64,000 bases of DNA from Kineosporia sp. NBRC 101731 (GTDB taxonomy: Bacteria > Actinomycetota > Actinomycetes > Actinomycetales > Kineosporiaceae). Shown in pieces: positions 1 through 64,000 of this stretch; within the stretch, counting starts at the first letter, position 1; every line of letters starts with the position of its first letter. The position numbers were made by a program, and so were the translations under genes. The DNA lies in the NCBI RefSeq assembly GCF_030269305.1, contig NZ_BSTC01000010.1, positions 248,001 through 312,000 of the forward strand, written 5' to 3'. The notes under the pieces were generated by a model. That model made no database searches. It had not been told where the DNA came from and worked only from the letters and a program-made list of their open reading frames with translations.

Positions 1-65
1 GACACCCATTGTCACTCCGCACGTGCCAGGATGGCTCCTTTCCGGTCTGCGACGGTGCCGACCGG

Positions 66-84
66 CACGAGATTTCATCTCGTG
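66..84. terminator. Hairpin upstream of arc
   Basis: Perfect 8-bp stem (66-73 with 77-84) around a 3-nt loop. A second 6-bp inverted repeat lies just before it at 55-68. There is no U tract, so termination of an upstream gene outside the window is only a possibility. Confidence 0.35.
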
Positions 85-126
85 GATGGATTTACGCCGG
101 ATCGCCGTTAGGGCGTGAAAGCGGGC

Positions 127-163
127 TAGGGTCGAAGCATCGACCTTGCGCCGGACGGGAGGG
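127..163 (+). promoter_or_regulatory. arc promoter -10 and ribosome binding site
   Basis: A TAGGGT box at 127-132 fits an actinobacterial -10. The GGGAGGG at 157-163 sits 8 nt before the arc ATG at 172 and decides that start. No convincing -35 is visible. Confidence 0.45.
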
Positions 164-171
164 TTACCGCC

Positions 172-1911
172 ATGACCGACCACAGCAGCGGGTACGGCCT
201 TGACGAGGCCGCGCTACGGCGCGAGATCGTTCGCCTCCAGCAGGAGGTCGAGCGACTCTCGGCTGCACGGACTCCAGGGGCGGCAGGAGACGAGATAGAG
301 CGTCTCCGCGCCCAGGTCAACCAACTCGGATCCCAGAACGAGCGTCTGGCGGGCACCCTGCGCGACGCTCGCGAGCAGATCGTCCAGCTCAAGGCCGAGG
401 TGGACCGGCTCGCCCAGCCCCCCAACACCTTCGGCGTGTTCGTCGGCCAGGCCGAGGACGGCACGGTCGAGATCATCAGCTCCGGGCGCAAGATGCGGGT
501 CGCGGTGAGCCCGTCGATCGAGGTCGACGAGCTGCGACCGGGCCAGGAGCTGATGCTCAACGAGGCCTTCAACGTGGTGGCGGCGCGGCAGTTCGAGAAG
601 ACCGGCGAGATCGTCATCCTCAAGGAGATCCTCGACGAGGGCGAGCGCGCGCTGGTCATGGCGCACGCCGACGAGGAGCGCGTCGTGCACCTGGCCGGGG
701 CCCTGCGTGATCCGGAGGTCAAGCTCAAGGTCGGCGACGCCCTGACCATGGACCCGAGGTCCGGGTTCGCCTTCGAGAAGGTTCCCCGCGCCGAGGTCGA
801 GGAGCTCGTCCTCGAAGAGGTGCCCGACATCGACTACTCCGACATCGGTGGCCTGGGGCCGCAGATCGCCAACATCCGCGACGCGGTCGAGCTGCCGTTC
901 CTGCACCCCGAGCTGTACCGCGAGCACGGGCTCAAGCCGCCGAAGGGCGTTCTGCTGTACGGCCCTCCCGGCTGCGGGAAGACGCTGATCGCCAAGGCCG
1001 TCGCGCGGTCGCTGGCGAAGAAGGCCGCCGAGGCCAGGGGAGAGAAGGACTCCAAGTCCTACTTCCTCAACGTCAAGGGCCCCGAGCTCCTGAACAAGTA
1101 CGTCGGTGAGACCGAGCGGCACATCCGGCTGATCTTCAGCCGGGCCCGCGAGAAGGCCAGCGAGGGCACCCCGGTGGTGGTGTTCTTCGACGAGATGGAG
1201 TCCCTGTTCCGCACCCGTGGCTCGGGTGTGTCCAGCGACGTCGAGACCACGATCGTGCCGCAGCTGCTGTCGGAGATCGACGGTGTGGAGCGGCTCGAGA
1301 ACGTCATCGTGATCGGTGCCTCCAACCGGGAGGACATGATCGACCCGGCCATCCTGCGTCCCGGCCGGCTCGACGTGAAGATCAAGGTGCAGCGGCCCGA
1401 CGCCGAGGGTGCCAAAGACATCTTCACGAAGTACCTGACCGAGGACCTCCCACTGCACCCGGACGATCTGGACGCCAACGGTGGCTCCCGCAGCGCCACC
1501 GTCGACGCGATGATCCAGCGCACCGTCGAGCGGATGTACGCGGAGTCCGAGGAGAACCAGTTCCTCGAGGTCACCTACGCCAACGGTGACAAGGAGATCC
1601 TCTACTTCAAGGACTTCAACTCCGGTGCGGTGATCCAGAACATCGTCGACCGGGCGAAGAAGGGCGCGATCAAGAACTTCCTCGACTTCGGGCAGCGGGG
1701 CATCCGGCTGCAGCACCTCCTGGACGCCTGCGTCGACGAGTTCAAGGAGTCCGAAGATCTGCCGAACACCACCAACCCCGACGACTGGGCGCGGATCTCC
1801 GGCAAGAAGGGTGAGCGGATCGTCTACATCCGCACGATCATCCAGGGCAAGCAGGGCACCGAGCCCGGCCGCTCGATCGACACCGTGGCAAACACCGGCC
1901 AGTACCTGTAA
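172..1911 (+). CDS. arc: Proteasome-associated AAA ATPase (Arc/Mpa)
   Basis: Hexameric ATPase that recognises pupylated proteins, unfolds them and feeds them into the 20S proteasome in the cytoplasm. The 579-residue product has an N-terminal coiled coil (about 15-80) that binds Pup, an OB-fold region (about 85-205), and an AAA module with Walker A GPPGCGKT at 264-271 and a Walker B ending FFDEME near 345. It ends in Gln-Tyr-Leu, the penultimate-tyrosine tail known to dock on the proteasome and open its gate. The start is fixed by a good ribosome binding site. It heads the proteasome block and ends 3 nt from a convergent DUF3054 gene. Confidence 0.97.
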
Positions 1912-1914
1912 GTC

Positions 1915-2433
1915 CTAGCTACGCAGCCGTTCCGGTCGGCTCGCCGCGTGCGGGTCGGCCGGGTCGGTGGGTTTGCTCGAGGACGTCGTCGAGCCTGCGC
2001 GGGTCTGCTGCGGGAGGGTTCGGGGCCGGCTGGGGGAGGTCGTGCGTAGCTGGCGCCGGACGGCGAACCGGGCCGTGGTGCGCCATCCGGCCAAGGTCAG
2101 GGCGAGGAACACCGTGGCGACCATGACGAACGAGAACGGTGTGCCGTCGTGCTGGACGACGTTACGCAGGATCATGCCGATGACCAGCGTCTTGATCAGC
2201 ACCATCGCGGCACCCGGAAGGCTTGCCGGGGCCAGGCGGAACGCCACCACTCCGACGTAGCCGCCGGCCACGCCGAGCCAGAACGGCCAGCCGGTGGTGA
2301 GCAGCCCGGTGAGGGTGATGCCCTCCTCGTGCGAACTGCGCCCGATCGACACGAACACCAGCACGCAGACCAGGTCGGCCAGCGCGGCGACCGCCAGGGC
2401 CCGGCCGGCCGTGCGGGAGGTGGAGGGGATCAT
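1915..2433 (-). CDS. DUF3054 family membrane protein
   Basis: A 172-residue integral membrane protein with four hydrophobic segments (about 10-30, 48-68, 75-93, 100-120) and the GRSSHEEG signature of the DUF3054 family after the first helix. The C-terminal 45 residues are Ser/Pro/Arg rich and probably disordered. The biochemical role of this family is not established. It is divergent from dop, with which it shares an upstream region of about 150 bp, and convergent with arc. AGGAG lies upstream of the ATG at 2433. Confidence 0.8.
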   Translation of the reverse strand: MIPSTSRTAGRALAVAALADLVCVLVFVSIGRSSHEEGITLTGLLTTGWPFWLGVAGGYVGVVAFRLAPASLPGAAMVLIKTLVIGMILRNVVQHDGTPFSFVMVATVFLALTLAGWRTTARFAVRRQLRTTSPSRPRTLPQQTRAGSTTSSSKPTDPADPHAASRPERLRS

Positions 2434-2571
2434 GACCTGCGCTCCTAGGGATCGCTCGTCGCGGTGCTACGGGCTCGTCAGCGTAGCCACCGAGCCGGGT
2501 TCACCGGAGGGGAACCCGTCACCTCAGCGATGTGGGGGCCCGGTGGCCGGATGCTTGTCGTACCCGGCGCC

Positions 2572-2577
2572 TAGGCT
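2572..2577 (+). promoter_or_regulatory. -10 box of the dop leader
   Basis: TAGGCT lies 7 nt before an ATG at 2585, the spacing expected when transcription starts at the initiation codon itself (leaderless). No clear -35 is seen. Confidence 0.45.
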
Positions 2578-2584
2578 GAGTTCC

Positions 2585-2614
2585 ATGAGCCGAACCAGGG
2601 CGGTGCCCCGATGA
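2585..2614 (+). CDS. Possible 9-codon leader peptide upstream of dop
   Basis: An ATG placed 7 nt after a TAGGCT box opens a nine-codon reading frame (Met-Ser-Arg-Thr-Arg-Ala-Val-Pro-Arg). Its TGA overlaps the dop start as ATGA at 2611-2614. The dop start itself has only a weak purine stretch before it. A leaderless leader peptide coupled to dop translation is therefore plausible. Too short to be recognised by homology; this is inference from spacing only. Confidence 0.35.
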
Positions 2615-4131
2615 CCGCGCGCCGGGTGATGGGGATCGAGACCGAGTACGGGGTCTCCGCCCCCGGCGACCCCGCCGCGAACGCGATGCTGATGTCGTCG
2701 CAGGTGGTGAACGCCTACGCGGCGCCCTTGGGCAGCCGCGCCGGGCGGGCCCGGTGGGACTACGAGGACGAGGCCCCGCTGCGCGACGCGCGCGGCTGGG
2801 AGATCAGCCGCGACAGCGCGCACTCCAGCCAGCTCACCGATGCCCCCGACGACCCGGGGCTGGCCAACGTCATCCTCACCAACGGGGCCCGGCTCTACGT
2901 CGACCACGCGCACCCGGAGTACTCCTCGCCCGAGGTGCTGACCCCGCGCGACATCGTGCGGTGGGACAAGGCCGGTGAGCAGGTCATGCTCGAGGCCTGC
3001 CGGCGGATCGCCGCGAATCCGGGCCTGGGCGACGTCAACCTGTACAAGAACAACACCGACAACAAGGGTGCCTCCTACGGCACCCATGAGAACTACCTGA
3101 TGCGCCGGTCCACGCCGTTCGCCGACATCGTCCGGTACCTCACGCCGTTCTTCGTGTCGCGGCAGGTCATCACCGGGGCCGGCCGGGTCGGCCTGGGGCA
3201 GGACGGCACCGGCACGGGTTTCCAGATCTCCCAGCGCGCCGACTTCTTCGAGGTCGAGGTCGGGCTGGAGACCACCCTCAAACGACCCATTATCAACACC
3301 CGCGACGAGCCCCACGCCAGCGCCGACAAGTTCCGCCGCCTGCACGTCATCATCGGTGACGCGAACCTCTGCGAGGTGGCGACGCTGCTCAAGGTCGGCA
3401 CCACCAACCTGGTGCTGGCGATGATCGAGGACGCGGCGTTCACCCGCGACCTGTCGCTCGAGCGCCCGGTCGGCACGCTGCACGACGTCTCACACGACCC
3501 GACGCTGAAACAGCAGGTGACGCTGCGGGACGGCAACTCGATGACCGCACTGGAACTGCAGTGGCTGTACTTCGAGCAGGCCAGCGCCTATGTGAGCGAC
3601 CGGTTCGGTGACGACGCCGACGAGGCCACCACCGAGGTGCTCACCCGCTGGGAGAGTGTGCTCAGTCGTCTCGGTGAAGACCCCATGCTCTGCGCCCGGG
3701 AGCTGGACTGGGTGGCCAAACTGCGACTGCTCGAGGGTTTCCGCAACCGCGAGAACCTGAACTGGGACGCCGCCCGCCTGCAGCTGATCGACCTGCAGTA
3801 CGCCGACGTGCGCCCGGAGAAAGGGCTCTACCACCGGCTGGCGTCGCGCGGGCAGGTCGAGCGCCTGGTCACCGACGCGCAGATCACCGAGGCCGTGCAC
3901 GAGCCCCCGCACGACACCCGGGCCTACTTCCGCGGCCGCTGTCTGGCCCGCTACGGCGAGAACGTGGCCGCGGCGAGCTGGGACTCGGTGATCTTCGACA
4001 TCCCGGGCCGGGGGGCCCTGCAGCGGGTGCCCACCCTCGACCCGTCCCGCGGCACCAAGGAGCATGTGGAGGCCCTTCTGCAGCGCTGCCGCACGGCGGC
4101 CGACCTGGTAGACGCCCTGGCCGCCGAATAG
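2611..4131 (+). CDS. dop: Pup deamidase/depupylase Dop
   Basis: Converts the C-terminal Gln of Pup to Glu so that it can be ligated, and removes Pup from substrates. The 506-residue product belongs to the glutamine-synthetase-like Pup ligase/deamidase fold. It has the N-terminal GIETEYG nucleotide-binding strand at 8-14, a [18 protein letters not shown] block near 150-167 and NTRDEPH further on. Dop differs from PafA by a disordered insertion after the first strand, seen here as the Pro-Gly-Asp-Pro-Ala-rich segment at about 17-50. ATG 2629 is an alternative start. The Pup encoded next ends in Gln, so Dop activity is needed. Confidence 0.96.
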
Positions 4132-4136
4132 GCGCA

Positions 4137-4160
4137 CAGCGGCCTTCCGGGAGGCCGCTG
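4137..4160 (+). terminator. Terminator after dop
   Basis: Perfect 9-bp GC-rich stem (4137-4145 with 4152-4160) and a 6-nt loop, starting 6 nt after the dop stop codon. Confidence 0.6.
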
Positions 4161-4180
4161 CCGACCGCTCAGCACGTGAT

Positions 4181-4323
4181 CCGAGCCCGGACCGAGCCCG
4201 GACCGAGCCCGGACCGAGCCCGGACCGAGCCCGGACCGAGCCCGGATCAGGCACGGACCCAGCTCGGATCAGGCACAGACCCAGCTCGGATCAGGCACAG
4301 ACCCAGCCCGGATAGAGCCCGGA
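4181..4323. repeat. 11-bp tandem repeat array between dop and pup
   Basis: Thirteen head-to-tail 11-bp units. Six are identical copies of CCGAGCCCGGA (4181-4246). Three 22-bp dimers follow whose halves are diverged versions (4247-4312), then a final single copy (4313-4323). The 11-bp period places every unit on nearly the same DNA face. It lies in the 352-bp gap between the dop terminator and the pup promoter; no coding function is apparent. Confidence 0.9.
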
Positions 4324-4435
4324 ACCGGCCCCGGCACGCCCGGTTGCGGACTGTTTCTCGTCCCCTACACGGTGTCCATCAGGTAATTCTTCGCAGAGTG
4401 GGCTACGGCACGCGCCTAAATCGCGGGCACATGCT

Positions 4436-4441
4436 TAGGAT
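4436..4441 (+). promoter_or_regulatory. Probable pup promoter -10
   Basis: TAGGAT 42 nt before the pup ATG, giving a leader of roughly 35 nt that contains the pup ribosome binding site. No recognisable -35. Confidence 0.4.
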
Positions 4442-4483
4442 CACTGCAAGGAAGCTCGCAATCGCAGAGCGCAGGAGGCAGTC

Positions 4484-4684
4484 ATGGCCGGTCAGGAACA
4501 GCAGCGCCCGACCCGACGCGACGACGAGCCCGCCGACGACGCCGCCCCCGCGGCGCCGCCCGCGGGTGGTGCGGCCCAGACCACGGACGCCGACGTGGAC
4601 GCGATCCTCGACGAGATCGACGACGTCCTGGAGAGCAACGCCGAGGAGTTCGTCAAGGGATTCGTACAGAAGGGCGGCCAGTGA
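4484..4684 (+). CDS. pup: Prokaryotic ubiquitin-like protein Pup
   Basis: Small protein tag, 66 residues, covalently attached to lysines of proteins destined for the proteasome. The N-terminal half is disordered and Asp/Pro/Ala rich. The C-terminal half (about 38-62) is the amphipathic region that pairs with the Arc coiled coil. It ends Gly-Gly-Gln, so it must be deamidated by Dop before PafA can use it. AGGAGG at 4474-4479 stands 4 nt from the ATG, a stronger signal than its neighbours have. A stable hairpin follows the gene, before prcB. Confidence 0.97.
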   Translation: MAGQEQQRPTRRDDEPADDAAPAAPPAGGAAQTTDADVDAILDEIDDVLESNAEEFVKGFVQKGGQ

Positions 4685-4703
4685 CGGCAGCCGTCCGGGG
4701 CGG

Positions 4704-4726
4704 ACCGGGCCCCTCGCGGGCCCGGT
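4704..4726 (+). terminator. Hairpin between pup and prcB
   Basis: Perfect 9-bp GC stem (4704-4712 with 4718-4726), 5-nt loop, 19 nt after the pup stop. It could end or attenuate pup transcripts, letting pup be expressed above prcBA, which has its own -10 box. Confidence 0.5.
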
Positions 4727-4846
4727 TCCACCCCCCATGCCGCCCTCATGCCGCCCTGAACATCGCCCCGACGCCGTCGTCCACCGGTTCGCGCTACGCG
4801 GAAAACTTCTCGTGCCGAGCCGATGAGCGAACGCCGTCCATCTGGA

Positions 4847-4852
4847 TAGGGT
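4847..4852 (+). promoter_or_regulatory. prcB -10 box, leaderless start
   Basis: TAGGGT followed by 7 nt and the prcB GTG at 4860. No ribosome binding site precedes this GTG, which fits a leaderless transcript. Confidence 0.45.
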
Positions 4853-4859
4853 TTCGCCC

Positions 4860-5687
4860 GTGACTGCCGATCCCTTCCGTGAAGGGCGGTTGCCGGAGGC
4901 GTTCTTCGCTCCGGGCAACTCCTCGTTCACGGACTTCCTCGCCGCCCACGCCGAACACCTCCTGCCCGGGCGAAATCTGCCCGCCGGAGCCGTCATGCCG
5001 GAACTGCCGCACTCGACCACGATCGTTGCCGCCACGTTCGACGGCGGAGTGGTCATGGGTGGCGACCGGCGCGCCACGATGGGCAATTACATCGCCCACC
5101 GCGAGATGGAGAAGGTCTACCCGGCCGACGACTACTCGGCCGTCGGCATCTCCGGAACGGTCGGGCCCGCCATCGAGATGGTGCGCCTGTTCCAGGTCGA
5201 ACTGGAGCACTACGAGAAGATCGAGGGCACCCTGATGTCCCTCGAGGGCAAGGCCAACCGCCTGGCCACCATGCTGCGGGGCAACCTGCCGCTGGCCATG
5301 CAGGGCCTGGCCGTGGTGCCGCTCTACGCCGGCTATGACCTAGACCGCAACGTCGGGCGCATCTTCTCCTACGACGTCAGCGGTGCCCGCTACGAGGAAC
5401 ACGGCTACCACAGCACCGGTTCCGGTTCGCTGTTCGCGAAGGGCTCGCTGAAGAAACGCTGGCGTCCCGGGCTGACCGCCGACGAGACGGTCGGCGTGGT
5501 GCTGGAATCGCTGCAGGACGCGGCGGACGACGACTCGGCCACCGGTGGTTCCGACGTCGGCCGGCGCATCTACCCGGTGCTCGTCGTGGTGACGGCCCAG
5601 GGTTACCGGCGGCTTTCGCAGGACGAGACCGAGGCCGCGTTCCAGGCCGTCGTCGCGCGTAACGCCGAGGGAGGGAGCGCCCGATGA
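4860..5687 (+). CDS. prcB: 20S proteasome beta subunit PrcB
   Basis: Catalytic subunit of the 20S proteasome. The 275-residue precursor carries a propeptide of about 52 residues. Autocleavage before Thr53 in [10 protein letters not shown] would expose the N-terminal threonine nucleophile, followed by the GGDRRATMG strand with the conserved Asp and Arg. Mature length is about 223 residues, normal for the family. It uses GTG with no ribosome binding site, 7 nt after a -10 box. The last 4 nt overlap prcA (ATGA), so the subunits are translationally coupled. Confidence 0.96.
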
Positions 5688-6562
5688 GCATGCCGTTCTA
5701 CGTCCCGCCCGAGCAGCAGATGAAAGACCGGGCCGACTACGCCCGGCGCAACATCGCCCGTGGCCGGCCGGTCATCGTCCTCGCCTACGACAACGGCATC
5801 GCCTTCGTCGCCGAGAACGCCTCGCGCTCGCTGCACAAGATCAGCGAGATCTACGACCGGATGGCCTTCGGCGCCGCCGGCCGTTACAACGAGTTCGAGA
5901 ACCTGCGCGTGGCCGGGGTCCGGTACGCCGACCTGCGCGGATACTCCTACGACCGCAGCGATGTCACGGCCCGGGGCCTGGCCAACGCGTACGCCCAGAT
6001 CCTGGGCAATGTGTTCACCCAGGACTCCAAGCCGATGGAGGTCGAGCTCGCGGTCGCCGAGGTCGGCGCGACCCCCGAGCAGGACCAGATCTACCGGCTC
6101 ACCTACGACGGATCCGTCGCCGACGAGCAGGGTTTCGTGGTGATGGGCGGTCAGGCCGACACCATCTCCTCGGGCATGCAGGAGCGCTGGCGACCCGGTC
6201 TGACGTTGTCGGCGGCGCTGACCCTGGCCGTCGAGATGCTCGGGCGCGACAGCACCAACGGGGCCGACCGGGCCCTCACCCCCGATCGTCTCGAGGTCGC
6301 GGTGCTGGACCGGGCCCGGCCCCGGCGGGCCTTCCGCCGGCTCGGCGGGCAGCTGCTCGAGGCGCTGCTCGCCCCCGACGACCCGACCACCGACGTGCCG
6401 AGCAGCGACGACTCGCGGCCCGGGGCGCACGACACGCTGACGGGGGAGCAGGCGCCGGCGAGCCCGGTGAACCCCGTACCGCAGGTGGGTGACCCGGTTT
6501 CGACCGAGCCCGACCAGGAGCCCGGCCACCCCGGGAACGACGCAGGGGGCGCAGGAGAATGA
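5684..6562 (+). CDS. prcA: 20S proteasome alpha subunit PrcA
   Basis: Forms the outer rings and the gated entrance of the 20S particle, where the C-terminal tail of Arc docks. 292 residues, with a short N-terminal gating segment ending in SPEQ-like PPEQQM and the alpha-subunit core to about 235. The C-terminal tail of about 50 residues is rich in Asp, Ser and Pro, longer than in Mycobacterium and likely disordered. It overlaps prcB by 4 nt. Its end overlaps the open frame upstream of pafA, but the real pafA start lies further down. Confidence 0.96.
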
Positions 6563-6681
6563 CCGGATCGCTGCCGTTCGGGCCCGAAGGACTTCCCGAC
6601 GGGCCCGACGGTGGCGAGCCCGGAACGAACTCCACGATCAACCCATTGCCCCACACTGGTGCCAATGGGCGAGAAGGCACC

Positions 6682-6687
6682 TACAGT
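6682..6687 (+). promoter_or_regulatory. pafA -10 box, leaderless start
   Basis: TACAGT, then 6 nt, then the ATG at 6694. Supports both an internal promoter and the choice of the shorter PafA start. Confidence 0.45.
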
Positions 6688-6693
6688 AAGGGA

Positions 6694-8055
6694 ATGGACC
6701 GCCGAATCTTCGGGCTGGAGACGGAATACGGGGTCACGTGCGCCTTCGAGGGGCAGCGCAAGCTGTCGCCCGACGAGGTGGCGCGGTACCTCTTCCGCAA
6801 GGTCGTCTCATGGGGCCGTTCCAGTAACGTCTTTCTCCGCAACGGTGCCCGGCTGTACCTCGATGTCGGTTCGCACCCCGAGTACGCCACCCCCGAGTGC
6901 GACGACATCCGCCGGCTGGTCGTTCACGACCGGGCCGGTGAGCGCATCCTCGAAGGTCTGCAGGTCGACGCCGAGCGCAGACTGCACGAGGAGGGAATCC
7001 AGGGCGATGTCTTCCTCTTCAAGAACAACACCGACTCGGCCGGGAACTCCTACGGCTGTCACGAGAACTACCTGGTCTCGCGGCACGGCGAGTTCGGCCG
7101 GATGTCCGACATCCTGATCCCGTTCCTCGTCACCCGGCAGATCCTGGTCGGGGCCGGCAAAGTGCTGCAGACGCCGCGCGGTGCGGTGTACTGCCTGTCC
7201 CAGCGGGCCGACCACATCTGGGAGGGCGTCTCCAGCGCCACCACCCGGTCGCGTCCCATCATCAACACCCGCGACGAACCGCACTCCGACGCCGAGCGGT
7301 ACCGGCGCCTGCACGTCATCGTCGGTGACTCGAACATGTCCGAGACCACCACGATGCTCAAGGTCGGCGCCACCGACCTGGTGCTGCGGATGATCGAGGC
7401 CGGTGTGGTGCTGCGCGACCACACTCTGGAGAACCCGATCCGGGCCATCCGGGAGATCAGTCACGACCTGACCGGTCGGCGCAAGGTCCGCCTCGCCAAC
7501 GGCCGCGAGGCCACGGCCCTGGAGATCCAGGAGGAGTACCTGGCCCGGGCGAAGGAGTTCGTCGAGAGCCGCGGACTCCAGACCGACAACGTGAAGCGGG
7601 TTCTCGACCTCTGGGAGCGTGGTCTGCGGGCCATCGGTACCGGCGACCTGTCCCTGGTGGACCGGGAGCTGGACTGGGTGATCAAGCACCGGCTGATCGA
7701 GCGGTACCGGGCGAAGCACAACCTGCCGTTGTCCTCGCCCCGCATCGCCCGGATCGACCTGGCGTACCACGACATCCACCGCGACCGGGGGCTGCACTAC
7801 CTGCTCATGAAAAAGGGCCTGGTGGAACGGGTCGGGGCCGACATCGAGGTGTTCGAGGCCACGTCCGTGCCGCCGCAGACCACCCGGGCGAAACTGCGCG
7901 GCGACTTCGTGCGGCGGGCCCAGGAACGCCGTCGCGACTTCACGGTGGACTGGGTGCACCTGAAGCTCAATGACCAGGCGCAGCGCACAGTTCTGTGCAA
8001 AGACCCGTTCCGTTCCGTCGACGAGCGCGTGGAGCGACTGATCCAGAGCATGTGA
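6694..8055 (+). CDS. pafA: Pup-protein ligase PafA
   Basis: Forms the isopeptide bond between deamidated Pup and substrate lysines using ATP. Starting at ATG 6694 gives 453 residues, the usual PafA length, beginning [16 protein letters not shown], which matches the family N terminus. The frame is open back to 6559, but those 45 codons are Gly/Pro filler with no counterpart in the family. The glutamine-synthetase-like motifs [19 protein letters not shown] (about 111-129) and NTRDEPHSD are intact. It lacks the Dop-type insertion after the first strand. Co-directional with prcBA but probably also transcribed from its own -10 box. Confidence 0.96.
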
Positions 8056-8121
8056 GCCAACTGTGACCCGGGCCGCTTCCGGGCACCTGGGCGGATGCCG
8101 GGCACCCTCAGCTATATGCCC

Positions 8122-8127
8122 TAGGGT
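8122..8127 (+). promoter_or_regulatory. -10 box of the FKBP lipoprotein gene
   Basis: TAGGGT 34 nt before the GTG start at 8162; a GAAGG ribosome binding site lies at 8151-8155. Confidence 0.4.
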
Positions 8128-8161
8128 GTTCGGCGTCCCGTTCCCACGACGAAGGTCGAAC

Positions 8162-9130
8162 GTGCTCTCACGCAAAGCCCTGTTGCGCGCCGGCGCGGTT
8201 CTCGTAGCCGCCGCGGCCGTGGTCTCCGGCTGCTCCAGCGCTTCCTCCGGGAGTGCGGGGAAAGCCGCGTCCAGTACGACGACTGACATCGAAGCGATCA
8301 AGGTCACCGGCAAGGTCGGTGACACCCCCAAGGTCGACGTGCCCACGCCGTTCTCGACCGAGAAGACCACCCGCAAGATCCTCACCGCCGGTGACGGTGC
8401 GAAGGTCACGGCGGGCCAGCGTGTCTCCATCGACTACCTGGGCATCAACGGTGCCGACGGCAAGCAGTTCGACAGCAACTACGACGGTGACACCTCGGCG
8501 TTCACGCTGGACGCCGGCCAGGTCATCAAGGGCATGGTCACCGGCCTCGTGGGTGCGCCCATCGGCTCCCGCGTCCTGATCACGATCCCTCCGGCTGACG
8601 GCTACGGCACCCAGGGTGTCTCCGCTGCGGGCATCGGACCGACGGACACGCTGATCTTCGTGGTCGACATCGAAGACGCCGCCGACGTGCTGAAGCGGGC
8701 CACCGGCAAGAAGATCGCGGCCAAGAAGGGCCTGCCCACGGTCAAGCTCGACAAGACCGGCGCCCCGACCATCACCCTGCCCGACGGCAAGGCTTCCGAC
8801 TCCCTCGTCGTGCAGCCCCTCATCGAGGGCACCGGCGCGAAGGTGGCCAAGGGGCAGACCATCACCGTGCAGTACACCGGCGTGGTCTGGCCCGGCGGCA
8901 AGGTCTTCGACTCGTCCTGGGCCAAGGGTTCCCCGGCCAGCTTCGAGATCGGCGCCGGCCGCGTCATCTCCGGCTGGGACAAGGGTCTGGTCGGCAAGAA
9001 GGTCGGCAGCCAGGTCCTGCTCGTCATCCCACCCGACGAGGGCTACGGCGCCGAGGGTCAGTCGGACGCCGGCATCAAGGGCACCGACACCCTGGTCTTC
9101 GTCGTCGACATCCTCGACACCACCGGCTGA
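8162..9130 (+). CDS. Two-domain FKBP-type prolyl isomerase lipoprotein
   Basis: Predicted lipid-anchored peptidyl-prolyl isomerase acting outside the membrane. GTG 8162, with GAAGG 6 nt upstream, gives a 322-residue precursor with a signal peptide ending in the lipobox VVSGC; the Cys would be acylated. Two FKBP domains follow. The second has the complete pocket (FDSS, GWDKGL, EGYGAEG). The first keeps the Asp and Tyr positions but has GMVTGL where FKBPs carry the pocket-floor Trp, so it may be a chaperone or binding domain. The frame is open back to 8063, but those residues precede a normal signal peptide. First of three FKBP genes in a row. Confidence 0.88.
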   Translation: MLSRKALLRAGAVLVAAAAVVSGCSSASSGSAGKAASSTTTDIEAIKVTGKVGDTPKVDVPTPFSTEKTTRKILTAGDGAKVTAGQRVSIDYLGINGADGKQFDSNYDGDTSAFTLDAGQVIKGMVTGLVGAPIGSRVLITIPPADGYGTQGVSAAGIGPTDTLIFVVDIEDAADVLKRATGKKIAAKKGLPTVKLDKTGAPTITLPDGKASDSLVVQPLIEGTGAKVAKGQTITVQYTGVVWPGGKVFDSSWAKGSPASFEIGAGRVISGWDKGLVGKKVGSQVLLVIPPDEGYGAEGQSDAGIKGTDTLVFVVDILDTTG

Positions 9131-9143
9131 GTCGATTTGAGTG

Positions 9144-9178
9144 CAGGGCGGCCGTGAAGCAAGCTTGACGGCGCCCTG
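9144..9178 (+). terminator. Possible terminator after the FKBP lipoprotein
   Basis: Inverted repeat CAGGGCG (9144-9150) with CGCCCTG (9172-9178), extended inward by CCGT/ACGG with one bulge; 14 nt after the stop codon. Confidence 0.45.
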
Positions 9179-9247
9179 ACACCCGGTCGCCCACCCTGGC
9201 TGCCTCGGTGCGGCCGACGACCACGCACGTCACTAAGGAGAAACACC

Positions 9248-9628
9248 ATGAGTGCTGAGCTCAAGCGCCCCGAGATCGAGTTCCCCGAGGGAACCCCGCC
9301 CACCACGCTCACGATCACGGACGAGGTCGTCGGTGAGGGTGCGGAGGCCGTGGCCGGCAACACCGTCACCGCGCACTACGTGGGCGTGGCGTTCTCCAGC
9401 GGTGAGGAGTTCGACGCCTCCTGGAACCGGGGCGAGGCGCTGAAGTTCCGCCTCGGCGTCGGTCAGGTCATCGCGGGCTGGGACCAGGGCATCGCCGGCA
9501 TGCGCGTCGGTGGCCGTCGTCGCCTGGTCATCCCGCCGGACCTGGCCTACGGCGCCCGCGGCGCCGGTGGCGCCATCGGCCCGAACGAGACCCTGATCTT
9601 CGTCGTGGACCTCGTCGACGCCCGCTGA
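9248..9628 (+). CDS. FKBP-type peptidyl-prolyl cis-trans isomerase
   Basis: Single-domain cytosolic FKBP of 126 residues that would catalyse proline isomerisation during folding. The pocket is canonical: FDASW with the conserved Asp, GWDQGI with the Trp floor, and LAYGARG with the Tyr. TAAGGAG lies about 8 nt before the ATG. It sits between a two-domain FKBP lipoprotein and a cold-shock/FKBP fusion and is followed by a strong terminator, so it is probably its own transcription unit. Confidence 0.94.
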   Translation: MSAELKRPEIEFPEGTPPTTLTITDEVVGEGAEAVAGNTVTAHYVGVAFSSGEEFDASWNRGEALKFRLGVGQVIAGWDQGIAGMRVGGRRRLVIPPDLAYGARGAGGAIGPNETLIFVVDLVDAR

Positions 9629-9641
9629 TCTCTGAGCGTCC

Positions 9642-9672
9642 AGCGCCCCTCCACCGCAGGTGGAGGGGCGCT
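9642..9672 (+). terminator. Terminator after the small FKBP gene
   Basis: Perfect 14-bp stem (9642-9655 with 9659-9672) with a 3-nt loop, 13 nt after the stop codon, followed by a T-rich stretch. Confidence 0.8.
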
Positions 9673-9706
9673 TCGTCGTTCACGCCAGGTGGAGGAGGGA
9701 TGGACC

Positions 9707-10429
9707 ATGACGATCCGTGGGTGGGTGCGCCGTTGGAACCAGGACGAGGGCTGGGGCGTGATCGAGTCTCCGGACGTCACGGGTGGTGCCGCGTGGACGC
9801 ACTGGAGCGTGGTGCAGATGGCGGGATACCGCGAGTTGACGGTGGGGGAGCATGTGCTGTTCGAGTGGGAACCGTTCGATCAGGATGGTTATGGTGCTCG
9901 TGCGACCCTCGTCCTGCGGCTCGGGGCGCAGGATGCTCCGGTTGCCGAACCGGAGCGCTCTGGGGCGTTCGCCAGTTCGATGCGGCTCGACATCGACAGC
10001 CCGGTCACGGCCGATTCGTCACTGACAGGTCTTCGGCTACCCACCATGACCGTGGCCAACGACGGTTCGCCGCAGATCACGTCGCCGGGCGGTGAACCGC
10101 CAGCGGCTCTGATCGTCTGGCCCCTGATCAGGGGAACCGGAGCGCAGATCCGTGCGCAGCAGGTCATCGCCGTGCACTACACCGGCGTGATCTGGCGGGA
10201 CGGCAAGGTGTTCGACTCCTCGTGGGACGAGCCGGCCCGGGTCGAATTCCAGATCGGTGCCGGTCAGGTGATGCGCGGCTTGGACGAGGGTCTGGTCGGG
10301 CAGCAGGTGGGTAGCCGGATTCTGCTGGTGATTCCGCCGGACCTGGCCTCTGGCGCCAGCGGCGTCGGCGACCTCATCGGCCCACACGAGACCCTGATCT
10401 ACGTCGTCGATCTGCTGGATGCCCGCTGA
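9707..10429 (+). CDS. Cold-shock domain / FKBP fusion protein
   Basis: Unusual 240-residue two-domain protein. Residues about 1-70 look like a cold-shock (OB-fold) domain: WNQDEGWGVIES is the RNP1 position, AWTHW the RNP2 position, followed by VQMAGYRELTVGEHVLFEWE. After a linker of about 50 residues comes an FKBP domain close to the second domain of the lipoprotein upstream, including KVFDSSW. The pocket is altered: GLDEGL replaces the usual Trp by Leu, and LASGASG replaces the conserved Tyr by Ser. Isomerase activity may be weak or lost. ATG 9707 is chosen because GGAGGAGGGA ends 6 nt before it; GTG 9689 is also open. RNA binding coupled to a folding or ligand domain is inference. Confidence 0.8.
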   Translation: MTIRGWVRRWNQDEGWGVIESPDVTGGAAWTHWSVVQMAGYRELTVGEHVLFEWEPFDQDGYGARATLVLRLGAQDAPVAEPERSGAFASSMRLDIDSPVTADSSLTGLRLPTMTVANDGSPQITSPGGEPPAALIVWPLIRGTGAQIRAQQVIAVHYTGVIWRDGKVFDSSWDEPARVEFQIGAGQVMRGLDEGLVGQQVGSRILLVIPPDLASGASGVGDLIGPHETLIYVVDLLDAR

Positions 10430-10454
10430 TCTGCGGTGCTGGCCTGCGGCCCGA

Positions 10455-11633
10455 TCAGTGCGCTGGGGCTTGGCGCACCAGGTGTGCGGCGTGACGACCG
10501 GCGGCTGCTGCGGCCAGGAAGGCGGCGGGGTCGGCGGCCAGGTTGCGGCCCATCGTCGAAAGTCCCACCGGACTCTCCCCGAGGGCCTCGAGAAGACCAT
10601 CCACCGGGACCCGGACCTCGCGGTGGCGACCGGTCGGGGCGAAGAGGGGGGCCACCTGGGCCTCGACCAGTGCGGCCAGGTCGGGCAGGGGGATGGGGGC
10701 GTTGTCACCCTGGGCTGATGCGGGGTTGCCATCCACCGAGGCGAGCCCAGACACGTCCTCAAGCAAGGAACCGAAGTCGGGGACGACGACATCGGCTGCC
10801 GCGAGCGCGACCCGGCCGTAGGCGGTCAGGCTGTGGTGGGAGACGCCGCGGTGACGTTCGCGGGCGTCTGCGCCGGAGATGCGCAGGGTGGCGACGCCGC
10901 GCCCATTGAGGACGGCGGCGGCGTTCAGCACCTCGCCGGCCTGGACGCCGGAGAACCCCCAGCGGGTCCCGGTGCCGAGGTTGCCCGGGCCCTGGCTGAC
11001 AACGGCCACATCGACCTGGGCCACGTGCTTGGCCGCGAGCAGGCCGGAGTGCACACTGACGGCCTCCAGATCGCCACCGAACGCCTGGCCCACGGTGATG
11101 CAGGTGTCCAGCCAGTCGGCCTCACGTAGGCCGGCGATCGTGCGGGAGAACCAGGCGGGCAGGGCTCCGCCGTCGGTCATCACGTAGGCGACGCGGGCCT
11201 GGGGCGCGGCCTGACGCAGCCCGGCGAGGATCGCGGGCAGTGAACTGTGCAGGTCGGCGACGATCACGGGCAGGCCCAGCAGGTCGTCGGCGTCGGCCAG
11301 GACGGAATGGAAGGGGGACTCCTGCTCGTCCACCCCGAGCACCATCGCCTGCAGGGGCGTGTAGCGGGCCTTCACCAGGTGGCCGGGACCGGGCTCCGGA
11401 TCGGGTGGGAGGGTGTCGAGGAGCGCGGCGACCAGCGCGTAGCCCCCGGTGCCCAGACCGCGCTCCAGTGCGGTCACGTTGAGCAGTACCCGCTGCCCCT
11501 CGACCGGCCGCCCGACGAGCGACGGGTAGGCCAGGGCGCGGATCGTGCGCCCCTCCACGACGGCCTCGTACTCGACCGCCCCGTCCCATTCGCGTCGTTC
11601 GGACGTGACTCGACCCTCTCGCCACACAATCAC
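10455..11633 (-). CDS. DUF3866 family protein
   Basis: A 392-residue soluble protein matching the DUF3866 family, which is often found beside pafB/pafC in actinobacteria; its activity is unknown. Visible features include an N-terminal beta-rich part, HSSLPAILAGL and VTDGGALPAWFSRT-like segments in the middle, and GPGNLGTGTRWGFSG near 235-250, a Gly-rich turn of possible ligand binding. It is divergent from pafB across a 48-bp gap, so the two may share control. It ends 25 nt from the convergent cold-shock/FKBP gene. Confidence 0.82.
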   Translation of the reverse strand: MIVWREGRVTSERREWDGAVEYEAVVEGRTIRALAYPSLVGRPVEGQRVLLNVTALERGLGTGGYALVAALLDTLPPDPEPGPGHLVKARYTPLQAMVLGVDEQESPFHSVLADADDLLGLPVIVADLHSSLPAILAGLRQAAPQARVAYVMTDGGALPAWFSRTIAGLREADWLDTCITVGQAFGGDLEAVSVHSGLLAAKHVAQVDVAVVSQGPGNLGTGTRWGFSGVQAGEVLNAAAVLNGRGVATLRISGADARERHRGVSHHSLTAYGRVALAAADVVVPDFGSLLEDVSGLASVDGNPASAQGDNAPIPLPDLAALVEAQVAPLFAPTGRHREVRVPVDGLLEALGESPVGLSTMGRNLAADPAAFLAAAAAGRHAAHLVRQAPAH

Positions 11634-11669
11634 GCGCGTGACGATATCTCTCCCTCACCCCGGCTCGGG

Positions 11670-11675
11670 TAGCTT
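11670..11675 (+). promoter_or_regulatory. pafB -10 box, leaderless start
   Basis: TAGCTT followed by 6 nt and the pafB GTG at 11682; no ribosome binding site is present. Confidence 0.4.
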
Positions 11676-11681
11676 GGTGCG

Positions 11682-12710
11682 GTGTCCTCGCGGCGTACCG
11701 AGCGGCTGCTCAATCTGGTCATCTGCCTTGCGGCCACCCGGAGGTGGCTGACGAAGGAGCAGATCCGCTCTGCCGTGCCGCAGTACGCCGACGGCGACAC
11801 CGCCGAGGCCTTCGACCGGATGTTCGAGCGCGACAAGGAAGACCTGCGCGATCTCGGGATTCCGGTGGTCACCGGTACCGATGAGCGCTGGTTCGACGAC
11901 GAGCCGGGCTACCGCATCGACCGCGACGACTACGCGCTGCCGCCGATCGAGCTGGATGCGCAGGAGCTCGCCGTGGTCGGGCTGGCCAGCCGGGTCTGGC
12001 AGCAGGCCGGTCTGGCGGGGCCGGCGGCGCGGGCCCTGACCAAACTGACCGCGCTGGGCGTGGACACCGACGACGCGGGCGCCGGGCTGGAACCGCGCAT
12101 CCGCACCCCCGAACCGGCCTTCGGCCCGCTCTACGCGGCCACGCGCGACCGGCAGGCGGTGACCTTCTCCTACCGCAAGCCGAACGGCGACCTGGCGGTG
12201 CGGGAGGTGGAGCCGTGGGCGGTGGCCAGCCGTAACGGTCGCTGGTACCTGATCGGCAACGATCGCGGCCGGGGCGCGGCCCGGGTGTTCCGGCTCTCGC
12301 GCATCGAGAGCGACGTGAAGCGCCGCGGCCGGGCCGGTGCCTATGGGGTCCCGGAGAGTCTCGATGCGCAGTCGATGATCGGCAAGCACGTTCCTCCGGT
12401 GGACGACCGGGTCGCCACCGTGCTGTTGCGCACCGGTCGCGGTGCGGGGCTGCGCCGTCAGGTGGTGGCCTGCGCCCCGTCCGCGCAGCGGCCGGGATGG
12501 GACGAGCTGCAGATCAGAATTGGGGACGCGGGAATGCTCGCGCAGTCACTGGCCGGCCTCGGGCCGGACGCGATCGCCCTGGAACCGGCCGATCTGCGCG
12601 GTGAGGTCGTCCGGCGGCTCAAGGGTGCCCTGGCCACCCAGGCAGAGCTGGTGGCCCCGGACGTGACGATCACTCCGGAAGAGACGATTGACGTGGTGCC
12701 CCACCCATGA
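11682..12710 (+). CDS. pafB: WYL-domain regulator PafB
   Basis: One half of the PafBC transcription activator, which in mycobacteria drives LexA-independent DNA damage genes. The 342 residues comprise an N-terminal winged helix (about 1-65, SRRTERLLNLVICL onward), a central WYL domain around residues 140-210 with FSYRKPNGD and the NGRWYLIG stretch, and a C-terminal WCX-like extension. It overlaps pafC by 4 nt (ATGA), as expected for obligate partners. GTG start 6 nt after a -10 box. Confidence 0.94.
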   Translation: MSSRRTERLLNLVICLAATRRWLTKEQIRSAVPQYADGDTAEAFDRMFERDKEDLRDLGIPVVTGTDERWFDDEPGYRIDRDDYALPPIELDAQELAVVGLASRVWQQAGLAGPAARALTKLTALGVDTDDAGAGLEPRIRTPEPAFGPLYAATRDRQAVTFSYRKPNGDLAVREVEPWAVASRNGRWYLIGNDRGRGAARVFRLSRIESDVKRRGRAGAYGVPESLDAQSMIGKHVPPVDDRVATVLLRTGRGAGLRRQVVACAPSAQRPGWDELQIRIGDAGMLAQSLAGLGPDAIALEPADLRGEVVRRLKGALATQAELVAPDVTITPEETIDVVPHP

Positions 12711-13717
12711 GCGCTGTCGCAGCGACCGCCCGCCTGTCCCGTCTGCTCACGATGGTGCCCTGGCTGCTCAACCGGCCCGGCGTCGAGCTCGGCGAGGCCG
12801 CCCGGAACTTCAAGATCACCGAGCAGCAGCTGGTGAAGGATCTGGAGCTGCTGTTCGTCTGCGGTACGCCCGGGCACATGCCGGACGACCTGATCGCCGC
12901 CGAGTGGGACAGCGGCCGGATCTACCTGGCCAACGCTGACGCCATCGCCCGGCCGTTGCGCCTGGACCAGGACGAGGCGATCGCGCTGATCGCTGGTCTG
13001 CGCACGCTGTCCGACCTCCAGGAGCCCGGTGAGCGCCGGGCCGTCGACTCCGCGCTGGTGAAGCTGTCGGCCGCCGCGCAGGACGCCGTCCAGGCGGCGA
13101 GCCGTCTCGACATCGACCTGACCCCCGGGCAGAGCGGTGTGGAGCAGGCCCTGGGTACGGCCCGCGAGGCTCTGCGGCGCCACCGGCGGCTGCGACTGCA
13201 GTACCTGGTGCCCGCGCGCGACGAGATCACCGAGCGGGACGTGGACCCGATGCAGGTCACGAGCATCGACGGGCGCTGGTACCTGGAGGCCTGGTGCCAC
13301 CGGGCCGAGGGGGTGCGGCTGTTCCGCTTCGACCGGGTGGCCGGGCTGCGCGTGCTCGACGTGGACGGCACCCCGCCCGGCGACGCCGTCTCCCGGGCCG
13401 TGGACGAGCAGCTCTTCACCCCGTCCCCGGACGACCTGATGGTGACCCTGGAGGTCGAGCCGCGCGGCCGCTGGGTGGCCGAGTACTACCCGGTCGAGGA
13501 GACGCAGGAACTGCCCGGCGGCCGGATGCGCGTGGTCATGCGGGTTGCCTCGCCCGACTGGATCCCGCGTCTGGTGCTGCGCCTGGGAGGTGCCGGGCGG
13601 GTGGTCGAGCCTGCCGGTCTGGCCCGGCAGGTCGTCGACACGGCCACGCAGGCCCTGGCCGCCTACGGTGCCCACGGCGCCGCGATGTCACCGGTGCAGC
13701 ACGAGCCCTCACGCTGA
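12707..13717 (+). CDS. pafC: WYL-domain regulator PafC
   Basis: Partner of PafB in the DNA-damage-responsive activator. 336 residues with the same layout: winged helix (about 5-70, ending VCGTPGHMPDDLIAAEW, a PafC hallmark), a WYL domain around 155-220 with TSIDGRWYLEAWCHRAEGVRLFR-type sequence, and a C-terminal domain. It starts inside the stop region of pafB. No terminator was recognised after it; the next 297 bp hold no gene. Confidence 0.94.
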   Translation: MSAVAATARLSRLLTMVPWLLNRPGVELGEAARNFKITEQQLVKDLELLFVCGTPGHMPDDLIAAEWDSGRIYLANADAIARPLRLDQDEAIALIAGLRTLSDLQEPGERRAVDSALVKLSAAAQDAVQAASRLDIDLTPGQSGVEQALGTAREALRRHRRLRLQYLVPARDEITERDVDPMQVTSIDGRWYLEAWCHRAEGVRLFRFDRVAGLRVLDVDGTPPGDAVSRAVDEQLFTPSPDDLMVTLEVEPRGRWVAEYYPVEETQELPGGRMRVVMRVASPDWIPRLVLRLGGAGRVVEPAGLARQVVDTATQALAAYGAHGAAMSPVQHEPSR

Positions 13718-14014
13718 GTCCCGCGGGGTAGTTCGTTCGGGTGGCGTCCCTCTTTCGTGATCCGTAACTCGCTGATGGCGGGGCCGATTCACTCTGTGCC
13801 GATTCGCCCGATCGTCCCCGCCCGGCGGCGTTACGCCGTCCGGCTGACGTTGACCCGGGCTGTTGATGTGGCTCGGGCGACACGCCGTGCTCGGCCGATG
13901 CACCCCGCGTCACCGGGGCGGCCTAGGTATTACTGTCGGCGGTTAAGGAGTCGCGGGCCGTGGCCGAAGAACTGGTCGACGATGAATGGCGGCTCTGCTG
14001 GAGGTGGATCGCAA
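13718..14014. other. Gene-free stretch after pafC
   Basis: About 300 bp without a supportable gene. The frame of the next gene is open through most of it, but the encoded sequence is Arg/Pro-rich and unlike a protein. TAGGTAT near 13923 could be a -10 for the zinc-ribbon gene. Confidence 0.4.
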
Positions 14015-14377
14015 ATGACGACGATCAAGGCGTCGTGCCCGAGCTGCGGTGATGTTGAGCTGACCCCGCACCAGGTGCGTCTCGTCGTCTGCTCCGTGAA
14101 GAGCTGGTCCTACTACGCCTTCATCTGCACCACCTGTCACGAGGAGGTGCGTAAGCCGGCCGGTCGAGACGTGGTCGCCCTGCTCATCTCCGGTGGCGTG
14201 GTCGCAGAGCCGTGGAACGTGCCGGCCGAGGTGCTCGAGGAGCACGAGGGGCCGACATTGAACTACGACGACGTGCTGGACTTCGCTCTCTGGCTGGAGC
14301 AGGCCGACCTACTCGCTGCGGCTGCCGCGGCCCAGGGCCCACGGCCCCGGGCCCAGGCACCCGAGACAGCCGCCTGA
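14015..14377 (+). CDS. Small zinc-ribbon protein, function unknown
   Basis: A conserved-looking 120-residue protein with two Cys pairs, CPSCGDVEL at about 8-16 and CTTCHEE at about 42-48, which together can form one zinc ribbon. The middle (VVALLISGGVVAEPWNVPAEVLEEH) resembles actinobacterial proteins found in this position beside tatA. The C-terminal 25 residues are Ala/Pro rich. ATG 14015 has GGAGGTGG 7 nt upstream and starts directly with the zinc motif, so the longer open frame from 13757 is rejected. No enzymatic motif is visible. Confidence 0.75.
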   Translation: MTTIKASCPSCGDVELTPHQVRLVVCSVKSWSYYAFICTTCHEEVRKPAGRDVVALLISGGVVAEPWNVPAEVLEEHEGPTLNYDDVLDFALWLEQADLLAAAAAAQGPRPRAQAPETAA

Positions 14378-14394
14378 TGCCGGGCTGAGGGTCG

Positions 14395-14451
14395 GGGCTC
14401 GCGCGAGCCCGAACATCGGAACCGGGGTATCCGCCGACGGGTACCCCGGTT
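14395..14451 (+). terminator. Tandem hairpins after the zinc-ribbon gene
   Basis: A perfect 16-bp palindrome at 14395-14410, then a 10-bp stem (14420-14429 with 14442-14451) with a 12-nt loop followed by TTCG. The second hairpin is the more terminator-like. Confidence 0.6.
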
Positions 14452-14476
14452 TCGTCATGTACCCCCACGGATGCCC

Positions 14477-14482
14477 TAGGGT
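14477..14482 (+). promoter_or_regulatory. -10 box, leaderless start
   Basis: TAGGGT, 6 nt, then the GTG at 14489; no ribosome binding site. Confidence 0.4.
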
Positions 14483-14488
14483 TGCCGG

Positions 14489-14821
14489 GTGTCCGTGTGG
14501 TGGTGGGTCCTGATCTGGGTCGTTCTGGTGCTGGGCGCCCTCGGCGTGCTCGCGATGATCGGATTGTCGCTGTGGCGCAGCGCGAAGGCTCTGCTGCGCG
14601 AGCTCGCGACGGCGTCCGGGCGCTTCGCCGAGATCAGCACGAAACTGGAACAGGTCGCCGAACAGGCCCAGTCCCGGGAACCAGCCGTGTTCACCGATCC
14701 GTTGGAACTCAGGCAGGAGCGGTATCTCGCGCAGCGTGCGCACGGTGCCCCCCGCGCGGCAAAACCGGTGAGCCGGGCGGGCACAGGGTCTGCCGGGCGA
14801 CCGGGGCAGCGCGTACGATGA
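14489..14821 (+). CDS. Small membrane-anchored protein, function unknown
   Basis: A 110-residue protein with one strong N-terminal transmembrane helix (about 3-25, starting [15 protein letters not shown]) and a following amphipathic helix (about 30-62). The tail is Arg/Gly/Pro rich and probably disordered. The layout resembles TatB-like or DUF948-like proteins, and it lies just upstream of tatA, but the Gly-Pro hinge of Tat proteins is absent. A role at the Tat translocase is a guess from position only. GTG start 6 nt after a -10 box. Confidence 0.65.
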
Positions 14822-14873
14822 CACCGACCGTTGGGCAAACTGTGCGCTACGGGTTCAGTGGAAAGGACATGTC

Positions 14874-15161
14874 ATGGGCTTTCTGAAAGAGCCTTCGCAC
14901 ATCATCATCATCGTCCTCGTGGTGGTGATCCTTTTCGGCAGCCGGCGTCTTCCCGACGCTGCGCGCGGTCTCGGCCGGTCCATGCGCATCTTCAAGTCTG
15001 AGATCAAGCAGATGCAGGACGACGACAAGGACACGTCGGCCCGTCGCCGTGAAGACGACCCCCGCACGGCTCCCGTGTACGAAGAGCCGATCGAAGGCCG
15101 TGTGATGACGCCGCAGCAGCAGCGTGAGCAGGCCGGCTACCAGAGCCGCAACGACATCTGA
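14874..15161 (+). CDS. tatA: Sec-independent translocase protein TatA
   Basis: Pore-forming subunit of the twin-arginine export system for folded proteins. 95 residues: a short N-terminal segment, one transmembrane helix (about 8-22), the [21 protein letters not shown] amphipathic helix that defines TatA, and a charged cytoplasmic tail. GAAAGGA precedes the ATG at 14874. Followed 50 bp later by tatC in the same direction, which suggests an operon. Confidence 0.95.
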
Positions 15162-15211
15162 CGGTCCTTCGGGCCCGTTCGACCCCCATTCGCGAGAGGA
15201 ACTGACCGTCG

Positions 15212-16117
15212 GTGGCGGTGCGGAAGCCACAGCGGCGACCCAAGAATCCCGAGGGCAGGATGGCCCTGCGGGAACACCTGGCAGAGCTACGCCGCCGGCT
15301 GGTGATCAGCGTCGTCGCGATCATCGTCGGGGCGGGCGTCGGGTGGTGGCTGTACGAGCCGATCATGAACGCGGTGATCATCGACCCGCTGAACGATGCA
15401 TCGGCACACGGCCAGAAGGTCACGCTGACCTACCGCGCCATCGCCGACGCGTTCAACATCAAGGTCAAGGTCGCGGTCTACACCGGCATCGTGTTCTCCA
15501 GCCCGGTGTGGCTGTACGAGGTCTGGGCGTTCATCACCCCCGGCCTGACCAAGAAGGAACGCCGCACCTCGCTGTGGTTCGTCGCGTTCGCCGTGCCGCT
15601 GTTCCTCTCCGGCGTCTGGCTGGCGATCCTGGTGCTCCCCAAGGCCGTGGCCTTCGGTGCGGAGTTCGCCCTCGAGGGCTCGCTCAACCAGCCTGACGCC
15701 GGCACGGTCATCACCTTTGCCAGCCGTCTCATCATCGCGATGGGCGTGGCCTTCCTCACCCCGCTGTTCCTCGTCGGGCTCAACATGATGGGCCTGGTCA
15801 GCGGCCGGAACATGGGCAAGCACTGGCGCCTGGCCGTGTTCGTCGCGTTCTTGTTCGCCGCGATCGTCTCGCCCTCGCCCGACGCCACGCAGATGATCAT
15901 CATGGCGCTGCCGCTGGTCGGTCTCTACACGATCTCGGTCTTCGTCTCCCTGTTCAACGACCGGCGCCGGGCCCGCAAACGCTCCGACGACCCGATCTTC
16001 GGCCTGGGCGACGACGAGTCGAGCCCGCTGGGCGCTGACGACGACCCGATCCGCGACGGCGCCCCGATCAGTGACGACACACCGATCGACAAACCGGAAC
16101 GGCTCGACCGCACCTGA
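15212..16117 (+). CDS. tatC: Sec-independent translocase protein TatC
   Basis: Multispanning receptor of the Tat system that binds twin-arginine signal peptides. 301 residues from GTG 15212, with MALREHLAELRRRL (the conserved N-terminal cytoplasmic segment), six transmembrane helices and the FITPGLTKKERR loop. The C-terminal tail of about 50 residues is acidic (DDE-rich), longer than the core requires and probably disordered. Lies after tatA and before a diacylglycerol-kinase-like gene. Confidence 0.95.
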   Translation: MAVRKPQRRPKNPEGRMALREHLAELRRRLVISVVAIIVGAGVGWWLYEPIMNAVIIDPLNDASAHGQKVTLTYRAIADAFNIKVKVAVYTGIVFSSPVWLYEVWAFITPGLTKKERRTSLWFVAFAVPLFLSGVWLAILVLPKAVAFGAEFALEGSLNQPDAGTVITFASRLIIAMGVAFLTPLFLVGLNMMGLVSGRNMGKHWRLAVFVAFLFAAIVSPSPDATQMIIMALPLVGLYTISVFVSLFNDRRRARKRSDDPIFGLGDDESSPLGADDDPIRDGAPISDDTPIDKPERLDRT

Positions 16118-16152
16118 CGACCCGCCTTCATCTGGTCCCGGGCACCACCCCC

Positions 16153-17067
16153 GTGACCGGCACCGTGATACTCGCCGTCAACCCGGTCGCCGGGGCCGGG
16201 AGAGGATTCATCGCGGGCGCCCTGACCGGCGTGCTGCTGCGGCGGGCCGGGCTCACGGTGCATGAAGTGACAGGTCACAGCGCTGACGAGACCCGGAAGG
16301 CACTCACCGTCGCCCTCCGGGAAAGACCCGACGCCCTGGTCGTCGTCGGCGGCGACGGCATGGTCAACCTCGGCCTGAACGCGGTGGCCGGCACCGAGGT
16401 CCCGCTGGGGGTGGTCGCGGCCGGCACCGGCAACGACATCGCCCGTGAACTCGGCCTCCCGATCCGGGACATCGAGAGCGCCACCGCGGTCGTCGTCCGC
16501 CATCTGCACCGCCCCGTGGTCCGCGACGCGGGCCGGGTGACCACCTCGTCCGGTGACACCCACTGGTTCCTCGGCGTGCTCGCCGCCGGTCTCGACGCCC
16601 TCGTGAACGAGCGCGCCAACGGCTGGAAACGCGCGCCGGGACGGGCCCGCTACGCCCTGGCGACCCTGCGCGAACTGCCGGGATTCCGCCCGCTGCGCTA
16701 CCGCCTGCACCTCGACGGGGAACCCGAAGAACGCACATCGATGCTGGTCACGGCCGCGAACTGTGCCTCTTACGGGGGCGGGATGCGGGTCTGCCCGGAT
16801 GCCCGGCCCGACGACGGGCTGCTCGACGTGCTGACCGTGGAACCGATGCGCGCCGTGCGCCTGCTGACGATCTTCCCCGGCCTCTACCGGGGCACCCACG
16901 TCTCCCACCGCAACGTCGAGATCCGCCGGGTGCGGCACCTGCGGATCGAGACCCTGCCCGGCTCGCCGGAACTGGCTGCGTACGCCGACGGCGAGCGCAT
17001 CGGACCGCTCCCGGTGGAATGTGAGGCAGTACCGGGTGCGATATGGGTTCTCGCTCCGGAGCACTGA
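16153..17067 (+). CDS. Diacylglycerol/sphingosine kinase-like lipid kinase
   Basis: A 304-residue member of the DAGK catalytic-domain family that phosphorylates lipid alcohols. Motifs in order: NPVAGAGRG (10-18), the nucleotide loop GGDGMVNLGLNAV (about 65-77), and GTGNDIARELG (about 92-102). The C-terminal lobe has DDGLLDVLTVEP and YADGER, typical of YegS/DgkB. The substrate cannot be told from sequence. GTG start without a clear ribosome binding site, 35 nt after tatC. Its end lies only 17 nt from the helY start. Confidence 0.88.
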   Translation: MTGTVILAVNPVAGAGRGFIAGALTGVLLRRAGLTVHEVTGHSADETRKALTVALRERPDALVVVGGDGMVNLGLNAVAGTEVPLGVVAAGTGNDIARELGLPIRDIESATAVVVRHLHRPVVRDAGRVTTSSGDTHWFLGVLAAGLDALVNERANGWKRAPGRARYALATLRELPGFRPLRYRLHLDGEPEERTSMLVTAANCASYGGGMRVCPDARPDDGLLDVLTVEPMRAVRLLTIFPGLYRGTHVSHRNVEIRRVRHLRIETLPGSPELAAYADGERIGPLPVECEAVPGAIWVLAPEH

Positions 17068-17071
17068 CGGG

Positions 17072-17077
17072 TAGCGT
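17072..17077 (+). promoter_or_regulatory. helY -10 box, leaderless start
   Basis: TAGCGT, 7 nt, then GTG 17085. Overlaps the region just behind the upstream stop codon and supports 17085 as the helY start. Confidence 0.45.
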
Positions 17078-17084
17078 AAGCCCG

Positions 17085-19880
17085 GTGACGTCGCCCGCCG
17101 AACGTTTTGCCGCGGCACGAAAGCGCGCTGAGGAGAGCAAAACACCGCTCTCGCGCTTCCGCGGCAAGTACCCCTTCGATCTCGACGGGTTCCAGCTGGA
17201 CGCCTGTGCGGCGCTCGCCGACGGTCGCGGCGTGCTGGTGGCCGCCCCCACCGGATCGGGCAAGACCGTCGTCGGTGAGTTCGCCGTCTTCCTGGCCATG
17301 GACTCGGGCCGCAAGGCGTTCTACACCACGCCGATCAAGGCCCTGAGCAACCAGAAGTACGCCGATCTCGCCCGCATGCACGGGGCCGAGAACGTGGGTC
17401 TGCTCACCGGTGACACAGCCATCAACGCCGACGCCCCCGTGGTCGTGATGACCACGGAAGTGCTGCGCAACATGCTCTACGCGGACTCCCCGGCCCTCCA
17501 GGGCCTGGCCTACGTGGTCATGGACGAGGTGCACTACCTGGCCGACCGGTTCCGGGGCGCCGTCTGGGAAGAGGTGATCATCCACCTCCCCGACGACGTG
17601 CTGCTGGTGAGTCTCTCGGCCACCGTCAGCAACGCCGAGGAGTTCGGCGCCTGGCTGGACACCGTGCGCGGCAACACCGAGGTCGTGGTCTCCGAAGACC
17701 GGCCGGTGCCGCTGTGGCAGCACGTGATGGCCAATCGCCAGCTGTACGACCTGTTCGCCGAGAGTTCCTCGACCGACAACCTGAACCCGGAACTGCTGCA
17801 GATCACCCGCGACGCGAACCGGCGCGAGCGGCAGTTCCAGGGGGTGGGTGGCCGGCGCGGAGGGACGACGGCGGCCCGCGGGTCGAAGAGCCGGGGCACC
17901 TACACCCGGGGCGGCCAGCGTCGGCCCAGTGCGACGCCCAGCCGCGTCGAGGTCATCAACGCGCTCGACAGTGCCGGGCTGCTTCCGGCGATCAGCTTCA
18001 TCTTCAGCCGGGCCGGTTGCGACGCGGCGGTGCAGCAGTGCCTCTACGCGGGCCTTCGGCTCACCTCGCCGGAGGAACGCACCGAGATCCGGCACGTGGT
18101 CGAGTCGCGGACGGCGGACATCCCGGACGAGGACCTCTCGGTGCTCGGCTACTACGAGTGGGCCGAAGCGCTCTCGCGGGGCGTCGCCGCGCACCACGCC
18201 GGGCTGCTGCCGGCCTTCAAGGAGGTCGTCGAGGAGCTGTTCACCCGTGGTCTGGTGAAGGCGGTCTTCGCTACCGAGACGCTGGCGCTGGGCATCAACA
18301 TGCCCGCCCGCAGCGTGGTGCTGGAGAAGCTGGTCAAGTGGAACGGGGAGACCCACGCCGACATCACCCCGGGGGAGTACACCCAGCTGACGGGCCGGGC
18401 CGGGCGTCGTGGCATCGATGTCGAGGGCCACGCGGTGGTGCTCTGGCAGCCGGGCCTGGACCCGGAGGTGGTCGGTGGTCTGGCCTCGACCCGGACCTTC
18501 CCGCTGCGCTCCAGTTTCCGGCCCACCTACAACATGGCCGTGAACCTGGTCGGTCAGGTCGGGCGGTCCCGGGCCCGGGAGATCCTGGAGACGTCGTTCG
18601 CCCAGTTCCAGGCCGACCGTGCGGTGGTGGGCCTGGCCAAGCAGGCGCGTAAGCAGGAGGAGGCGCTCGAGGGGTACGCCGAGGCGATGGACTGTCACCT
18701 CGGTGACTTCCGCGAGTACGCGTCGTTGCGCCGCAAAATCGGGGAGCGCGAGACCCACCTGTCCCGCAGTGCTTCCCGCGACCGGCGCTCGGACGTGATC
18801 GGCTCGCTGGAGCGTCTGCGCCGCGGCGACGTGATCCGGGTGCCCGGTGGCCGCAAGCCCGGCTGGGCCGTGGTGCTGGACCCGGGCGTCGGCGGTGGCG
18901 ACAGCCTCGAGGGCCCGCGCCCGTCGATCCTCTCGATCGAGCGCCAGGTGCGCCGGCTCTCGCTGATGGACGTACCCGTCCCGGTCGAGGCGACCACGCG
19001 TATCACCGTGCCGAAGAACTTCAACGGCCGGGACGCCACTGCCCGCCGCGACCTGGCGTCGTCGGTGCGCAACGCCCTGGGGGCTCTGCGGCACGACGAC
19101 GACGTCACGAAACGCCGTCCCAAGGGCAAGAAATCAGCAGCGGACGAGGACGAGGAGCTGAACCGGCTGCGGCGTCAGCTGCGTAGCCACCCCTGTCACG
19201 GCTGCGCCGAGCGCGAGGACCACGCCCGCTGGTCGGAGCGGTACTTCCGTCTCCGGCGCGAGACCGATGCGCTGGTGCGCCGGATCGAGGGACGCACCAA
19301 CACGATCGCGCGGGTCTTCGACCGGGTCTGCGACCTGCTCACCGAGCGCGGGTACCTGGCGGGCGACAAGGTGACGCCCGCGGGGGAGCAGCTGCGCCGG
19401 ATCTACTCGGAGTCGGACCTCCTGGTCTCCGAGTGCCTGCGCAAGGGCGTCTGGAAAGATCTCGACATGCCCGGTCTGGCGGCCGTGGTCAGTGCCGCCG
19501 TCTACCAGTCCCGTCGTGACGAGAAAGGGCTCAGCCCGAGGATTCCCCAGGGCGGGCCGACGCTGGCGCTGGACACCATGACCCGCATCTGGTCGGTGCT
19601 CGACGACGAGGAGCGCGCGCACAAGCTCGATGTCACGCCCGAGCCCGACCTGGGGCTGGCGTGGGCCATCCACCGCTGGGCGGGCGGCCAGCCGCTGCAG
19701 GCGGTGCTGCGTGACGCCGATCTGGCCGCGGGTGACTTCGTGCGGTGGTGCAAGCAGGTGATCGACCTGCTCGGCCAGATCGCCCAGGCCAGTGACGATC
19801 CCGCGCTGGTGCGCACGGCCCGGGCGGCGGTGGAGGCGATCAGCCGGGGCGTCGTGGCTTCCGGTCCGATGCGGGCCTGA
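17085..19880 (+). CDS. helY: Ski2/Mtr4-like DEAD-box RNA helicase HelY
   Basis: ATP-dependent helicase of superfamily 2, probably acting on RNA. 931 residues from GTG 17085, a start that removes 14 unneeded codons. Motifs: Q-like FDLDGFQLDAC, Walker A APTGSGKT (54-61), DEVHYLADRFRG (motif II DEVH), SATVSNAEEFGAWL (motif III), and TGRAGRRGID (motif VI). A low-complexity Arg/Gly insertion (about 265-285) separates the RecA lobes. The C-terminal half carries DSHCT-type helicase sequence with a CHGCAE Cys pair. The position after tatC is the same as in Mycobacterium. Confidence 0.93.
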   Translation: MTSPAERFAAARKRAEESKTPLSRFRGKYPFDLDGFQLDACAALADGRGVLVAAPTGSGKTVVGEFAVFLAMDSGRKAFYTTPIKALSNQKYADLARMHGAENVGLLTGDTAINADAPVVVMTTEVLRNMLYADSPALQGLAYVVMDEVHYLADRFRGAVWEEVIIHLPDDVLLVSLSATVSNAEEFGAWLDTVRGNTEVVVSEDRPVPLWQHVMANRQLYDLFAESSSTDNLNPELLQITRDANRRERQFQGVGGRRGGTTAARGSKSRGTYTRGGQRRPSATPSRVEVINALDSAGLLPAISFIFSRAGCDAAVQQCLYAGLRLTSPEERTEIRHVVESRTADIPDEDLSVLGYYEWAEALSRGVAAHHAGLLPAFKEVVEELFTRGLVKAVFATETLALGINMPARSVVLEKLVKWNGETHADITPGEYTQLTGRAGRRGIDVEGHAVVLWQPGLDPEVVGGLASTRTFPLRSSFRPTYNMAVNLVGQVGRSRAREILETSFAQFQADRAVVGLAKQARKQEEALEGYAEAMDCHLGDFREYASLRRKIGERETHLSRSASRDRRSDVIGSLERLRRGDVIRVPGGRKPGWAVVLDPGVGGGDSLEGPRPSILSIERQVRRLSLMDVPVPVEATTRITVPKNFNGRDATARRDLASSVRNALGALRHDDDVTKRRPKGKKSAADEDEELNRLRRQLRSHPCHGCAEREDHARWSERYFRLRRETDALVRRIEGRTNTIARVFDRVCDLLTERGYLAGDKVTPAGEQLRRIYSESDLLVSECLRKGVWKDLDMPGLAAVVSAAVYQSRRDEKGLSPRIPQGGPTLALDTMTRIWSVLDDEERAHKLDVTPEPDLGLAWAIHRWAGGQPLQAVLRDADLAAGDFVRWCKQVIDLLGQIAQASDDPALVRTARAAVEAISRGVVASGPMRA

Positions 19881-19923
19881 TGTGATCCTGATACACGCCT
19901 GAAAGGGCTAACTGCGGACTTAT

Positions 19924-19955
19924 CGGCCGGGCGGGTCAAGTGCACCGCCCGGCCG
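19924..19955 (+). terminator. Terminator after helY
   Basis: Perfect 11-bp GC-rich stem (19924-19934 with 19945-19955) with a 10-nt loop, 44 nt after the helY stop. Confidence 0.75.
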
Positions 19956-20026
19956 GTCCGGCCCGGGCACGATGGTGATCATGTCCGGGGGTTGCGCCGG
20001 ATCTGGCCGGGGGGAAGCGGTACATC

Positions 20027-20452
20027 ATGGAGTCGGACAGTTCTGGTGCGGGAGCGGTCGGCGGGATTCTCCTGCTGCTCTTCTTCGGGGTGGGCTTCGT
20101 GCTCTACTTCGTTCCGCTCATCGTCGCGGTCCTGCGCAAACACCCGCAGATCATGGCCATCGGCGTTCTGAACTTCCTGCTCGGCTGGACCATGATCGGC
20201 TGGGTGGGCGCGCTGGTGTGGGCCTTCGTTCAGCCCCAGCCGGCGATCAACCAGCAGTTCCAGCAGTTTCCGCCGCCGTACCCGCAGCATCCCCAGAACC
20301 CGCAGCATCCCCAGAACCCGCAGGGCCAGCCGTACCCGCCTCAGCAGCACCAGCAGTATCCGATCCAGGCGTCGTACCAGCCGCCGCCCCCCTCGTTCGG
20401 CCCGTCCGGAAACCCGGGGCAGCCGCCCTCACAGCCGCCCCGCGAACAGTGA
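20027..20452 (+). CDS. Superinfection-immunity-family membrane protein
   Basis: 141 residues with two transmembrane helices (about 9-36 and 44-66) forming the fold named after the T4 Imm superinfection immunity protein; the core YFVPLIVAVLRKHPQ...LNFLLGWTMIGWVGALVWA is characteristic. In bacterial chromosomes this family is widespread and not tied to prophages, and its cell role is unclear. The C-terminal half is a Pro/Gln-rich tail with a repeated PQHPQN unit. An ATG with GGGGAAGCGG upstream is chosen. The last 24 nt overlap the convergent kdd gene. Confidence 0.78.
   Translation: MESDSSGAGAVGGILLLLFFGVGFVLYFVPLIVAVLRKHPQIMAIGVLNFLLGWTMIGWVGALVWAFVQPQPAINQQFQQFPPPYPQHPQNPQHPQNPQGQPYPPQQHQQYPIQASYQPPPPSFGPSGNPGQPPSQPPREQ
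20285..20320 (+). repeat. 18-bp tandem duplication in the Pro/Gln tail
   Basis: Two identical 18-bp units (20285-20302, 20303-20320), each encoding one Gln-His-Pro-Gln-Asn-Pro copy in the superinfection-immunity-like protein. Confidence 0.85.
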
Positions 20453-21544
20453 GCGCACCCCCGGCGATCCGCGAAACTCCGTGAGTGCCAGCTCGGCGTG
20501 CCCGGCCGAGTAGCCGTTCCCGACGAGCATCGTGATGTCGGCGGCCAGCGCCTCGGCCCCGAGCGCCGCCGCGCTGAACGAGGTGGCCATCGAGAAGAAG
20601 ATGATCGTGCCCCGCTCGGCCGTGGCCAGCACCGCGCCGTGCTCGCAGCCCGGAACATCGACGCAGACCACCGTGACATCGGCCGGACCGCCTGCGGCGC
20701 GAACCTTCTCGGCCACCTGAACCGGATTGCGGGCGTCGGCCACCACCACCGCGGTGGCCAGCGGCTGGGCATCGAGACGGTTTGCGGCGAGCAGGGTTTC
20801 GCGTTCCTCGACCGACCGCACCACGCCGATCCGGTGAGTGGCCCCGGCCGACCGGGCCGCGGCCAGGGACAGGCTGCCACTCTTGCCGGCCGCCCCGATC
20901 ACGCACACCACGCTCGTTTTCGGGAGGGCACGGGAGCCGCCGCTCTCCCGTGACGGGTACCCGATCGTCATCCCCGGCCCGGCCGTTGAAGCCACCACCC
21001 GGGCCGTCAGCGACGGTGCCCCGCACACGTCGAAGACCGCCAGGGCCTGCGCGGCGGGCAGGTCATCGGGCAGCACCGCGGCGATCGAGCGGCCGAACAG
21101 GATCGCCCGGCCCGAGCACGGCACCTGCTCCGAGAGTCCGTCCCAGGCATCCAGATCGTCCAGCACCAGCGGTGTGCAGGTCAGCGACACCAGCGTCGCG
21201 ACCTTCTGACCCACGACGAGACCCAGGGGCGAGTCCGGGCCCACCTGTGCCACCGTCCCGATCAGCATGCCGCCCGAGCCGGTGACCGGATTGTGCATCT
21301 TCCCGCGCTCGCCGACGATCGAGCGCACGGCCTCACGCACCGCGGCGCCGTCGCCGTGCTCCTCCAGGAGCTGCCGGAAGCTGGCCGCGTCGAGATTCAG
21401 CCGCTCGACGTCGATGTGGACCTCGTCCGGGGCGAGTGGCCCGGAGGGGTCGAGTCGCCATGCGGCCTGTGGCAGAACTCCCTCCGGGGTGAGCACGCGG
21501 TGCAGTCCCAGTGGCGAGTGCGGCCCTGCTGCGAACATCGGCAT
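20429..21544 (-). CDS. kdd: L-erythro-3,5-diaminohexanoate dehydrogenase
   Basis: Catalyses NAD(P)-dependent oxidative deamination of 3,5-diaminohexanoate to 3-keto-5-aminohexanoate in lysine degradation. 371 residues: an N-terminal substrate domain (GPHSPLGLHRVLTPEGVLPQAAWRLD) and a Rossmann domain around 215-330 with VVCVIGAAGKSGSLSLAAARSAGA, a dinucleotide loop. Assignment rests on family resemblance and on the neighbours: kamA is divergent and 59 bp away, and kamDE and kal lie 8 kb downstream. GGGAGGA stands 8 nt before the ATG at 21544. Its end overlaps the convergent membrane gene by 24 nt. Confidence 0.85.
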   Translation of the reverse strand: MPMFAAGPHSPLGLHRVLTPEGVLPQAAWRLDPSGPLAPDEVHIDVERLNLDAASFRQLLEEHGDGAAVREAVRSIVGERGKMHNPVTGSGGMLIGTVAQVGPDSPLGLVVGQKVATLVSLTCTPLVLDDLDAWDGLSEQVPCSGRAILFGRSIAAVLPDDLPAAQALAVFDVCGAPSLTARVVASTAGPGMTIGYPSRESGGSRALPKTSVVCVIGAAGKSGSLSLAAARSAGATHRIGVVRSVEERETLLAANRLDAQPLATAVVVADARNPVQVAEKVRAAGGPADVTVVCVDVPGCEHGAVLATAERGTIIFFSMATSFSAAALGAEALAADITMLVGNGYSAGHAELALTEFRGSPGVRSLFAGRL

Positions 21545-21591
21545 GCTGAAAATCCTCCCGTAGAACTCTCCTCAGAGAGGAAATTCTTGCT

Positions 21592-21597
21592 TATTCT
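21592..21597 (+). promoter_or_regulatory. kamA -10 box, leaderless start
   Basis: TATTCT, 6 nt, then the kamA GTG at 21604. A CTCTC-N4-GAGAG inverted repeat at 21566-21579, between kdd and kamA, is a candidate regulator site. Confidence 0.45.
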
Positions 21598-21603
21598 CAA
21601 GGC

Positions 21604-22989
21604 GTGGCGGAACTCATGGCGTCAAAATCTTCGGCCGGCCGAACGGTGCAGCCTTACGAGTACCGGCGCCGTGAACTGGTCGAGCCCGACTGGACGCGGT
21701 TTCCGGGGTGGCGCACGGTGTCGGCGCAGGAGTTCTCGAGCGCCCAGTGGCAACGTTCGCACTGCGTGAAGTCGGTCAAGCAGCTGCACGAGGTGCTGGG
21801 TGATCTGGTGCCGGAGGAGTTCTACGCCGACCTGGCCCAGGATCAGCAGGACCACGCCACGATGTCGATGCTGCTCCCGCCCCAGATGCTGAACACCATG
21901 CTGACCGACGTGACCACGTCGTCCTCCATGTTCACCGACCCGGTGCGCCGCTACATGCTCCCGGTGGCCAGTGACCGCCTGGCCCACTGGCCGAGCCACC
22001 CCCGGGCGAGCCGGGATTCGCTGCACGAGCACGACATGTGGGTGGCTGAGGGGCTCACCCACCGTTACCCGACGAAGGTGCTGGCCGAGCTCGTCCCCAC
22101 CTGCCCGCAGTACTGCGGGCACTGCACCCGGATGGACCTCGTCGGCACGTCCACCCCGTCCGTGACGAAGCTGAAGCTGGCCGGCAAGCCGGTCGACCGG
22201 TACGCGGCCATGATCGACTACCTGCGGGGGCACCCACAGATCAGGGACGTCGTGGTCTCCGGGGGAGACGTCGCGAACGTTCCGTGGCGGCAATTGGAGT
22301 CGTTCCTGGACCAGCTGCTCCAGATCGAGTCGATCCGCGACATCCGGCTGGCCACCAAGGCACTGATGGGACTGCCCCAGCACTGGCTGCAGCCCGACGT
22401 GCTGGAGGGGATGCATCGGGTGGCGGTCCGGGCCCGGCGGCAGGGGGTGAGCCTGGCGGTCCACACGCACGTGAACACGGTGAACTCGCTGACCCCGGCG
22501 GTCGCTGCGGCGGCGAAGGCCCTGCTGGAGGCCGGCGTGCGGGACGTCCGCAATCAGGGGGTCCTGCTGCGCGGGGTGAACGACGCACCCGGGCAGTTGC
22601 TCGACCTCAGCTTCGCCCTGCTCGACGAGGCCATGATCACGCCGTACTACTTCTACATGTGCGACATGATCCCGGCCTCGGAACACTGGCGGCTGCCACT
22701 GTCCCGGGCCCAGGAACTCCAGCACGCGATCATGGGCTATCTACCCGGTTTCGCCACGCCCCGCATCGTCTGTGACGTTCCGTTCGTCGGTAAGCGCTGG
22801 GTGCACCAGGCCGAGAGCTACGACCCGGTGCGCGGTATCAGCACCTGGACGAAGAACTACCGCACGTCCATCGAGACCTGCGACGACCCGGGCACCGGCG
22901 ACTACGTCTACTACGACCCGATCGACACCCTGCCCACCGCCGGCCAGAGGTGGTGGGGCGATCAGATGGAGAGGGGCCGCGCCTCGTAG
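21604..22989 (+). CDS. kamA: Lysine 2,3-aminomutase KamA
   Basis: Radical SAM, PLP-dependent enzyme that moves the alpha-amino group of L-lysine to C3, giving beta-lysine. 461 residues. The iron-sulfur motif is CPQYCGHC, with Cys167, Cys171 and Cys174 as cluster ligands. SGGDVANVPWRQLE is the SAM-binding GGD region, and DVPFVGKRW near the C terminus carries the likely PLP lysine. The length is somewhat above the clostridial enzyme. GTG start, apparently leaderless. Divergent from kdd, and overlapping the convergent lrp gene by 28 nt. Confidence 0.92.
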   Translation: MAELMASKSSAGRTVQPYEYRRRELVEPDWTRFPGWRTVSAQEFSSAQWQRSHCVKSVKQLHEVLGDLVPEEFYADLAQDQQDHATMSMLLPPQMLNTMLTDVTTSSSMFTDPVRRYMLPVASDRLAHWPSHPRASRDSLHEHDMWVAEGLTHRYPTKVLAELVPTCPQYCGHCTRMDLVGTSTPSVTKLKLAGKPVDRYAAMIDYLRGHPQIRDVVVSGGDVANVPWRQLESFLDQLLQIESIRDIRLATKALMGLPQHWLQPDVLEGMHRVAVRARRQGVSLAVHTHVNTVNSLTPAVAAAAKALLEAGVRDVRNQGVLLRGVNDAPGQLLDLSFALLDEAMITPYYFYMCDMIPASEHWRLPLSRAQELQHAIMGYLPGFATPRIVCDVPFVGKRWVHQAESYDPVRGISTWTKNYRTSIETCDDPGTGDYVYYDPIDTLPTAGQRWWGDQMERGRAS

Positions 22990-23402
22990 GGGGTGGACAG
23001 CACGATCGTCGTCCGGGTGCGCACAGCGGCCACCGCGCGGATCCGGGCGAGCAGGCCCTCCAGGGCGGCCGGCGTGGCCACCCGCACCTTGAGCAAGTAG
23101 TTCTCGTCGCCGGCCACCGAGTAACAGGCCTCGATCTCGCTGATCGGCACGAGCCGCTCGGGAACGTCGTCGGGCGCCGCGTGGTCGAGCGGAGTCACCG
23201 AGACGAACGCGGTGAGCGGAAGGTCCACCGATTCGGACTGCACCACCGCCGTATAGCCCCGGATGATGCCACGCTGTTCAAGGCGCCGGACCCGCTGGTG
23301 TACCGCAGATGTGGACAAACCCGTCGCGCGGCCCAGATCAGTGAAACTCATCCGGCCGTCCTGGGAAAGCAGCCGTAAAATCTGTCGGTCGATCTCCTCC
23401 AT
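22962..23402 (-). CDS. Lrp/AsnC family regulator
   Basis: Amino-acid-responsive transcription regulator of 146 residues. An N-terminal winged helix (about 2-55, DRQILRLLSQDGRMSFTDLGRATGLSTSAVHQRV) is followed by a RAM effector domain (about 66-140) with CYSVAGDENYLLKV, the usual ligand-sensing strand. Next to kamA and kdd, lysine or a degradation intermediate is the likely effector (inference). The ATG follows a TAACGT box by 7 nt, and two CCTGTAAC copies overlap its promoter. Confidence 0.92.
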   Translation of the reverse strand: MEEIDRQILRLLSQDGRMSFTDLGRATGLSTSAVHQRVRRLEQRGIIRGYTAVVQSESVDLPLTAFVSVTPLDHAAPDDVPERLVPISEIEACYSVAGDENYLLKVRVATPAALEGLLARIRAVAAVRTRTTIVLSTPYEARPLSI

Positions 23403-23409
23403 CCGGCGA

Positions 23410-23433
23410 ACGTTACAGGCCGGAAGTTACAGG
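23410..23433 (-). promoter_or_regulatory. lrp promoter with direct repeats
   Basis: On the minus strand a TAACGT box (23415-23410) lies 7 nt before the ATG. Two CCTGTAAC copies (23433-23426 and 23419-23412, period 14 bp) span it, which could be an autoregulatory site. Confidence 0.4.
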
Positions 23434-23565
23434 TGGCACAGCGTTTGCTCTGCGATGTCACCACGTCGCAGAGCGTCACTCCGATGTACCAGTTGCGTGC
23501 GCGGTTGCCCGGCCGGACCTGCCTGGACCAGCCGGGACCTACCTGGACCTGGCAGGATCGTTCCC

Positions 23566-24522
23566 GTGCCCGTCACCTTTCCCGACCCCCGCCCCGAGCT
23601 GATGCTGCTCGACGCCGCGTCGCTCTACTTCCGGTCGTTCCACGGCGTGCCCGACACGTTCACCGCTCCCGACGGCACGGTCGTGAATGCGGTGCGGGGG
23701 TTCCTGGACTCGGTGGCCTACCTGGTCACGATGCGGGGGCCGCGCCGCCTGGTGGCCTGCTGGGACGAGGACTGGCGCCCGGCGTTCCGGGTCGAGGCGA
23801 TCCCCTCGTACAAGGCGCACCGGGTGGCGAATCCGCGCACCAACGAGGAAGAGGTGCCCGACCTGCTCACGCCCCAGGTGCCGCTGATCATCGAGGCGCT
23901 GTCACTGCTCGGCATCTGCCGGGCCGGTGCCGCCGGGTACGAGGCGGACGACGTGATCGGCACCCTCACGGCCCGGCAGGTCGCCGGGGGCCAGGGTCTG
24001 GTGGACGTGGTGACCGGCGACCGCGATCTGTTCCAGTTGGCTAACGACGCGGCCCGAGTGCGGGTGCTCTACGTCGGCAGGGGTGTGCGGCGGCTCGAGA
24101 TCGTCGATCAGGAATGGCTTTCGGGTAAGTACGGGGTCGGTACCGGGCAGATGTACGCCGAGATGGCCACGCTGCGCGGAGACCCGAGCGACGGTCTGCC
24201 CGGCGTCGCCGGCATCGGGGAGAAGACCGCCGCGAGCATGCTCAACCGGTTCGGCACCCTGAGCGCGTTGCGTGCGGCCGCGGCCGATCCGGCGTCGGAC
24301 CTCTCACCCGGCCAGCGCAAGAAGATCGTCGAGGCCTCCGCCTATCTCGACGCCGCCCCGGCCGTGGTCACGGTCGCCCCCGACGCACCGATCCCGGGTC
24401 TGGACGACGCCCTGCCCGACACCCCGCCCGACCACGACGCACTCCTGGCGTTCGCGGAGAAATGGGGTGTGTCCAGCAGTGTTTCGCGGGTGGTGCAGGC
24501 GATGACGAAGGCTGCCCGGTAG
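23566..24522 (+). CDS. 5'-3' exonuclease (flap endonuclease-like)
   Basis: 318-residue stand-alone relative of the DNA polymerase I 5' nuclease domain, cutting 5' flaps and RNA primers. Metal-binding acidic residues are visible in LMLLDAASLYFRSFHG (start), ACWDEDWRPAFR, GYEADDVIGTL, VTGDRDLFQL and GDPSDGLPGVAGIGEKTA; the last is the helix-hairpin-helix. GTG 23566 comes 7 nt after CAGGAT and starts right before the first nuclease strand. The open frame back to 23263 is antisense to lrp and is rejected. The gene ends 3 nt from a convergent gene. Confidence 0.92.
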   Translation: MPVTFPDPRPELMLLDAASLYFRSFHGVPDTFTAPDGTVVNAVRGFLDSVAYLVTMRGPRRLVACWDEDWRPAFRVEAIPSYKAHRVANPRTNEEEVPDLLTPQVPLIIEALSLLGICRAGAAGYEADDVIGTLTARQVAGGQGLVDVVTGDRDLFQLANDAARVRVLYVGRGVRRLEIVDQEWLSGKYGVGTGQMYAEMATLRGDPSDGLPGVAGIGEKTAASMLNRFGTLSALRAAAADPASDLSPGQRKKIVEASAYLDAAPAVVTVAPDAPIPGLDDALPDTPPDHDALLAFAEKWGVSSSVSRVVQAMTKAAR

Positions 24523-24525
24523 CAC

Positions 24526-25080
24526 TCAGCCCTCGGCGAAGAGCTCGGCCTGCCGGTTGAGCATCCGCAGCACCCCGAGCACGGCCACGGTGAGTTCATC
24601 GATGTCGTCGATCTCGCTGAGCGGCTCCCGGCCGAAGGGCTCACCGGCGATCAGCCGGTTCAGCCACCGGGACTCGCGCTGGGGCAGGCGGAATTCCGAG
24701 CCGATGTCGTTCAGGGCGGCCCGGACAACCGCCGCCACCATCGGCTCGGAGGCCTCGGACAGCAGGAGCTCGGCCCGCGCGAGCCAGCCCGAATCTCCCT
24801 CGGCGGCGAGCTCGACCTCGTCGCTGAACTGCGTCGACACCTCCAGCTCGAGCCACCAGACGGCCGGCCGGATCTTCTCGAACTCGTCGTAGGGCAGGTG
24901 CAGTGCCCGTTCCACGAGGGCGCGGGCCCGGACTTCGTCGCCCTCTTGCAGCCGCGCGACGGCCTTGTCCAGCAGATTACCCGCAGCCTCTTGCAGGGCT
25001 TCGGACGTCTCTCCCAGCAGCGCGCCCGAGGCCCGCCGGGTGACGTTGAGACTGCGCTCGGCGCGCCCGGTTTCGATCAC
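24526..25080 (-). CDS. Hypothetical protein, alpha-helical
   Basis: 184-residue soluble protein that I do not recognise. It appears almost entirely helical, acidic, and rich in Glu/Leu/Ala. A TPR-like helix pair runs at about 30-80 (ALQEAAGNLLDKAVARLQEGDEV, ARALVERALHLPYDEFEK). There is no signal peptide, Cys motif or catalytic signature. Convergent with the exonuclease gene (3-nt gap) and divergent from the broken mannosidase. Clean codon usage and clear ends support it being a real gene. Confidence 0.65.
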   Translation of the reverse strand: MIETGRAERSLNVTRRASGALLGETSEALQEAAGNLLDKAVARLQEGDEVRARALVERALHLPYDEFEKIRPAVWWLELEVSTQFSDEVELAAEGDSGWLARAELLLSEASEPMVAAVVRAALNDIGSEFRLPQRESRWLNRLIAGEPFGREPLSEIDDIDELTVAVLGVLRMLNRQAELFAEG

Positions 25081-25229
25081 CAGAAGACTCCGCTCAGATC
25101 GGCGAATCCGGATCAGCGCGCCACTGCCCTGATCTCAAGGGTCGGTCGACAACCAGCCTATCCGCGAAAGACCACCCACCGTCGCACCGGAAATTGATCT
25201 TCAGTACCCCGCCCGGTCGGGTGATCGCC

Positions 25230-27369
25230 ATGTCAGGACGGTTCGTGGGGGAAACAGTAACGCCGCCACATCTGTCCTTATATGTAAGGAATCGCACGTC
25301 TTCGTGGAGTTCCTGGCACGTCCGGCTCCCCGCCGTCGCACTCGCCGTCTGCCTGACCCCTGTCGGTCTGCTGGCGCCTCTGGCACCGACCACCGCTCAC
25401 GCCGCCGAGATCTCGGCCTTCGACGCGGTGAACCAGTTCATCGGCACCGAGCTGGACACGTCGCAGAACAAGAGCAACGACGCCTACGGCAACATCTACC
25501 CGGGCGCGAGCGTGCCGTTCGGCATGGTGCAGCCCAGCCCGACGACCTGGGGGGAGAGCAACCCCAACGTCAGCCAGAAGGGCGGGTACGAGTACACCGC
25601 CTCGCTGATCCGGGGTTTCGGTCTCACCCGGTACGAGGGGACGGGGTGCACGGGCCGGTTCGGTGGGTACGAGTTCCCGACGATCCCGTACGCGGGCGAG
25701 CTGACCGGGGGCGTGCTACCGAAGAGCCCCGCGAGCAACATCAAGGACTACTACCTGCCGTTCCGCCACGACAACGAGACCTCCCAGCCCGGCTACTACG
25801 GCGTGAAGCTCGACAACGGGGTGGAGGCGGAGATGACCTCCTCCACCCGCACCGCCGTGAGTCGCTACGACTTCCCCAAGAGCGGTAGCTCGTCCCTCAT
25901 TCTCGACGTCTCCGGCCCGAACAACCGCACCTTCGGCAGTGAGGTGACGATCGACCCGGCGACCCGCACGGTCTCGGGCTGGATGTACGGCGTCGACGTC
26001 TGCGACAACGGCAACTACTACAAGGCGTACTTCTCCACCACGTACGACCACGACTTCGCCGCGTACGGCACCTGGACCGACGACACGATGACGGCCGGTT
26101 CCACGCACGCGGTGAAGAGTAGTGAGGACGTGGGGGTCGACTACCGGCACGACACCGGCGCCTGGCTGACCTTTGCGCAGGGCGCCAAGGTCGTCGCCAC
26201 GACCGGGTTCAGTTACGTGAGTGTCGAGAACGCGGCTCTCAACAGTGAGACCGAGGTCGGGGACGACGGTTTCAACGACGTGCGGGCAGACGCGAAGAAG
26301 GCGTGGAAGGAGGCGCTCGGGACGGTGGACGCCGAGGGCGGCCGGGGCCTACACCCAGACCGGTAACTACCTCTCCAACCAGCCGGCTTTCGGAACACCC
26401 TGGGTCTACAACTGGCTGCAGGCACCCTCGAAGACCACGGATGTCCTCTACCGGGCTGTCGAGCAGATGTACGACACCACGCCGAGCGGACTGCCCGGCA
26501 ATGACGACCAGGGTGCGCTGAGTGCCTGGTACGTCTGGGCGAACATCGGCCTGTACCCGGCCATCTACGGCACCGGTGACCTGGTGGTCAGCGCGCCGAT
26601 GTTCGACCGGATCGTCATCGACCCGGTCGGTGTCTCCCGGAAGATCAAGATCAACGCCTCCGGCGTGGCCCGGGGGGCCACGTACGTCAACGGCCTGGAG
26701 GTCAACGGCAAGGCCCGGTCGAAGTCCTGGCTGGACAGCTCTTTCGCCCAGGCCGGGGGAACCCTCGACTTCACCATGACGGCGACCGCGGGTACCTGGG
26801 GCACTGGTGCCTCCGATGTTCCCCCCTCCTACACCGAGGGATCGAACGCCCCCAACAGCGTGGGCACCACCCCGGACGGCCAGGGCAACCTCGGCTCGAT
26901 CGACCTCAGCGACTGGTCCCTGTCGCGTGACTCGCTGGCCGCGGCGGGTGTCACGCCGGGGTCCGCGGTGGGCGACTTCACCTGGCCCGCCTCGGGACCG
27001 GGGGAACCGGACAACTGGATTCCGCACGGCCAGAAGATCGCCGTGACCGGACAGGGCGCGCTGTCGTTCCTCGGCCTGTCCACCAACGGCCCGGCGAAGG
27101 GCACGGCCGTGGTGACCTACACGGACGGCACGACCCAGGACGTCCCGTTCTCCCTCAGCGACTGGGCCGCGAGCCCGGCGGCGGGGGAGCGAGCGGCGGT
27201 CACCCTGACCGGCCGCAGCAACGTCAACGGCACGGCGGGCACCGGCACGTTCCGCGTCTTCGCCTCCGCGCCGGTCGCTCTCGATCCCGCCCGGACGGTC
27301 GCGTCGGTGACGCTGCCGGAGAGCACCGACAAGGGCATCATGCACATCTTCGATGTCGCGGTGAGCTGA
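25230..27369 (+). pseudogene. GH92 alpha-1,2-mannosidase remnant with internal deletion and frameshift
   Basis: The 5' part (25230-26366) encodes a signal peptide (APLAPTTAHAAE cleavage region) and the N-terminal beta domain of a secreted GH92 mannosidase. It ends in AWKEALGTVDAEGG, then runs into a stop. The 3' part, in the +1 frame from about 26347, resumes at YTQTGNYLSNQPAFGTPWVYNW and continues through GLPGNDDQGALSAWYVW to the family's C-terminal strands and an extra beta domain. In intact enzymes several hundred residues of the catalytic barrel lie between those points. The gene has thus lost most of its (alpha/alpha)6 domain and is out of frame. A strong terminator follows. Confidence 0.82.
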
Positions 27370-27376
27370 CCCGGGC

Positions 27377-27415
27377 CGGGCGGTCATCCTCGTAGGCCGT
27401 GAGGGTGACCGCCCG
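27377..27415 (+). terminator. Terminator after the GH92 remnant
   Basis: 15-bp stem with one G-T pair (27377-27391 with 27401-27415), 9-nt loop, 8 nt after the stop codon. Confidence 0.75.
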
Positions 27416-27441
27416 ACCGTCGCATACGCCACACTGACCCC

Positions 27442-29022
27442 GTGAGTTCGACCCTCTACCGACGCGCCCAGTTGCCGGAGCCCCCCGGCCTCCTCGACGA
27501 GTTGCCGCGCCGGTGGGAGGTGCTGGTGCGCGACGGTGTCATCGCCCGGATCACGCCCGAGGGCGCGGCGGCGGACGGGGCCGACGGGGCCGACGAGGTG
27601 GTCGACCTGAACGGGGCCCTGCTGCTGCCGGGTTTCGTGGACGCGCACGTGCACGTCACCGACACCGGCCTGTTGCTCGCCGGGGTGGACTGCTCGGGTG
27701 CCCGCTCGGTCACCGAGATTCTCGACCGGGTGGCCGATCTGGCCCGCCGTCGGCCCGGGCGGCAGGTGCTGGGACACGGCTGGGACGAGCTGAACCTGGC
27801 CGAGGGGCGGCCGCCGACGGCGCAGGAGCTCGACAACGCCAGTGGTGGGGCGGTGGTGTACCTGTCCCGGGTGGACGTGCACTCGGCCGTTGTCTCCGGC
27901 GCCCTGGCCGACCAGGCCGGACTGCGAGGGCTCGAGGGCTGGCAGGAAGGTGGCCGGATCGAGCGCGACGCCCACCACGCCGCGCGGCACACGACCCGGT
28001 TCGCGATCCCCGCCCCCGAGCGGCGGGAGCTGCAGCTGCTCGCCCTGCGGCACGCGGCGGACCGGGGGATCGTCGAGCTGCACGAGATGTCGGCCCCGCA
28101 CATCGCCCCGGACGAGGACCTTCTGGCCCTGCTGGATCTGGCGGAACCGGGAACGGCGGACATCGTCGCCTACCGCGGTGAACTGGTCGCGACCGAGCAG
28201 GAGGCCCGTGAGGTGCTGGCCCGGTTCGGCGGCCGGCTGGCCGGGCTGGCGGGCGACCTGATGATGGATGGCGCGTTCGGGTCCCGCACGGCCGGGCTGC
28301 TCGCCGATTACGAGGACGCGCACGATCACCGCGGATATCTCTACGCCACCGCCGACCAGGTCCGCGACCATCTCGTGGCCTGCACCCGAGCCGGTGTGCA
28401 GGGCGGCTTCCACGTCATCGGCGACCAGGCGGTCGCCGAGCTGGTGCAGGGGCTGCGGCAGGCGGCGGAGCAGTTGGGGGACGATGCGATCGCCGCGGCG
28501 GGGCACCGTCTCGAGCACGTCGAGGGCATCGGCGCGCACGACATCCGGACCCTGGCCGACCTCGAGGTGATCGCCAGCGTGCAGCCGGCCTTCGACGCGT
28601 TCTGGGGCGGGTACGGCCAGATGTACGCGAAACGTCTGGGCATCGACCGGGCCCTGGCCCTGAACCCGTTCCTGTCGATGCTGCGGGCCGGTGTCGACCT
28701 GGCCTTCGGATCGGACAGCCCGGTGACGCCGTTCGCGCCCTGGGAGGGCGTGCGGGCGGCACTGCGCCACCACAACCGGGCCCAGCGCCTCGACCTGCGC
28801 ACCGCGATCGAGGCGCACACCCTGGGCGGGCGCCGGGCCGCCCGCCGCCCGGGGCCGGCGACCGTCCGGCTGGGTGAGGGCGACCGGGCCGAGTTCACCG
28901 CCTGGACGTCACCGGGCATCCGGGTGGCGAACGCATCGGCCGAACCGGTCACGCTGGCCGTGCTGGCCGAGGAACTCTACGGCGGTGACCCGGTGCCGGA
29001 GCTGGTGCTCACCCGCCGATGA
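27442..29022 (+). CDS. Amidohydrolase (YtcJ-like)
   Basis: 526-residue metal-dependent hydrolase of the amidohydrolase-3 type. Motifs: LLPGFVDAHVHVTDTG (HxH metal ligands near 70), DGAFGSRTAGLL (carboxylated-lysine region replaced by a GAFGSR turn as in this subgroup), FHVIGDQAVAEL (His ligand), GHRLEHVE (second His), and FGSDSPVTPF (catalytic Asp). The C-terminal strand belongs to the composite beta sandwich. Substrate unknown. It lies directly upstream of kamD in the same direction, so a supporting role in lysine catabolism is possible. GTG start with a weak CACACT box 6 nt upstream. Confidence 0.85.
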   Translation: MSSTLYRRAQLPEPPGLLDELPRRWEVLVRDGVIARITPEGAAADGADGADEVVDLNGALLLPGFVDAHVHVTDTGLLLAGVDCSGARSVTEILDRVADLARRRPGRQVLGHGWDELNLAEGRPPTAQELDNASGGAVVYLSRVDVHSAVVSGALADQAGLRGLEGWQEGGRIERDAHHAARHTTRFAIPAPERRELQLLALRHAADRGIVELHEMSAPHIAPDEDLLALLDLAEPGTADIVAYRGELVATEQEAREVLARFGGRLAGLAGDLMMDGAFGSRTAGLLADYEDAHDHRGYLYATADQVRDHLVACTRAGVQGGFHVIGDQAVAELVQGLRQAAEQLGDDAIAAAGHRLEHVEGIGAHDIRTLADLEVIASVQPAFDAFWGGYGQMYAKRLGIDRALALNPFLSMLRAGVDLAFGSDSPVTPFAPWEGVRAALRHHNRAQRLDLRTAIEAHTLGGRRAARRPGPATVRLGEGDRAEFTAWTSPGIRVANASAEPVTLAVLAEELYGGDPVPELVLTRR

Positions 29023-29106
29023 CGCTGAATGCGTGCGAGGGACCCGAGCCTCATCGGAACGGCTGTAAGTCTTCCTGAAAAGGACCCTCGATGCGATGAT
29101 TCTTCC

Positions 29107-30678
29107 GTGGAAACGAGCCAGAGTGCGCTGATTCGCCTGGATCCTGCCCAGGTCCGCCGGGCCCGGACCCTGGCCCGCAGAGCCGGGCGCCCGATCGTGC
29201 AGCTCGCCACCACCCACACCACGGTCTCCGTCGAGCGGGCCACGGTGCGCCTGGCCGGCCTGGAGGGCGCCGACAGCGAGCGCGTGCCCTGGGTGAACCG
29301 GCTGGTCGACGCGGTCCGCAGCGAGGTCGGGCTGGAACACGGTGTGGCTCTTCCGGTCTGGGACGCGCTCGTGCGCGGGCAGGCGCCCGACCTCCTCACC
29401 CTGGCGCAGAAGGCGTCCACCGGTGGGGGCGGGTTCCGGATCCCCGCCGGTCGTGACCTGGTGCGGGCCCGGTCGGCGGCCCGCAAGGCCGTCGGCACCG
29501 GGATCAAACGCATCGACGCCAGCCGGAAACAGCGCGAGCGCATGATCCGGCGCCACGGTGACGCGCCCCGCCGACCGTGGATCTACCTGATCGTGGCCAC
29601 GGGCGACATCTACGAGGACATCCCGCAGGCCTGCGCCGCCGCGCGGGCCGGGGCCGATGTGATCGCGGTGATCCGCTCGACCGGGCAGAGCCTGCTCGAC
29701 TACGTGCCCGAGGGGGCGACCCGCGAGGGGTACGCCGGAACCTACGCCACCGGCGAGAACTTTCGGCTGATGCGCGCCGCGCTCGACGAGGTGAGCCGTG
29801 AGCTGGGCCGGTACGTGCGGCTGACGAACTACGCGTCCGGCCTGTGCATGCCGGAGATCGCGGCGCTCGCGGGCCTGGAGCGGCTCGACATGATGCTCAA
29901 CGACTCGATGTACGGCATCCTCTTTCGCGACATCAACCCGGTGCGCACGTTCGTCGACCAGCGGTTCAGCCGTCAGATCCACGCCCGGGCGGGCATTGTC
30001 ATCAACACCGGGGAAGACAACTATCTGACCACGGCCGATGCGGTCGAGGCGGCGCACACCGTGACGGTGTCGCAGCTGCTCAACGAGTTCTTCGCGAAAG
30101 AGGCCGGCCTGCCCGACGAGCTGATCGGTCTGGGGCACGCGTTCGAGATCGATCCCGCTGTGCCGCAGTCGTTCCGGCTGGAACTGGCGCATGCCCTGCT
30201 GGCCCGCACGTTGTTCCCGGCGGCCCCGCTGAAGTGGATGCCCCCGACCCGGCACATGACCGGCGACGTGTTTCGCGGCTACCTGCTCGACGGTTTCTTC
30301 AATCTCGCGGGAGTGCTCACGGGGCAAGGCATTCTGCTGGTCGGGATGATGACCGAGGCGGTGGTGACGCCCTGGCTGAGCGACCGCGACCTGGCGCTCG
30401 ACAACGTGCGCTACGTGCTCGACGCGTGTTCCGGACTGACTGAGGATTTCCGGCCCCCGCCGGACGGTTTCATCGCGACCCGGGCCCGCGAGGTGCTGGG
30501 TGAGGCGGTCGGGCTGCTGGAGTCGATGGTGGACGAGGGGCTGCTCACGGCGATCGGTCACGGCACGTTCGCCGGGATGAAACGGCCGGCCGACGGCGGG
30601 CGGGGTCTGGACGGTGTGGTGAAAAGGGCCGAAGGGTATCTCAATCCGGCCATCGAGGCGTTGGAGGCAGATCAGTGA
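29107..30678 (+). CDS. kamD: Beta-lysine 5,6-aminomutase alpha subunit KamD
   Basis: Large subunit of the adenosylcobalamin- and PLP-dependent enzyme that moves the terminal amino group of beta-lysine to C5. 523 residues from GTG 29107, close to the 516 of the clostridial protein. The TIM-barrel core is recognisable in VATGDIYEDIPQACAAARAGAD, VIRSTGQSLLDYVPEGAT and LTNYASGLCMPEIAALAGLERLD. Start 29107 removes 26 codons with no family counterpart. It overlaps kamE by 4 nt (GTGA), so the subunits are coupled. Confidence 0.92.
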   Translation: METSQSALIRLDPAQVRRARTLARRAGRPIVQLATTHTTVSVERATVRLAGLEGADSERVPWVNRLVDAVRSEVGLEHGVALPVWDALVRGQAPDLLTLAQKASTGGGGFRIPAGRDLVRARSAARKAVGTGIKRIDASRKQRERMIRRHGDAPRRPWIYLIVATGDIYEDIPQACAAARAGADVIAVIRSTGQSLLDYVPEGATREGYAGTYATGENFRLMRAALDEVSRELGRYVRLTNYASGLCMPEIAALAGLERLDMMLNDSMYGILFRDINPVRTFVDQRFSRQIHARAGIVINTGEDNYLTTADAVEAAHTVTVSQLLNEFFAKEAGLPDELIGLGHAFEIDPAVPQSFRLELAHALLARTLFPAAPLKWMPPTRHMTGDVFRGYLLDGFFNLAGVLTGQGILLVGMMTEAVVTPWLSDRDLALDNVRYVLDACSGLTEDFRPPPDGFIATRAREVLGEAVGLLESMVDEGLLTAIGHGTFAGMKRPADGGRGLDGVVKRAEGYLNPAIEALEADQ

Positions 30679-31442
30679 GCGCGGGGGACGAGCGCCTGGT
30701 GCGGCCCTACGGCGACACCACCGGTGACGGGATGGTGCAGGTGTCGTTCACCCTGCCGGTGGCCGCCGGGAAGCTGGCCGAGGGGGCCGCGGCCCAGCTG
30801 GCGGGCTCGATGGGGATCGAGCCGGCGATGGTGGTGCACTCCAAGGCGCTGGGGCCGGAGCACACCTTCTTCGTGGTCTACGGCCCGGTGCGGCACCTGG
30901 TCGATCTCTCCGCGGTCACCGTGACCGAACGCGATTACCCCTTGCTGACACCGAAAGACGTGAACGCGGGCATCCGCCAGGGTCTGCGCCGCAAGCTGGT
31001 GGTGCTGGGGGCCTGCGTCGGCACGGACGCCCACACGGTGGGCATCGACGCGATCCTGAACATCAAGGGCTTCGCCGGGGAGAAAGGCCTGGAGTACTAC
31101 CGCGAGATGCGGGTGGTGAATCTCGGCGCCCAGGTGGCCGTGCCGCAGCTGGTGGAACGGGCCCGGGCCGAGCGGGCCGACGCTGTGCTGATCTCCCAGG
31201 TGGTCACGCAGAAGGATGCGCACCTGACCACCACCCGGGAGGTGGCCGCGGCCTTCTCCGAGGCCTACCCGGCCGGGCGCCGGCCGTTGCTGGTGGCCGG
31301 TGGGCCGCGTTTCGACGAGGGTGCGGCCACGGCCCTGGGGGTCGACCGGATCTTCGGGCGGGGCACCACCCCGGGCGAGGTGGCGTCGTACCTGGCCCAT
31401 GCGCTGGTGCCGGCGAGAGGGGCGAAGCATGACCGACAGTGA
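30675..31442 (+). CDS. kamE: Beta-lysine 5,6-aminomutase beta subunit KamE
   Basis: Cobalamin-binding subunit, 255 residues. The B12 signature DAHTVG at 118-123 supplies the lower-axial His120. Lys131, 11 residues later in NIKGFAGEKG, corresponds to the lysine that binds PLP in the clostridial enzyme, where the His-Lys spacing is also 11. The Rossmann domain follows (VNLGAQVAVPQLVERA, VLISQVVTQKDAH, LLVAGGPRFDEG). GTG start with TTGGAGG upstream. It overlaps kamD by 4 nt and kal by 14 nt. Confidence 0.93.
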   Translation: MSAGDERLVRPYGDTTGDGMVQVSFTLPVAAGKLAEGAAAQLAGSMGIEPAMVVHSKALGPEHTFFVVYGPVRHLVDLSAVTVTERDYPLLTPKDVNAGIRQGLRRKLVVLGACVGTDAHTVGIDAILNIKGFAGEKGLEYYREMRVVNLGAQVAVPQLVERARAERADAVLISQVVTQKDAHLTTTREVAAAFSEAYPAGRRPLLVAGGPRFDEGAATALGVDRIFGRGTTPGEVASYLAHALVPARGAKHDRQ

Positions 31443-31902
31443 GCGCATTGAGGACGAGGTGCGCACGCGGGCGGGGAACGCCCGTCTTCGGGGTGGCCCG
31501 GTGGGGGACGACCGCGAAGGTGCCGATCCGCGACTGGGTCTGGTGGTCGTCCACCAGCGATACGTCTCGGCGGCCCACGCCCACTACGCCGGTGACCTGG
31601 TGGACGGCGCGTTCGGCCTGGCCTGCTTCGGCGATGTGGCCACCGAGATCTGCATCCGCACCGACGGGGACGAGGGCCTGTTCGCCTCGTACGCGGACAT
31701 CCAGTTCCTCGGGCCGATCCGGGCCGGGGATGTGTTGCAGACCACGGGCACGGTGACCCGGGTCGGCCGGCGCTCCCGGGAGATCGACTTCACCGCCGTC
31801 GTCCTGTGCCGCCTTCGTCCCGATCTGGGGATCTCCGCGTCACAGGTGCTGCCGGAACCGATCGTGGCGATCCGGGCCCGGGGGACGGTGGTGGTGCCCT
31901 GA
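31429..31902 (+). CDS. kal: 3-aminobutyryl-CoA ammonia lyase (hotdog fold)
   Basis: Removes ammonia from 3-aminobutyryl-CoA to give crotonyl-CoA, the last pathway-specific step of lysine degradation. 157 residues with the Kal hotdog pattern: HAHYAGDLVDGAFGLACFGDVATE (about 44-67), GDEGLFASYADIQFLGPIRAGD and TGTVTRVGRRSREIDF. ATG 31429 is chosen since it starts 13 nt inside kamE. The longer frame from 31300 is only kamE read out of phase. Completes a kamD-kamE-kal operon. Confidence 0.88.
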   Translation: MTDSERIEDEVRTRAGNARLRGGPVGDDREGADPRLGLVVVHQRYVSAAHAHYAGDLVDGAFGLACFGDVATEICIRTDGDEGLFASYADIQFLGPIRAGDVLQTTGTVTRVGRRSREIDFTAVVLCRLRPDLGISASQVLPEPIVAIRARGTVVVP

Positions 31903-31926
31903 GGGCCCGCCGGGCCCGGGCCCGCC

Positions 31927-32655
31927 TCAGTAGTCGCGGGTACCGATCCGGGCGGCCGCTGCGGTGAGCAGCGCCAGGGTGTAGGCGGTGGCCACCACGA
32001 GGCCGCCAGGATCACCGCTGGTCGCGTCGCGGGCGGCCGAGAAGAGCAGGAACCCCGAGAGCGACTCCGCGCCCGGCGAGTACGTGGCCGCCGCCAGGGC
32101 GAACAGGGGCTCCACCAGCAGGGAGTCGAGCAGGAGCAGACCGGCGGGGATGGCGGCGGTACTCGTGAGCCAGCCCAGAGCGGCACCCGCCCAGCAGAGC
32201 AGGATCAGGGCGAGGAGGTGATGGGTGAGGACGGAGGGGATCAGGCCGACCGGGACGGGACGGCCCAGGGCGAGCGCCGCCCCGAAGGCCAGTGCCGTCT
32301 GGGTGAGGCCGACCGCGGTGCTGAGAGCGGCCAGGACGACCAGGCGGGCCAGGGCCAGGCGTCCCCGCCGGGGCTCCACGAGGAGAAGGACCGTGGCCAG
32401 GTGGTAGCGGGTTTCCTCGAGAACGGAGACGACCCCGATCAGCATGACCGGTAGGCCGACGAACGGGAGCAGCGACGCGGAGCCGGCTCCGGTGAGGGCC
32501 GCCGTCGCGGCCCCGGTCTCCAGATCTCCCGAGGACTCGGTCGCGATGACGAAGAGGGCCGCGACTGTGCCGGCCAGGACGGCGAGGGGAACGAGGATCC
32601 GCAGCGGCGGCAGACTGAATATCCGCCGCGCCTCCATCCGTACGGTGTTGCCCAC
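31927..32655 (-). CDS. ABC-2 type transporter permease
   Basis: 242-residue membrane protein with six hydrophobic segments, of the ABC-2 permease type that pairs with the ATPase encoded 34 nt upstream. Visible features are a short basic N terminus (MEARRIFSLPPLR), TM1 at about 18-38, and the EETRYHLATVLLLVEPRRGRL loop after TM2 that is usual in ABC-2 permeases of GliF/NosY type. Substrate unknown. Convergent with kal (24-bp gap). Confidence 0.85.
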   Translation of the reverse strand: MGNTVRMEARRIFSLPPLRILVPLAVLAGTVAALFVIATESSGDLETGAATAALTGAGSASLLPFVGLPVMLIGVVSVLEETRYHLATVLLLVEPRRGRLALARLVVLAALSTAVGLTQTALAFGAALALGRPVPVGLIPSVLTHHLLALILLCWAGAALGWLTSTAAIPAGLLLLDSLLVEPLFALAAATYSPGAESLSGFLLFSAARDATSGDPGGLVVATAYTLALLTAAAARIGTRDY

Positions 32656-32689
32656 GTTCGCTGCTCGTCCCTCGTCGATCGTTCGTCAG

Positions 32690-33625
32690 TTATGGAATCT
32701 CGGGGTGGGAACGTCCTGCCCCGGCGGTGAAGACGGAGTCGGCCGCGGTGGCCTCGAGGAACGCGTCCTCCAGCGAGGAGGTGTGGGACGAGAGTTCGTG
32801 CAGGGTGATGCCGTAGTGAGCTGCGAGTTCGCCGAGTTCTTCCAGGCCGGCTCTCCCGGTGACGACCAGCCCGTCGGGCCCGTGCGGCTCGACCGGGCCG
32901 ATGTGGTTGGCCCGGAGGCATTCGGCCAGGTGCTGGAGGTGAGGTGAGCGCATCACCACGTAGCGGTGTGTGAACCTCTCGACGAAGTCGCCCAGCCGAC
33001 CCTGAGTGATGATCTGGCCTCGGCCGAGCACGATGACTTCGTCTGCGGTCTGTGCCATCTCGGCGAGTTGGTGCGACGACAACAGCACCGTTCGGCCCTG
33101 CGCCGTGAGCGAGGTGAGGAAGTCGCGCAACCAGCGGATGCCCTGGGGGTCGAGGCCGTTCGCCGGCTCGTCGAGAATGAGGTACTCCGGGTCGCCGACC
33201 AGGGCCGCGGCCAGGGCCAGGCGCTGTTGCATGCCCAGGGAGAACTCGCCGCTGCGCTGCCGGGCGACATCGCTGAGCCCCACCAGATCGATCACCTCGT
33301 CGACCCGGCGATTGCTCGCACCGGCCGCCGCGGCCAGCATGTGGATGTGGGCCCAGGCGGTGCGGCCGGGATGGTGTGCCGTCGGGTCGAGCATGGCTCC
33401 GACCGTGCGGGAGGGATGCCTCAGCTGATGTATCTGGCGACCGCCGAACGTAGTGGACCCACTGCCGCGAACCAGTCGCAGCATGAGGCGCATGGTGGTG
33501 GACTTACCGGCCCCGTTGGGGCCGAGGAAGCCGGTGACGACACCGGGGCGTACCTCGAACGACAGGTTGCGCACCGCGTGGACGCCGTTGAACTCCTTGT
33601 TCAGCCGGCGGGCACTGATGGTCAG
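32690..33625 (-). CDS. ABC transporter ATP-binding protein (likely CTG start)
   Basis: ATPase of an ABC-2 exporter. Walker A GPNGAGKST, signature FSLGMQQRL, Walker B YLILDEPANGLDPQG and the switch His in SSHQLAEM are all present; the C-terminal 80 residues form the usual accessory domain. The first ATG/GTG is GTG 33574, but that cuts the first beta strand. Seventeen codons upstream in frame, a CTG at 33625 has AAGGAG 7 nt before it and restores TISARRLNKEFNGVHAV, the normal N terminus; an in-frame stop lies five codons further up. With CTG the protein is 311 residues. Confidence 0.88.
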   Translation of the reverse strand: MTISARRLNKEFNGVHAVRNLSFEVRPGVVTGFLGPNGAGKSTTMRLMLRLVRGSGSTTFGGRQIHQLRHPSRTVGAMLDPTAHHPGRTAWAHIHMLAAAAGASNRRVDEVIDLVGLSDVARQRSGEFSLGMQQRLALAAALVGDPEYLILDEPANGLDPQGIRWLRDFLTSLTAQGRTVLLSSHQLAEMAQTADEVIVLGRGQIITQGRLGDFVERFTHRYVVMRSPHLQHLAECLRANHIGPVEPHGPDGLVVTGRAGLEELGELAAHYGITLHELSSHTSSLEDAFLEATAADSVFTAGAGRSHPEIP

Positions 33626-33995
33626 ACTGTCGCTCCTTCATCGGATGAAAGTGGCGCCCCAGCGCCCCGATCGGGTTGAAGTGGGGCAAAAGTTACACAG
33701 GGTGCCAGCTTTTTCCGGCGCTCGGGCCGACCGGGATGTGGTGATCGCCACGGCCGCCCGAATGCCGCGGGCCCGCGTTGGCCGGACACCCGACGGGGCG
33801 GCTCGGGTCGCATCCGGGTTTTCGCGTCGCTTCCTGCACCGGGAACGGTGGTGGTGACCCGGCCCGGACGGACGATGGCGGTGCGCCGATAACGATGTGA
33901 CGCCGAAAACCCACCCGATTCATTACTCCAGGTCGACACGCCGTCACGCTGAGAAACGGCCTGTTTGGCCGACTACCTCTCTGGCCTCAGATTTA

Positions 33996-34040
33996 ACGCG
34001 CTGACCTGCGGATATAGAGAATCGTCGCAGGTCAGCGCGT
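33996..34040. repeat. 15-bp inverted repeat in the gene-free region
   Basis: Perfect 15-bp arms (33996-34010 and 34026-34040) separated by a 15-nt AT-rich spacer. No gene ends nearby, so it is not obviously a terminator; a structured small RNA or a protein site is possible. Confidence 0.8.
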
Positions 34041-34332
34041 CGAATTGATGACGGAGCCCTGGTTCACTAGCCTCGACGGCGCGATCGCTACGATCACAGC
34101 GATTGCCAGGGACGTCGGCCGAGTCCGGCGCCGCTCAGTAGACAACGGTGTTGTCCGTACATCCAGTGCGGGCAATGGCGGTCCGAAGGGCGGCGCGGAC
34201 CCGGCCGGGCACCTGCCGGTCAGGCAGCCGCGTCGGTTCCACGTGGTTCGGGACTGCTGGTCCGGGGTTGGCCGTCACGCCAGACGGCCCTGACCCTGGC
34301 CAGCGCCCGTTCGATGCTCCGGTGGGCTCCCG

Positions 34333-34338
34333 TACTCT
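34333..34338 (+). promoter_or_regulatory. lnt -10 box, leaderless start
   Basis: TACTCT, 6 nt, then the lnt ATG at 34345; no ribosome binding site. Confidence 0.45.
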
Positions 34339-34344
34339 TGCGGG

Positions 34345-36108
34345 ATGAGCGATTCGGCCGTGGTCGAGCCCGGCGTCGGCAGCAATCTGGGCCGCGAGGC
34401 CGGCCAGGCCGATATCGCTCATCCGGTGAAACCCCAGACCAGGTCCCGGCGCGGCCCGCTCACCCGGCTCCGGCAGGCGGGTCCCGCCCTGGTCTCCTCC
34501 CTGCGCACCTCGTCCGGCCGTCTGGCCTGGGCCCGCCTCCTGCTCGCGGGTGTCAGCGGCTACGTGCTCCACCTGGCGTTCCCGGGCATCGGCATCTGGC
34601 CGCTGGCCCCCGTGGGCGTGGCCGGCCTGGCCCTCGCCACCCGCGGCGTCAGCGGCCGGTTCGGCGCCCTGCTCGGCTTCGTCTTCGGCCTGGTCTTCTT
34701 CCTGCGCCTGATCCCGTGGATCGGCATCTACGTCGGCGCCCTGCCGTGGGTCGCCCTCAGCATCACCGAGGCACTGTACGTAGCGGCGATGGGAGCCCTG
34801 CTGCCGCGCGCCTGGCGGGCCCGTGGCGGCCTGCCCGTCCTGCTCCTGGCCTCGGGTGGGCTGTGGGTGGCGCAGGAGGCCGTACGGGGCCGCTGGCCGT
34901 TCGGTGGCTTTCCCTGGGGGCGCCTGGCGTTCTCCCAGTCGCAGGCGCCGACCGCCCCCCTGGCCTCGATCGGCGGAGCCCCGCTGGTCTCCTTCGCCGT
35001 CGCGGTCGCGGGCACCCTGCTGGCCTGGGCGGTGGTGAAGGCCCTCCTGGTGCTGCCCGGGCTGCGCTCGCGCGCCCTGCGGCAGCTGGCCCTGCCCGCC
35101 CTGGGCGTGGCGCTGGCTCTGGCCGTGATGGGCTTCGGCACGCTGATCCCCCTGCCCACCGCCGGATCGGGCGACGACAGCACCACCCGTGTGGCCGCCG
35201 TGCAGGGCAACGTGCCCCGGGCCGGGCTGGACTTCAACTCCCAGCGCCGGGCCGTGCTCGACAACCACGTCAACGCCACCATGCAGCTGGCCCAGAAGGT
35301 CGCCACCGGTGAGGCCGAGCAGCCCGACGTCGTGCTCTGGCCGGAGAACGCCAGCGACATCGACCCGTACATCAACGCCGACGCCGCGGCCGAGATCAGC
35401 GCCGCGACCGACGCCATCGGCGTCCCGATCCTGATCGGTGCCGTCGTGCAGGGCCCGGGCGACTACGTGTCCAACACCGGCATCGTCTGGCGGCCCGGCC
35501 AGGGCGCGGGCACCGGCGACGACAGCACCTACGTGAAGCGGCACCCGGCGCCGTTCGGCGAGTACATGCCCTACCGCGACTTCTTCCGGCTCTTCAGCAG
35601 CAAGGTCGACCTGATCTCGAAAGACTTCGTCTCCGGCGACAAGCTGCGCGACAACCCGGTCGGGGTGATGCGGATGGGCAACGATGATCAGGACGGCCAG
35701 GTCCGGGTCGGCGACGTGATCTGCTTCGAGGTCGCCTACGACAGCCTGGTGCGCGACTCGGTCAGGGCGGGCGCCACGATGCTCGCGGTGCAGACCAACA
35801 ACGCCACGTTCGGCTACACCGACGAGAGCGTGCAGCAGCTGGCGCAGTCGCAGTTGCGGGCCATCGAGTCGGGGCGGACGGTGGTCAACATCAGCACCGT
35901 CGGAGTCAGTGGCATCATTCTCCCGGACGGAACGGTGGTGGCCCGTTCCGGGCACTACACCCAGGACGTTCTGGAGGCCACGGTCCCGCTGCGGACCGAG
36001 CTGACGATCGCGACCCGGGTGGGGGAGTGGCCGGAGTGGATCCTCACCGCGCTCGCGCTCGGCCTGGTGCTCGGCACCGCGCTGAGCCGTCGTGAAAAGA
36101 CCAGCTGA
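34345..36108 (+). CDS. lnt: Apolipoprotein N-acyltransferase Lnt
   Basis: Integral membrane enzyme that adds the third acyl chain to lipoproteins. 587 residues: a disordered N terminus (about 1-60), seven to eight transmembrane helices (about 65-260), an extracytoplasmic nitrilase-like domain (about 285-545) and a final transmembrane helix. The catalytic triad positions are the Glu in LWPENASD, the Lys in [16 protein letters not shown] and the Cys in VICFEVAYD. In Mycobacterium this domain is fused to the dolichol-phosphate-mannose synthase; here the two are adjacent, separate genes. The FKBP lipoprotein is one likely substrate class member. Confidence 0.92.
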
Positions 36109-36127
36109 GAGAGGCGAACTTCCCCGC

Positions 36128-36967
36128 ATGACTTCGCAGGCCCGGTCCGGCCGGGTGCTGGTGATCATCCCGACCTACAACGAGCTCGAGAACCTGCCTC
36201 TGATCCTCCGCCGCCTGCGCGCGGCCGAGCCCGAGGCTCACGTGCTCGTCGCCGACGACAACAGCCCGGACGGCACCGGTGAGCTCGCCGACCAGCTGGC
36301 CGCGGCCGACGACCACGTGCACGTGATGCACCGGGCCGGGAAACAGGGGCTGGGCGCGGCGTACATCGCCGGCTTCGAATGGGGCCTCGAGCAGGGCTAC
36401 GACGTGCTCGTCGAGATGGACGCGGACGGCTCGCACCCTCCGGAGCAGCTGCCCGACCTGCTCGACCGGGTGGAGGCCGGCGCGGACCTCGCGATCGGCT
36501 CCCGGTACGTGAACGGCGGCAGCTCGGTGAACTGGCCGCGCCGCCGCCAGCTGCTCAGCAAGGGCGCCAACACCTATGTGGCACTGGCCCTGAATCTGCA
36601 CGTGAAGGACTCGACCGCCGGGTTCCGCGCGTTCCGCCGCACCACCCTGGAGAAGCTCGACCTGCATGACGTGGACTCGCAGGGGTACTGCTTCCAGGTC
36701 GATCTGACCAAGCGGGCAATTCGGCAGGGTCTGCGCGTGGACGAAGTACCGATCACGTTCGTTGAACGAGAGCACGGTACGAGCAAGATGGACCAGGCGA
36801 TCGTGGTGGAGGCGTTGTGGCAAGTGACACGGTGGGGCGTCCGGTACCGGAGCGCCCAGGTCAGCAGGCTGGCCAACCGGGCGGTGGGTCGTACACCCGG
36901 GCTGCCGGGGGAACCGGAGAAGCAGGCGCACGACCCCAGCAACGCCGGCGGCCCGGCGGCCGACTGA
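36128..36967 (+). CDS. ppm1: Polyprenol-phosphate mannosyltransferase Ppm1
   Basis: GT2 glycosyltransferase that makes polyprenyl-phosphomannose for lipoglycan and protein mannosylation. 279 residues from ATG 36128. Motifs: [24 protein letters not shown], the [14 protein letters not shown] metal site, [17 protein letters not shown] and the [10 protein letters not shown] acceptor region; [10 protein letters not shown] is typical of the Dpm1 group. It follows lnt by 19 nt, consistent with the fused gene in mycobacteria. The last 150 nt also encode the N terminus of FxsA if that gene starts at its first GTG. Confidence 0.92.
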
Positions 36968-37509
36968 GGTGGTTCCTGGCGGCGGCCCTGTTGCTGCCGC
37001 TGCTGGAACTGATCATCGCGATCGAGATCGGCACCGTGATCGGTGGCCTGGCCGTGTGGGGGCTGTTCCTACTCGGCTCGGTCGTCGGCGCGACCATCGT
37101 GCGGCGTCAGGGCGTCGCGGCCTGGCGCGCGCTGACGTCGTCGATACGCTCGGGCACGCCGCCGAGCCGTGACCTGGCCGACGCGACGATCCTCATCCTC
37201 GCGGGCATGCTGTTCACCTTCCCGGGCTTCGCCACCGACGTGGCGGCGCTGTTGCTGGTGCTGCCGTTCACCCGGCCTCTGGCCCGTCGGCCCCTGGAGC
37301 GCTACTTCCGCCGGGCTGCGGCCGACCAGGCCAGCATGCGCAGCGCCTACGTCAACCGCGTCCAGTTCGGCCCCGGAGTCCCCGGTTCGGGCGCCGCGGG
37401 CGCAGCCGGACCGGCCGGCGCTCCGGGTGCGGGCCGCTTCGGCGCCGGATTCGGCCGCGACGACGTGATCCAGGGCGAGGTCGTGGACGAGGGCAACGAG
37501 CGCCCCTGA
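36817..37509 (+). CDS. fxsA: FxsA family membrane protein
   Basis: Membrane protein with the FxsA core: TM1 (about 51-70, [22 protein letters not shown]), TM2 (about 75-95), a basic loop [13 protein letters not shown], and TM3/TM4 with [22 protein letters not shown]. FxsA is named for a protein that relieves F-plasmid exclusion of T7; its normal role is unknown. The only ATG/GTG/TTG starts lie deep inside ppm1 (GTG 36817, with GGAGG 4 nt upstream), giving 230 residues and a Gly/Gln-rich N terminus. A CTG at 36964 that overlaps the ppm1 stop as CTGA would give a compact 181-residue protein. Confidence 0.78.
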
Positions 37510-37560
37510 CCCCACCGTGAGCTCGAACACGTTCGCGCCTCGGCTGCGGCCCCTCCTCCC

Positions 37561-37625
37561 TTCGCGGTCATGCAAAGTGTCCCCCCACAGACCATTCTGT
37601 GGGGGACACTTTGCATGACCACGAA
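37561..37625. repeat. GTCATGCAAA palindrome, copy 1
   Basis: Arms 37566-37590 and 37597-37620 match except for one extra C, around a 6-nt loop, and extend outward to 37561 and 37625 with one mismatch. The inner part CATGCAAAGTGTCCCC is shared with the element at 43703-43750. It lies after fxsA and could act as a terminator. Confidence 0.85.
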
Positions 37626-37666
37626 GAAGGGTAAGAGGGAAGGACGGCCGGGGCTCAAGGTTCTGT

Positions 37667-37715
37667 GGGCTCAGGGCTCAGGGCTCAGGGCTCAGGGCTC
37701 AGGGCTCAGGGCTCA
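37667..37715. repeat. 7-bp tandem repeat, seven copies
   Basis: Seven perfect head-to-tail copies of GGGCTCA, followed by a degenerate copy. Such an array is prone to slippage. Confidence 0.9.
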
Positions 37716-37873
37716 GGCTGAGGGCTTCAGGGGTGAGGACCGAGGTGCGAGGGGTGGGGGCTGTGCGTCTGGGCTCTGGAGCGGGGTTGCCCGGGCCCGG
37801 CCGGCCACCTGTGGGCCGTGACCTTCGAGCGAAGGGCTCGACGTCGTCCTTCATGGGGGACCGGACGCGAGAA

Positions 37874-37907
37874 AGCCCGGCCTCCCCATCGGGGGAGATG
37901 CCGGGCT
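37874..37907 (-). terminator. Terminator after rbpA
   Basis: AGCCCGG (37874-37880) pairs with CCGGGCT (37901-37907), and an inner CTCCCC/GGGGAG stem extends it. It lies 28 nt beyond the rbpA stop on the minus strand. Confidence 0.7.
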
Positions 37908-37935
37908 CTGCTCGTGTAGTGGCGCTTCGCGCGCG

Positions 37936-38286
37936 TTATGCCGAACGACGTCCGTTGAACCGGCCGGAGCGCAGTAGCGCCAGCCGCTCTTCGAGCAGGG
38001 TCTCCAGTTCGGCAGTGGTGCGACGTTCCATCAGCATGTCCCAGTGCGTACGAGCGGGCTTGGTGGCCTTCGGTTCCGGGAGCTCGGCGTCTTCGCGTAG
38101 TGCGAACTCGCCACAGCGGCATTCCCAGAGCGGGGGCACATCAGCTTCCATCGCCATCGGAACAACGATGGAGTGCCCGTTCTTGCAGTGGTACTTGATG
38201 TCCTGACGGGCGGCCGGCTGAATTCCCGACTCGCTCTCCAGGCTCGAGGCTCCAAGGCGCGTCCCGCGCATGCTCCGCTCACCCAT
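37936..38286 (-). CDS. rbpA: RNA polymerase-binding protein RbpA
   Basis: Actinobacterial transcription factor that binds RNA polymerase and sigma factor region 2, stabilising the open complex. 116 residues: a basic N-terminal arm (RGTRLGASSLESE), the core domain with CKNGH and CRCGEF Cys-containing turns, and the C-terminal sigma-interacting segment (KPARTHWDMLMERRTTAELETLLEERLALLR). GGAGGGAG lies before the ATG at 38286. A sigma-R-type promoter stands about 110 bp upstream, matching the known oxidative-stress control of rbpA in Streptomyces. Confidence 0.96.
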   Translation of the reverse strand: MGERSMRGTRLGASSLESESGIQPAARQDIKYHCKNGHSIVVPMAMEADVPPLWECRCGEFALREDAELPEPKATKPARTHWDMLMERRTTAELETLLEERLALLRSGRFNGRRSA

Positions 38287-38399
38287 GACGGCTCCCTCCG
38301 CGACTGACGGCCAGTCTCACATTCGCACAACGCCGGGGTCCGGCGAGATGTTCCTGTGATGTGTCGTCGTGATCCGCTCATCGGACGACTCATTTCGTC

Positions 38400-38425
38400 A
38401 ACCTGAGCGTACAGAGCGTTATTCC
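38400..38425 (-). promoter_or_regulatory. Sigma-R (SigH)-type promoter of rbpA
   Basis: On the minus strand GGAAT (38425-38421), exactly 18 nt, then GTT (38402-38400). This is the consensus for thiol-stress ECF sigma factors such as SigR/SigH. Start of transcription would be near 38392, leaving a leader of about 105 nt. Confidence 0.7.
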
Positions 38426-38507
38426 ATTGAGATAGAGGCTGGGCGAAATATCTCAGCATGTAGTCAATGGTCGATCGCACGCAGTGACAATATTGCCGGG
38501 AGTGACG

Positions 38508-39899
38508 TCAGATGACTGCAGGTACCGGGTTCCCGGCCTGCGTGATGCCCTTCCCGACGTTCACCCGGTTGAGCAGCAGGCCGCCGACCACGAAGAACGC
38601 GATGAGCACGATGATGGCGTACCGGTAGGAGTGGGTGAGCTGGAAGGTGAGCCCGAAGGCCAGCGTGCCGAGCCAGCTCGTACCGCGCTCGCAGGCCGCG
38701 TAGAGGCTGAAGTACTCCGCCTCCCGACCCCGCGGGATCAGGTGGCTGTACAACGACCGCGACAGCGCCTGGGTGCCGCCCAGGGTGAGGCCGATCAGGG
38801 CGGCGAGGAAGGCGAACGGCAGGAACTGACCGTGCGGCAGGAAGTAGCCGATGCCGATGACGCCGCACCACACCACCAGGCTGGCGCGCACCGTCGCGTA
38901 GGCACCGGTCCGGGCCGCGATCCGGCCGAACGACAGGGCGCCGATCACGGCCACGAACTGCACGATCAGGATGGCCAGGATGAGCTGGTCGGAGCTCAGG
39001 CCGAGCTGCTCCTGGGCGTAGATGCCGGAGGCGTAGATGATGGTCTGGATACCGTCGTTGAACACCAGGTAGGCGATCAGGAAGGCCATCGTCTGCGGGT
39101 AGCCGCGCAGGTGCCGCAACGTGTCGCCGAGCTGGCGGAACGCGGCCCGGGCGCCCGAGGCCGCGCCGGCGGAGACCGGGTCGACCGGGTCGACCGGCGG
39201 CCGGTCCCGCAGCCGGCGGTAGGGGACGATGGTGAACAGGCCCCACCACAGACCGGCGAGCAGCAGGTTGAGCCGCACCGCGCCCTCGGTGGACAGGCCC
39301 ACCGCGTCGTGGGCGGTGACCAGGACCAGGTTGACCACCAGCAGCAGGGTGCCGCCGACGTAGCCGATCGCCCAGCCCCGGCTGGAGACCCGGTCGCGCT
39401 CGTCCGGGCCGGCCACGTCGATGAGCAGCGAGTCGTAGACCACGATCGAGCAGGCGTACGCCAGCGTGGCGATCAGCTGCAGTGCCACCCCGAGCTGCCA
39501 GTTGTCGCCGCTGAGGAAGACCATGGCGGCCCCGGCCGCCGAGCCGGTCCAGGCGAAGTACGCCAGCATCGAGCGCTTGCGCCCCGAGCGGTCGGCCAGC
39601 GCGCCCACCAGGGGGAGCAGCAGCGCCGAGAACAGGGTCGCGAAGGTCACGGTGTACAGCGACAGCGAGCCGGGCGAGACCGGAACGCCGAGCACGTGCA
39701 GCGAGGTGTCACAGGCCAGGTCGGTGTCCTGCCCGGGGCAGGCGTCCCGCTTGGCCAGCACGGTCAGGTAGGGGCCCAGCAGCACCGTCAGCGTGGTGGT
39801 GAGGAACGCCGAATTGGCCCAGTCGTAGACGTACCAGGCCCGCTGCTGTCGGCGGCTCTCGTCGGCGTTGCTGACGCCCGGATCAGTGGTCACCGGCAC
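38508..39899 (-). CDS. MFS transporter, UMF1 (Atg22-like) family
   Basis: 463-residue permease with about 12 transmembrane helices. The N-terminal AWYVYDWANSAFLTTTLTVLLGPYL is the signature of the UMF1/Atg22 branch of the major facilitator superfamily, followed by LVGALADRSGRKRSML, the loop 2-3 motif. A hydrophilic central loop (about 215-245, Pro/Arg/Asp rich) separates the two halves. Substrate unknown; eukaryotic Atg22 exports amino acids from the vacuole. Between rbpA and the VanY peptidase gene, all on the minus strand but with separate intergenic gaps. Confidence 0.9.
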   Translation of the reverse strand: MPVTTDPGVSNADESRRQQRAWYVYDWANSAFLTTTLTVLLGPYLTVLAKRDACPGQDTDLACDTSLHVLGVPVSPGSLSLYTVTFATLFSALLLPLVGALADRSGRKRSMLAYFAWTGSAAGAAMVFLSGDNWQLGVALQLIATLAYACSIVVYDSLLIDVAGPDERDRVSSRGWAIGYVGGTLLLVVNLVLVTAHDAVGLSTEGAVRLNLLLAGLWWGLFTIVPYRRLRDRPPVDPVDPVSAGAASGARAAFRQLGDTLRHLRGYPQTMAFLIAYLVFNDGIQTIIYASGIYAQEQLGLSSDQLILAILIVQFVAVIGALSFGRIAARTGAYATVRASLVVWCGVIGIGYFLPHGQFLPFAFLAALIGLTLGGTQALSRSLYSHLIPRGREAEYFSLYAACERGTSWLGTLAFGLTFQLTHSYRYAIIVLIAFFVVGGLLLNRVNVGKGITQAGNPVPAVI

Positions 39900-39949
39900 A
39901 TCATGGCGGCACCGGTGCCCCGGCCGGGCGAACGATGATCAAACAGCCG

Positions 39950-41206
39950 CTATCCGCCGAACTCCCAGTGCCACGGCTCCGGCCGGGAGCCGCCCGGCTG
40001 CGCCCAGGCCGGGTGGAACCAGCCGAACACCGGGGCGTTGACGAACAGCCACTCGTGCTCCGGCGTGCCGAAGCTCTGGATGCCGCCGCACAGGTCGGTC
40101 GCGGTGCCCCAGCCGTGGTTGCTGGTGCCGGGCCGGGCCGCCAGCTGGGGCTTGGTGGCGTAGAGCCGGACCTGGGTCGCGTAGTCGCGGTAGGAGTCGG
40201 TGACGCAGATCGGCGTGCCGAACTGCTGGGCATAGGCGTTGCTGAGCTGGTCGAACGTAAAGGCGGCGTCGGCCCGCAGATAGTGCCCGGGGGCGGTGGC
40301 CAGGGCGCACAGCGCCGTCAGCGGGATCTCGCCGTTGGGGTAGCCGGCGACCTCGGCCGTGCACGACCCGGTGACGCCGGTGACGATGTTCGCCGACGGG
40401 TCCGGTGACCGATCCGCCTGCAGGGCCGCCCGCAACTGCCGTTCCTTCCTTTCCGCCGCGCGCACCCGGCCCCGGCTCGAGCCGAGGGCGGCCTCCGCGT
40501 CGTCCAGGATCCGCCGCTGCCGGGCGACGGCGTTGTCGGCGGCTGTGCGCGCCTCGTTGGCCGTCCGGGCCGCCGCGAGGGCCGTCCCGGTGGCGCGCGC
40601 CGCGTCGGCGGCCGCCTTCTCGGCCCGGACCCGGGTCCGGCGTCCCGCGGCCAGCTCGGCCGAGCGGCTCTCACCGATGCGCCGCAGGGTGTAAAGGGTG
40701 GAGGTGAACCCGTCCGCCTCGGGCCCGCCACCATTGGTGCCGAGCAGCGTGTTCAGGATCGGGCTCGCGTTCAGGCCGCTGCCGCTCTGGTAGGACTGCC
40801 GGGCCCAGAACCCGACCCGCTCGCCGGCGGCCCGGGCCTGTGTGGTGGCGACCGCGAGTTCGTCGTCGAGCCGGTCCTCCTGGGCCTGCGCGGTCTCCAG
40901 CGCCCGGCGCGCGGTCGTGTAGGCCTCCAGGGCCTGGCTCGCGAGCAGCGCGGCGGCCTGCGCGGCCTGCCGCGCGGACTGCACGCTGCCGGCCCGGGCC
41001 CGGGCCTGGTCCCGCAGGGCGGTCACCTTCTGTGCCTGTGCGGCCAGTTCCGCGGCCGTCGGCTCCCGTTCGGCAGTGCCTGAGGACGTCGGCCCGCTCA
41101 CGGAGGGCGAGGCGGCGGCGGTCCCGGGCCCGAGGACCGTCAGCATCGGCAGGAGCGTCACGAGGGCCCCGAGCAGGAGAGCGGGAGTACGACGTCCGGA
41201 ACCCAC
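39950..41206 (-). CDS. Secreted coiled-coil D-Ala-D-Ala carboxypeptidase (VanY/M15)
   Basis: Predicted cell-wall peptidase, about 418 residues from GTG 41206, which has AAGGGG upstream and begins at a clean signal peptide (RRTPALLLGALVTLLPMLTVLGPGTAAA). A coiled coil runs from about 50 to 255, with two Ala/Arg/Gln-rich helices as in EnvC/RipC-type regulators. The C-terminal peptidase M15 domain has the zinc ligands in SNHGWGTATD and PWHWEF and the substrate loop YRDYATQV. The frame is open back to 41452, but those codons precede the signal peptide. It probably trims peptidoglycan stems, with the coiled coil controlling access (inference). Confidence 0.85.
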   Translation of the reverse strand: MGSGRRTPALLLGALVTLLPMLTVLGPGTAAASPSVSGPTSSGTAEREPTAAELAAQAQKVTALRDQARARAGSVQSARQAAQAAALLASQALEAYTTARRALETAQAQEDRLDDELAVATTQARAAGERVGFWARQSYQSGSGLNASPILNTLLGTNGGGPEADGFTSTLYTLRRIGESRSAELAAGRRTRVRAEKAAADAARATGTALAAARTANEARTAADNAVARQRRILDDAEAALGSSRGRVRAAERKERQLRAALQADRSPDPSANIVTGVTGSCTAEVAGYPNGEIPLTALCALATAPGHYLRADAAFTFDQLSNAYAQQFGTPICVTDSYRDYATQVRLYATKPQLAARPGTSNHGWGTATDLCGGIQSFGTPEHEWLFVNAPVFGWFHPAWAQPGGSRPEPWHWEFGG

Positions 41207-41429
41207 CTGACGCGTCCCCTTACCTGCTTCTGATCCGCTACTGATCTGCTGCTGACCGGTCGCTGACGTGGTGCTGACGTGATTCGTCCTGCCGGATCTG
41301 GGTTCGGCCCGGTGAAGGGGCGGCTGAACGGGCAGGACCCGAGGTGATGCGGGTATCACCCGGCCGGCCCACAGGACTTCCGGCCGTGAACCGGTGACCG
41401 ATGGCCGGACGAGCGACGGGCCCAAGCCC

Positions 41430-41457
41430 TCGACAGCCCCGGATGACGCCATAAAGT
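41430..41457 (+). promoter_or_regulatory. glcB promoter
   Basis: TCGACA (41430-41435), 16 nt, TAAAGT (41452-41457). Transcription would start near 41464, with a GAGGCGG ribosome binding site in the leader. Confidence 0.5.
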
Positions 41458-41496
41458 GGTGTGCGGCCCAGAAAACCCTGCACGTGAGGCGGATGC

Positions 41497-43695
41497 ATGA
41501 CCGAGTACACCTCCCTGGGGTCGCTGCAGGTCGCGACCCTTTTGAAGGAGTTCGTCGAGGGCGAGGCCCTGGCGGCCAGCGGCGTACAGGCCGATGCGTT
41601 CTGGGCCGGGCTCGAGCGGCTCATCGCCGACCTGGCGCCCCGCAACCGTGAGCTGCTGGCCGAGCGCGACCGCCTCCAGACCGCGATCGACGGCTGGCAC
41701 CGGGAACGGGCCGGTCGGCCCTTCGACATCACCGCGTACGAGGCCTTCCTGCGGGAGATCGGCTACCTGGTGCCGGAACCGGAGTCGGTGCGGATCGGCA
41801 CGACCGGCGTGGACGAGGAGATCGCCCGCATCGCCGGCCCCCAGCTGGTGGTGCCGGTCTCGAACGCCCGGTACGCGCTGAACGCCGCGAACGCCCGCTG
41901 GGGCTCGCTGTACGACGCGCTCTACGGCACCGACGCGATCAGCCACGAGGAGGACGGCACCGCAGCGGGGTACGACCCGGCCCGCGGCGCCCGGGTGATC
42001 GCGTTCGGCCGCGACTTCCTCGACCGGGTCGCCCCTCTCGTGGAGGGCAGCCACAGCGAGGCGGGCGGTTACTCGGTCTCCGGCGGTGAGCTGGTCGTGC
42101 ACGTGCCGTCCGGCAAGACAACCTTGTCCGATCCGGCCGTCTTCGCCGGTTACACCGGCACCGCGGTCGAGCCGGACCGCCTGCTGCTGGTGCATCACGG
42201 GCTGCACGTCGAGATCGTCATCGACCGCCAGGGCCCGATCGGTCGCACCGACGACGCCGGCGTTCAGGACATCGTGCTGGAGTCGGCCGTCACCACCATC
42301 GTCGACTTCGAGGACTCGGTCGCCGCGGTCGACGTCGAGGACAAGGTGCGTGACTACCGCACCTGGCTCGGCCTGAGCCGGGGCGACCTGACCGCCCCGG
42401 TGAGCAAGGGCGGAAAGACCTCTCTGCGCACCCTGAACCGCGACCGCGCCTACGCCGTGCCCCGCAACCACGGCGAGCAGCTCACGGTGTCGGGACGGGC
42501 GCTGATGTTCGTGCGCAACGTCGGGCACCTGATGACCACCGACGCGGTGCTCGATGCCGACGGTCAGCAGGTTCCCGAGGGCATCCTCGACGCCGTCATC
42601 ACCACGCTCGCCGCCCTGCCCGGCCTGCAGTCGGCCTCCAACAGCCGTACCAACTCGGTCTACATCGTCAAGCCGAAGATGCACGGGCCCGACGAGGTGG
42701 CCTTCGCGGTAAGCCTTTTCGAGCGCACCGAAGAACTGCTACGGCTGCCGCGCAACACCGTCAAGCTGGGCCTGATGGATGAGGAACGGCGCACGTCGCT
42801 GAACCTCGCCGCCTGCATCGACGCCGCGAAGGACCGCATCGTGTTCATCAACACGGGCTTCCTGGACCGCTCGGGCGACGAGATCCACACCTCGATGGAG
42901 GCCGGCCCGATCGTGCGCAAGGAAGACCTGCGCTCGCAGCACTGGCTGGCCTCGTACGAGACCCAGAACGTCGACATCGGCCTGGCCGCCGGGTTCTCCG
43001 GGCGCGCCCAGATCGGCAAGGGCATGTGGGCGATGCCCGACCTGATGGCCGACATGCTGCAGCAGAAGGTGAGTCAGCCCCGCGCCGGCGCCACCACGGC
43101 CTGGGTGCCCTCGCCGACCGCCGCCACGCTGCACGCCCTGCACTATCACGAGGTGGATGTCCGGGCCGTGCAGGAAGAGCTGTCGAGCAGAGGACGACGC
43201 ACCTGCGTCACGGATCTGCTGCAGCTTCCGCTCGGGTCGCCCCAGGAGTGGGACGAAGAGGTGCGGGCCGAGCAGGTCGACAACAACTGTCAGTCCATCC
43301 TGGGGTATGTGGTGCGCTGGGTCGATCAGGGAGTCGGCTGTTCCAAGGTGCCCGACATCCACGACGTCGGGCTCATGGAAGACCGCGCCACCCTGCGTAT
43401 CTCGAGCCAGCTGCTGGCGAACTGGCTGCGCCACGAGGTGATCTCGCCGGAGCAGGTGCGCGAGAGCCTGGCCCGGATGGCGGCCGTGGTCGACCGGCAG
43501 AACGAGGGCGACCCGCAGTACCGGCCGATGGCCGGCGACCTGGAGGGAAGTCAGGCCTTCCTGGCCGCGAGCGACCTGATCTTCCTCGGCGCTCAGCAGC
43601 CCAGCGGGTACACCGAGCCGATCCTGCACGCCCGGCGCCGGGCGGCGAAGGCGGTCAACTCGATGACCCACGCGCACGGGCTGGCGGTGGGCTGA
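41497..43695 (+). CDS. glcB: Malate synthase G
   Basis: Condenses glyoxylate with acetyl-CoA to malate, used in the glyoxylate shunt and in glycolate use. 732 residues, the length of the G isoform (A is about 530). Recognisable parts are the N-terminal helical clasp, [19 protein letters not shown] (metal and catalytic Asp/Glu region), [43 protein letters not shown] and the C-terminal plug domain. It stands alone with its own promoter. A perfect 48-bp palindrome follows 8 nt after the stop. Confidence 0.96.
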
Positions 43696-43702
43696 AAACC
43701 TT

Positions 43703-43750
43703 TCCGTGATCATGCAAAGTGTCCCCGGGGACACTTTGCATGATCACGGA
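43703..43750. repeat. Perfect 48-bp palindrome (TGATCATGCAAA family, copy 2)
   Basis: 24-nt arms (43703-43726, 43727-43750) without any loop. It lies between the convergent ends of glcB and the hydratase gene, so it can act as a bidirectional terminator. Outer 16 nt are identical to copy 3 at 46187. Confidence 0.95.
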
Positions 43751-43766
43751 GGGTTGAGGTGGGGGT

Positions 43767-44591
43767 TTACAGTGCGCGCATCAGGTCTTCCAGGCGGCGC
43801 TCGCCCTCGCGGGTCTGCACGCCGGCCGCCAGTCCGCCGCGGATCAGCTTCTCCGCGGCGGGTTTCACGAACTGGCTGGCCCAGGCCGCGTGCTCTAGCA
43901 GCATGCCCGCGCTGAGATCGGCCGGGGGCAGGGCGCTCTTGGCGGCCGCGATGGTGCCCTCGGGCAGGTTCGCGATGTTGCGGGCGATCCGGTCGACGAA
44001 CGCGTCGATCTCGCCGGCCGGCACGGCCCGGTTGACCCAGCCATAGCGTTCGGCCGTCTCGGCATCGAAAAGGTCTGCTCCAAGGACAATCTCCAGAGCG
44101 CGGGAACGGCTGACCCGGTCGCGCAGGTACTGGGTGCCGCCCCCGCCGGGCACGATGCCGCCGAGTGCCTCGATCTGGCCCAGGCCGGCCCGGCCGATCG
44201 CCGCGAAACTCAGGTCGGCCGCCGCGACGAACTCGGCGCCGCCGCCGCGGGCCAGTCCGGTCAGCTTGACGATCGAGACCTGGGGCAGGGCTCGTAGTGC
44301 CTCGCCGAGGGCCTGGAACACGTTGAGCCCGGCCGGTGCCCCGGCCGTCGGGTCACCGGCGGCCGGGTCGTCCACCAGGGTGAAGTCGACGTGGGCCAGG
44401 AAGAACTCGGGGTCGGCGCTCTCGAACACGACCACCCGGGTGTCCGCGTCCTCGGGCAACCCCGCCAGGAGCGTCCTCAGTTCGGCCATCAGAGCCAGGC
44501 TGAGCACGTTCACGGGCGGGTTGTCGATGACGACCCGCATCACGCCGCTCTCGCGGGTGATGTGGAGGGTCTCGGGGGTGGGGTGACTCAT
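43767..44591 (-). CDS. Enoyl-CoA hydratase/isomerase family protein
   Basis: 274-residue crotonase-fold protein. The oxyanion-hole segments are visible as DPEFFLAHVDF near 60 and LARGGGAEFVAAADLSFAA near 120-138. One family catalytic glutamate falls in IEALGGIVPGGGGTQYL. Substrate unknown. ATG 44591 has AGGAG upstream; the frame open to 45290 runs through an HxlR gene antisense. Divergent from that HxlR regulator, with two inverted repeats in the 114-bp gap, so it is the likely regulated target. Confidence 0.88.
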   Translation of the reverse strand: MSHPTPETLHITRESGVMRVVIDNPPVNVLSLALMAELRTLLAGLPEDADTRVVVFESADPEFFLAHVDFTLVDDPAAGDPTAGAPAGLNVFQALGEALRALPQVSIVKLTGLARGGGAEFVAAADLSFAAIGRAGLGQIEALGGIVPGGGGTQYLRDRVSRSRALEIVLGADLFDAETAERYGWVNRAVPAGEIDAFVDRIARNIANLPEGTIAAAKSALPPADLSAGMLLEHAAWASQFVKPAAEKLIRGGLAAGVQTREGERRLEDLMRAL

Positions 44592-44615
44592 GGGGATCTC
44601 CTGGCGACGTCTTGC

Positions 44616-44634
44616 AGGTATCTGATGTATACCT
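44616..44634. promoter_or_regulatory. Candidate HxlR operator over the hydratase -10
   Basis: AGGTAT-N7-ATACCT inverted repeat. The minus-strand TAGGTAT inside it looks like the -10 of the hydratase gene, so a bound repressor would block it. Confidence 0.5.
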
Positions 44635-44647
44635 AGCCTCCAAGGGG

Positions 44648-44663
44648 TTGACGGAGCCGTCAA
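44648..44663. promoter_or_regulatory. 16-bp palindrome in the HxlR/hydratase gap
   Basis: TTGACGG-AG-CCGTCAA, 7-bp perfect arms with 2-nt spacer. It may be a second regulator site, and its TTGACG may serve as a -35. Confidence 0.5.
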
Positions 44664-44705
44664 TAACGCACTTTCAACATCGTAAGGATCGTGGAGGATA
44701 CCTGG

Positions 44706-45116
44706 ATGACCGGCGCGATGACCGGCGCGATGACCGGCGTGACGTTCGAGATCACCGATCCGGACTGGGTTTTCCGGGTCGATTGCCCGAGCCGGCCGAT
44801 CCTCGACCAGATCGCCGACAAATGGTCGGTGATGGCGATGGCGGTGCTGGAGGAACCCCGGCGGTTCAATGAGGTCAAGCGCCGGATGGAGGGCATCACC
44901 CAGCGCGTGCTCACCCAGACCCTGCGGAAACTGGAGCGCAACGGCATGATCGAGCGCCGCGTGCTGCCCACCTCGCCGGTCGGGGTGGAGTACTCGCTGA
45001 CTCCGCTGGGCCGTTCGCTGCAGGAGCCGTTCGGGGTGCTCTACCGCTGGACCGTCGAGCATGCCGACGAGATCCGGCAGCGGCAGCAGGACTACGACGC
45101 CCGCACGGCTGGCTGA
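44706..45116 (+). CDS. HxlR family transcriptional regulator
   Basis: 136-residue winged-helix regulator of the HxlR group. The core is CPSRPILDQIADKWSVMAM, with the conserved N-terminal Cys used for redox or aldehyde sensing in some members, then EEPRRFNEVKRRMEGITQRVLTQTLRKLERNGMIERRV. The start is unclear: three successive ATGACCGGCG repeats (44706, 44718, 44730) each offer an ATG, and GGAGG at 44692 is best placed for the first. Divergent from the hydratase gene, overlapping the convergent GlxA-type gene by 25 nt. Confidence 0.9.
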   Translation: MTGAMTGAMTGVTFEITDPDWVFRVDCPSRPILDQIADKWSVMAMAVLEEPRRFNEVKRRMEGITQRVLTQTLRKLERNGMIERRVLPTSPVGVEYSLTPLGRSLQEPFGVLYRWTVEHADEIRQRQQDYDARTAG

Positions 45117-46063
45117 CGAGGGCGGTAGAGGTGCCGGTAGCTGGACGGCGAAATCGTCGCGACCTTCTGGAAGTGCTGACGCAGACCGGCCGGTGAGCCG
45201 AAACCGGTTCGGAGGGCGATCGCTTCGATCGGCTCGTCGGTGGTCTCCAGCAACTCCTGGGCCAGGCGCACCCGTTGCTGGATCAGCCACTGCAACGGGG
45301 TGACGCCGGTACGCCCGCGGAAATGCCGGGCGAAGGTGCGCGGGGACAGGTGGGCCCGGGCGGCGAGATCGGCGACGGTCAGGGGTTCGTGCAGGCGCTC
45401 CAGGGCCCAGCCCAGGGCCACGCCGAGCGGGTCGTCACCGGTGGTGCCGATCTGGGCCGGGGGCACGAACTGGCGCTGGCCCCCGTCGCGGTGCGGGGGA
45501 ACCACCATGCGCCGGGCCACCTCGTTCGCGACCGCCGCACCGTGGTCGAGGCGTACCAGGTGCAGGCACAGGTCGATGGCCGCACCGGTGCCGGCGCTGG
45601 TGTGCACGTCACCGTCGCTGACGTAGAGCACGTCGGGGGTGAACTGCACCCCGGGGAAGCGATGGGTGAAGTCGACGGCGTTCATCCAGTGCGTGGTGGC
45701 CCGGCGCCCCTGGAGGATCCCGGCCTCGGCCAGCAGGTACGAGCCCGCGCAGATGGAGACGATGCGCGCCCCGCGATCGTGGGCCCGGCGCACGGCGGCG
45801 ACCAGGTCGGGCGGCGGCTTCAGCTGATGGGCCCGGTTCATGGCCGGGACCAGCACGGTGTCGGCCTGCTCCAGGGTGCCCAGATCGCCGTCGGGAGTGA
45901 CGGCGAGGCCCGCCGCCGTGCGGTATCTGGGCTGTGCACCGCAGAACCGCAGCTCGTACCAGGGGTCCACCAGATCGGACCGGTCGATCCCGAATACTTC
46001 ACAGGGCACGGCAAACTCGAACATCGGCATGCCGTCGGTGAGGGCGAGCGCAACCGTGTGCAT
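45092..46063 (-). CDS. GlxA-type AraC-family regulator (DJ-1/PfpI + HTH)
   Basis: 323-residue regulator with an N-terminal class-I amidotransferase-like domain (about 1-170), in which SICAGSYLLAEAGIL carries the nucleophile-elbow Cys. The C-terminal double HTH of AraC type (about 225-320) includes TVADLAARAHLSPRTFARHFRGRTGVTPLQWL. Such proteins regulate catabolic genes in response to small ligands; the ligand is unknown here. The start at ATG 46063 lies 7 nt after a TACCGT box and matches the family N terminus, so the frame open to 46201 is not used. Confidence 0.9.
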   Translation of the reverse strand: MHTVALALTDGMPMFEFAVPCEVFGIDRSDLVDPWYELRFCGAQPRYRTAAGLAVTPDGDLGTLEQADTVLVPAMNRAHQLKPPPDLVAAVRRAHDRGARIVSICAGSYLLAEAGILQGRRATTHWMNAVDFTHRFPGVQFTPDVLYVSDGDVHTSAGTGAAIDLCLHLVRLDHGAAVANEVARRMVVPPHRDGGQRQFVPPAQIGTTGDDPLGVALGWALERLHEPLTVADLAARAHLSPRTFARHFRGRTGVTPLQWLIQQRVRLAQELLETTDEPIEAIALRTGFGSPAGLRQHFQKVATISPSSYRHLYRPRQPAVRAS

Positions 46064-46070
46064 GCGATGC

Positions 46071-46076
46071 ACGGTA
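46071..46076 (-). promoter_or_regulatory. -10 box of the GlxA-type gene
   Basis: Minus-strand TACCGT, 7 nt before the ATG at 46063; suggests a leaderless transcript. Confidence 0.4.
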
Positions 46077-46186
46077 CTGGCAGGAATCCAGCGCCGGAAG
46101 GCATTTCTGCCACTGTCGAGGCCCGGTGCGCCCGGACCACAGTGAGCGCATGACAGCATCCTCACCCGGCGACGCCCCTCCCAACC

Positions 46187-46273
46187 TCCGTGATCATGCA
46201 AAACCTCCCCAGCGTTCTAGAACTCTCTGGGCCACCGTTCTAGAACTCCGGGGAGGTTTTGCATGATCACGGA
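46187..46273. repeat. TGATCATGCAAA palindrome, copy 3, with nested palindromes
   Basis: Perfect 24-nt arms (46187-46210, 46250-46273) around a 39-nt loop. The loop itself holds two copies of the 10-bp palindrome GTTCTAGAAC (46214-46223, 46237-46246). The right arm contains GGGGAGG and the ATG of the downstream permease. Confidence 0.95.
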
Positions 46274-47522
46274 CAAGGTGTTGGCTCGCGAACGTGCCGC
46301 CGGGCTGGGGGTCGGGCAGGGGACGGCTCTTTACGTCGGGGCTGTTCTGGGGACCGGGGTCATCGCTCTGCCCGCGCTCGCCGCGAAGGCGGCGGGACCC
46401 GCGTCCCTCATCGGCTGGCTGCTCATGGTGGCCGCCTCCGCGCCGCTGGCCTTCACGTTCGCGGCGCTGGGGGCCCGGCACCCGGACGCGGGCGGGGTGG
46501 CCCACTACGCCCGCCTGGCGTTCGGCCCGCGGGCCTCGGCCGTGGTCGGCTGGTGCTTCTACGCCGCCGTGCCGCCGGGTTCCTCCGCCGCGGCCTTATT
46601 CGCCGGGTACTACGTCGAGTCGGCCGTCGGGGGAGGGCGTGCCACCGCGATCGTCACGGCCTTCGCGATGGTGCTCACCGCGGCGGGGGTGAACTGGTTC
46701 GGCGTGCGGGTCTCGGGCCGGGCGCAGCTGGCCCTGTCGGTGCTGCTGGTCGGCTTCCTGCTGGTCGCGGTGCTCTTCGCGCTACCGCACGCCGATCCGG
46801 GCCACCTGGAACCCTTCGCGCCGCACGGGTTCGCGGCGATCGCCCCGGCCACGGCGCTGCTGGTCTGGAGTTTCGTCGGCTGGGAGGCGATTACCCATCT
46901 GACCGGGGAGTTCCGCGACCCGGGCCGGGATCTGGCCCGGGCCACGGCGGCGGCCGTGGTGATCGTCGGGGTGATCTACCTGGCGGTGGCCCTGACCGTG
47001 ATCCTCGTGCTCGGACCGGCTGCGGCCGACTCGGCCGCGCCACTGGGTGAACTGCTGGCGGTGGCTTTCGGTGGGAACGCGCGGGTGCTGGCGGCGGTCG
47101 CGGCCGTGCTGCTGACCTTGGGCACGATGAACGCCTACTACGCCGGCGCGGCCAAGCTCGGGGCCGCGCTGGGACGGGACGGGGCTCTGCCCGCCTGGCT
47201 GGGGAGGGGAAGCCGGGCGGGCGAGGTGCCGCGCCGCAGCCTCGCGGCGAATGTGGTCGCGTCGCTCACGGTGCTGGGAGTGGTCAGCGCGCTGGACCTG
47301 GATCTGGGCTCGATCGTGCTGGCGACCAGCGGCCTGTTCGTCACCGTGTACGCCGTCGGGGTGGCGGCGGCCCTGCGCCTGCTCGAGCAGCGTGTGGTCG
47401 CCGGGATCGCGATGCTGACCGTGCTCGCCCTCCTGGCGATGACCGGTGTGCATCTGCTCTGGGCGCTCCTCGTCGCGGCGGCCGCGCTCGCCTATGGTGG
47501 CTGGAAGGTCCCTCGACGCTGA
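46263..47522 (+). CDS. APC-family amino acid permease
   Basis: 419-residue transporter with about 12 transmembrane helices of the amino acid-polyamine-organocation type. TM1 is broken by the GAVLGTGVIALPALAA motif that forms the substrate site in this superfamily. Substrate unknown. The ATG at 46263 and its GGGGAGG lie inside the right arm of a palindromic repeat, so the first five codons derive from the repeat. A GTG at 46278 is a fallback. The gene ends 9 nt before an FAD-linked oxidase in the same direction. Confidence 0.88.
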   Translation: MITDKVLARERAAGLGVGQGTALYVGAVLGTGVIALPALAAKAAGPASLIGWLLMVAASAPLAFTFAALGARHPDAGGVAHYARLAFGPRASAVVGWCFYAAVPPGSSAAALFAGYYVESAVGGGRATAIVTAFAMVLTAAGVNWFGVRVSGRAQLALSVLLVGFLLVAVLFALPHADPGHLEPFAPHGFAAIAPATALLVWSFVGWEAITHLTGEFRDPGRDLARATAAAVVIVGVIYLAVALTVILVLGPAAADSAAPLGELLAVAFGGNARVLAAVAAVLLTLGTMNAYYAGAAKLGAALGRDGALPAWLGRGSRAGEVPRRSLAANVVASLTVLGVVSALDLDLGSIVLATSGLFVTVYAVGVAAALRLLEQRVVAGIAMLTVLALLAMTGVHLLWALLVAAAALAYGGWKVPRR

Positions 47523-47531
47523 GGAGCACGC

Positions 47532-48908
<1,377 letters not shown>

Positions 48909-48963
48909 CACGACGACGTGCAACAGGGAAGTGGGGGCCCTCCCGGCCGGAGGCTGGGGGATC

Positions 48964-49004
48964 GCCTGATCACGGAGGAGCTCATTTCTCGGCCGTGATC
49001 AGGC
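48964..49004. repeat. TGATCAGGCAAA-type palindrome, diverged copy 4
   Basis: GCCTGATCACGG (48964-48975) and CCGTGATCAGGC (48993-49004) are perfect inverted 12-mers around a 17-nt loop. The order of the half-sites is outward, opposite to copies 2 and 3, and the right half continues as AAACTTTGCC. Confidence 0.8.
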
Positions 49005-49048
49005 AAACTTTGCCCGAGGCGCCCCCGACGTCGGATAGAACATCATCC

Positions 49049-50131
49049 ATGAACCTGACCAGGGAGAACGTGCTCGGGTACCGGTTCCGGGCGCAGGGGC
49101 TCGACCGTGACGGCGGTGTCGAGGGGTTGCTGGGCCTCGGGATCCAGGACACCCCCGCCGGAACCGCGGCGACCGCACTCGCGGCCCGGGGCGCCGAACG
49201 CCCGCCCGGGACCCGCATCGTCTGGTCGTGGCGCGGTGCCCCGCACGTGCACGCCGAGGCCGACCTGAAACGGCTGGCCGCGGCCACCTGGCCGGTGGAC
49301 GACGCCGACGCCACACGCCGCATCAGCAACCCCCGCATCAAGGAAGGCGCCCGACGGGGACTCGAGGCCTTCGTCGCCGCGGCCACGGCCCTGCGCGAGG
49401 CCGTCACCGAGAAGCTGCCGAAGGGCGAGGTGAGCCGCCGGGTCAGCGCCACCGTGCCCGACGACCTCAACTTCGACTGCCCCACCTGCGAGTCCCGGCA
49501 CATCAGTGGCGGCCTGTTCCAGCTCGTCGGGGTCGCGGCCGGTGTCGAGGTGGTCACGCAGGGCCGGTCAACCTTCCTGCAGCCCTTGCCGGCGGCCCTG
49601 CGCCGTCGCGAGATCCCGCGGGCCGGGAGCGGTCTGGACGAGATGCTGCTGCGGTACCTGCACGTCAACGGCCCGGTGTCGAGCGCGGCGCTCGCGGCCC
49701 ACGCCGGGATGACGGCCACCGCGCTGAAGCCGCACCTGCCGGCCGGCCTGGTCGAGGTGAGCGCCGGGAACACCGGGAAAGTCTGGGCGCCGGAAGGCGA
49801 CCTGGAGGATCTGCGTCGTGATGCGCGTCCTGAGGCAGTGCGGTTGCTGCCCGGAGGAGACCCCTGGCTGACGGTGCGCGACCGCGATCTGGTGGTACCC
49901 GGGGCCGAGCAGCACCGGGCGATCTACACGTCGCTGAGCAACCCCGGGGTGGTGCTGGTGAACGGCGACGTCACCGGCACCTGGCGGGCGAAACGTGCCG
50001 GGAGGGTGCTGGACCTCGAGATCACGGCGTTCGGCGACCTGTCCGCCGCGGTGAAGCAGCAGGTGGAGCAGGAGGCCCGGCTGATCGCCCCGGCCCGCGC
50101 GGCGCAGGACGCCCGGGTGCGTTACGCATAA
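49049..50131 (+). CDS. AlkZ-like winged-helix DNA-binding protein (HTH_42)
   Basis: 360-residue protein of the HTH_42/AlkZ family, whose founding member is a glycosylase that unhooks azinomycin interstrand crosslinks. Visible features are VLGYRFRAQGLDR at the N terminus, IVWSWRGAPHVHAEAD near 60 containing the histidines of the family's HxQ-like element (here HVH), and three winged-helix segments. A Cys pair CPTCESRH near 150 is unusual. ATG 49049 follows TAGAAC by 7 nt; the 18 open codons upstream lie in repeat sequence. Repair activity is inferred from the family only. Confidence 0.8.
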   Translation: MNLTRENVLGYRFRAQGLDRDGGVEGLLGLGIQDTPAGTAATALAARGAERPPGTRIVWSWRGAPHVHAEADLKRLAAATWPVDDADATRRISNPRIKEGARRGLEAFVAAATALREAVTEKLPKGEVSRRVSATVPDDLNFDCPTCESRHISGGLFQLVGVAAGVEVVTQGRSTFLQPLPAALRRREIPRAGSGLDEMLLRYLHVNGPVSSAALAAHAGMTATALKPHLPAGLVEVSAGNTGKVWAPEGDLEDLRRDARPEAVRLLPGGDPWLTVRDRDLVVPGAEQHRAIYTSLSNPGVVLVNGDVTGTWRAKRAGRVLDLEITAFGDLSAAVKQQVEQEARLIAPARAAQDARVRYA

Positions 50132-50281
50132 CTCAGAAGAATTTTGAGAAACCGGGGAACCGAACGAGGTCGGCGTGAGTCTGAATGGATACCCGGCGGT
50201 GGTGCGCGGCGGAGGTCGCCGTATGTCAGGGTGCGGCGAGAGCCGCCGTCACTGCCGCCGGGGCCAAACGTCCGGAGCCGA

Positions 50282-51199
50282 TCAGGCCCGGGCGGCGTCG
50301 TCCTCGGGCTTGGGCCACAACCGGTGAAACGTGGTGTCCGTGCCACCCTCCGGCGCCACCACACCCTCGGGCACCGGCAGCACCTGGCGCAGCCACGAGC
50401 GCTGCCCCCACATCCGCCACTCGCGCGGGTAACCCACCGAGACCTCCTCGAAGCGCGTGCCGTCCATCCAGGTGCGCCGCGGGATGTGCAGGTGGCCGTA
50501 GACCACCACGTCGGCCCGGTAGCGCCGGTGCCAGTCACCGCTCAGCGAGGTGCCGCACCACTGCGCGAACTGCGGGTACCGCAGGATGTCGTTGGGGTGC
50601 CTCTCCACCGGCCAGTGGTTGATGAGCACCGTGCGCACGTCGGGGCTCAGTGCCTCGAGCCGTTCGCGGGTGTACTCGACCCGGGCGCGGCACCAGTCCT
50701 CCCGGGCCGGATAGGGGTCCGGGTGCAGGAAACGCTCGTCCGAGCAGACCACGCCGGTGTCGTAGGCCCGCTTGAGCGAGGCCTCCTGGGTGGTCGTGCC
50801 CGGCGCCAGGAACGAGTAGTCGTACAGCAGGAACATCGGCACGATCGTCACCGGGCCGCCGTCGCCGGTCCACACCGGGAACTCGTCCTCCGGCGTGAGG
50901 ACACCGATCTCGCGGCACAGCTGGACCAGCCGCTCGTAGCGCGCGAGCCCGCGCAGCGTGACCTCGTCGCTGGGGTGCGTCCACAGTTCGTGGTTGCCGG
51001 GCACCCAGATCACCTGGGCGAAGCGCCCCGCGAGCAGCCGGAGCGTCCACTCGACGTCCTCGACCTTCTCGGCCACGTCGCCGGCGACGATCAGCCAGTC
51101 GCCGGGACCCTCCGGGTGCAGGGACTCGGTGATCTCCCGGTTCTCCCGGTAACCGATGTGCAGGTCGCTGACAGCGAGAAGTTTTGGCGTTTCGGACAC
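50282..51199 (-). CDS. Metallophosphoesterase
   Basis: 305-residue calcineurin-like phosphoesterase. All five metal-binding blocks are visible: SDLHIGY (about 11-17), AGDVAEKVEDVEW (near 39), PGNHELW (about 66-72), LINHWPVER (near 195) and YGHLHIPRR (near 235). Substrate not predictable; could act on nucleotides or phosphoproteins. Located 9 nt downstream of an uncharacterised gene on the same strand, so the two are probably co-transcribed. Confidence 0.9.
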   Translation of the reverse strand: MSETPKLLAVSDLHIGYRENREITESLHPEGPGDWLIVAGDVAEKVEDVEWTLRLLAGRFAQVIWVPGNHELWTHPSDEVTLRGLARYERLVQLCREIGVLTPEDEFPVWTGDGGPVTIVPMFLLYDYSFLAPGTTTQEASLKRAYDTGVVCSDERFLHPDPYPAREDWCRARVEYTRERLEALSPDVRTVLINHWPVERHPNDILRYPQFAQWCGTSLSGDWHRRYRADVVVYGHLHIPRRTWMDGTRFEEVSVGYPREWRMWGQRSWLRQVLPVPEGVVAPEGGTDTTFHRLWPKPEDDAARA

Positions 51200-51208
51200 C
51201 CCGCCACG

Positions 51209-51856
51209 CTACCCCGGCAGTCCGGCGACGGGCCGCTCGTCCGTGCTCGCGACGCGTCCCTGCTCCAGATACAGCACATAGCTGGCCACGGCCGGGACCT
51301 CGACGGCCAGGCGGCCGGGCTCGATCAGCATCTCCTCGGTGGCCAGCAGCCCCTTCGACTCCGGGTCGAAGATCAGCGTCAGCCGCCGGGCCGGCCCGAA
51401 GGTGAACTCGAACGAATAGCCCAGGCCGGTGCGCCCGGCCCGGTCCACCGTCTCTCCCCGGGCCACGAGATCGGGTTGACCGATGAGGATCTCGTAGAAC
51501 GCGGCGGCCAGCCCGGACGGGATCGCCTGGGTGTGCAGGCGCTGTACCGAGGCGATGAGCACCAGGGTCTCGGGCACGTTGTGCTGCGGCGAGGGAGCGC
51601 CCTTGAGCAGGTAGGCCCGCAACTGGCCGGGGTCGTGCGGCAGGTCGGGGGCCCACTCGACCTGTGCGGTGGTGGTGCTGTCACTGCGCGCCGTGTTCGG
51701 CCGCTGTTCGATCACCCGCACCTGCCCGTCGGCCGCGCTCCACCGTTCCCGGTCCTCGGCCATCAGCTCCAGCTGCCCACGGCCACCACCTCCCACACCG
51801 AGGTTGAGGTGCCATTCACGGGTGCGGAGGTAGCTGAAGGCCTGGTTCGAACTCAC
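51209..51856 (-). CDS. Uncharacterised protein resembling CU044_5270 family
   Basis: 215-residue protein from GTG 51856; a minus-strand TAAAGT lies 8 nt upstream. The pattern AFSYLRTREWHLNLG at the start and RTGLGYSFEFTFGPARRLTLIFDPESKGLLATEEMLI near the end resembles the soluble domain of actinobacterial CU044_5270 proteins, beta-rich and often next to ECF sigma factors. Here there is neither the usual transmembrane helix nor a sigma gene, so the assignment is tentative. Followed closely by the phosphoesterase gene. Confidence 0.6.
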   Translation of the reverse strand: MSSNQAFSYLRTREWHLNLGVGGGGRGQLELMAEDRERWSAADGQVRVIEQRPNTARSDSTTTAQVEWAPDLPHDPGQLRAYLLKGAPSPQHNVPETLVLIASVQRLHTQAIPSGLAAAFYEILIGQPDLVARGETVDRAGRTGLGYSFEFTFGPARRLTLIFDPESKGLLATEEMLIEPGRLAVEVPAVASYVLYLEQGRVASTDERPVAGLPG

Positions 51857-51905
51857 GAGGGTGAACTTTAATGGGGCTTTGCCGCAGAACGCGCCTTCGG
51901 CGGGT

Positions 51906-54017
51906 TCAGGGCGTGGGGGGTGCTGACGCGATGCGTTCTGCCACCCGGCGGTGACGGAACTGGTACACGGGCCCCACCTGGCGCAACAGGCCACGCCGGT
52001 GGGCGTCCACCAGGAACGGCATGAGGCGCAGGGGGAGACGGCCCCGCCAGGCCTGGATCACCACGGACCAGGTGTAGGTGGCCGAGGCCGAGACGGTGAG
52101 CAGGAGTGCCACGGCCGCCGCCACCGCGATCAGCAGCCCCACCCTGAGCCAGTAGGCCATGGGCTGCTCGCGCCCGAGCGTGGTGAGCCCCAGTACCGCC
52201 GTGGAGCAGGCCAGGAAGGTGCTGGATCCGAGCGCGAACACCAGGGTCCAGATCCGGTCGCCCCACAAGGTTTCCGCCGGGCCGGAAGCCCCTCGCCCGT
52301 CGGCCACGGGCCGGCCGATGTAGGCCAGGGCGATGGCGAAGAGCCCGAAGGCCCAGCCGATGATCCCCACGATGATCATCGTGGTGCCGTCCGTGAAGCT
52401 GGAGGCCAGGATGCCGCAGGCAGTGGTGAAAAGGGTGAAGGGGAGGATGGTGCGCCAGTTCTCGCGGGTCCGCAGGGCCTGCGAGTGCACCCGGCGAGGC
52501 AGGGCGCTCTCACCGGGTTCCTTGACCCGCAGCGTCATCAGGATGCCCCCGAGCATCGCCCCGGTACCGAAGATCACGGCCAGAGCGGGAGCTGTGGCGG
52601 TGGCCGTGGCCAGTCCCAGGCCGGCGCCGAGGAAGATCGACAGCAGGAACTGGCCGGCCCGGGACCGGATCCGGCCGCTGACCGTGAGGGCCACGAAGAG
52701 GGTGACGCCGGCGATCACCCCGCCGCGCCAGAAGGTCGCCAGGGCCAGGAGGCCCCCGCAGGTGGTCGCCAGCACCGTGGCGCGCAGGGCCCGCCGGGTC
52801 GTGGCGCCCACGCTCTGATGGAGCTCCCACCAGGCGATGTTGGGCGTGCGGTACTGCTGCGTGTACCGGGCCAGCTCGGTCAGCCAGCGGTGCTCCGGCC
52901 CCGCCGGGGTCTGCGCGGGGGTGTCCTGGTAGGCCGAGGCGATGTACGAGTCCAGGAGATGGTCTTCCAGCGATCTCGCGGTCGGGAACCGGTCGGGCGA
53001 GACCAGTTCGTCGGGCAGCCCCGAGCCCCCGGCGTAGAGCGTGCGCACCAGCGAGAGCATGAGCGGGGTCGAGAGCGCCTGTGCGGCCGGGGAACCATCG
53101 ACCGCGATGGCGTCGATGACCTTCTGCCAGCGAACGCTGGAGTGCGGACGCCCGTCGAGGATGAAGTCCCGGGCCGCGGGCGGGTCGATCGGCTGGAGCT
53201 CGATGACGATGTCGACCGGCACCACCAGATCGTTCGACCTGACCAGGTCCTCGTACTCCTCGCTGCGGCAGGTGAGGATCAGGGGTGCGCGGGTGGCCCG
53301 GAGGTGGCGCAGCGCCGCGGACTTGCGGCGGGGGTCCAGCTCGTCCAGCCCGTCGATGATCGGCAGGATCGCGCCCGACCCGAGCAGTTCTTGCCCGGCG
53401 TTCGGGCCGAACTGCGGGGCCATCAGTCCCGGGTAGGTCTCCCGCAGGCTCCGCCGGACGAAGTCGGCCAGGTCGTGGCTCAGCGGGTCCCAGGCCGCGG
53501 CGGAGAACAGCACGGGAACAGCGGTGACGTCCTCGGACAACAGCCGGAGCAGGAGCAGCACGGAGAAGGTGGTCTTGCCCGCCCCGGGCTCACCGAGGAT
53601 GACGACCCGGTCGTAGCCGCCCTCGGTGATGCCCCGGGAGAGCTCGGGCAGGGCGCCGCGCACGGCAGCGGCCGACGACGGGGGTGCGGACACCAGGACG
53701 TCGCGTGTGGACTGACTCCAGTACAGCTCGATCGGGGTGACATCGCTGAGCCCGCGTTTGCGCGCCTCCGCGGTCCACTGATCGGTGACCGCCGTGCGCA
53801 GCCAGTCCTTCGCGGCCGTGGTGGTGGCGCTCGCCGGCGCCGTCGGTTCCGGGTGCATCTGCCGGTAGACACCGAACAGGAGGCCCGGCACCGTCACGGC
53901 GAAACCCCACCAGGCCTCGAACCGGTCGAACCCCAAGGTCTGCATCAGCACGCCGATGACGGCGCAGGTGACGACGACAGCAATTCCCGCGACCCACCGG
54001 TTCCGAATCCCCGCCAT
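51906..54017 (-). CDS. Membrane-anchored NACHT NTPase
   Basis: 703-residue STAND-class ATPase. Two N-terminal transmembrane helices (about 8-27 and 36-51) precede a NACHT domain: Walker A GEPGAGKTT at 142-150, Walker B LPIIDGLDELDP at 218-229 with the tandem acidic pair, and sensor ILTCRSEEYEDL near 247-258. After a helical region, the C-terminal half (about 400-650) has eight or so hydrophobic helices. Proteins of this kind act in phage defence or signalling, but no substrate or sensor repeat is visible. ATG 54017 has GAGAGG 9 nt upstream; ATG 54026 is alternative. It lies 44 nt behind a QueE-like gene. Confidence 0.82.
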   Translation of the reverse strand: MAGIRNRWVAGIAVVVTCAVIGVLMQTLGFDRFEAWWGFAVTVPGLLFGVYRQMHPEPTAPASATTTAAKDWLRTAVTDQWTAEARKRGLSDVTPIELYWSQSTRDVLVSAPPSSAAAVRGALPELSRGITEGGYDRVVILGEPGAGKTTFSVLLLLRLLSEDVTAVPVLFSAAAWDPLSHDLADFVRRSLRETYPGLMAPQFGPNAGQELLGSGAILPIIDGLDELDPRRKSAALRHLRATRAPLILTCRSEEYEDLVRSNDLVVPVDIVIELQPIDPPAARDFILDGRPHSSVRWQKVIDAIAVDGSPAAQALSTPLMLSLVRTLYAGGSGLPDELVSPDRFPTARSLEDHLLDSYIASAYQDTPAQTPAGPEHRWLTELARYTQQYRTPNIAWWELHQSVGATTRRALRATVLATTCGGLLALATFWRGGVIAGVTLFVALTVSGRIRSRAGQFLLSIFLGAGLGLATATATAPALAVIFGTGAMLGGILMTLRVKEPGESALPRRVHSQALRTRENWRTILPFTLFTTACGILASSFTDGTTMIIVGIIGWAFGLFAIALAYIGRPVADGRGASGPAETLWGDRIWTLVFALGSSTFLACSTAVLGLTTLGREQPMAYWLRVGLLIAVAAAVALLLTVSASATYTWSVVIQAWRGRLPLRLMPFLVDAHRRGLLRQVGPVYQFRHRRVAERIASAPPTP

Positions 54018-54061
54018 GCCCGTCATCCTCTCGTTCGCGGGCACTGCGCGTCTCGGGAGTC

Positions 54062-54739
54062 CTACAGGTTCGTCAGGGCACTCAGCCGGGCGGAGAGGTT
54101 GAAACCCGCCTGCACCGCGGCCTCGGAGACGGCCGCGAGCCGGCTGGTCGACAGCGCGGCGGTCGTCGCCTCGGGCACGATCCAGATCCGGTCGATCGGC
54201 AGCTCGTGCAGCTTGGTGATCTGCACGGCGGACTCGATGTCGCTGAGGTCCCGGACGGCGAAGGAGAAGTCGATGTCGTACTGCTGGGCGACCTGCCCCC
54301 AGGCGACCAGCGACTCGCGGTTGATGCGCGACCAGGCCGGGTCGCCGGAGTGGGCCAGCTTCGGCGAGACGGTCACCCAGCTGACGCGCTGCAGGGTGAG
54401 TTCGGTCGGGGGGAAGGTGCCGTTGGTCTCCACCCCGATCTCGTATCCGCCGAGCAGTTCGAGGAACTGCGGCCAGGCCGGGGAGTTCTGCTGCTGCAGG
54501 GGTTCGCCGCCGCTGATCACGATGAGGGGAGTGTTGGCCGAGCGGGCCGTCTCGGCGATCTCCTCGATCCGCCAGTAGCCGACCTCGCGGGCCAGGTCGA
54601 AGCGGGACGTGTCCCAGGTGAAGGCCGAGTCGCACCAGGTACAGGAGAGATTGCATCCGCCCATCTGGACAACGACACAGCGACGCCCGGCCGAGCGTCC
54701 CTGGGGGTGGACTGTCGGTCCGACGACGCCGGCGATCAC
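54062..54739 (-). CDS. QueE-like radical SAM protein
   Basis: 225-residue radical SAM enzyme of the 7-carboxy-7-deazaguanine synthase family, with Cys29, Cys33 and Cys36 in GGCNLSCTWC and SGGEPL for SAM binding. QueE makes the deazapurine precursor of queuosine and of modified DNA bases. The N-terminal segment, where the family has a QGEG substrate motif, reads HPQGRSAGRR, so substrate use may differ. No other queuosine genes are in the window. The GTG at 54739 lacks a ribosome binding site. AGGAGG stands upstream in front of ATC, with no ATG or GTG between. Confidence 0.8.
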   Translation of the reverse strand: MIAGVVGPTVHPQGRSAGRRCVVVQMGGCNLSCTWCDSAFTWDTSRFDLAREVGYWRIEEIAETARSANTPLIVISGGEPLQQQNSPAWPQFLELLGGYEIGVETNGTFPPTELTLQRVSWVTVSPKLAHSGDPAWSRINRESLVAWGQVAQQYDIDFSFAVRDLSDIESAVQITKLHELPIDRIWIVPEATTAALSTSRLAAVSEAAVQAGFNLSARLSALTNL

Positions 54740-54964
54740 GAGCGACGGACGTGCTCGGACCGCGGTCAGCGGTTGTTCGCTGGCGGTACTGATGGTGACC
54801 CTCCTGTAACGATGCGCGGCCCTCCAGGGAGCATCATCACATGTCTAAGCGGTGGTTAATGCAGGACTGCGGAAATTTCCCGCCCCGCATCTGAACCGTC
54901 TTCCCAAATGCTCAGATCCGTTCACGCACACTGAATTTCATCATCCTGATCTGTGTCCGACCAC

Positions 54965-55582
54965 TCACGTCGAGTGATCGGACTGAGCTGAAAGGGTGGC
55001 TGTCCAGGCGGCCAGTACCGAATGCCCGAGCATCTCGGCGATCTTCTGCGGAGACCAGCGCAGCGTCTCGGACAGGTCGACGATCACCCGTTCGTCGAAC
55101 GTCGTGATCCACAGGAGCACCGAGTAGCGCAGATCCACGGGCGGGATCTCGCCGATCTCCACGAGCCGCGCCACCGCCCGCGTCAGGGTGGTGTCGAGCT
55201 CGGAGAGCAGGGGGTCGGAGCCGTCGTGGACGCGCTCCAGGTAGCCACGGGCGCTGCGGATGTGGGTGGCCGCGCGGCCCCACGTCATGGCACTGAGCAC
55301 CCACTCGTGGCAGACGATCTCGAACGAGCGCAGCGGGTCGGGGTCTTCGCCGGCCGCGTGGAGCCTTGCCAGCAGGGCGTTCTGGATGCGCCGGTAGAAC
55401 GCGTCGTGCACCGCGTGCACGTCGTCGAAGTGCCGGTAGGTGGTGGCCGTCGAGACGCCCGAGTGTCGGGCCAGTTCGGGCAGGCTGAAGGCCAGGCCGC
55501 GTTCGCGGAGGAGCTCACCCGCGGCGTCCAGCAGTTTCTGCCGGGTTCTCAGTGTGTCGGCCCGGAGGTTGTCGCCTGCCAT
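54965..55582 (-). CDS. TetR family transcriptional regulator
   Basis: 205-residue repressor with an N-terminal HTH (about 9-55: TRQKLLDAAGELLRERGLAFSLPELARHSGVSTATTYRHF) and a helical ligand domain. ATG 55582 is preferred over 55600, as GGGAGG lies about 10 nt before it. It is divergent from an FMN hydroxy-acid oxidase. Two copies of a GAGAA-N4-TTCTCG inverted repeat in the gap are its probable operators, one of them covering the oxidase transcription start. Confidence 0.92.
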   Translation of the reverse strand: MAGDNLRADTLRTRQKLLDAAGELLRERGLAFSLPELARHSGVSTATTYRHFDDVHAVHDAFYRRIQNALLARLHAAGEDPDPLRSFEIVCHEWVLSAMTWGRAATHIRSARGYLERVHDGSDPLLSELDTTLTRAVARLVEIGEIPPVDLRYSVLLWITTFDERVIVDLSETLRWSPQKIAEMLGHSVLAAWTATLSAQSDHST

Positions 55583-55647
55583 TGCTGACGATCCTCCCAT
55601 CCCGGGTGGGTCGCCGGTTGTGTCGAATCCGTTAAGCGCAGTAAAGA

Positions 55648-55663
55648 CGAGAAAAACTTCTCG
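55648..55663. promoter_or_regulatory. Putative TetR operator 1
   Basis: CGAGAA-AAAC-TTCTCG, perfect 6-bp inverted repeat with 4-nt spacer, in the divergent gap; centre 52 bp from operator 2. Confidence 0.6.
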
Positions 55664-55693
55664 CCTCTGCGGTGTATGTGGTTATTTGAGTCC

Positions 55694-55715
55694 TAGAGTT
55701 GAGAACATCTTCTCG
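55694..55715 (+). promoter_or_regulatory. Oxidase -10 box and putative TetR operator 2
   Basis: TAGAGT at 55694-55699 is directly followed by TGAGAA-CATC-TTCTCG (55700-55715), so the transcription start falls inside the operator. Confidence 0.6.
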
Positions 55716-55735
55716 TTTCGATGGAGGGATGCCCG

Positions 55736-56881
55736 ATGGTCGCATTCAAGTCGGTCGCGGCCCCCGACGTGGCCACGCTCCCGGTGATCCGTCAGACCGC
55801 CCTGTCCCGTCTCACCCCCGAGGTCGCGGATTTCCTCGAAGGCGGTGCGGGCGACGAGAGCACTCTGCTGGCCAACCGGTCTGCCTTCTCCCACTGGGGT
55901 TTCCGGCAGCGGGTGATGAGCGGTCTGGCCGGCCCGGACCTGTCGACGAGCTTTCTCGGTATCGAGCTGGCCATGCCGGTGATGACCGCTCCGTTCGGTG
56001 CCGACGGCCTGTTCCACCCGCAGGGCCAGAAGGCGGTCGCCCGCGCGAACCGGGCGGCCGGGATCGCGAGCATCGTGCCCGAGGCCGGCACCTTCGGCCT
56101 GGAGGAGGTGGTGCAGGCGGCCCCGGAGGCGGCTCGCATCGCGCAGTTGCACCCGATGGGGCCGGAGAAGAATTTCCTGGCCATGCTGGCCCGCATCGAG
56201 GACGCGGGGTGCGAGGCGATCTGCCTGACCGTCGACTGCCCGACCGGCGGCTGGCGGGAACGGGTGCTGCGTCACTCCTTCGACCTGGACGCCCGGTACG
56301 TCGCCGGCAACTACCCCGACAGTCCCGACAGTGCGGATGGTGGCGAGACCACGCTGATCCAGGTCTTCGGGCAGCTCTTCGAGCGCAGCGCCACGGTGTG
56401 GTCGTGGGATCGCCTGGCGTCACTGATGTCCCACACCCGCCTGCCCTGGTTCGCCAAGGGCATCATGACCGCCGACGACGCCCTGGCCTCCGAGGCCGCC
56501 GGGGCCCACGCGGTCTACGTGTCCAACCACGGTGGCCGTCAGCTCGACGGCGTCCCGGCGGCTCTGGATGCGCTGGTCGAGGTACGCCGGGCGATCGACG
56601 GGCGCCTGCCGATCGTCTTCGACAGCGGTGTGCGGCGCGGCGCCGATGTGGTCAAGGCACTGGCCCTGGGCGCGGACGTCGCGGTGATCGGCCGGCTCGC
56701 GGCGTACGGGCTGGCCGCCGGTGGGCAGGCCGGGGTGGAGCGGGTGCATTCCCTGTTGTACGACGAGATCCGTACGGTGCTCACGCTTCTGGGGCGTGGC
56801 GGGGTGCACGACCTGAGCCCGGACGTGCTGATCCCGCAGGGCGGCTCAGTTCTCCACGGCATCCTCGGCGCTGACGTCTGA
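55736..56881 (+). CDS. FMN-dependent alpha-hydroxy-acid oxidase
   Basis: 381-residue TIM-barrel flavoprotein of the lactate oxidase / mandelate dehydrogenase group, oxidising an L-2-hydroxy acid. The catalytic His and Arg are in SNHGGRQLDG, and the FMN phosphate site is FDSGVRRGADVVKALALGADVAVIGR. The N-terminal FLEGGAGDESTL helix is typical. GGAGGG ends 7 nt before ATG 55736, so the ATG at 55721 is not preferred. Probably repressed by the divergent TetR protein. Its last 36 nt overlap the convergent kinase gene. Confidence 0.92.
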   Translation: MVAFKSVAAPDVATLPVIRQTALSRLTPEVADFLEGGAGDESTLLANRSAFSHWGFRQRVMSGLAGPDLSTSFLGIELAMPVMTAPFGADGLFHPQGQKAVARANRAAGIASIVPEAGTFGLEEVVQAAPEAARIAQLHPMGPEKNFLAMLARIEDAGCEAICLTVDCPTGGWRERVLRHSFDLDARYVAGNYPDSPDSADGGETTLIQVFGQLFERSATVWSWDRLASLMSHTRLPWFAKGIMTADDALASEAAGAHAVYVSNHGGRQLDGVPAALDALVEVRRAIDGRLPIVFDSGVRRGADVVKALALGADVAVIGRLAAYGLAAGGQAGVERVHSLLYDEIRTVLTLLGRGGVHDLSPDVLIPQGGSVLHGILGADV

Positions 56882-58657
56882 CAGCGTCACCACGGTGGCG
56901 CCGCGGTCGTCGGGGTCGTCGTCGATGTCCACCTCGAAGTAGCCGTCCAGGTGGTAGGCGTTCTGGCTGAAGTCGAACGACGACTCGCCGTCGTCGGCCA
57001 GGTCGAGCAGGTAGGTGGCCGCCGCGCAGGGCGCCTCCGGCGCATAGTCCGGCTCCTGCCCGTCGGCGAGCCCGTTGCACTCGAAGAGCGTGAAGTGCGG
57101 TTCGTCGTGCTCGTCGTCGTCACCCGGGTGCTCGACGAAGTTCTTGTCGATGTGGTCGGAGTTCGGCGCCGACGCGTTGATCCGCACCACCTGCTGGTTG
57201 TGGGAGGCGATGAAGGTGTTGAAGCTCGCCGCCAGGTCGAGGTCGCCGAGTTCGGTGTTGTACCAGGCGATCCCGTTCTCGTCGAACGTGGTTGCCGGGG
57301 TGGTTCCCACACTGCTGGAGGACGTCGTGGTCGCCTCGGGCGTCGGTGTCCCGTCCGGGGCGGTGGTCTCCTCGGGCGAGCTTGAGGACGTCGGTGTCAC
57401 CGCGGCGGTCGTGGCCGGTTGGGCGGTGGTGTCGTCGTTGCCGTCCGGGGCGAGGAACAGGATCCAGACCAGTGCCCCGGCCAGGACGAGGGCCGCGACG
57501 CTGGTCAGCGTCAGAGCGACCCGGGAGCGGTGGTTGCCGGTGCCGGTGATCTGGGTCGTACCCGGTGCGTACAGCGGCTGGGAGGGCAGGCTCGGGGCCT
57601 GGGCGGCGGCGGGCTGGTGCCATTCCCGGCGCAGGACGCGCTGGGTGGCGCCGGTGTCCGCCGCGGCTGCTCCGGCTGCTTCAGCTGGGAACAATGCGGT
57701 GCGGGCGGCGGCGGGCTCGTCGGTGTTCCACGGTTCCCGGGCGTTGCCCGGTGCCGCCGCGGCGGCGGCCTCACGGGCCGCCCGCCGGCCCCGGCGACTA
57801 CCTGGGTCGGCGTCCTGCGCGCTGCGGGCGGCGGGCCGCATCCGTTCGTTCTCGTCGACCAGCCCGGCCAGCACCTGCCAGGCGTCGGGCCGGTGGGCCG
57901 GCTCAGGGTCGAGGGTGGCGCGCACCAGTGGCTCGATCCACTGCGGCAGGCCGGACAGGTCCACATCGGCGTGCACGGCCCGGTACATCAGGGCCGGTGC
58001 CGGCCCGGAGCCGAACGGCGGGTGGCCGGTCGCGGCGAACAGCACGGTCAGGCCCCAGGCGTACACGTCGGCGGGCGGGCCGATCGCGGTGGTGCCGGTG
58101 ATCTGCTCCGGTGCCATGTAGCCCGGGCTGCCCATCCCGACGCCGGTACGGGACGAGAGCGTGGCCGTCTCCAGTGCCGCGATGCCGAAGTCGATGACCT
58201 TCGGGCCGTCCGGGGCCAGCAGCACGTTCGCCGGTTTCAGGTCGCGGTGCACCACGCCGGCCGCGTGGATCGCGCACAGTGCCTCGGCCAGTCCGGAGGC
58301 CAGCGCGTGCAGCAGTTCGGGGGTGAGAGGACCATCGGCGTTCACCACGTCGTCCAGGCTCGCGCCCCCGACGTACTCGGTGGCCAGCCATGGCTCGTCG
58401 GCGTCCGGGTCGGCGTCCAGCACCCGGGCCGTGCAGGCACCCGTGACCGCGCGGGCCGCCTCGACCTCACGCCGGAACCGCGAACGGAACCTCGGGTCGG
58501 CGGCGTACTCGGCCTTGACCGCCTTGACCGCGGCGGGCCGGCCCGCGGTGTCGGTGCCGACGTACACCACTCCCATACCGCCGGTTCCCAGACGGGCGAC
58601 GAGGCGGAAGGTCCCGATCGTCGCCGGGTCACCGGCCCGCAGGGGCGACAACGGCAC
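56846..58657 (-). CDS. Transmembrane serine/threonine protein kinase
   Basis: 603-residue Hanks-type kinase. The Gly loop GTGGMGVVY (24-32), Lys45, HRDLKPAN (137-144), DFG (156-158) and GSPGYMAPEQ (176-185) are all intact, with Ser/Thr residues in the activation loop. An Ala/Pro/Arg-rich juxtamembrane linker (about 275-380) leads to one transmembrane helix (380-403). Outside follow a Thr/Pro-rich stalk (about 405-455) and a domain of roughly 150 residues rich in Asp, without PASTA repeats. A sensor for an extracellular cue is likely, but its identity is unknown. It overlaps the oxidase 3' end by 36 nt. Confidence 0.93.
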   Translation of the reverse strand: MPLSPLRAGDPATIGTFRLVARLGTGGMGVVYVGTDTAGRPAAVKAVKAEYAADPRFRSRFRREVEAARAVTGACTARVLDADPDADEPWLATEYVGGASLDDVVNADGPLTPELLHALASGLAEALCAIHAAGVVHRDLKPANVLLAPDGPKVIDFGIAALETATLSSRTGVGMGSPGYMAPEQITGTTAIGPPADVYAWGLTVLFAATGHPPFGSGPAPALMYRAVHADVDLSGLPQWIEPLVRATLDPEPAHRPDAWQVLAGLVDENERMRPAARSAQDADPGSRRGRRAAREAAAAAAPGNAREPWNTDEPAAARTALFPAEAAGAAAADTGATQRVLRREWHQPAAAQAPSLPSQPLYAPGTTQITGTGNHRSRVALTLTSVAALVLAGALVWILFLAPDGNDDTTAQPATTAAVTPTSSSSPEETTAPDGTPTPEATTTSSSSVGTTPATTFDENGIAWYNTELGDLDLAASFNTFIASHNQQVVRINASAPNSDHIDKNFVEHPGDDDEHDEPHFTLFECNGLADGQEPDYAPEAPCAAATYLLDLADDGESSFDFSQNAYHLDGYFEVDIDDDPDDRGATVVTLSDVSAEDAVEN

Positions 58658-58804
58658 AGCTTCTCCTGAGGTTCGGCGGTCTGACGATCACTGACCGGCG
58701 AATCTACCTGTACCGGATGAGAGGCGAATGAATGCCCCTCGTCCGGTCATCCTTTCGTTACCGGGATTCTCGGGGTTCGACGGATGCCGGTTCTGGGGAT
58801 GCCG

Positions 58805-59650
58805 TCAGATCAGGCCGTTACGCACGGCGTAGGCGACCGCGTGCGAACGGTTACGCAGACCCAGGCGCTGGGACAGGTCCTGGATCACCGTCTTCACCGT
58901 GCGCTCGGAGTAGGCCAGCCGCCGGGCGATCTCCCGGGTGTCGCAGCCCTCACCGAGCATCCGCAGCACCTCCAGCTCACGCTCGGTGTGCGGCTGCGCC
59001 GCGGGCACCTGCACCGTCGAGCTGGCGACCAGGTGCTCGCCCTCTTTCAGCGCAGACACCCGGGGACGCGGCGCGCGCACCTGCCGCACCAGCCGGCTCA
59101 GCAGCTCGGCCGGCAGCACGCTCTCGTCGGCCTGCGTGCAGGAGATGGCCCGGGCCAGCGAGCGCGTCGTGATCGCCGAGCGCCGCAGGATGCCGATGAC
59201 CCCGGCGTCGAACGCGTCGGCCATGCCGCGGGCGTCGATCTCGCCCACCACCAGCAGGGTGCGCCGGGCACCGGACTCCTGCACCGCCCGCAGCGCCAGC
59301 AGACTGGGCTCGTCCATCGACTCGGCCGCCACCACGGTCACATCGGCCGTGGCCATCCCGGCCTCGGGCACCAGTTCGATGCCCGGGCAGTCGCGCAGGT
59401 AGGCGACCATCCCGGCCTGCGACAGCCGGTCGCAGCCGAACACGAACACCTTGGTCGAGCGGGCGCCCCCCGGCTGGCCCGTCTGCGGGTGCGGGCTGCT
59501 GCCCGGCACCGTGCCGGGGCCGCGGGTCGTGTTCTGCGTCCCGGCCTGGTTCGGGTACTGGTCGGGGCGTTGCTTACCGTGCTGCGTGAGTACCCTGGGC
59601 CGGTTCACGCCGGTCGCCAGACTGATCCCCGTGCTGTTGCCGGTCTGCAT
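58805..59650 (-). CDS. LuxR-family regulator with degenerate receiver
   Basis: 281-residue NarL/LuxR-type protein. After a disordered N terminus of about 65 residues comes a receiver-like domain (KVFVFGCDRLSQAGMVAYLRD onward). At the strand where a phosphoacceptor Asp is expected it reads VTVVAAESMDE, so phosphorylation is doubtful. The C-terminal HTH (about 215-280) is standard: TERELEVLRMLGEGCDTREIARRLAYSERTVKTVI. ATG 59650 has GGAGGAG 5 nt upstream. It lies behind the kinase gene on the same strand; Ser/Thr phosphorylation of the regulator is possible but unproven. Confidence 0.88.
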   Translation of the reverse strand: MQTGNSTGISLATGVNRPRVLTQHGKQRPDQYPNQAGTQNTTRGPGTVPGSSPHPQTGQPGGARSTKVFVFGCDRLSQAGMVAYLRDCPGIELVPEAGMATADVTVVAAESMDEPSLLALRAVQESGARRTLLVVGEIDARGMADAFDAGVIGILRRSAITTRSLARAISCTQADESVLPAELLSRLVRQVRAPRPRVSALKEGEHLVASSTVQVPAAQPHTERELEVLRMLGEGCDTREIARRLAYSERTVKTVIQDLSQRLGLRNRSHAVAYAVRNGLI

Positions 59651-59965
59651 CGAGACTCCTCCGTCGCTGCCGGGCATCCCCCGCCCGAGAACGTAGACGT
59701 GATGATGCCGTCCGGCGGGGTCCCAGTGGTAGGAGACGCAAGAATCGGCTCAGATACATGCCTCACGCCGAAGATCCGCACGAAGGCGACACTCGGTACA
59801 GCAAGACAGCACCGGGTGAGCGACTGTGTTCAGAAGGTAGCGGAATCCCGTCGCTGCGAACACGGCCGCTGCACAGCGTCGCCCCCTCCGGCAGTCTGAG
59901 TGATCGTCCCGCCCGATTCCCGCCCGATTCCGGCCCGACCGGAGCCGGTTCCGGGCGGGCCGGGA
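59651..59965. other. Gene-free stretch
   Basis: About 315 bp with the LuxR gene upstream region, two direct CCGCCCGATTC repeats (about 59909-59929) and the lactonase terminator. No gene seen. Confidence 0.5.
59930..59963 (-). terminator. Terminator after the lactonase gene
   Basis: CCGGCCCG (59930-59937) with CGGGCCGG (59956-59963), 18-nt GC-rich loop that can fold further. It starts 2 nt beyond the stop codon. Confidence 0.6.
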
Positions 59966-61048
59966 TCAGGACCAGGCCAGGCACACCGGCGTAGGAACCT
60001 GGTAGTTACGCACATAGGAGAGCATTTTCTCGCCCTCGGCCCGGGTGTCCACGGCGAACACCGCGACCGACCCGCTGTTCTGGTGCGCGACCAGCAGATG
60101 CTGCTCGTCCGGGGTGAACGCGATGTCCCGCGGCTGCTGCCCCTGCGTGGGGATGCACCCGACGAGTTCGAGTGCGTCGCCGGTGCCGTACCGGAAGATG
60201 CTCACGCTGTCGTGACCGCGGTTACTGGCGAACACCAGAGTGCCTGACGAGTGCACGCGGACCGCGGCGGCGGAGCTCTCCGTGCCCTGATCGAGTTCGG
60301 CCTGCGGCAGCAGCGGCACCGAATTCACCGGGACGAAACCGGATTCGGCCCGCCGGAACGTCGACAGGGTGTTGCCCAGCTCGCCGACCAGGAAGAACAC
60401 GTCGCCCGAGGGGTGGAAGGCCAGGTGCCGCGGACCGGTCCCGGCCGGGCAGTCGATGCGCCCCTTCGGCACCAGCCGGCCCTCGTCCACCCGGTACACC
60501 AGCACGGCGTCCAGGCCGAGATCGGGCACGTAGAGATCCTGCCGCTGCGGGTCGAAGGCGACCATGTGCGGGTGCGGGGCCTCCTGGCGGGACGGGTCGG
60601 TGCCCGAGCCCTCGTGCTGCACGACGTCGAGGCGCTCGCCGATCCGCCCGGTTCCCTCGTCCAGGGCGAACAGGGCGACCGAGCCGCCGCTGTAGTTCGC
60701 CACGGCCAGGTACCGGCCGTCGGGGGAGACCGCCAGGTGTGCCGGGTCGCCGCCGCCGGAGGGCTGCATGCCGAGCAGTACCAGCCGGTGCGACTCCTCG
60801 TCGATGTGGTAGGCGCAGACGTCACCTTCGCCGTTGTCCGAACGGGTCTCCGAGACCGCGTACAGAACATTCTTGAAAATCGTTACCCAGGAAGGGTTTC
60901 GCAACACCGTCGCCAGGGTGGCCTCGCCCGGGCCACCATCGCCGGTCCAGCGGGCGCGCATGATGCCCGGTGCCTGCCCGTCGACGTGGGGCAGACGCTC
61001 GGTGTAGGTGCCGACGAAGAGATCGTGAAACTCGTTCCTGACTGACAT
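59966..61048 (-). CDS. Beta-propeller lactonase family protein
   Basis: 360-residue protein of the seven-bladed propeller lactonase group (YkgB/Pgl-like), several of which hydrolyse 6-phosphogluconolactone. Blade repeats are visible: FVGTYTE at the start, then HLAVSPDGRYLAVANYSGGSV, HMVAFDPQRQDLYVPDLGLDAVLVY, HLAFHPSGDVFFLVGEL and IAFTPDEQHLLVAHQNSGSVAVF. ATG 61048 begins just before the first blade; the frame open to 61276 is antisense noise. No pentose phosphate genes are nearby, so the substrate is uncertain. A NUDIX gene lies 23 nt upstream on the same strand. Confidence 0.88.
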   Translation of the reverse strand: MSVRNEFHDLFVGTYTERLPHVDGQAPGIMRARWTGDGGPGEATLATVLRNPSWVTIFKNVLYAVSETRSDNGEGDVCAYHIDEESHRLVLLGMQPSGGGDPAHLAVSPDGRYLAVANYSGGSVALFALDEGTGRIGERLDVVQHEGSGTDPSRQEAPHPHMVAFDPQRQDLYVPDLGLDAVLVYRVDEGRLVPKGRIDCPAGTGPRHLAFHPSGDVFFLVGELGNTLSTFRRAESGFVPVNSVPLLPQAELDQGTESSAAAVRVHSSGTLVFASNRGHDSVSIFRYGTGDALELVGCIPTQGQQPRDIAFTPDEQHLLVAHQNSGSVAVFAVDTRAEGEKMLSYVRNYQVPTPVCLAWS

Positions 61049-61071
61049 GGGGTCGAGTATGTCGGGAGGCG

Positions 61072-61485
61072 TCAGCGCGCTCGCGGACGCCACCCCGTGG
61101 CCCACAACGCCTGCGCCGGGCCGAACATGGGGGAGGGTAGGCGCTCGAGGTCCGGCCACCAGACCCACTCCTGGGCCTTCTCCGGTTCCAGCACCTGCGG
61201 CTCGCCCTCGGCCTCGACCAGATGATGCAGCGTGATGTAGTGCAGCCCGGCCTCGGCGAACACGTCGCTGGTCCACCGGATCGGCGACACCCGCACAGCC
61301 CGAAGCCCCGTCTCCTCCGCCAGTTCACGGGCCGCGGTCGCCCCCGGCTCCTCGCCCGGATCCACCTTCCCGCCCGGGAACGACCAGGTCCCTTCCCCGT
61401 GCGCCCCGAGCCGTCGTCCGAGCAGCACCGCGCCGTCCCGCACCACGACCGCGCTCACCCCCACCAGGGGACCCCGCAACTCCAC
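61072..61485 (-). CDS. NUDIX hydrolase
   Basis: 137-residue pyrophosphohydrolase. The NUDIX box reads GGKVDPGEEPGATAARELAEETGL, a full match to GX5EX7REUXEEXGU. Similar small proteins clean nucleotide pools (for example 8-oxo-dGTP or dihydroneopterin triphosphate). GTG 61485 with GGAGG 6 nt upstream gives a start just before the first strand (LVGVSAVVV). It is likely co-transcribed with the lactonase gene 23 nt downstream. Confidence 0.9.
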   Translation of the reverse strand: MELRGPLVGVSAVVVRDGAVLLGRRLGAHGEGTWSFPGGKVDPGEEPGATAARELAEETGLRAVRVSPIRWTSDVFAEAGLHYITLHHLVEAEGEPQVLEPEKAQEWVWWPDLERLPSPMFGPAQALWATGWRPRAR

Positions 61486-61544
61486 GTCAGACCTCCAGGC
61501 CCAGCTCGTCGTGGAAAGGGTGGCACCGTGCCCAGCCCTTCCCT

Positions 61545-61568
61545 CCGTGATCCGGCAAAGTGTCCCCG
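61545..61568. repeat. Half element of the TGATCA-GCAAA repeat family
   Basis: TCCGTGATCCGGCAAAGTGTCCCC matches the left arm of copy 2 with two or three changes but has no matching right arm nearby. A more diverged partner, GTGATCAGGCGAAC, is at 61617-61630. Confidence 0.7.
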
Positions 61569-61651
61569 GCCCCGCCCGCCGCGGTGACACGAGGGACGCC
61601 CCTCCTCACCCCGTGGTGATCAGGCGAACCCTCCCGGCGTCTCTGCTCTGC

Positions 61652-61696
61652 CTACCGACGCTCCCCCTACCGACGCTTCCCCTACCGACAGCTCCC
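61652..61696. repeat. 15-bp imperfect tandem repeat, three copies
   Basis: Three units beginning CCTACCGACG or CCTACCGACA (61652-61666, 61667-61681, 61682-61696), in the 284-bp gap between the NUDIX and oxidoreductase genes, which holds no gene. Confidence 0.8.
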
Positions 61697-61769
61697 TTCT
61701 GTTGGAGCATTCCTTCCGACGGAGCAACGGTCTTCGGGCACCCGCCCTCAGTGCCCGCGCTCGTCGTCG

Positions 61770-62612
61770 TCAGGCCCGGGGCGGTCCGGCCTCCAGACGC
61801 GTCGTGACCTCGCGCATCTTCTGCTCACTGTGTTGCTCGCCGCCCCACCGGGACTCCAGCCACCAGGTGGCACCAGCTGCGGCCCACGGGGTCACCTTCG
61901 CGATCGCGGCGGCCCGGTCGTCGGCGGGGGTCTCGCCCTCGTGCACGACGTCGAGATCCGTCCGGCCACGCTCGGCCAGCCAGGCGATGAGCTCACGCTG
62001 GTCGTCGGGAGCGGCTTCCTGGCCGTCGCCGCGGTAGTACTCCGGGATCACACCGTCACACCGCAGGATGCGGGCCATCGACCGAGGCCGGGGCCAGGCG
62101 CCGACCGCCCAGATCGGGATCGACGGCTGCACGGGTCGCAGCCCACCACTGCCGATGCCTCCGGTGCCGACGTCGAACTGATAGTGCTCACCGGTGTAGG
62201 ACTGCCCGCCCCGCCAGAGCTCACGCATGAGGTCGATGCCCTCGTCGAGCATGGCCGCACGCTGCCTGCGGTCGGTGACCTCGCCGCCGCCGGTGGGCAG
62301 GACCGGATCGAGCGCTCCCAGACCGAGACCGACGACCGCGCGACCGCCCGAGAGGTCGTCCAGTGTGGCCACCTGGGACGCGAGTTTCCACGGACGACGC
62401 CACGGCAACGGGGTGAGCATGGTGCCCAGGCGGATCCGGGACGTGGAGGCAGCCATGGCGCTGAGAAGACCCCACGCGTCTACCCCGTAGGCCGCCTCCC
62501 AGACGAAGACGCCGTCCCACCCCGCCTGCTCGGCCAGGACGGCCTGCCGGAGCTGTTCGGTCGCCGAACCACCGGGGAGGATGAAGCCGAAGCGCATGCT
62601 CTCGTTGGTCAT
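61770..62612 (-). CDS. LLM class flavin-dependent oxidoreductase
   Basis: 280-residue luciferase-like TIM-barrel protein, probably using F420 or FMN. It opens with MRFGFILPGG and continues with SRIRLGTMLTPLPWRRPWKLASQVATLDDLSGGRAVVGLGLG, the defining stretch of the family. Substrate unknown. ATG 62612 directly precedes the first strand; minus-strand TTATCA lies 7 nt before it. The frame open to 63095 reads antisense through the next gene. Divergent, 72 bp, from a small unknown gene. Confidence 0.9.
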   Translation of the reverse strand: MTNESMRFGFILPGGSATEQLRQAVLAEQAGWDGVFVWEAAYGVDAWGLLSAMAASTSRIRLGTMLTPLPWRRPWKLASQVATLDDLSGGRAVVGLGLGALDPVLPTGGGEVTDRRQRAAMLDEGIDLMRELWRGGQSYTGEHYQFDVGTGGIGSGGLRPVQPSIPIWAVGAWPRPRSMARILRCDGVIPEYYRGDGQEAAPDDQRELIAWLAERGRTDLDVVHEGETPADDRAAAIAKVTPWAAAGATWWLESRWGGEQHSEQKMREVTTRLEAGPPRA

Positions 62613-62684
62613 GCTCCAGTGATAACAGCGCCCACCGACAGTCTTGGCCGGTCGGGGCGAGCCACGGCCGGGTGGCGTGATGGG

Positions 62685-63173
62685 ATGTCCGCCGTGAACG
62701 CGGACGAGATCGAGCAGGCCCTCGACGACCTCTTCGACCAGGCCCTCGTGTACCACGGGTACACCGACTACATGCGTGACTACGAGGTGCTCGTCCAGGG
62801 GAGCGCCGACCCGGGCGCCGGGCAGGGGTACCGGCGCTATCTCTTCCGGCACTGTCCCAAGGTGAGCGTCACCTCGACGATCGGCACCGACGTGTGGGCC
62901 CGCTCGCTGGACGAGGCCCTCGTCCACCAGCAGACGCCCCAGAGCAACGACGTCTACGCCTGGGGCATGCGCCGGCAGGCGCTCTATCCGGGAGCGGGCC
63001 GGGCGGAGACCTCCCGGGAGACGAAACGCTGGTCCTCGCGCCTGGGCGTGCCGTTCTACGAGGTCACTCTGGAGGGCAACGGTCACGAGCTGCACCTGCT
63101 GTTCTCCGACCTGACGGTCACCGATCTGGAAGCGGGCTACACACCCTTCGTGGTGCCGGAGGCGCAGTCATGA
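62685..63173 (+). CDS. Hypothetical protein, possibly a small soluble domain protein
   Basis: 162-residue protein that I cannot place in a named family with confidence. Recognisable stretches are YHGYTDYMRDYEVLVQGSAD, YRRYLFRHCPKVSVTSTIG, and a C-terminal FYEVTLEGNGHELHLLFSDLTV, suggesting an alpha/beta fold; there is no signal peptide or Cys motif. GTG 62694 is an alternative start. Its stop overlaps the ATG of the YchJ-like gene (ATGA), so the two are co-translated. Confidence 0.7.
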   Translation: MSAVNADEIEQALDDLFDQALVYHGYTDYMRDYEVLVQGSADPGAGQGYRRYLFRHCPKVSVTSTIGTDVWARSLDEALVHQQTPQSNDVYAWGMRRQALYPGAGRAETSRETKRWSSRLGVPFYEVTLEGNGHELHLLFSDLTVTDLEAGYTPFVVPEAQS

Positions 63174-63565
63174 GCGAACCGACGAAGCAGAAGACCGACC
63201 GCTGCCCGTGCGGATGGGGCGACCCCTATCGGCAGTGCTGCGGTCGCTATCACGCAGGGGAGGCGGCACCGACGGCCGAGGCGCTCATGCGCAGCCGCTA
63301 TGCGGCCTTCGTCGTGGGGGACAGCGACTACCTGCTGCACACCTGGGCCCCGGAGAACCGCCCGGAGCGCCTGGACCTCGACGAGGACATCATCTGGCAA
63401 CGCCTGATCGTGCTGGACCGCACCGGCGGTGGACCGTTCGACACCGAGGGCACCGTCGAGTTCGAGGCCCACTACCGGCATCAGGGAACCCGCGAGGTCC
63501 AGCACGAGGACTCATCCTTCCGGCGCGACCAGGGACGATGGGTTTATGTCGGACCCCGTTCCTAG
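63170..63565 (+). CDS. YchJ family (UPF0225, SEC-C motif) protein
   Basis: 131-residue protein of the YchJ group. The N-terminal metal-binding knuckle CPCGWGDPYRQCCGRYH is the SEC-C motif; the rest (ALMRSRYAAFVVGDSDYLLHTWAPENRP ... FEAHYRHQG ... HEDSSFRRDQGRWVYV) is the NTF2-like fold typical of YchJ. The function of the family is unresolved. The start overlaps the preceding stop by 4 nt, and the ORF is complete. Confidence 0.9.
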   Translation: MSEPTKQKTDRCPCGWGDPYRQCCGRYHAGEAAPTAEALMRSRYAAFVVGDSDYLLHTWAPENRPERLDLDEDIIWQRLIVLDRTGGGPFDTEGTVEFEAHYRHQGTREVQHEDSSFRRDQGRWVYVGPRS

Positions 63566-63605
63566 AGTTCGGGGCGAGTGGACCATCGACCTCAGGGAGC
63601 CCGCC

Positions 63606-64000
63606 GTGCCGACCGCCGCCCTCGATCCCGCCCTCCGGTCCGTCCGGGCCACGTACGACCAGGTCGCCGTCGACTATGCCGACCTGCTGCGCGACCACCT
63701 GGCCACGAACTGGACCTCCCGGGCGGTGCTCGGCCTCTTCGCGGATCTGGTGCGGGCCGAAGGACGACGCGGTCCGGTCGGCGACATCGGGTGCGGTCCC
63801 GGTCGGATCATCGGGCACCTGGCAGACCTCGGCCTGGACGTGTTCGGTGTGGACCTGTCCCCGGCCATGATCGACGTGGCCCGGCGCGAGCATCCGCAGC
63901 TGCGGTTCGAGGTCGGCACCATGACCGCCCTCGACATCGCGACGGGGTCGCTGGCCGGGGCCCTCGGCTGGTATTCGCTGATCCATCTGCCCGGCCGGCT
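63606..64000 (+). CDS. Class I SAM-dependent methyltransferase (3' end outside window)
   Basis: Partial gene running off the window. The 131 codons seen contain motif I VGDIGCGPGRIIGHLADLGLDVFGVDLSP, the SAM-binding Gly-rich loop plus the acidic end of strand 2, and a motif-IV-like GALGWYSLIHL. This is the small-molecule methyltransferase pattern; the substrate cannot be inferred. GTG 63606 has AGGGAG upstream. An in-frame ATG at 63546, overlapping the YchJ gene by 20 nt, is an alternative. Confidence 0.85.
   Translation, partial: MPTAALDPALRSVRATYDQVAVDYADLLRDHLATNWTSRAVLGLFADLVRAEGRRGPVGDIGCGPGRIIGHLADLGLDVFGVDLSPAMIDVARREHPQLRFEVGTMTALDIATGSLAGALGWYSLIHLPGR

Follow-up and report, generated by a model that had tools for sequence, protein, structure and literature searches.

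The window, by which we mean the whole stretch of 64,000 nucleotides that was analysed, comes from Kineosporia sp. NBRC 101731 and contains a Pup-proteasome block. The flanking Pup-system genes are presumably pafA and pafB/C-like, names that we took from reading the translations. Inside this block, on the forward strand, lies a gene that joins a cold-shock domain (CSD) to an FKBP domain (9707..10429). Its reading frame is open, begins with ATG and encodes 240 amino acids; a likely ribosome-binding site, GGAGGAGGG, can be seen by eye at 9691..9699 (+). Two further FKBP genes stand immediately upstream on the same strand. The first encodes a lipoprotein-like protein with two FKBP domains (8162..9130, with start codon and lipobox chosen by eye), the second a small FKBP12-like protein of 126 amino acids (9248..9628), and Pfam finds a CSD in neither. 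The downstream neighbour is a DUF3866 gene on the reverse strand (10455..11633, Pfam PF12982). Also inside the block, at 4181-4331, there is a tandem array of 13 copies with an 11-base unit and a 44-base higher period.

A 13-bp GC-rich hairpin lies 3' of the small FKBP gene (9643..9671, +) and might act as a terminator ahead of the fusion gene. By eye, each of the six genomes of the genus has a similar hairpin here, and the predicted fold of 9626-9712 has an energy of -47 kcal/mol (z -3.6). A scan for consensus terminators found none at the hairpin. We also found no sigma-70-like promoter for the fusion gene, although this is a weak test in such DNA.

The two-domain architecture that the preliminary description of this DNA had proposed is borne out by the HMM search of the 240-residue product, in which both domains pass their Pfam cut-offs, the CSD narrowly. 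The CSD (PF00313) matches at residues 4-60 with E 2.5e-6 and 27.7 bits against a cut-off of 27 (29.6 bits when residues 1-78 are scored alone), and FKBP_C (PF00254) matches at residues 148-237 with E 8.3e-23 and 81 bits against a cut-off of 21.1. Pfam shows only these two domains; neither the ribosome-binding N domain nor the C chaperone domain of trigger factor was found in the product, for which the NCBIfam profile tig gives 11 bits against a cut-off of 180.2. The motifs are present as quoted there: a cold-shock layout with aromatic residues at RNP1 (EGWGVI) and RNP2 (AWTHW), and two changed pocket residues in the FKBP domain (GLDEGL, LASGASG). The window's genome (8.26 Mb) has five FKBP_C places, four of which, the fusion included, are in the fusion's cluster. 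Of its six CSD places the fusion's scores lowest.

The CSD covers residues 1-72 (9707..9922, +), as judged by Pfam, alignment, and single-sequence AlphaFold with Foldseek, and is followed by a linker of residues 73-118 (9923..10060, +). When the CSD is modelled alone from its single sequence, AlphaFold predicts five strands with a mean pLDDT of 71.3 (55-67 in the other four models). Foldseek places 2k5n first, the only chain at E<=0.001, and CspA (1mjc) second with E 3.8e-3 and TM 0.62/0.67, with other OB folds among the rest. The full-length model was built from a 19-row alignment without CSD relatives. Its CSD region again has five strands, at low confidence (block pLDDT 36-50), its FKBP blocks (residues 111-240) have pLDDT values of 65-93, reaching at least 76 in 11 of the 13, and the best 50 Foldseek matches listed are FKBPs, with FKBP12-type chains among them. 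Hence, structure prediction, a check suggested in the preliminary description, gives an N-terminal five-strand OB barrel with modest confidence.

The search for the same fusion in related genomes, proposed in the same place, gave a second case at the same locus. In a genome of the same genus (G002), the fusion stands in one frame at the same place and between the same flanks, with 76% amino acid identity over residues 1-239 (E 8.5e-113); an in-frame stop precedes the matching ATG by four codons. One could have argued that a sequencing, assembly or frameshift artefact joined two genes, as the preliminary description had considered, and nothing more than the oddity of the architecture speaks for this. 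The fusion in G002 is in frame as well, has diverged to 76% identity, and neither gene contains a stop. We therefore take the fusion gene to be real and the artefact to be ruled out, its probability being close to nil.

The other four of the six genomes of the genus (G001, G003, G004 and G005) lack the fusion. In these, the hairpin comes next after the small FKBP gene, and then, on the other strand, a gene that by sequence likeness is DUF3866. Hence, the fusion occupies a site that is empty in these four relatives. For domain 1 of the lipoprotein-like protein, the tree of the six congeners joins the window and G002 as sisters (support 100/96), so that one origin would be the simplest reading. 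The gap between the fusion gene and DUF3866 is only about 25 bases long in the window, whereas in G002 it holds a long CTCACCTCT-type repeat (locus L013, ~1095-1260). Of the two FKBP domains of the lipoprotein-like protein, domain 1 seems to vary more from genus to genus than domain 2 does.

Beyond this pair we found no further case. A whole-protein search of 58 relatives gave two fusions, those of the window and G002, and against 394 genomes of the class only the window's fusion is among the matches listed. With the CSD part, the same two fusions and no more were found in 13 genomes of the family. In 396 genomes of the order, the CSD part has 19 places besides the two fusions at E<=1e-10 among the matches listed; the loci of 15 of these were read, and there was no locus for the other four. 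The class and order sets are samples, many genomes had only 7 or 12 of their candidates scored, and these scans could overlook a CSD-FKBP fusion that has diverged a great deal. An FKBP profile run over the open reading frames of 48 CSD loci (18 from the order scan and 30 from the class scan, some nearer canonical Csp than the subfamily discussed below) matched only in L181, the window's own, and in none of the other 47 within ~1.5 kb. None of 38 loci from named genome contigs has a match that starts before residue 40. Among the 25 of 63 plasmid records listed, H1 and H2, which reach furthest to the N-terminus, are by eye FKBP proteins without a CSD. Phages gave no match to the CSD part, and no match was found in viral contigs. 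The rarity that had been claimed for this architecture is supported, and we found no CSD-FKBP protein described in the open-access literature searched, which omits most subscription papers.

Where the CSD comes from can be seen in the order scan, in which the first 104 residues found free-standing relatives. We aligned 12 of them, picked from 20 loci read, with the two fusions. All 14 rows share W10, G17, V18, G26, G27, W30, H32, S34, G47, E55, Q59, D60, G61 and R65, and 12 of them have a Pfam CSD match at E up to 1. The free-standing rows are 33-50% identical to the window's CSD plus tail. The loop of this actinobacterial subfamily is TPGG, and VTGG in both fusions; we refer to the subfamily as TPGG-type, a grouping made in the present analysis for which we found no published name in the literature. 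A profile of the subfamily at E<=1e-10 finds 40 places, 30 of them with loci, in 37 of the 394 class genomes, the window's included. In every non-fusion locus that was read the protein is free-standing and, for the 47 loci mentioned above, differs from the fusion in having no FKBP nearby. A tail of the kind SGAYSSxLxL ends 10 of the 12 free-standing rows, and it aligns with residues 85-99 of the fusion, SGAFASSMRLDIDSP (9959-10003, +). Much of what looks like a linker is hence the tail of the CSD family, which argues that a whole CSD protein was captured.

Within the genus we saw no free-standing copy of the TPGG-type CSD: all other matches have E 6.5e-8 or weaker, and the best of them, in G003, looks on reading like a canonical Csp. 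One could read a foreign origin into the GC3 of the CSD part (0.79 versus 0.86-0.91 in the neighbours), but GC3 of the whole G002 fusion is 0.89. Two observations on the subfamily may be added. In another genus of the family, a relative of the TPGG-type CSD has an internal stop and looks decayed (L106, in G009 C111, a locus read separately from the 48). In four genomes from one family of the order (L137, L139, L140, L143), 62-70 amino acids follow the CSD and tail, with conserved THWPPxxxPVLGTVTVTVF...GRNEVRIESAGTLDEQLVD...ELQRVR, a second small domain.

The FKBP part (residues 119-240, 10061..10426, +) appears to be a mosaic drawn from both upstream FKBP neighbours, its likely sources. Up to about residue 206-213 it mostly resembles domain 2 of the lipoprotein-like protein, and from about residue 213 (10343), that is for the last ~28 residues, the 3' end of the small FKBP gene. 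In sliding windows of 20 columns, nucleotide identity in the middle peaks at 84% to lipoprotein domain 2 versus 60% to the small FKBP, and at the end it is 81% to the small FKBP versus 59% to lipoprotein domain 2. The fusion of G002 makes the same switch. A max-chi-square permutation test (5000 permutations) points the same way: informative residues are lipoprotein-like or small-FKBP-like in the proportion 23/3 on the left and 2/8 on the right in the window (p 0.001), and 21/6 and 0/8 in G002 (p 0.0002), with the break at the same column, residue 213, in both.

Split trees are less even in what they say of the two sides. On the right, the fusions group with the small FKBPs against lipoprotein domain 2 (100/99.7, from only 37 columns), though outside the small-FKBP clade (92/89). 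A single parent for the FKBP part is ruled out at this end by that tree, few as its columns are. On the left, the best tree places the fusion with lipoprotein domain 2; the alternative with the small FKBPs is only 0.70 log-units worse (p-AU 0.137). In the tree of the whole domain the fusion goes with the small FKBPs (98/84), a placement that is difficult to interpret when the sequence is a mosaic. Since neither parent is clearly preferred over the first 20 to 28 columns (54 vs 57% and 52 vs 48% nucleotide identity, lipoprotein domain 2 not being favoured), the case for the left origin depends on the middle stretch and the permutation test.

Compared with the bacterial cold-shock proteins CspA, CspB and CspD, the fusion is alike in its CSD profile match at residues 4-60, in the CspA-type chains found by structural search, and in the His and several RNP aromatics. 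It differs in Trp for Phe at RNP1 and RNP2, in Val for Phe20, in the TPGG-type loop, the QDGY motif and the C-terminal tail, which are typical of the actinobacterial subfamily, and in carrying an FKBP domain. We take the contact positions of CspA to be W11, F12, F18, F20, F31, H33, F34 and Y42, with the register checked against CspA chains. At these eight positions the window has R, W, W, V, W, H, W and Y, and G002 has S, W, R, V, W, H, W and Y. Six are thus aromatic or His in the window (W10, W16, W30, H32, W33, Y41) and five in G002, where the RNP1 Trp has become Arg (EGRGVI). Both fusions retain W30, H32 and W33 and have lost the equivalents of CspA Trp11 and Phe20. That this part is an RNA-binding module, as the preliminary description put it, is inferred: the window keeps most of the aromatics, but G002 has EGRGVI.

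One could also argue that the CSD no longer binds nucleic acids and serves as an interaction or solubility domain for a cytoplasmic FKBP, perhaps working with the Pup-proteasome system. The lost aromatics, in G002 at RNP1 and in both fusions at Trp11 and Phe20, would fit such an adaptor, and so would its location: two FKBP genes in the Pup-proteasome neighbourhood of several actinobacteria were described in 2008, and an accessory role in pupylation was proposed for FKBPs, in PMC2588565. The window's two likely source genes form such a pair: one encodes the lipoprotein-like protein with its two FKBP domains, the other an FKBP of one domain, and neither has a CSD by Pfam. However, the fusion owes its place in the block to these two FKBP neighbours, which its FKBP part resembles, and three of the contact residues (W30, H32, W33) persist in both. 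We consider the adaptor improbable. The position in the Pup-proteasome block, which the preliminary description had pointed out, is correct, but with two FKBP genes already known from such blocks it does not count as independent evidence.

The FKBP core is kept in the window at Y158, F169, D170 and V188, which include the equivalents of FKBP12 Tyr26, Asp37 and Val55, and the Phe99 position is Tyr in the window and Phe in G002. Two other pocket positions have changed. At the Trp59 position of FKBP12 the alignment gives Leu192 in the window (codon 10280..10282, +) and Ser in G002; hence, it is non-aromatic in both fusions, and it is Met in domain 1 of the neighbouring lipoprotein-like protein. 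At the Tyr82 position the alignments give Ser215 in the window (codon 10349..10351, +) and Tyr in G002. The literature treats the two positions differently. Leu, Ile or Met stands at the Trp59 position in 14 of 22 human FKBP domains (PMC3949516), and, going by the title of entry 2dg9, the structure of FKBP12 W59L was solved with rapamycin. Tyr82 is described as evolutionarily invariant in PMC3940039. Most replacements of it except aromatics, Arg and Pro are said to cut the activity of FKBP12 substantially, and Y63A at the equivalent position of SlyD leaves 21% of activity (both PMC5034536).

Trp to Leu therefore says little and is not diagnostic, since it is common in FKBPs, since the W59L structure was solved with a bound ligand, and since the neighbour has Met. 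Of the two changes, Tyr82 to Ser carries more weight. The window's protein is probably a poor isomerase, and the protein of G002 may be a better one. Because G002 keeps Tyr at this position, inactivity is no shared property of the fusions, and the earlier suggestion of a possibly inactive isomerase is not supported as it was put.

Selection was read from counts of codon-position differences between the window and G002, because two estimates of dN/dS disagree widely (0.156/0.432 by NG86, 0.131/1.052 by YN00). Over the 238 codons of the whole fusion, positions 1/2/3 differ 36/34/66 times (p 8e-4 for equality). The FKBP part gives 17/20/34 (p 0.03), the linker 10/6/18 (p 0.04), and the CSD alone 9/8/14, which is not significant (p 0.37). 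The third-position excess over the whole gene and the FKBP part therefore argues for some purifying selection. This constraint is weak and much below that of the neighbours: the small FKBP gene has 0/0/13 differences over 126 codons, and DUF3866 15/15/67 over 305 codons, the part covered by the G002 locus. First and second positions differ in 70 of 476 cases in the fusion versus 30 of 610 in DUF3866, about three times as often. With 76% amino acid identity the fusion is the fastest-changing of the four genes compared (small FKBP 100%, lipoprotein 96%, DUF3866 91% over the 305 codons).

Such figures fit a young chimera without a settled function, an in-frame recombinant beside its FKBP parents that may be translated and is drifting. 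A drifting chimera predicts both the non-significant CSD test and the loss of different key residues in the two genomes, the RNP1 Trp in G002 and Tyr82 in the window; the presence of the fusion in only two of six genomes of the genus fits as well. Set against this are a reading frame that has stayed intact over 19% nucleotide divergence with a single in-frame indel of 6 bases, the third-position excess over the whole gene, and GC3 values of 0.81-0.89. We regard the drifting chimera as nearly as likely as the reading that we prefer.

That preferred reading, to which we give a probability of roughly 0.42, is a lineage-specific cytoplasmic protein in which a weak FKBP module is anchored on RNA through the CSD. 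The fusion would have been born once, in the ancestor of the window and G002, by recombination just 3' of the small FKBP gene, when a complete and normally free-standing CSD protein with its tail was captured upstream of the mosaic FKBP domain. By eye no signal peptide is seen in the fusion protein, so that the product, unlike its lipoprotein-like parent, should stay in the cytoplasm, as a soluble protein of ~26 kDa. There the CSD would hold single-stranded RNA (or DNA), the FKBP domain would bind proline-containing segments of nearby proteins, and the whole may work in the cell as a chaperone that is tethered to RNA and isomerises weakly, the isomerase step in the window being probably impaired by Tyr82 to Ser. 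In favour of this RNA tether we counted the domain matches, the recurrence in G002, the CSD tail, the mosaic FKBP part, the codon bias, the kept aromatics and the FKBP core. Against it we counted the weak constraint, the lost aromatics, the changes at Trp59 and Tyr82, the absence from four of six genomes, the upstream hairpin and the lack of a promoter in our search.

Nucleic-acid binding joined to a prolyl isomerase module is known mainly from eukaryotes. If functional, the fusion would join the two in a bacterium. Its plan loosely resembles that of human FKBP25 (FKBP3), in which an N-terminal domain of nucleic-acid-binding type precedes a C-terminal FKBP domain and which binds DNA and dsRNA, according to PMC7457334. 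This likeness is one of plan, not of descent: the N-terminal domain of FKBP25 is a basic tilted helix bundle, whereas the fusion begins with a CSD that is predicted to be all-beta. A bolder version of the RNA tether, in which capture of a CSD turned an extracytoplasmic FKBP of lipoprotein type into a cytoplasmic RNA- or ribosome-bound chaperone, a prokaryotic counterpart of FKBP25 of independent origin and recent birth in one genus, seems to us unlikely, though less so than the adaptor. The making of the fusion can also be followed, with the likely FKBP sources adjoining, the free-standing CSD family identifiable and the site empty in congeners. If the fusion is not functional, it is a clear example of tandem FKBP genes recombining into chimeras.

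Elsewhere in the window, at 25194-27369, two open reading frames overlap in different frames and look like the N- and C-terminal parts of a single secreted protein (as read by eye, presumably a GH92-like mannosidase), which suggests an internal deletion or a frameshift.
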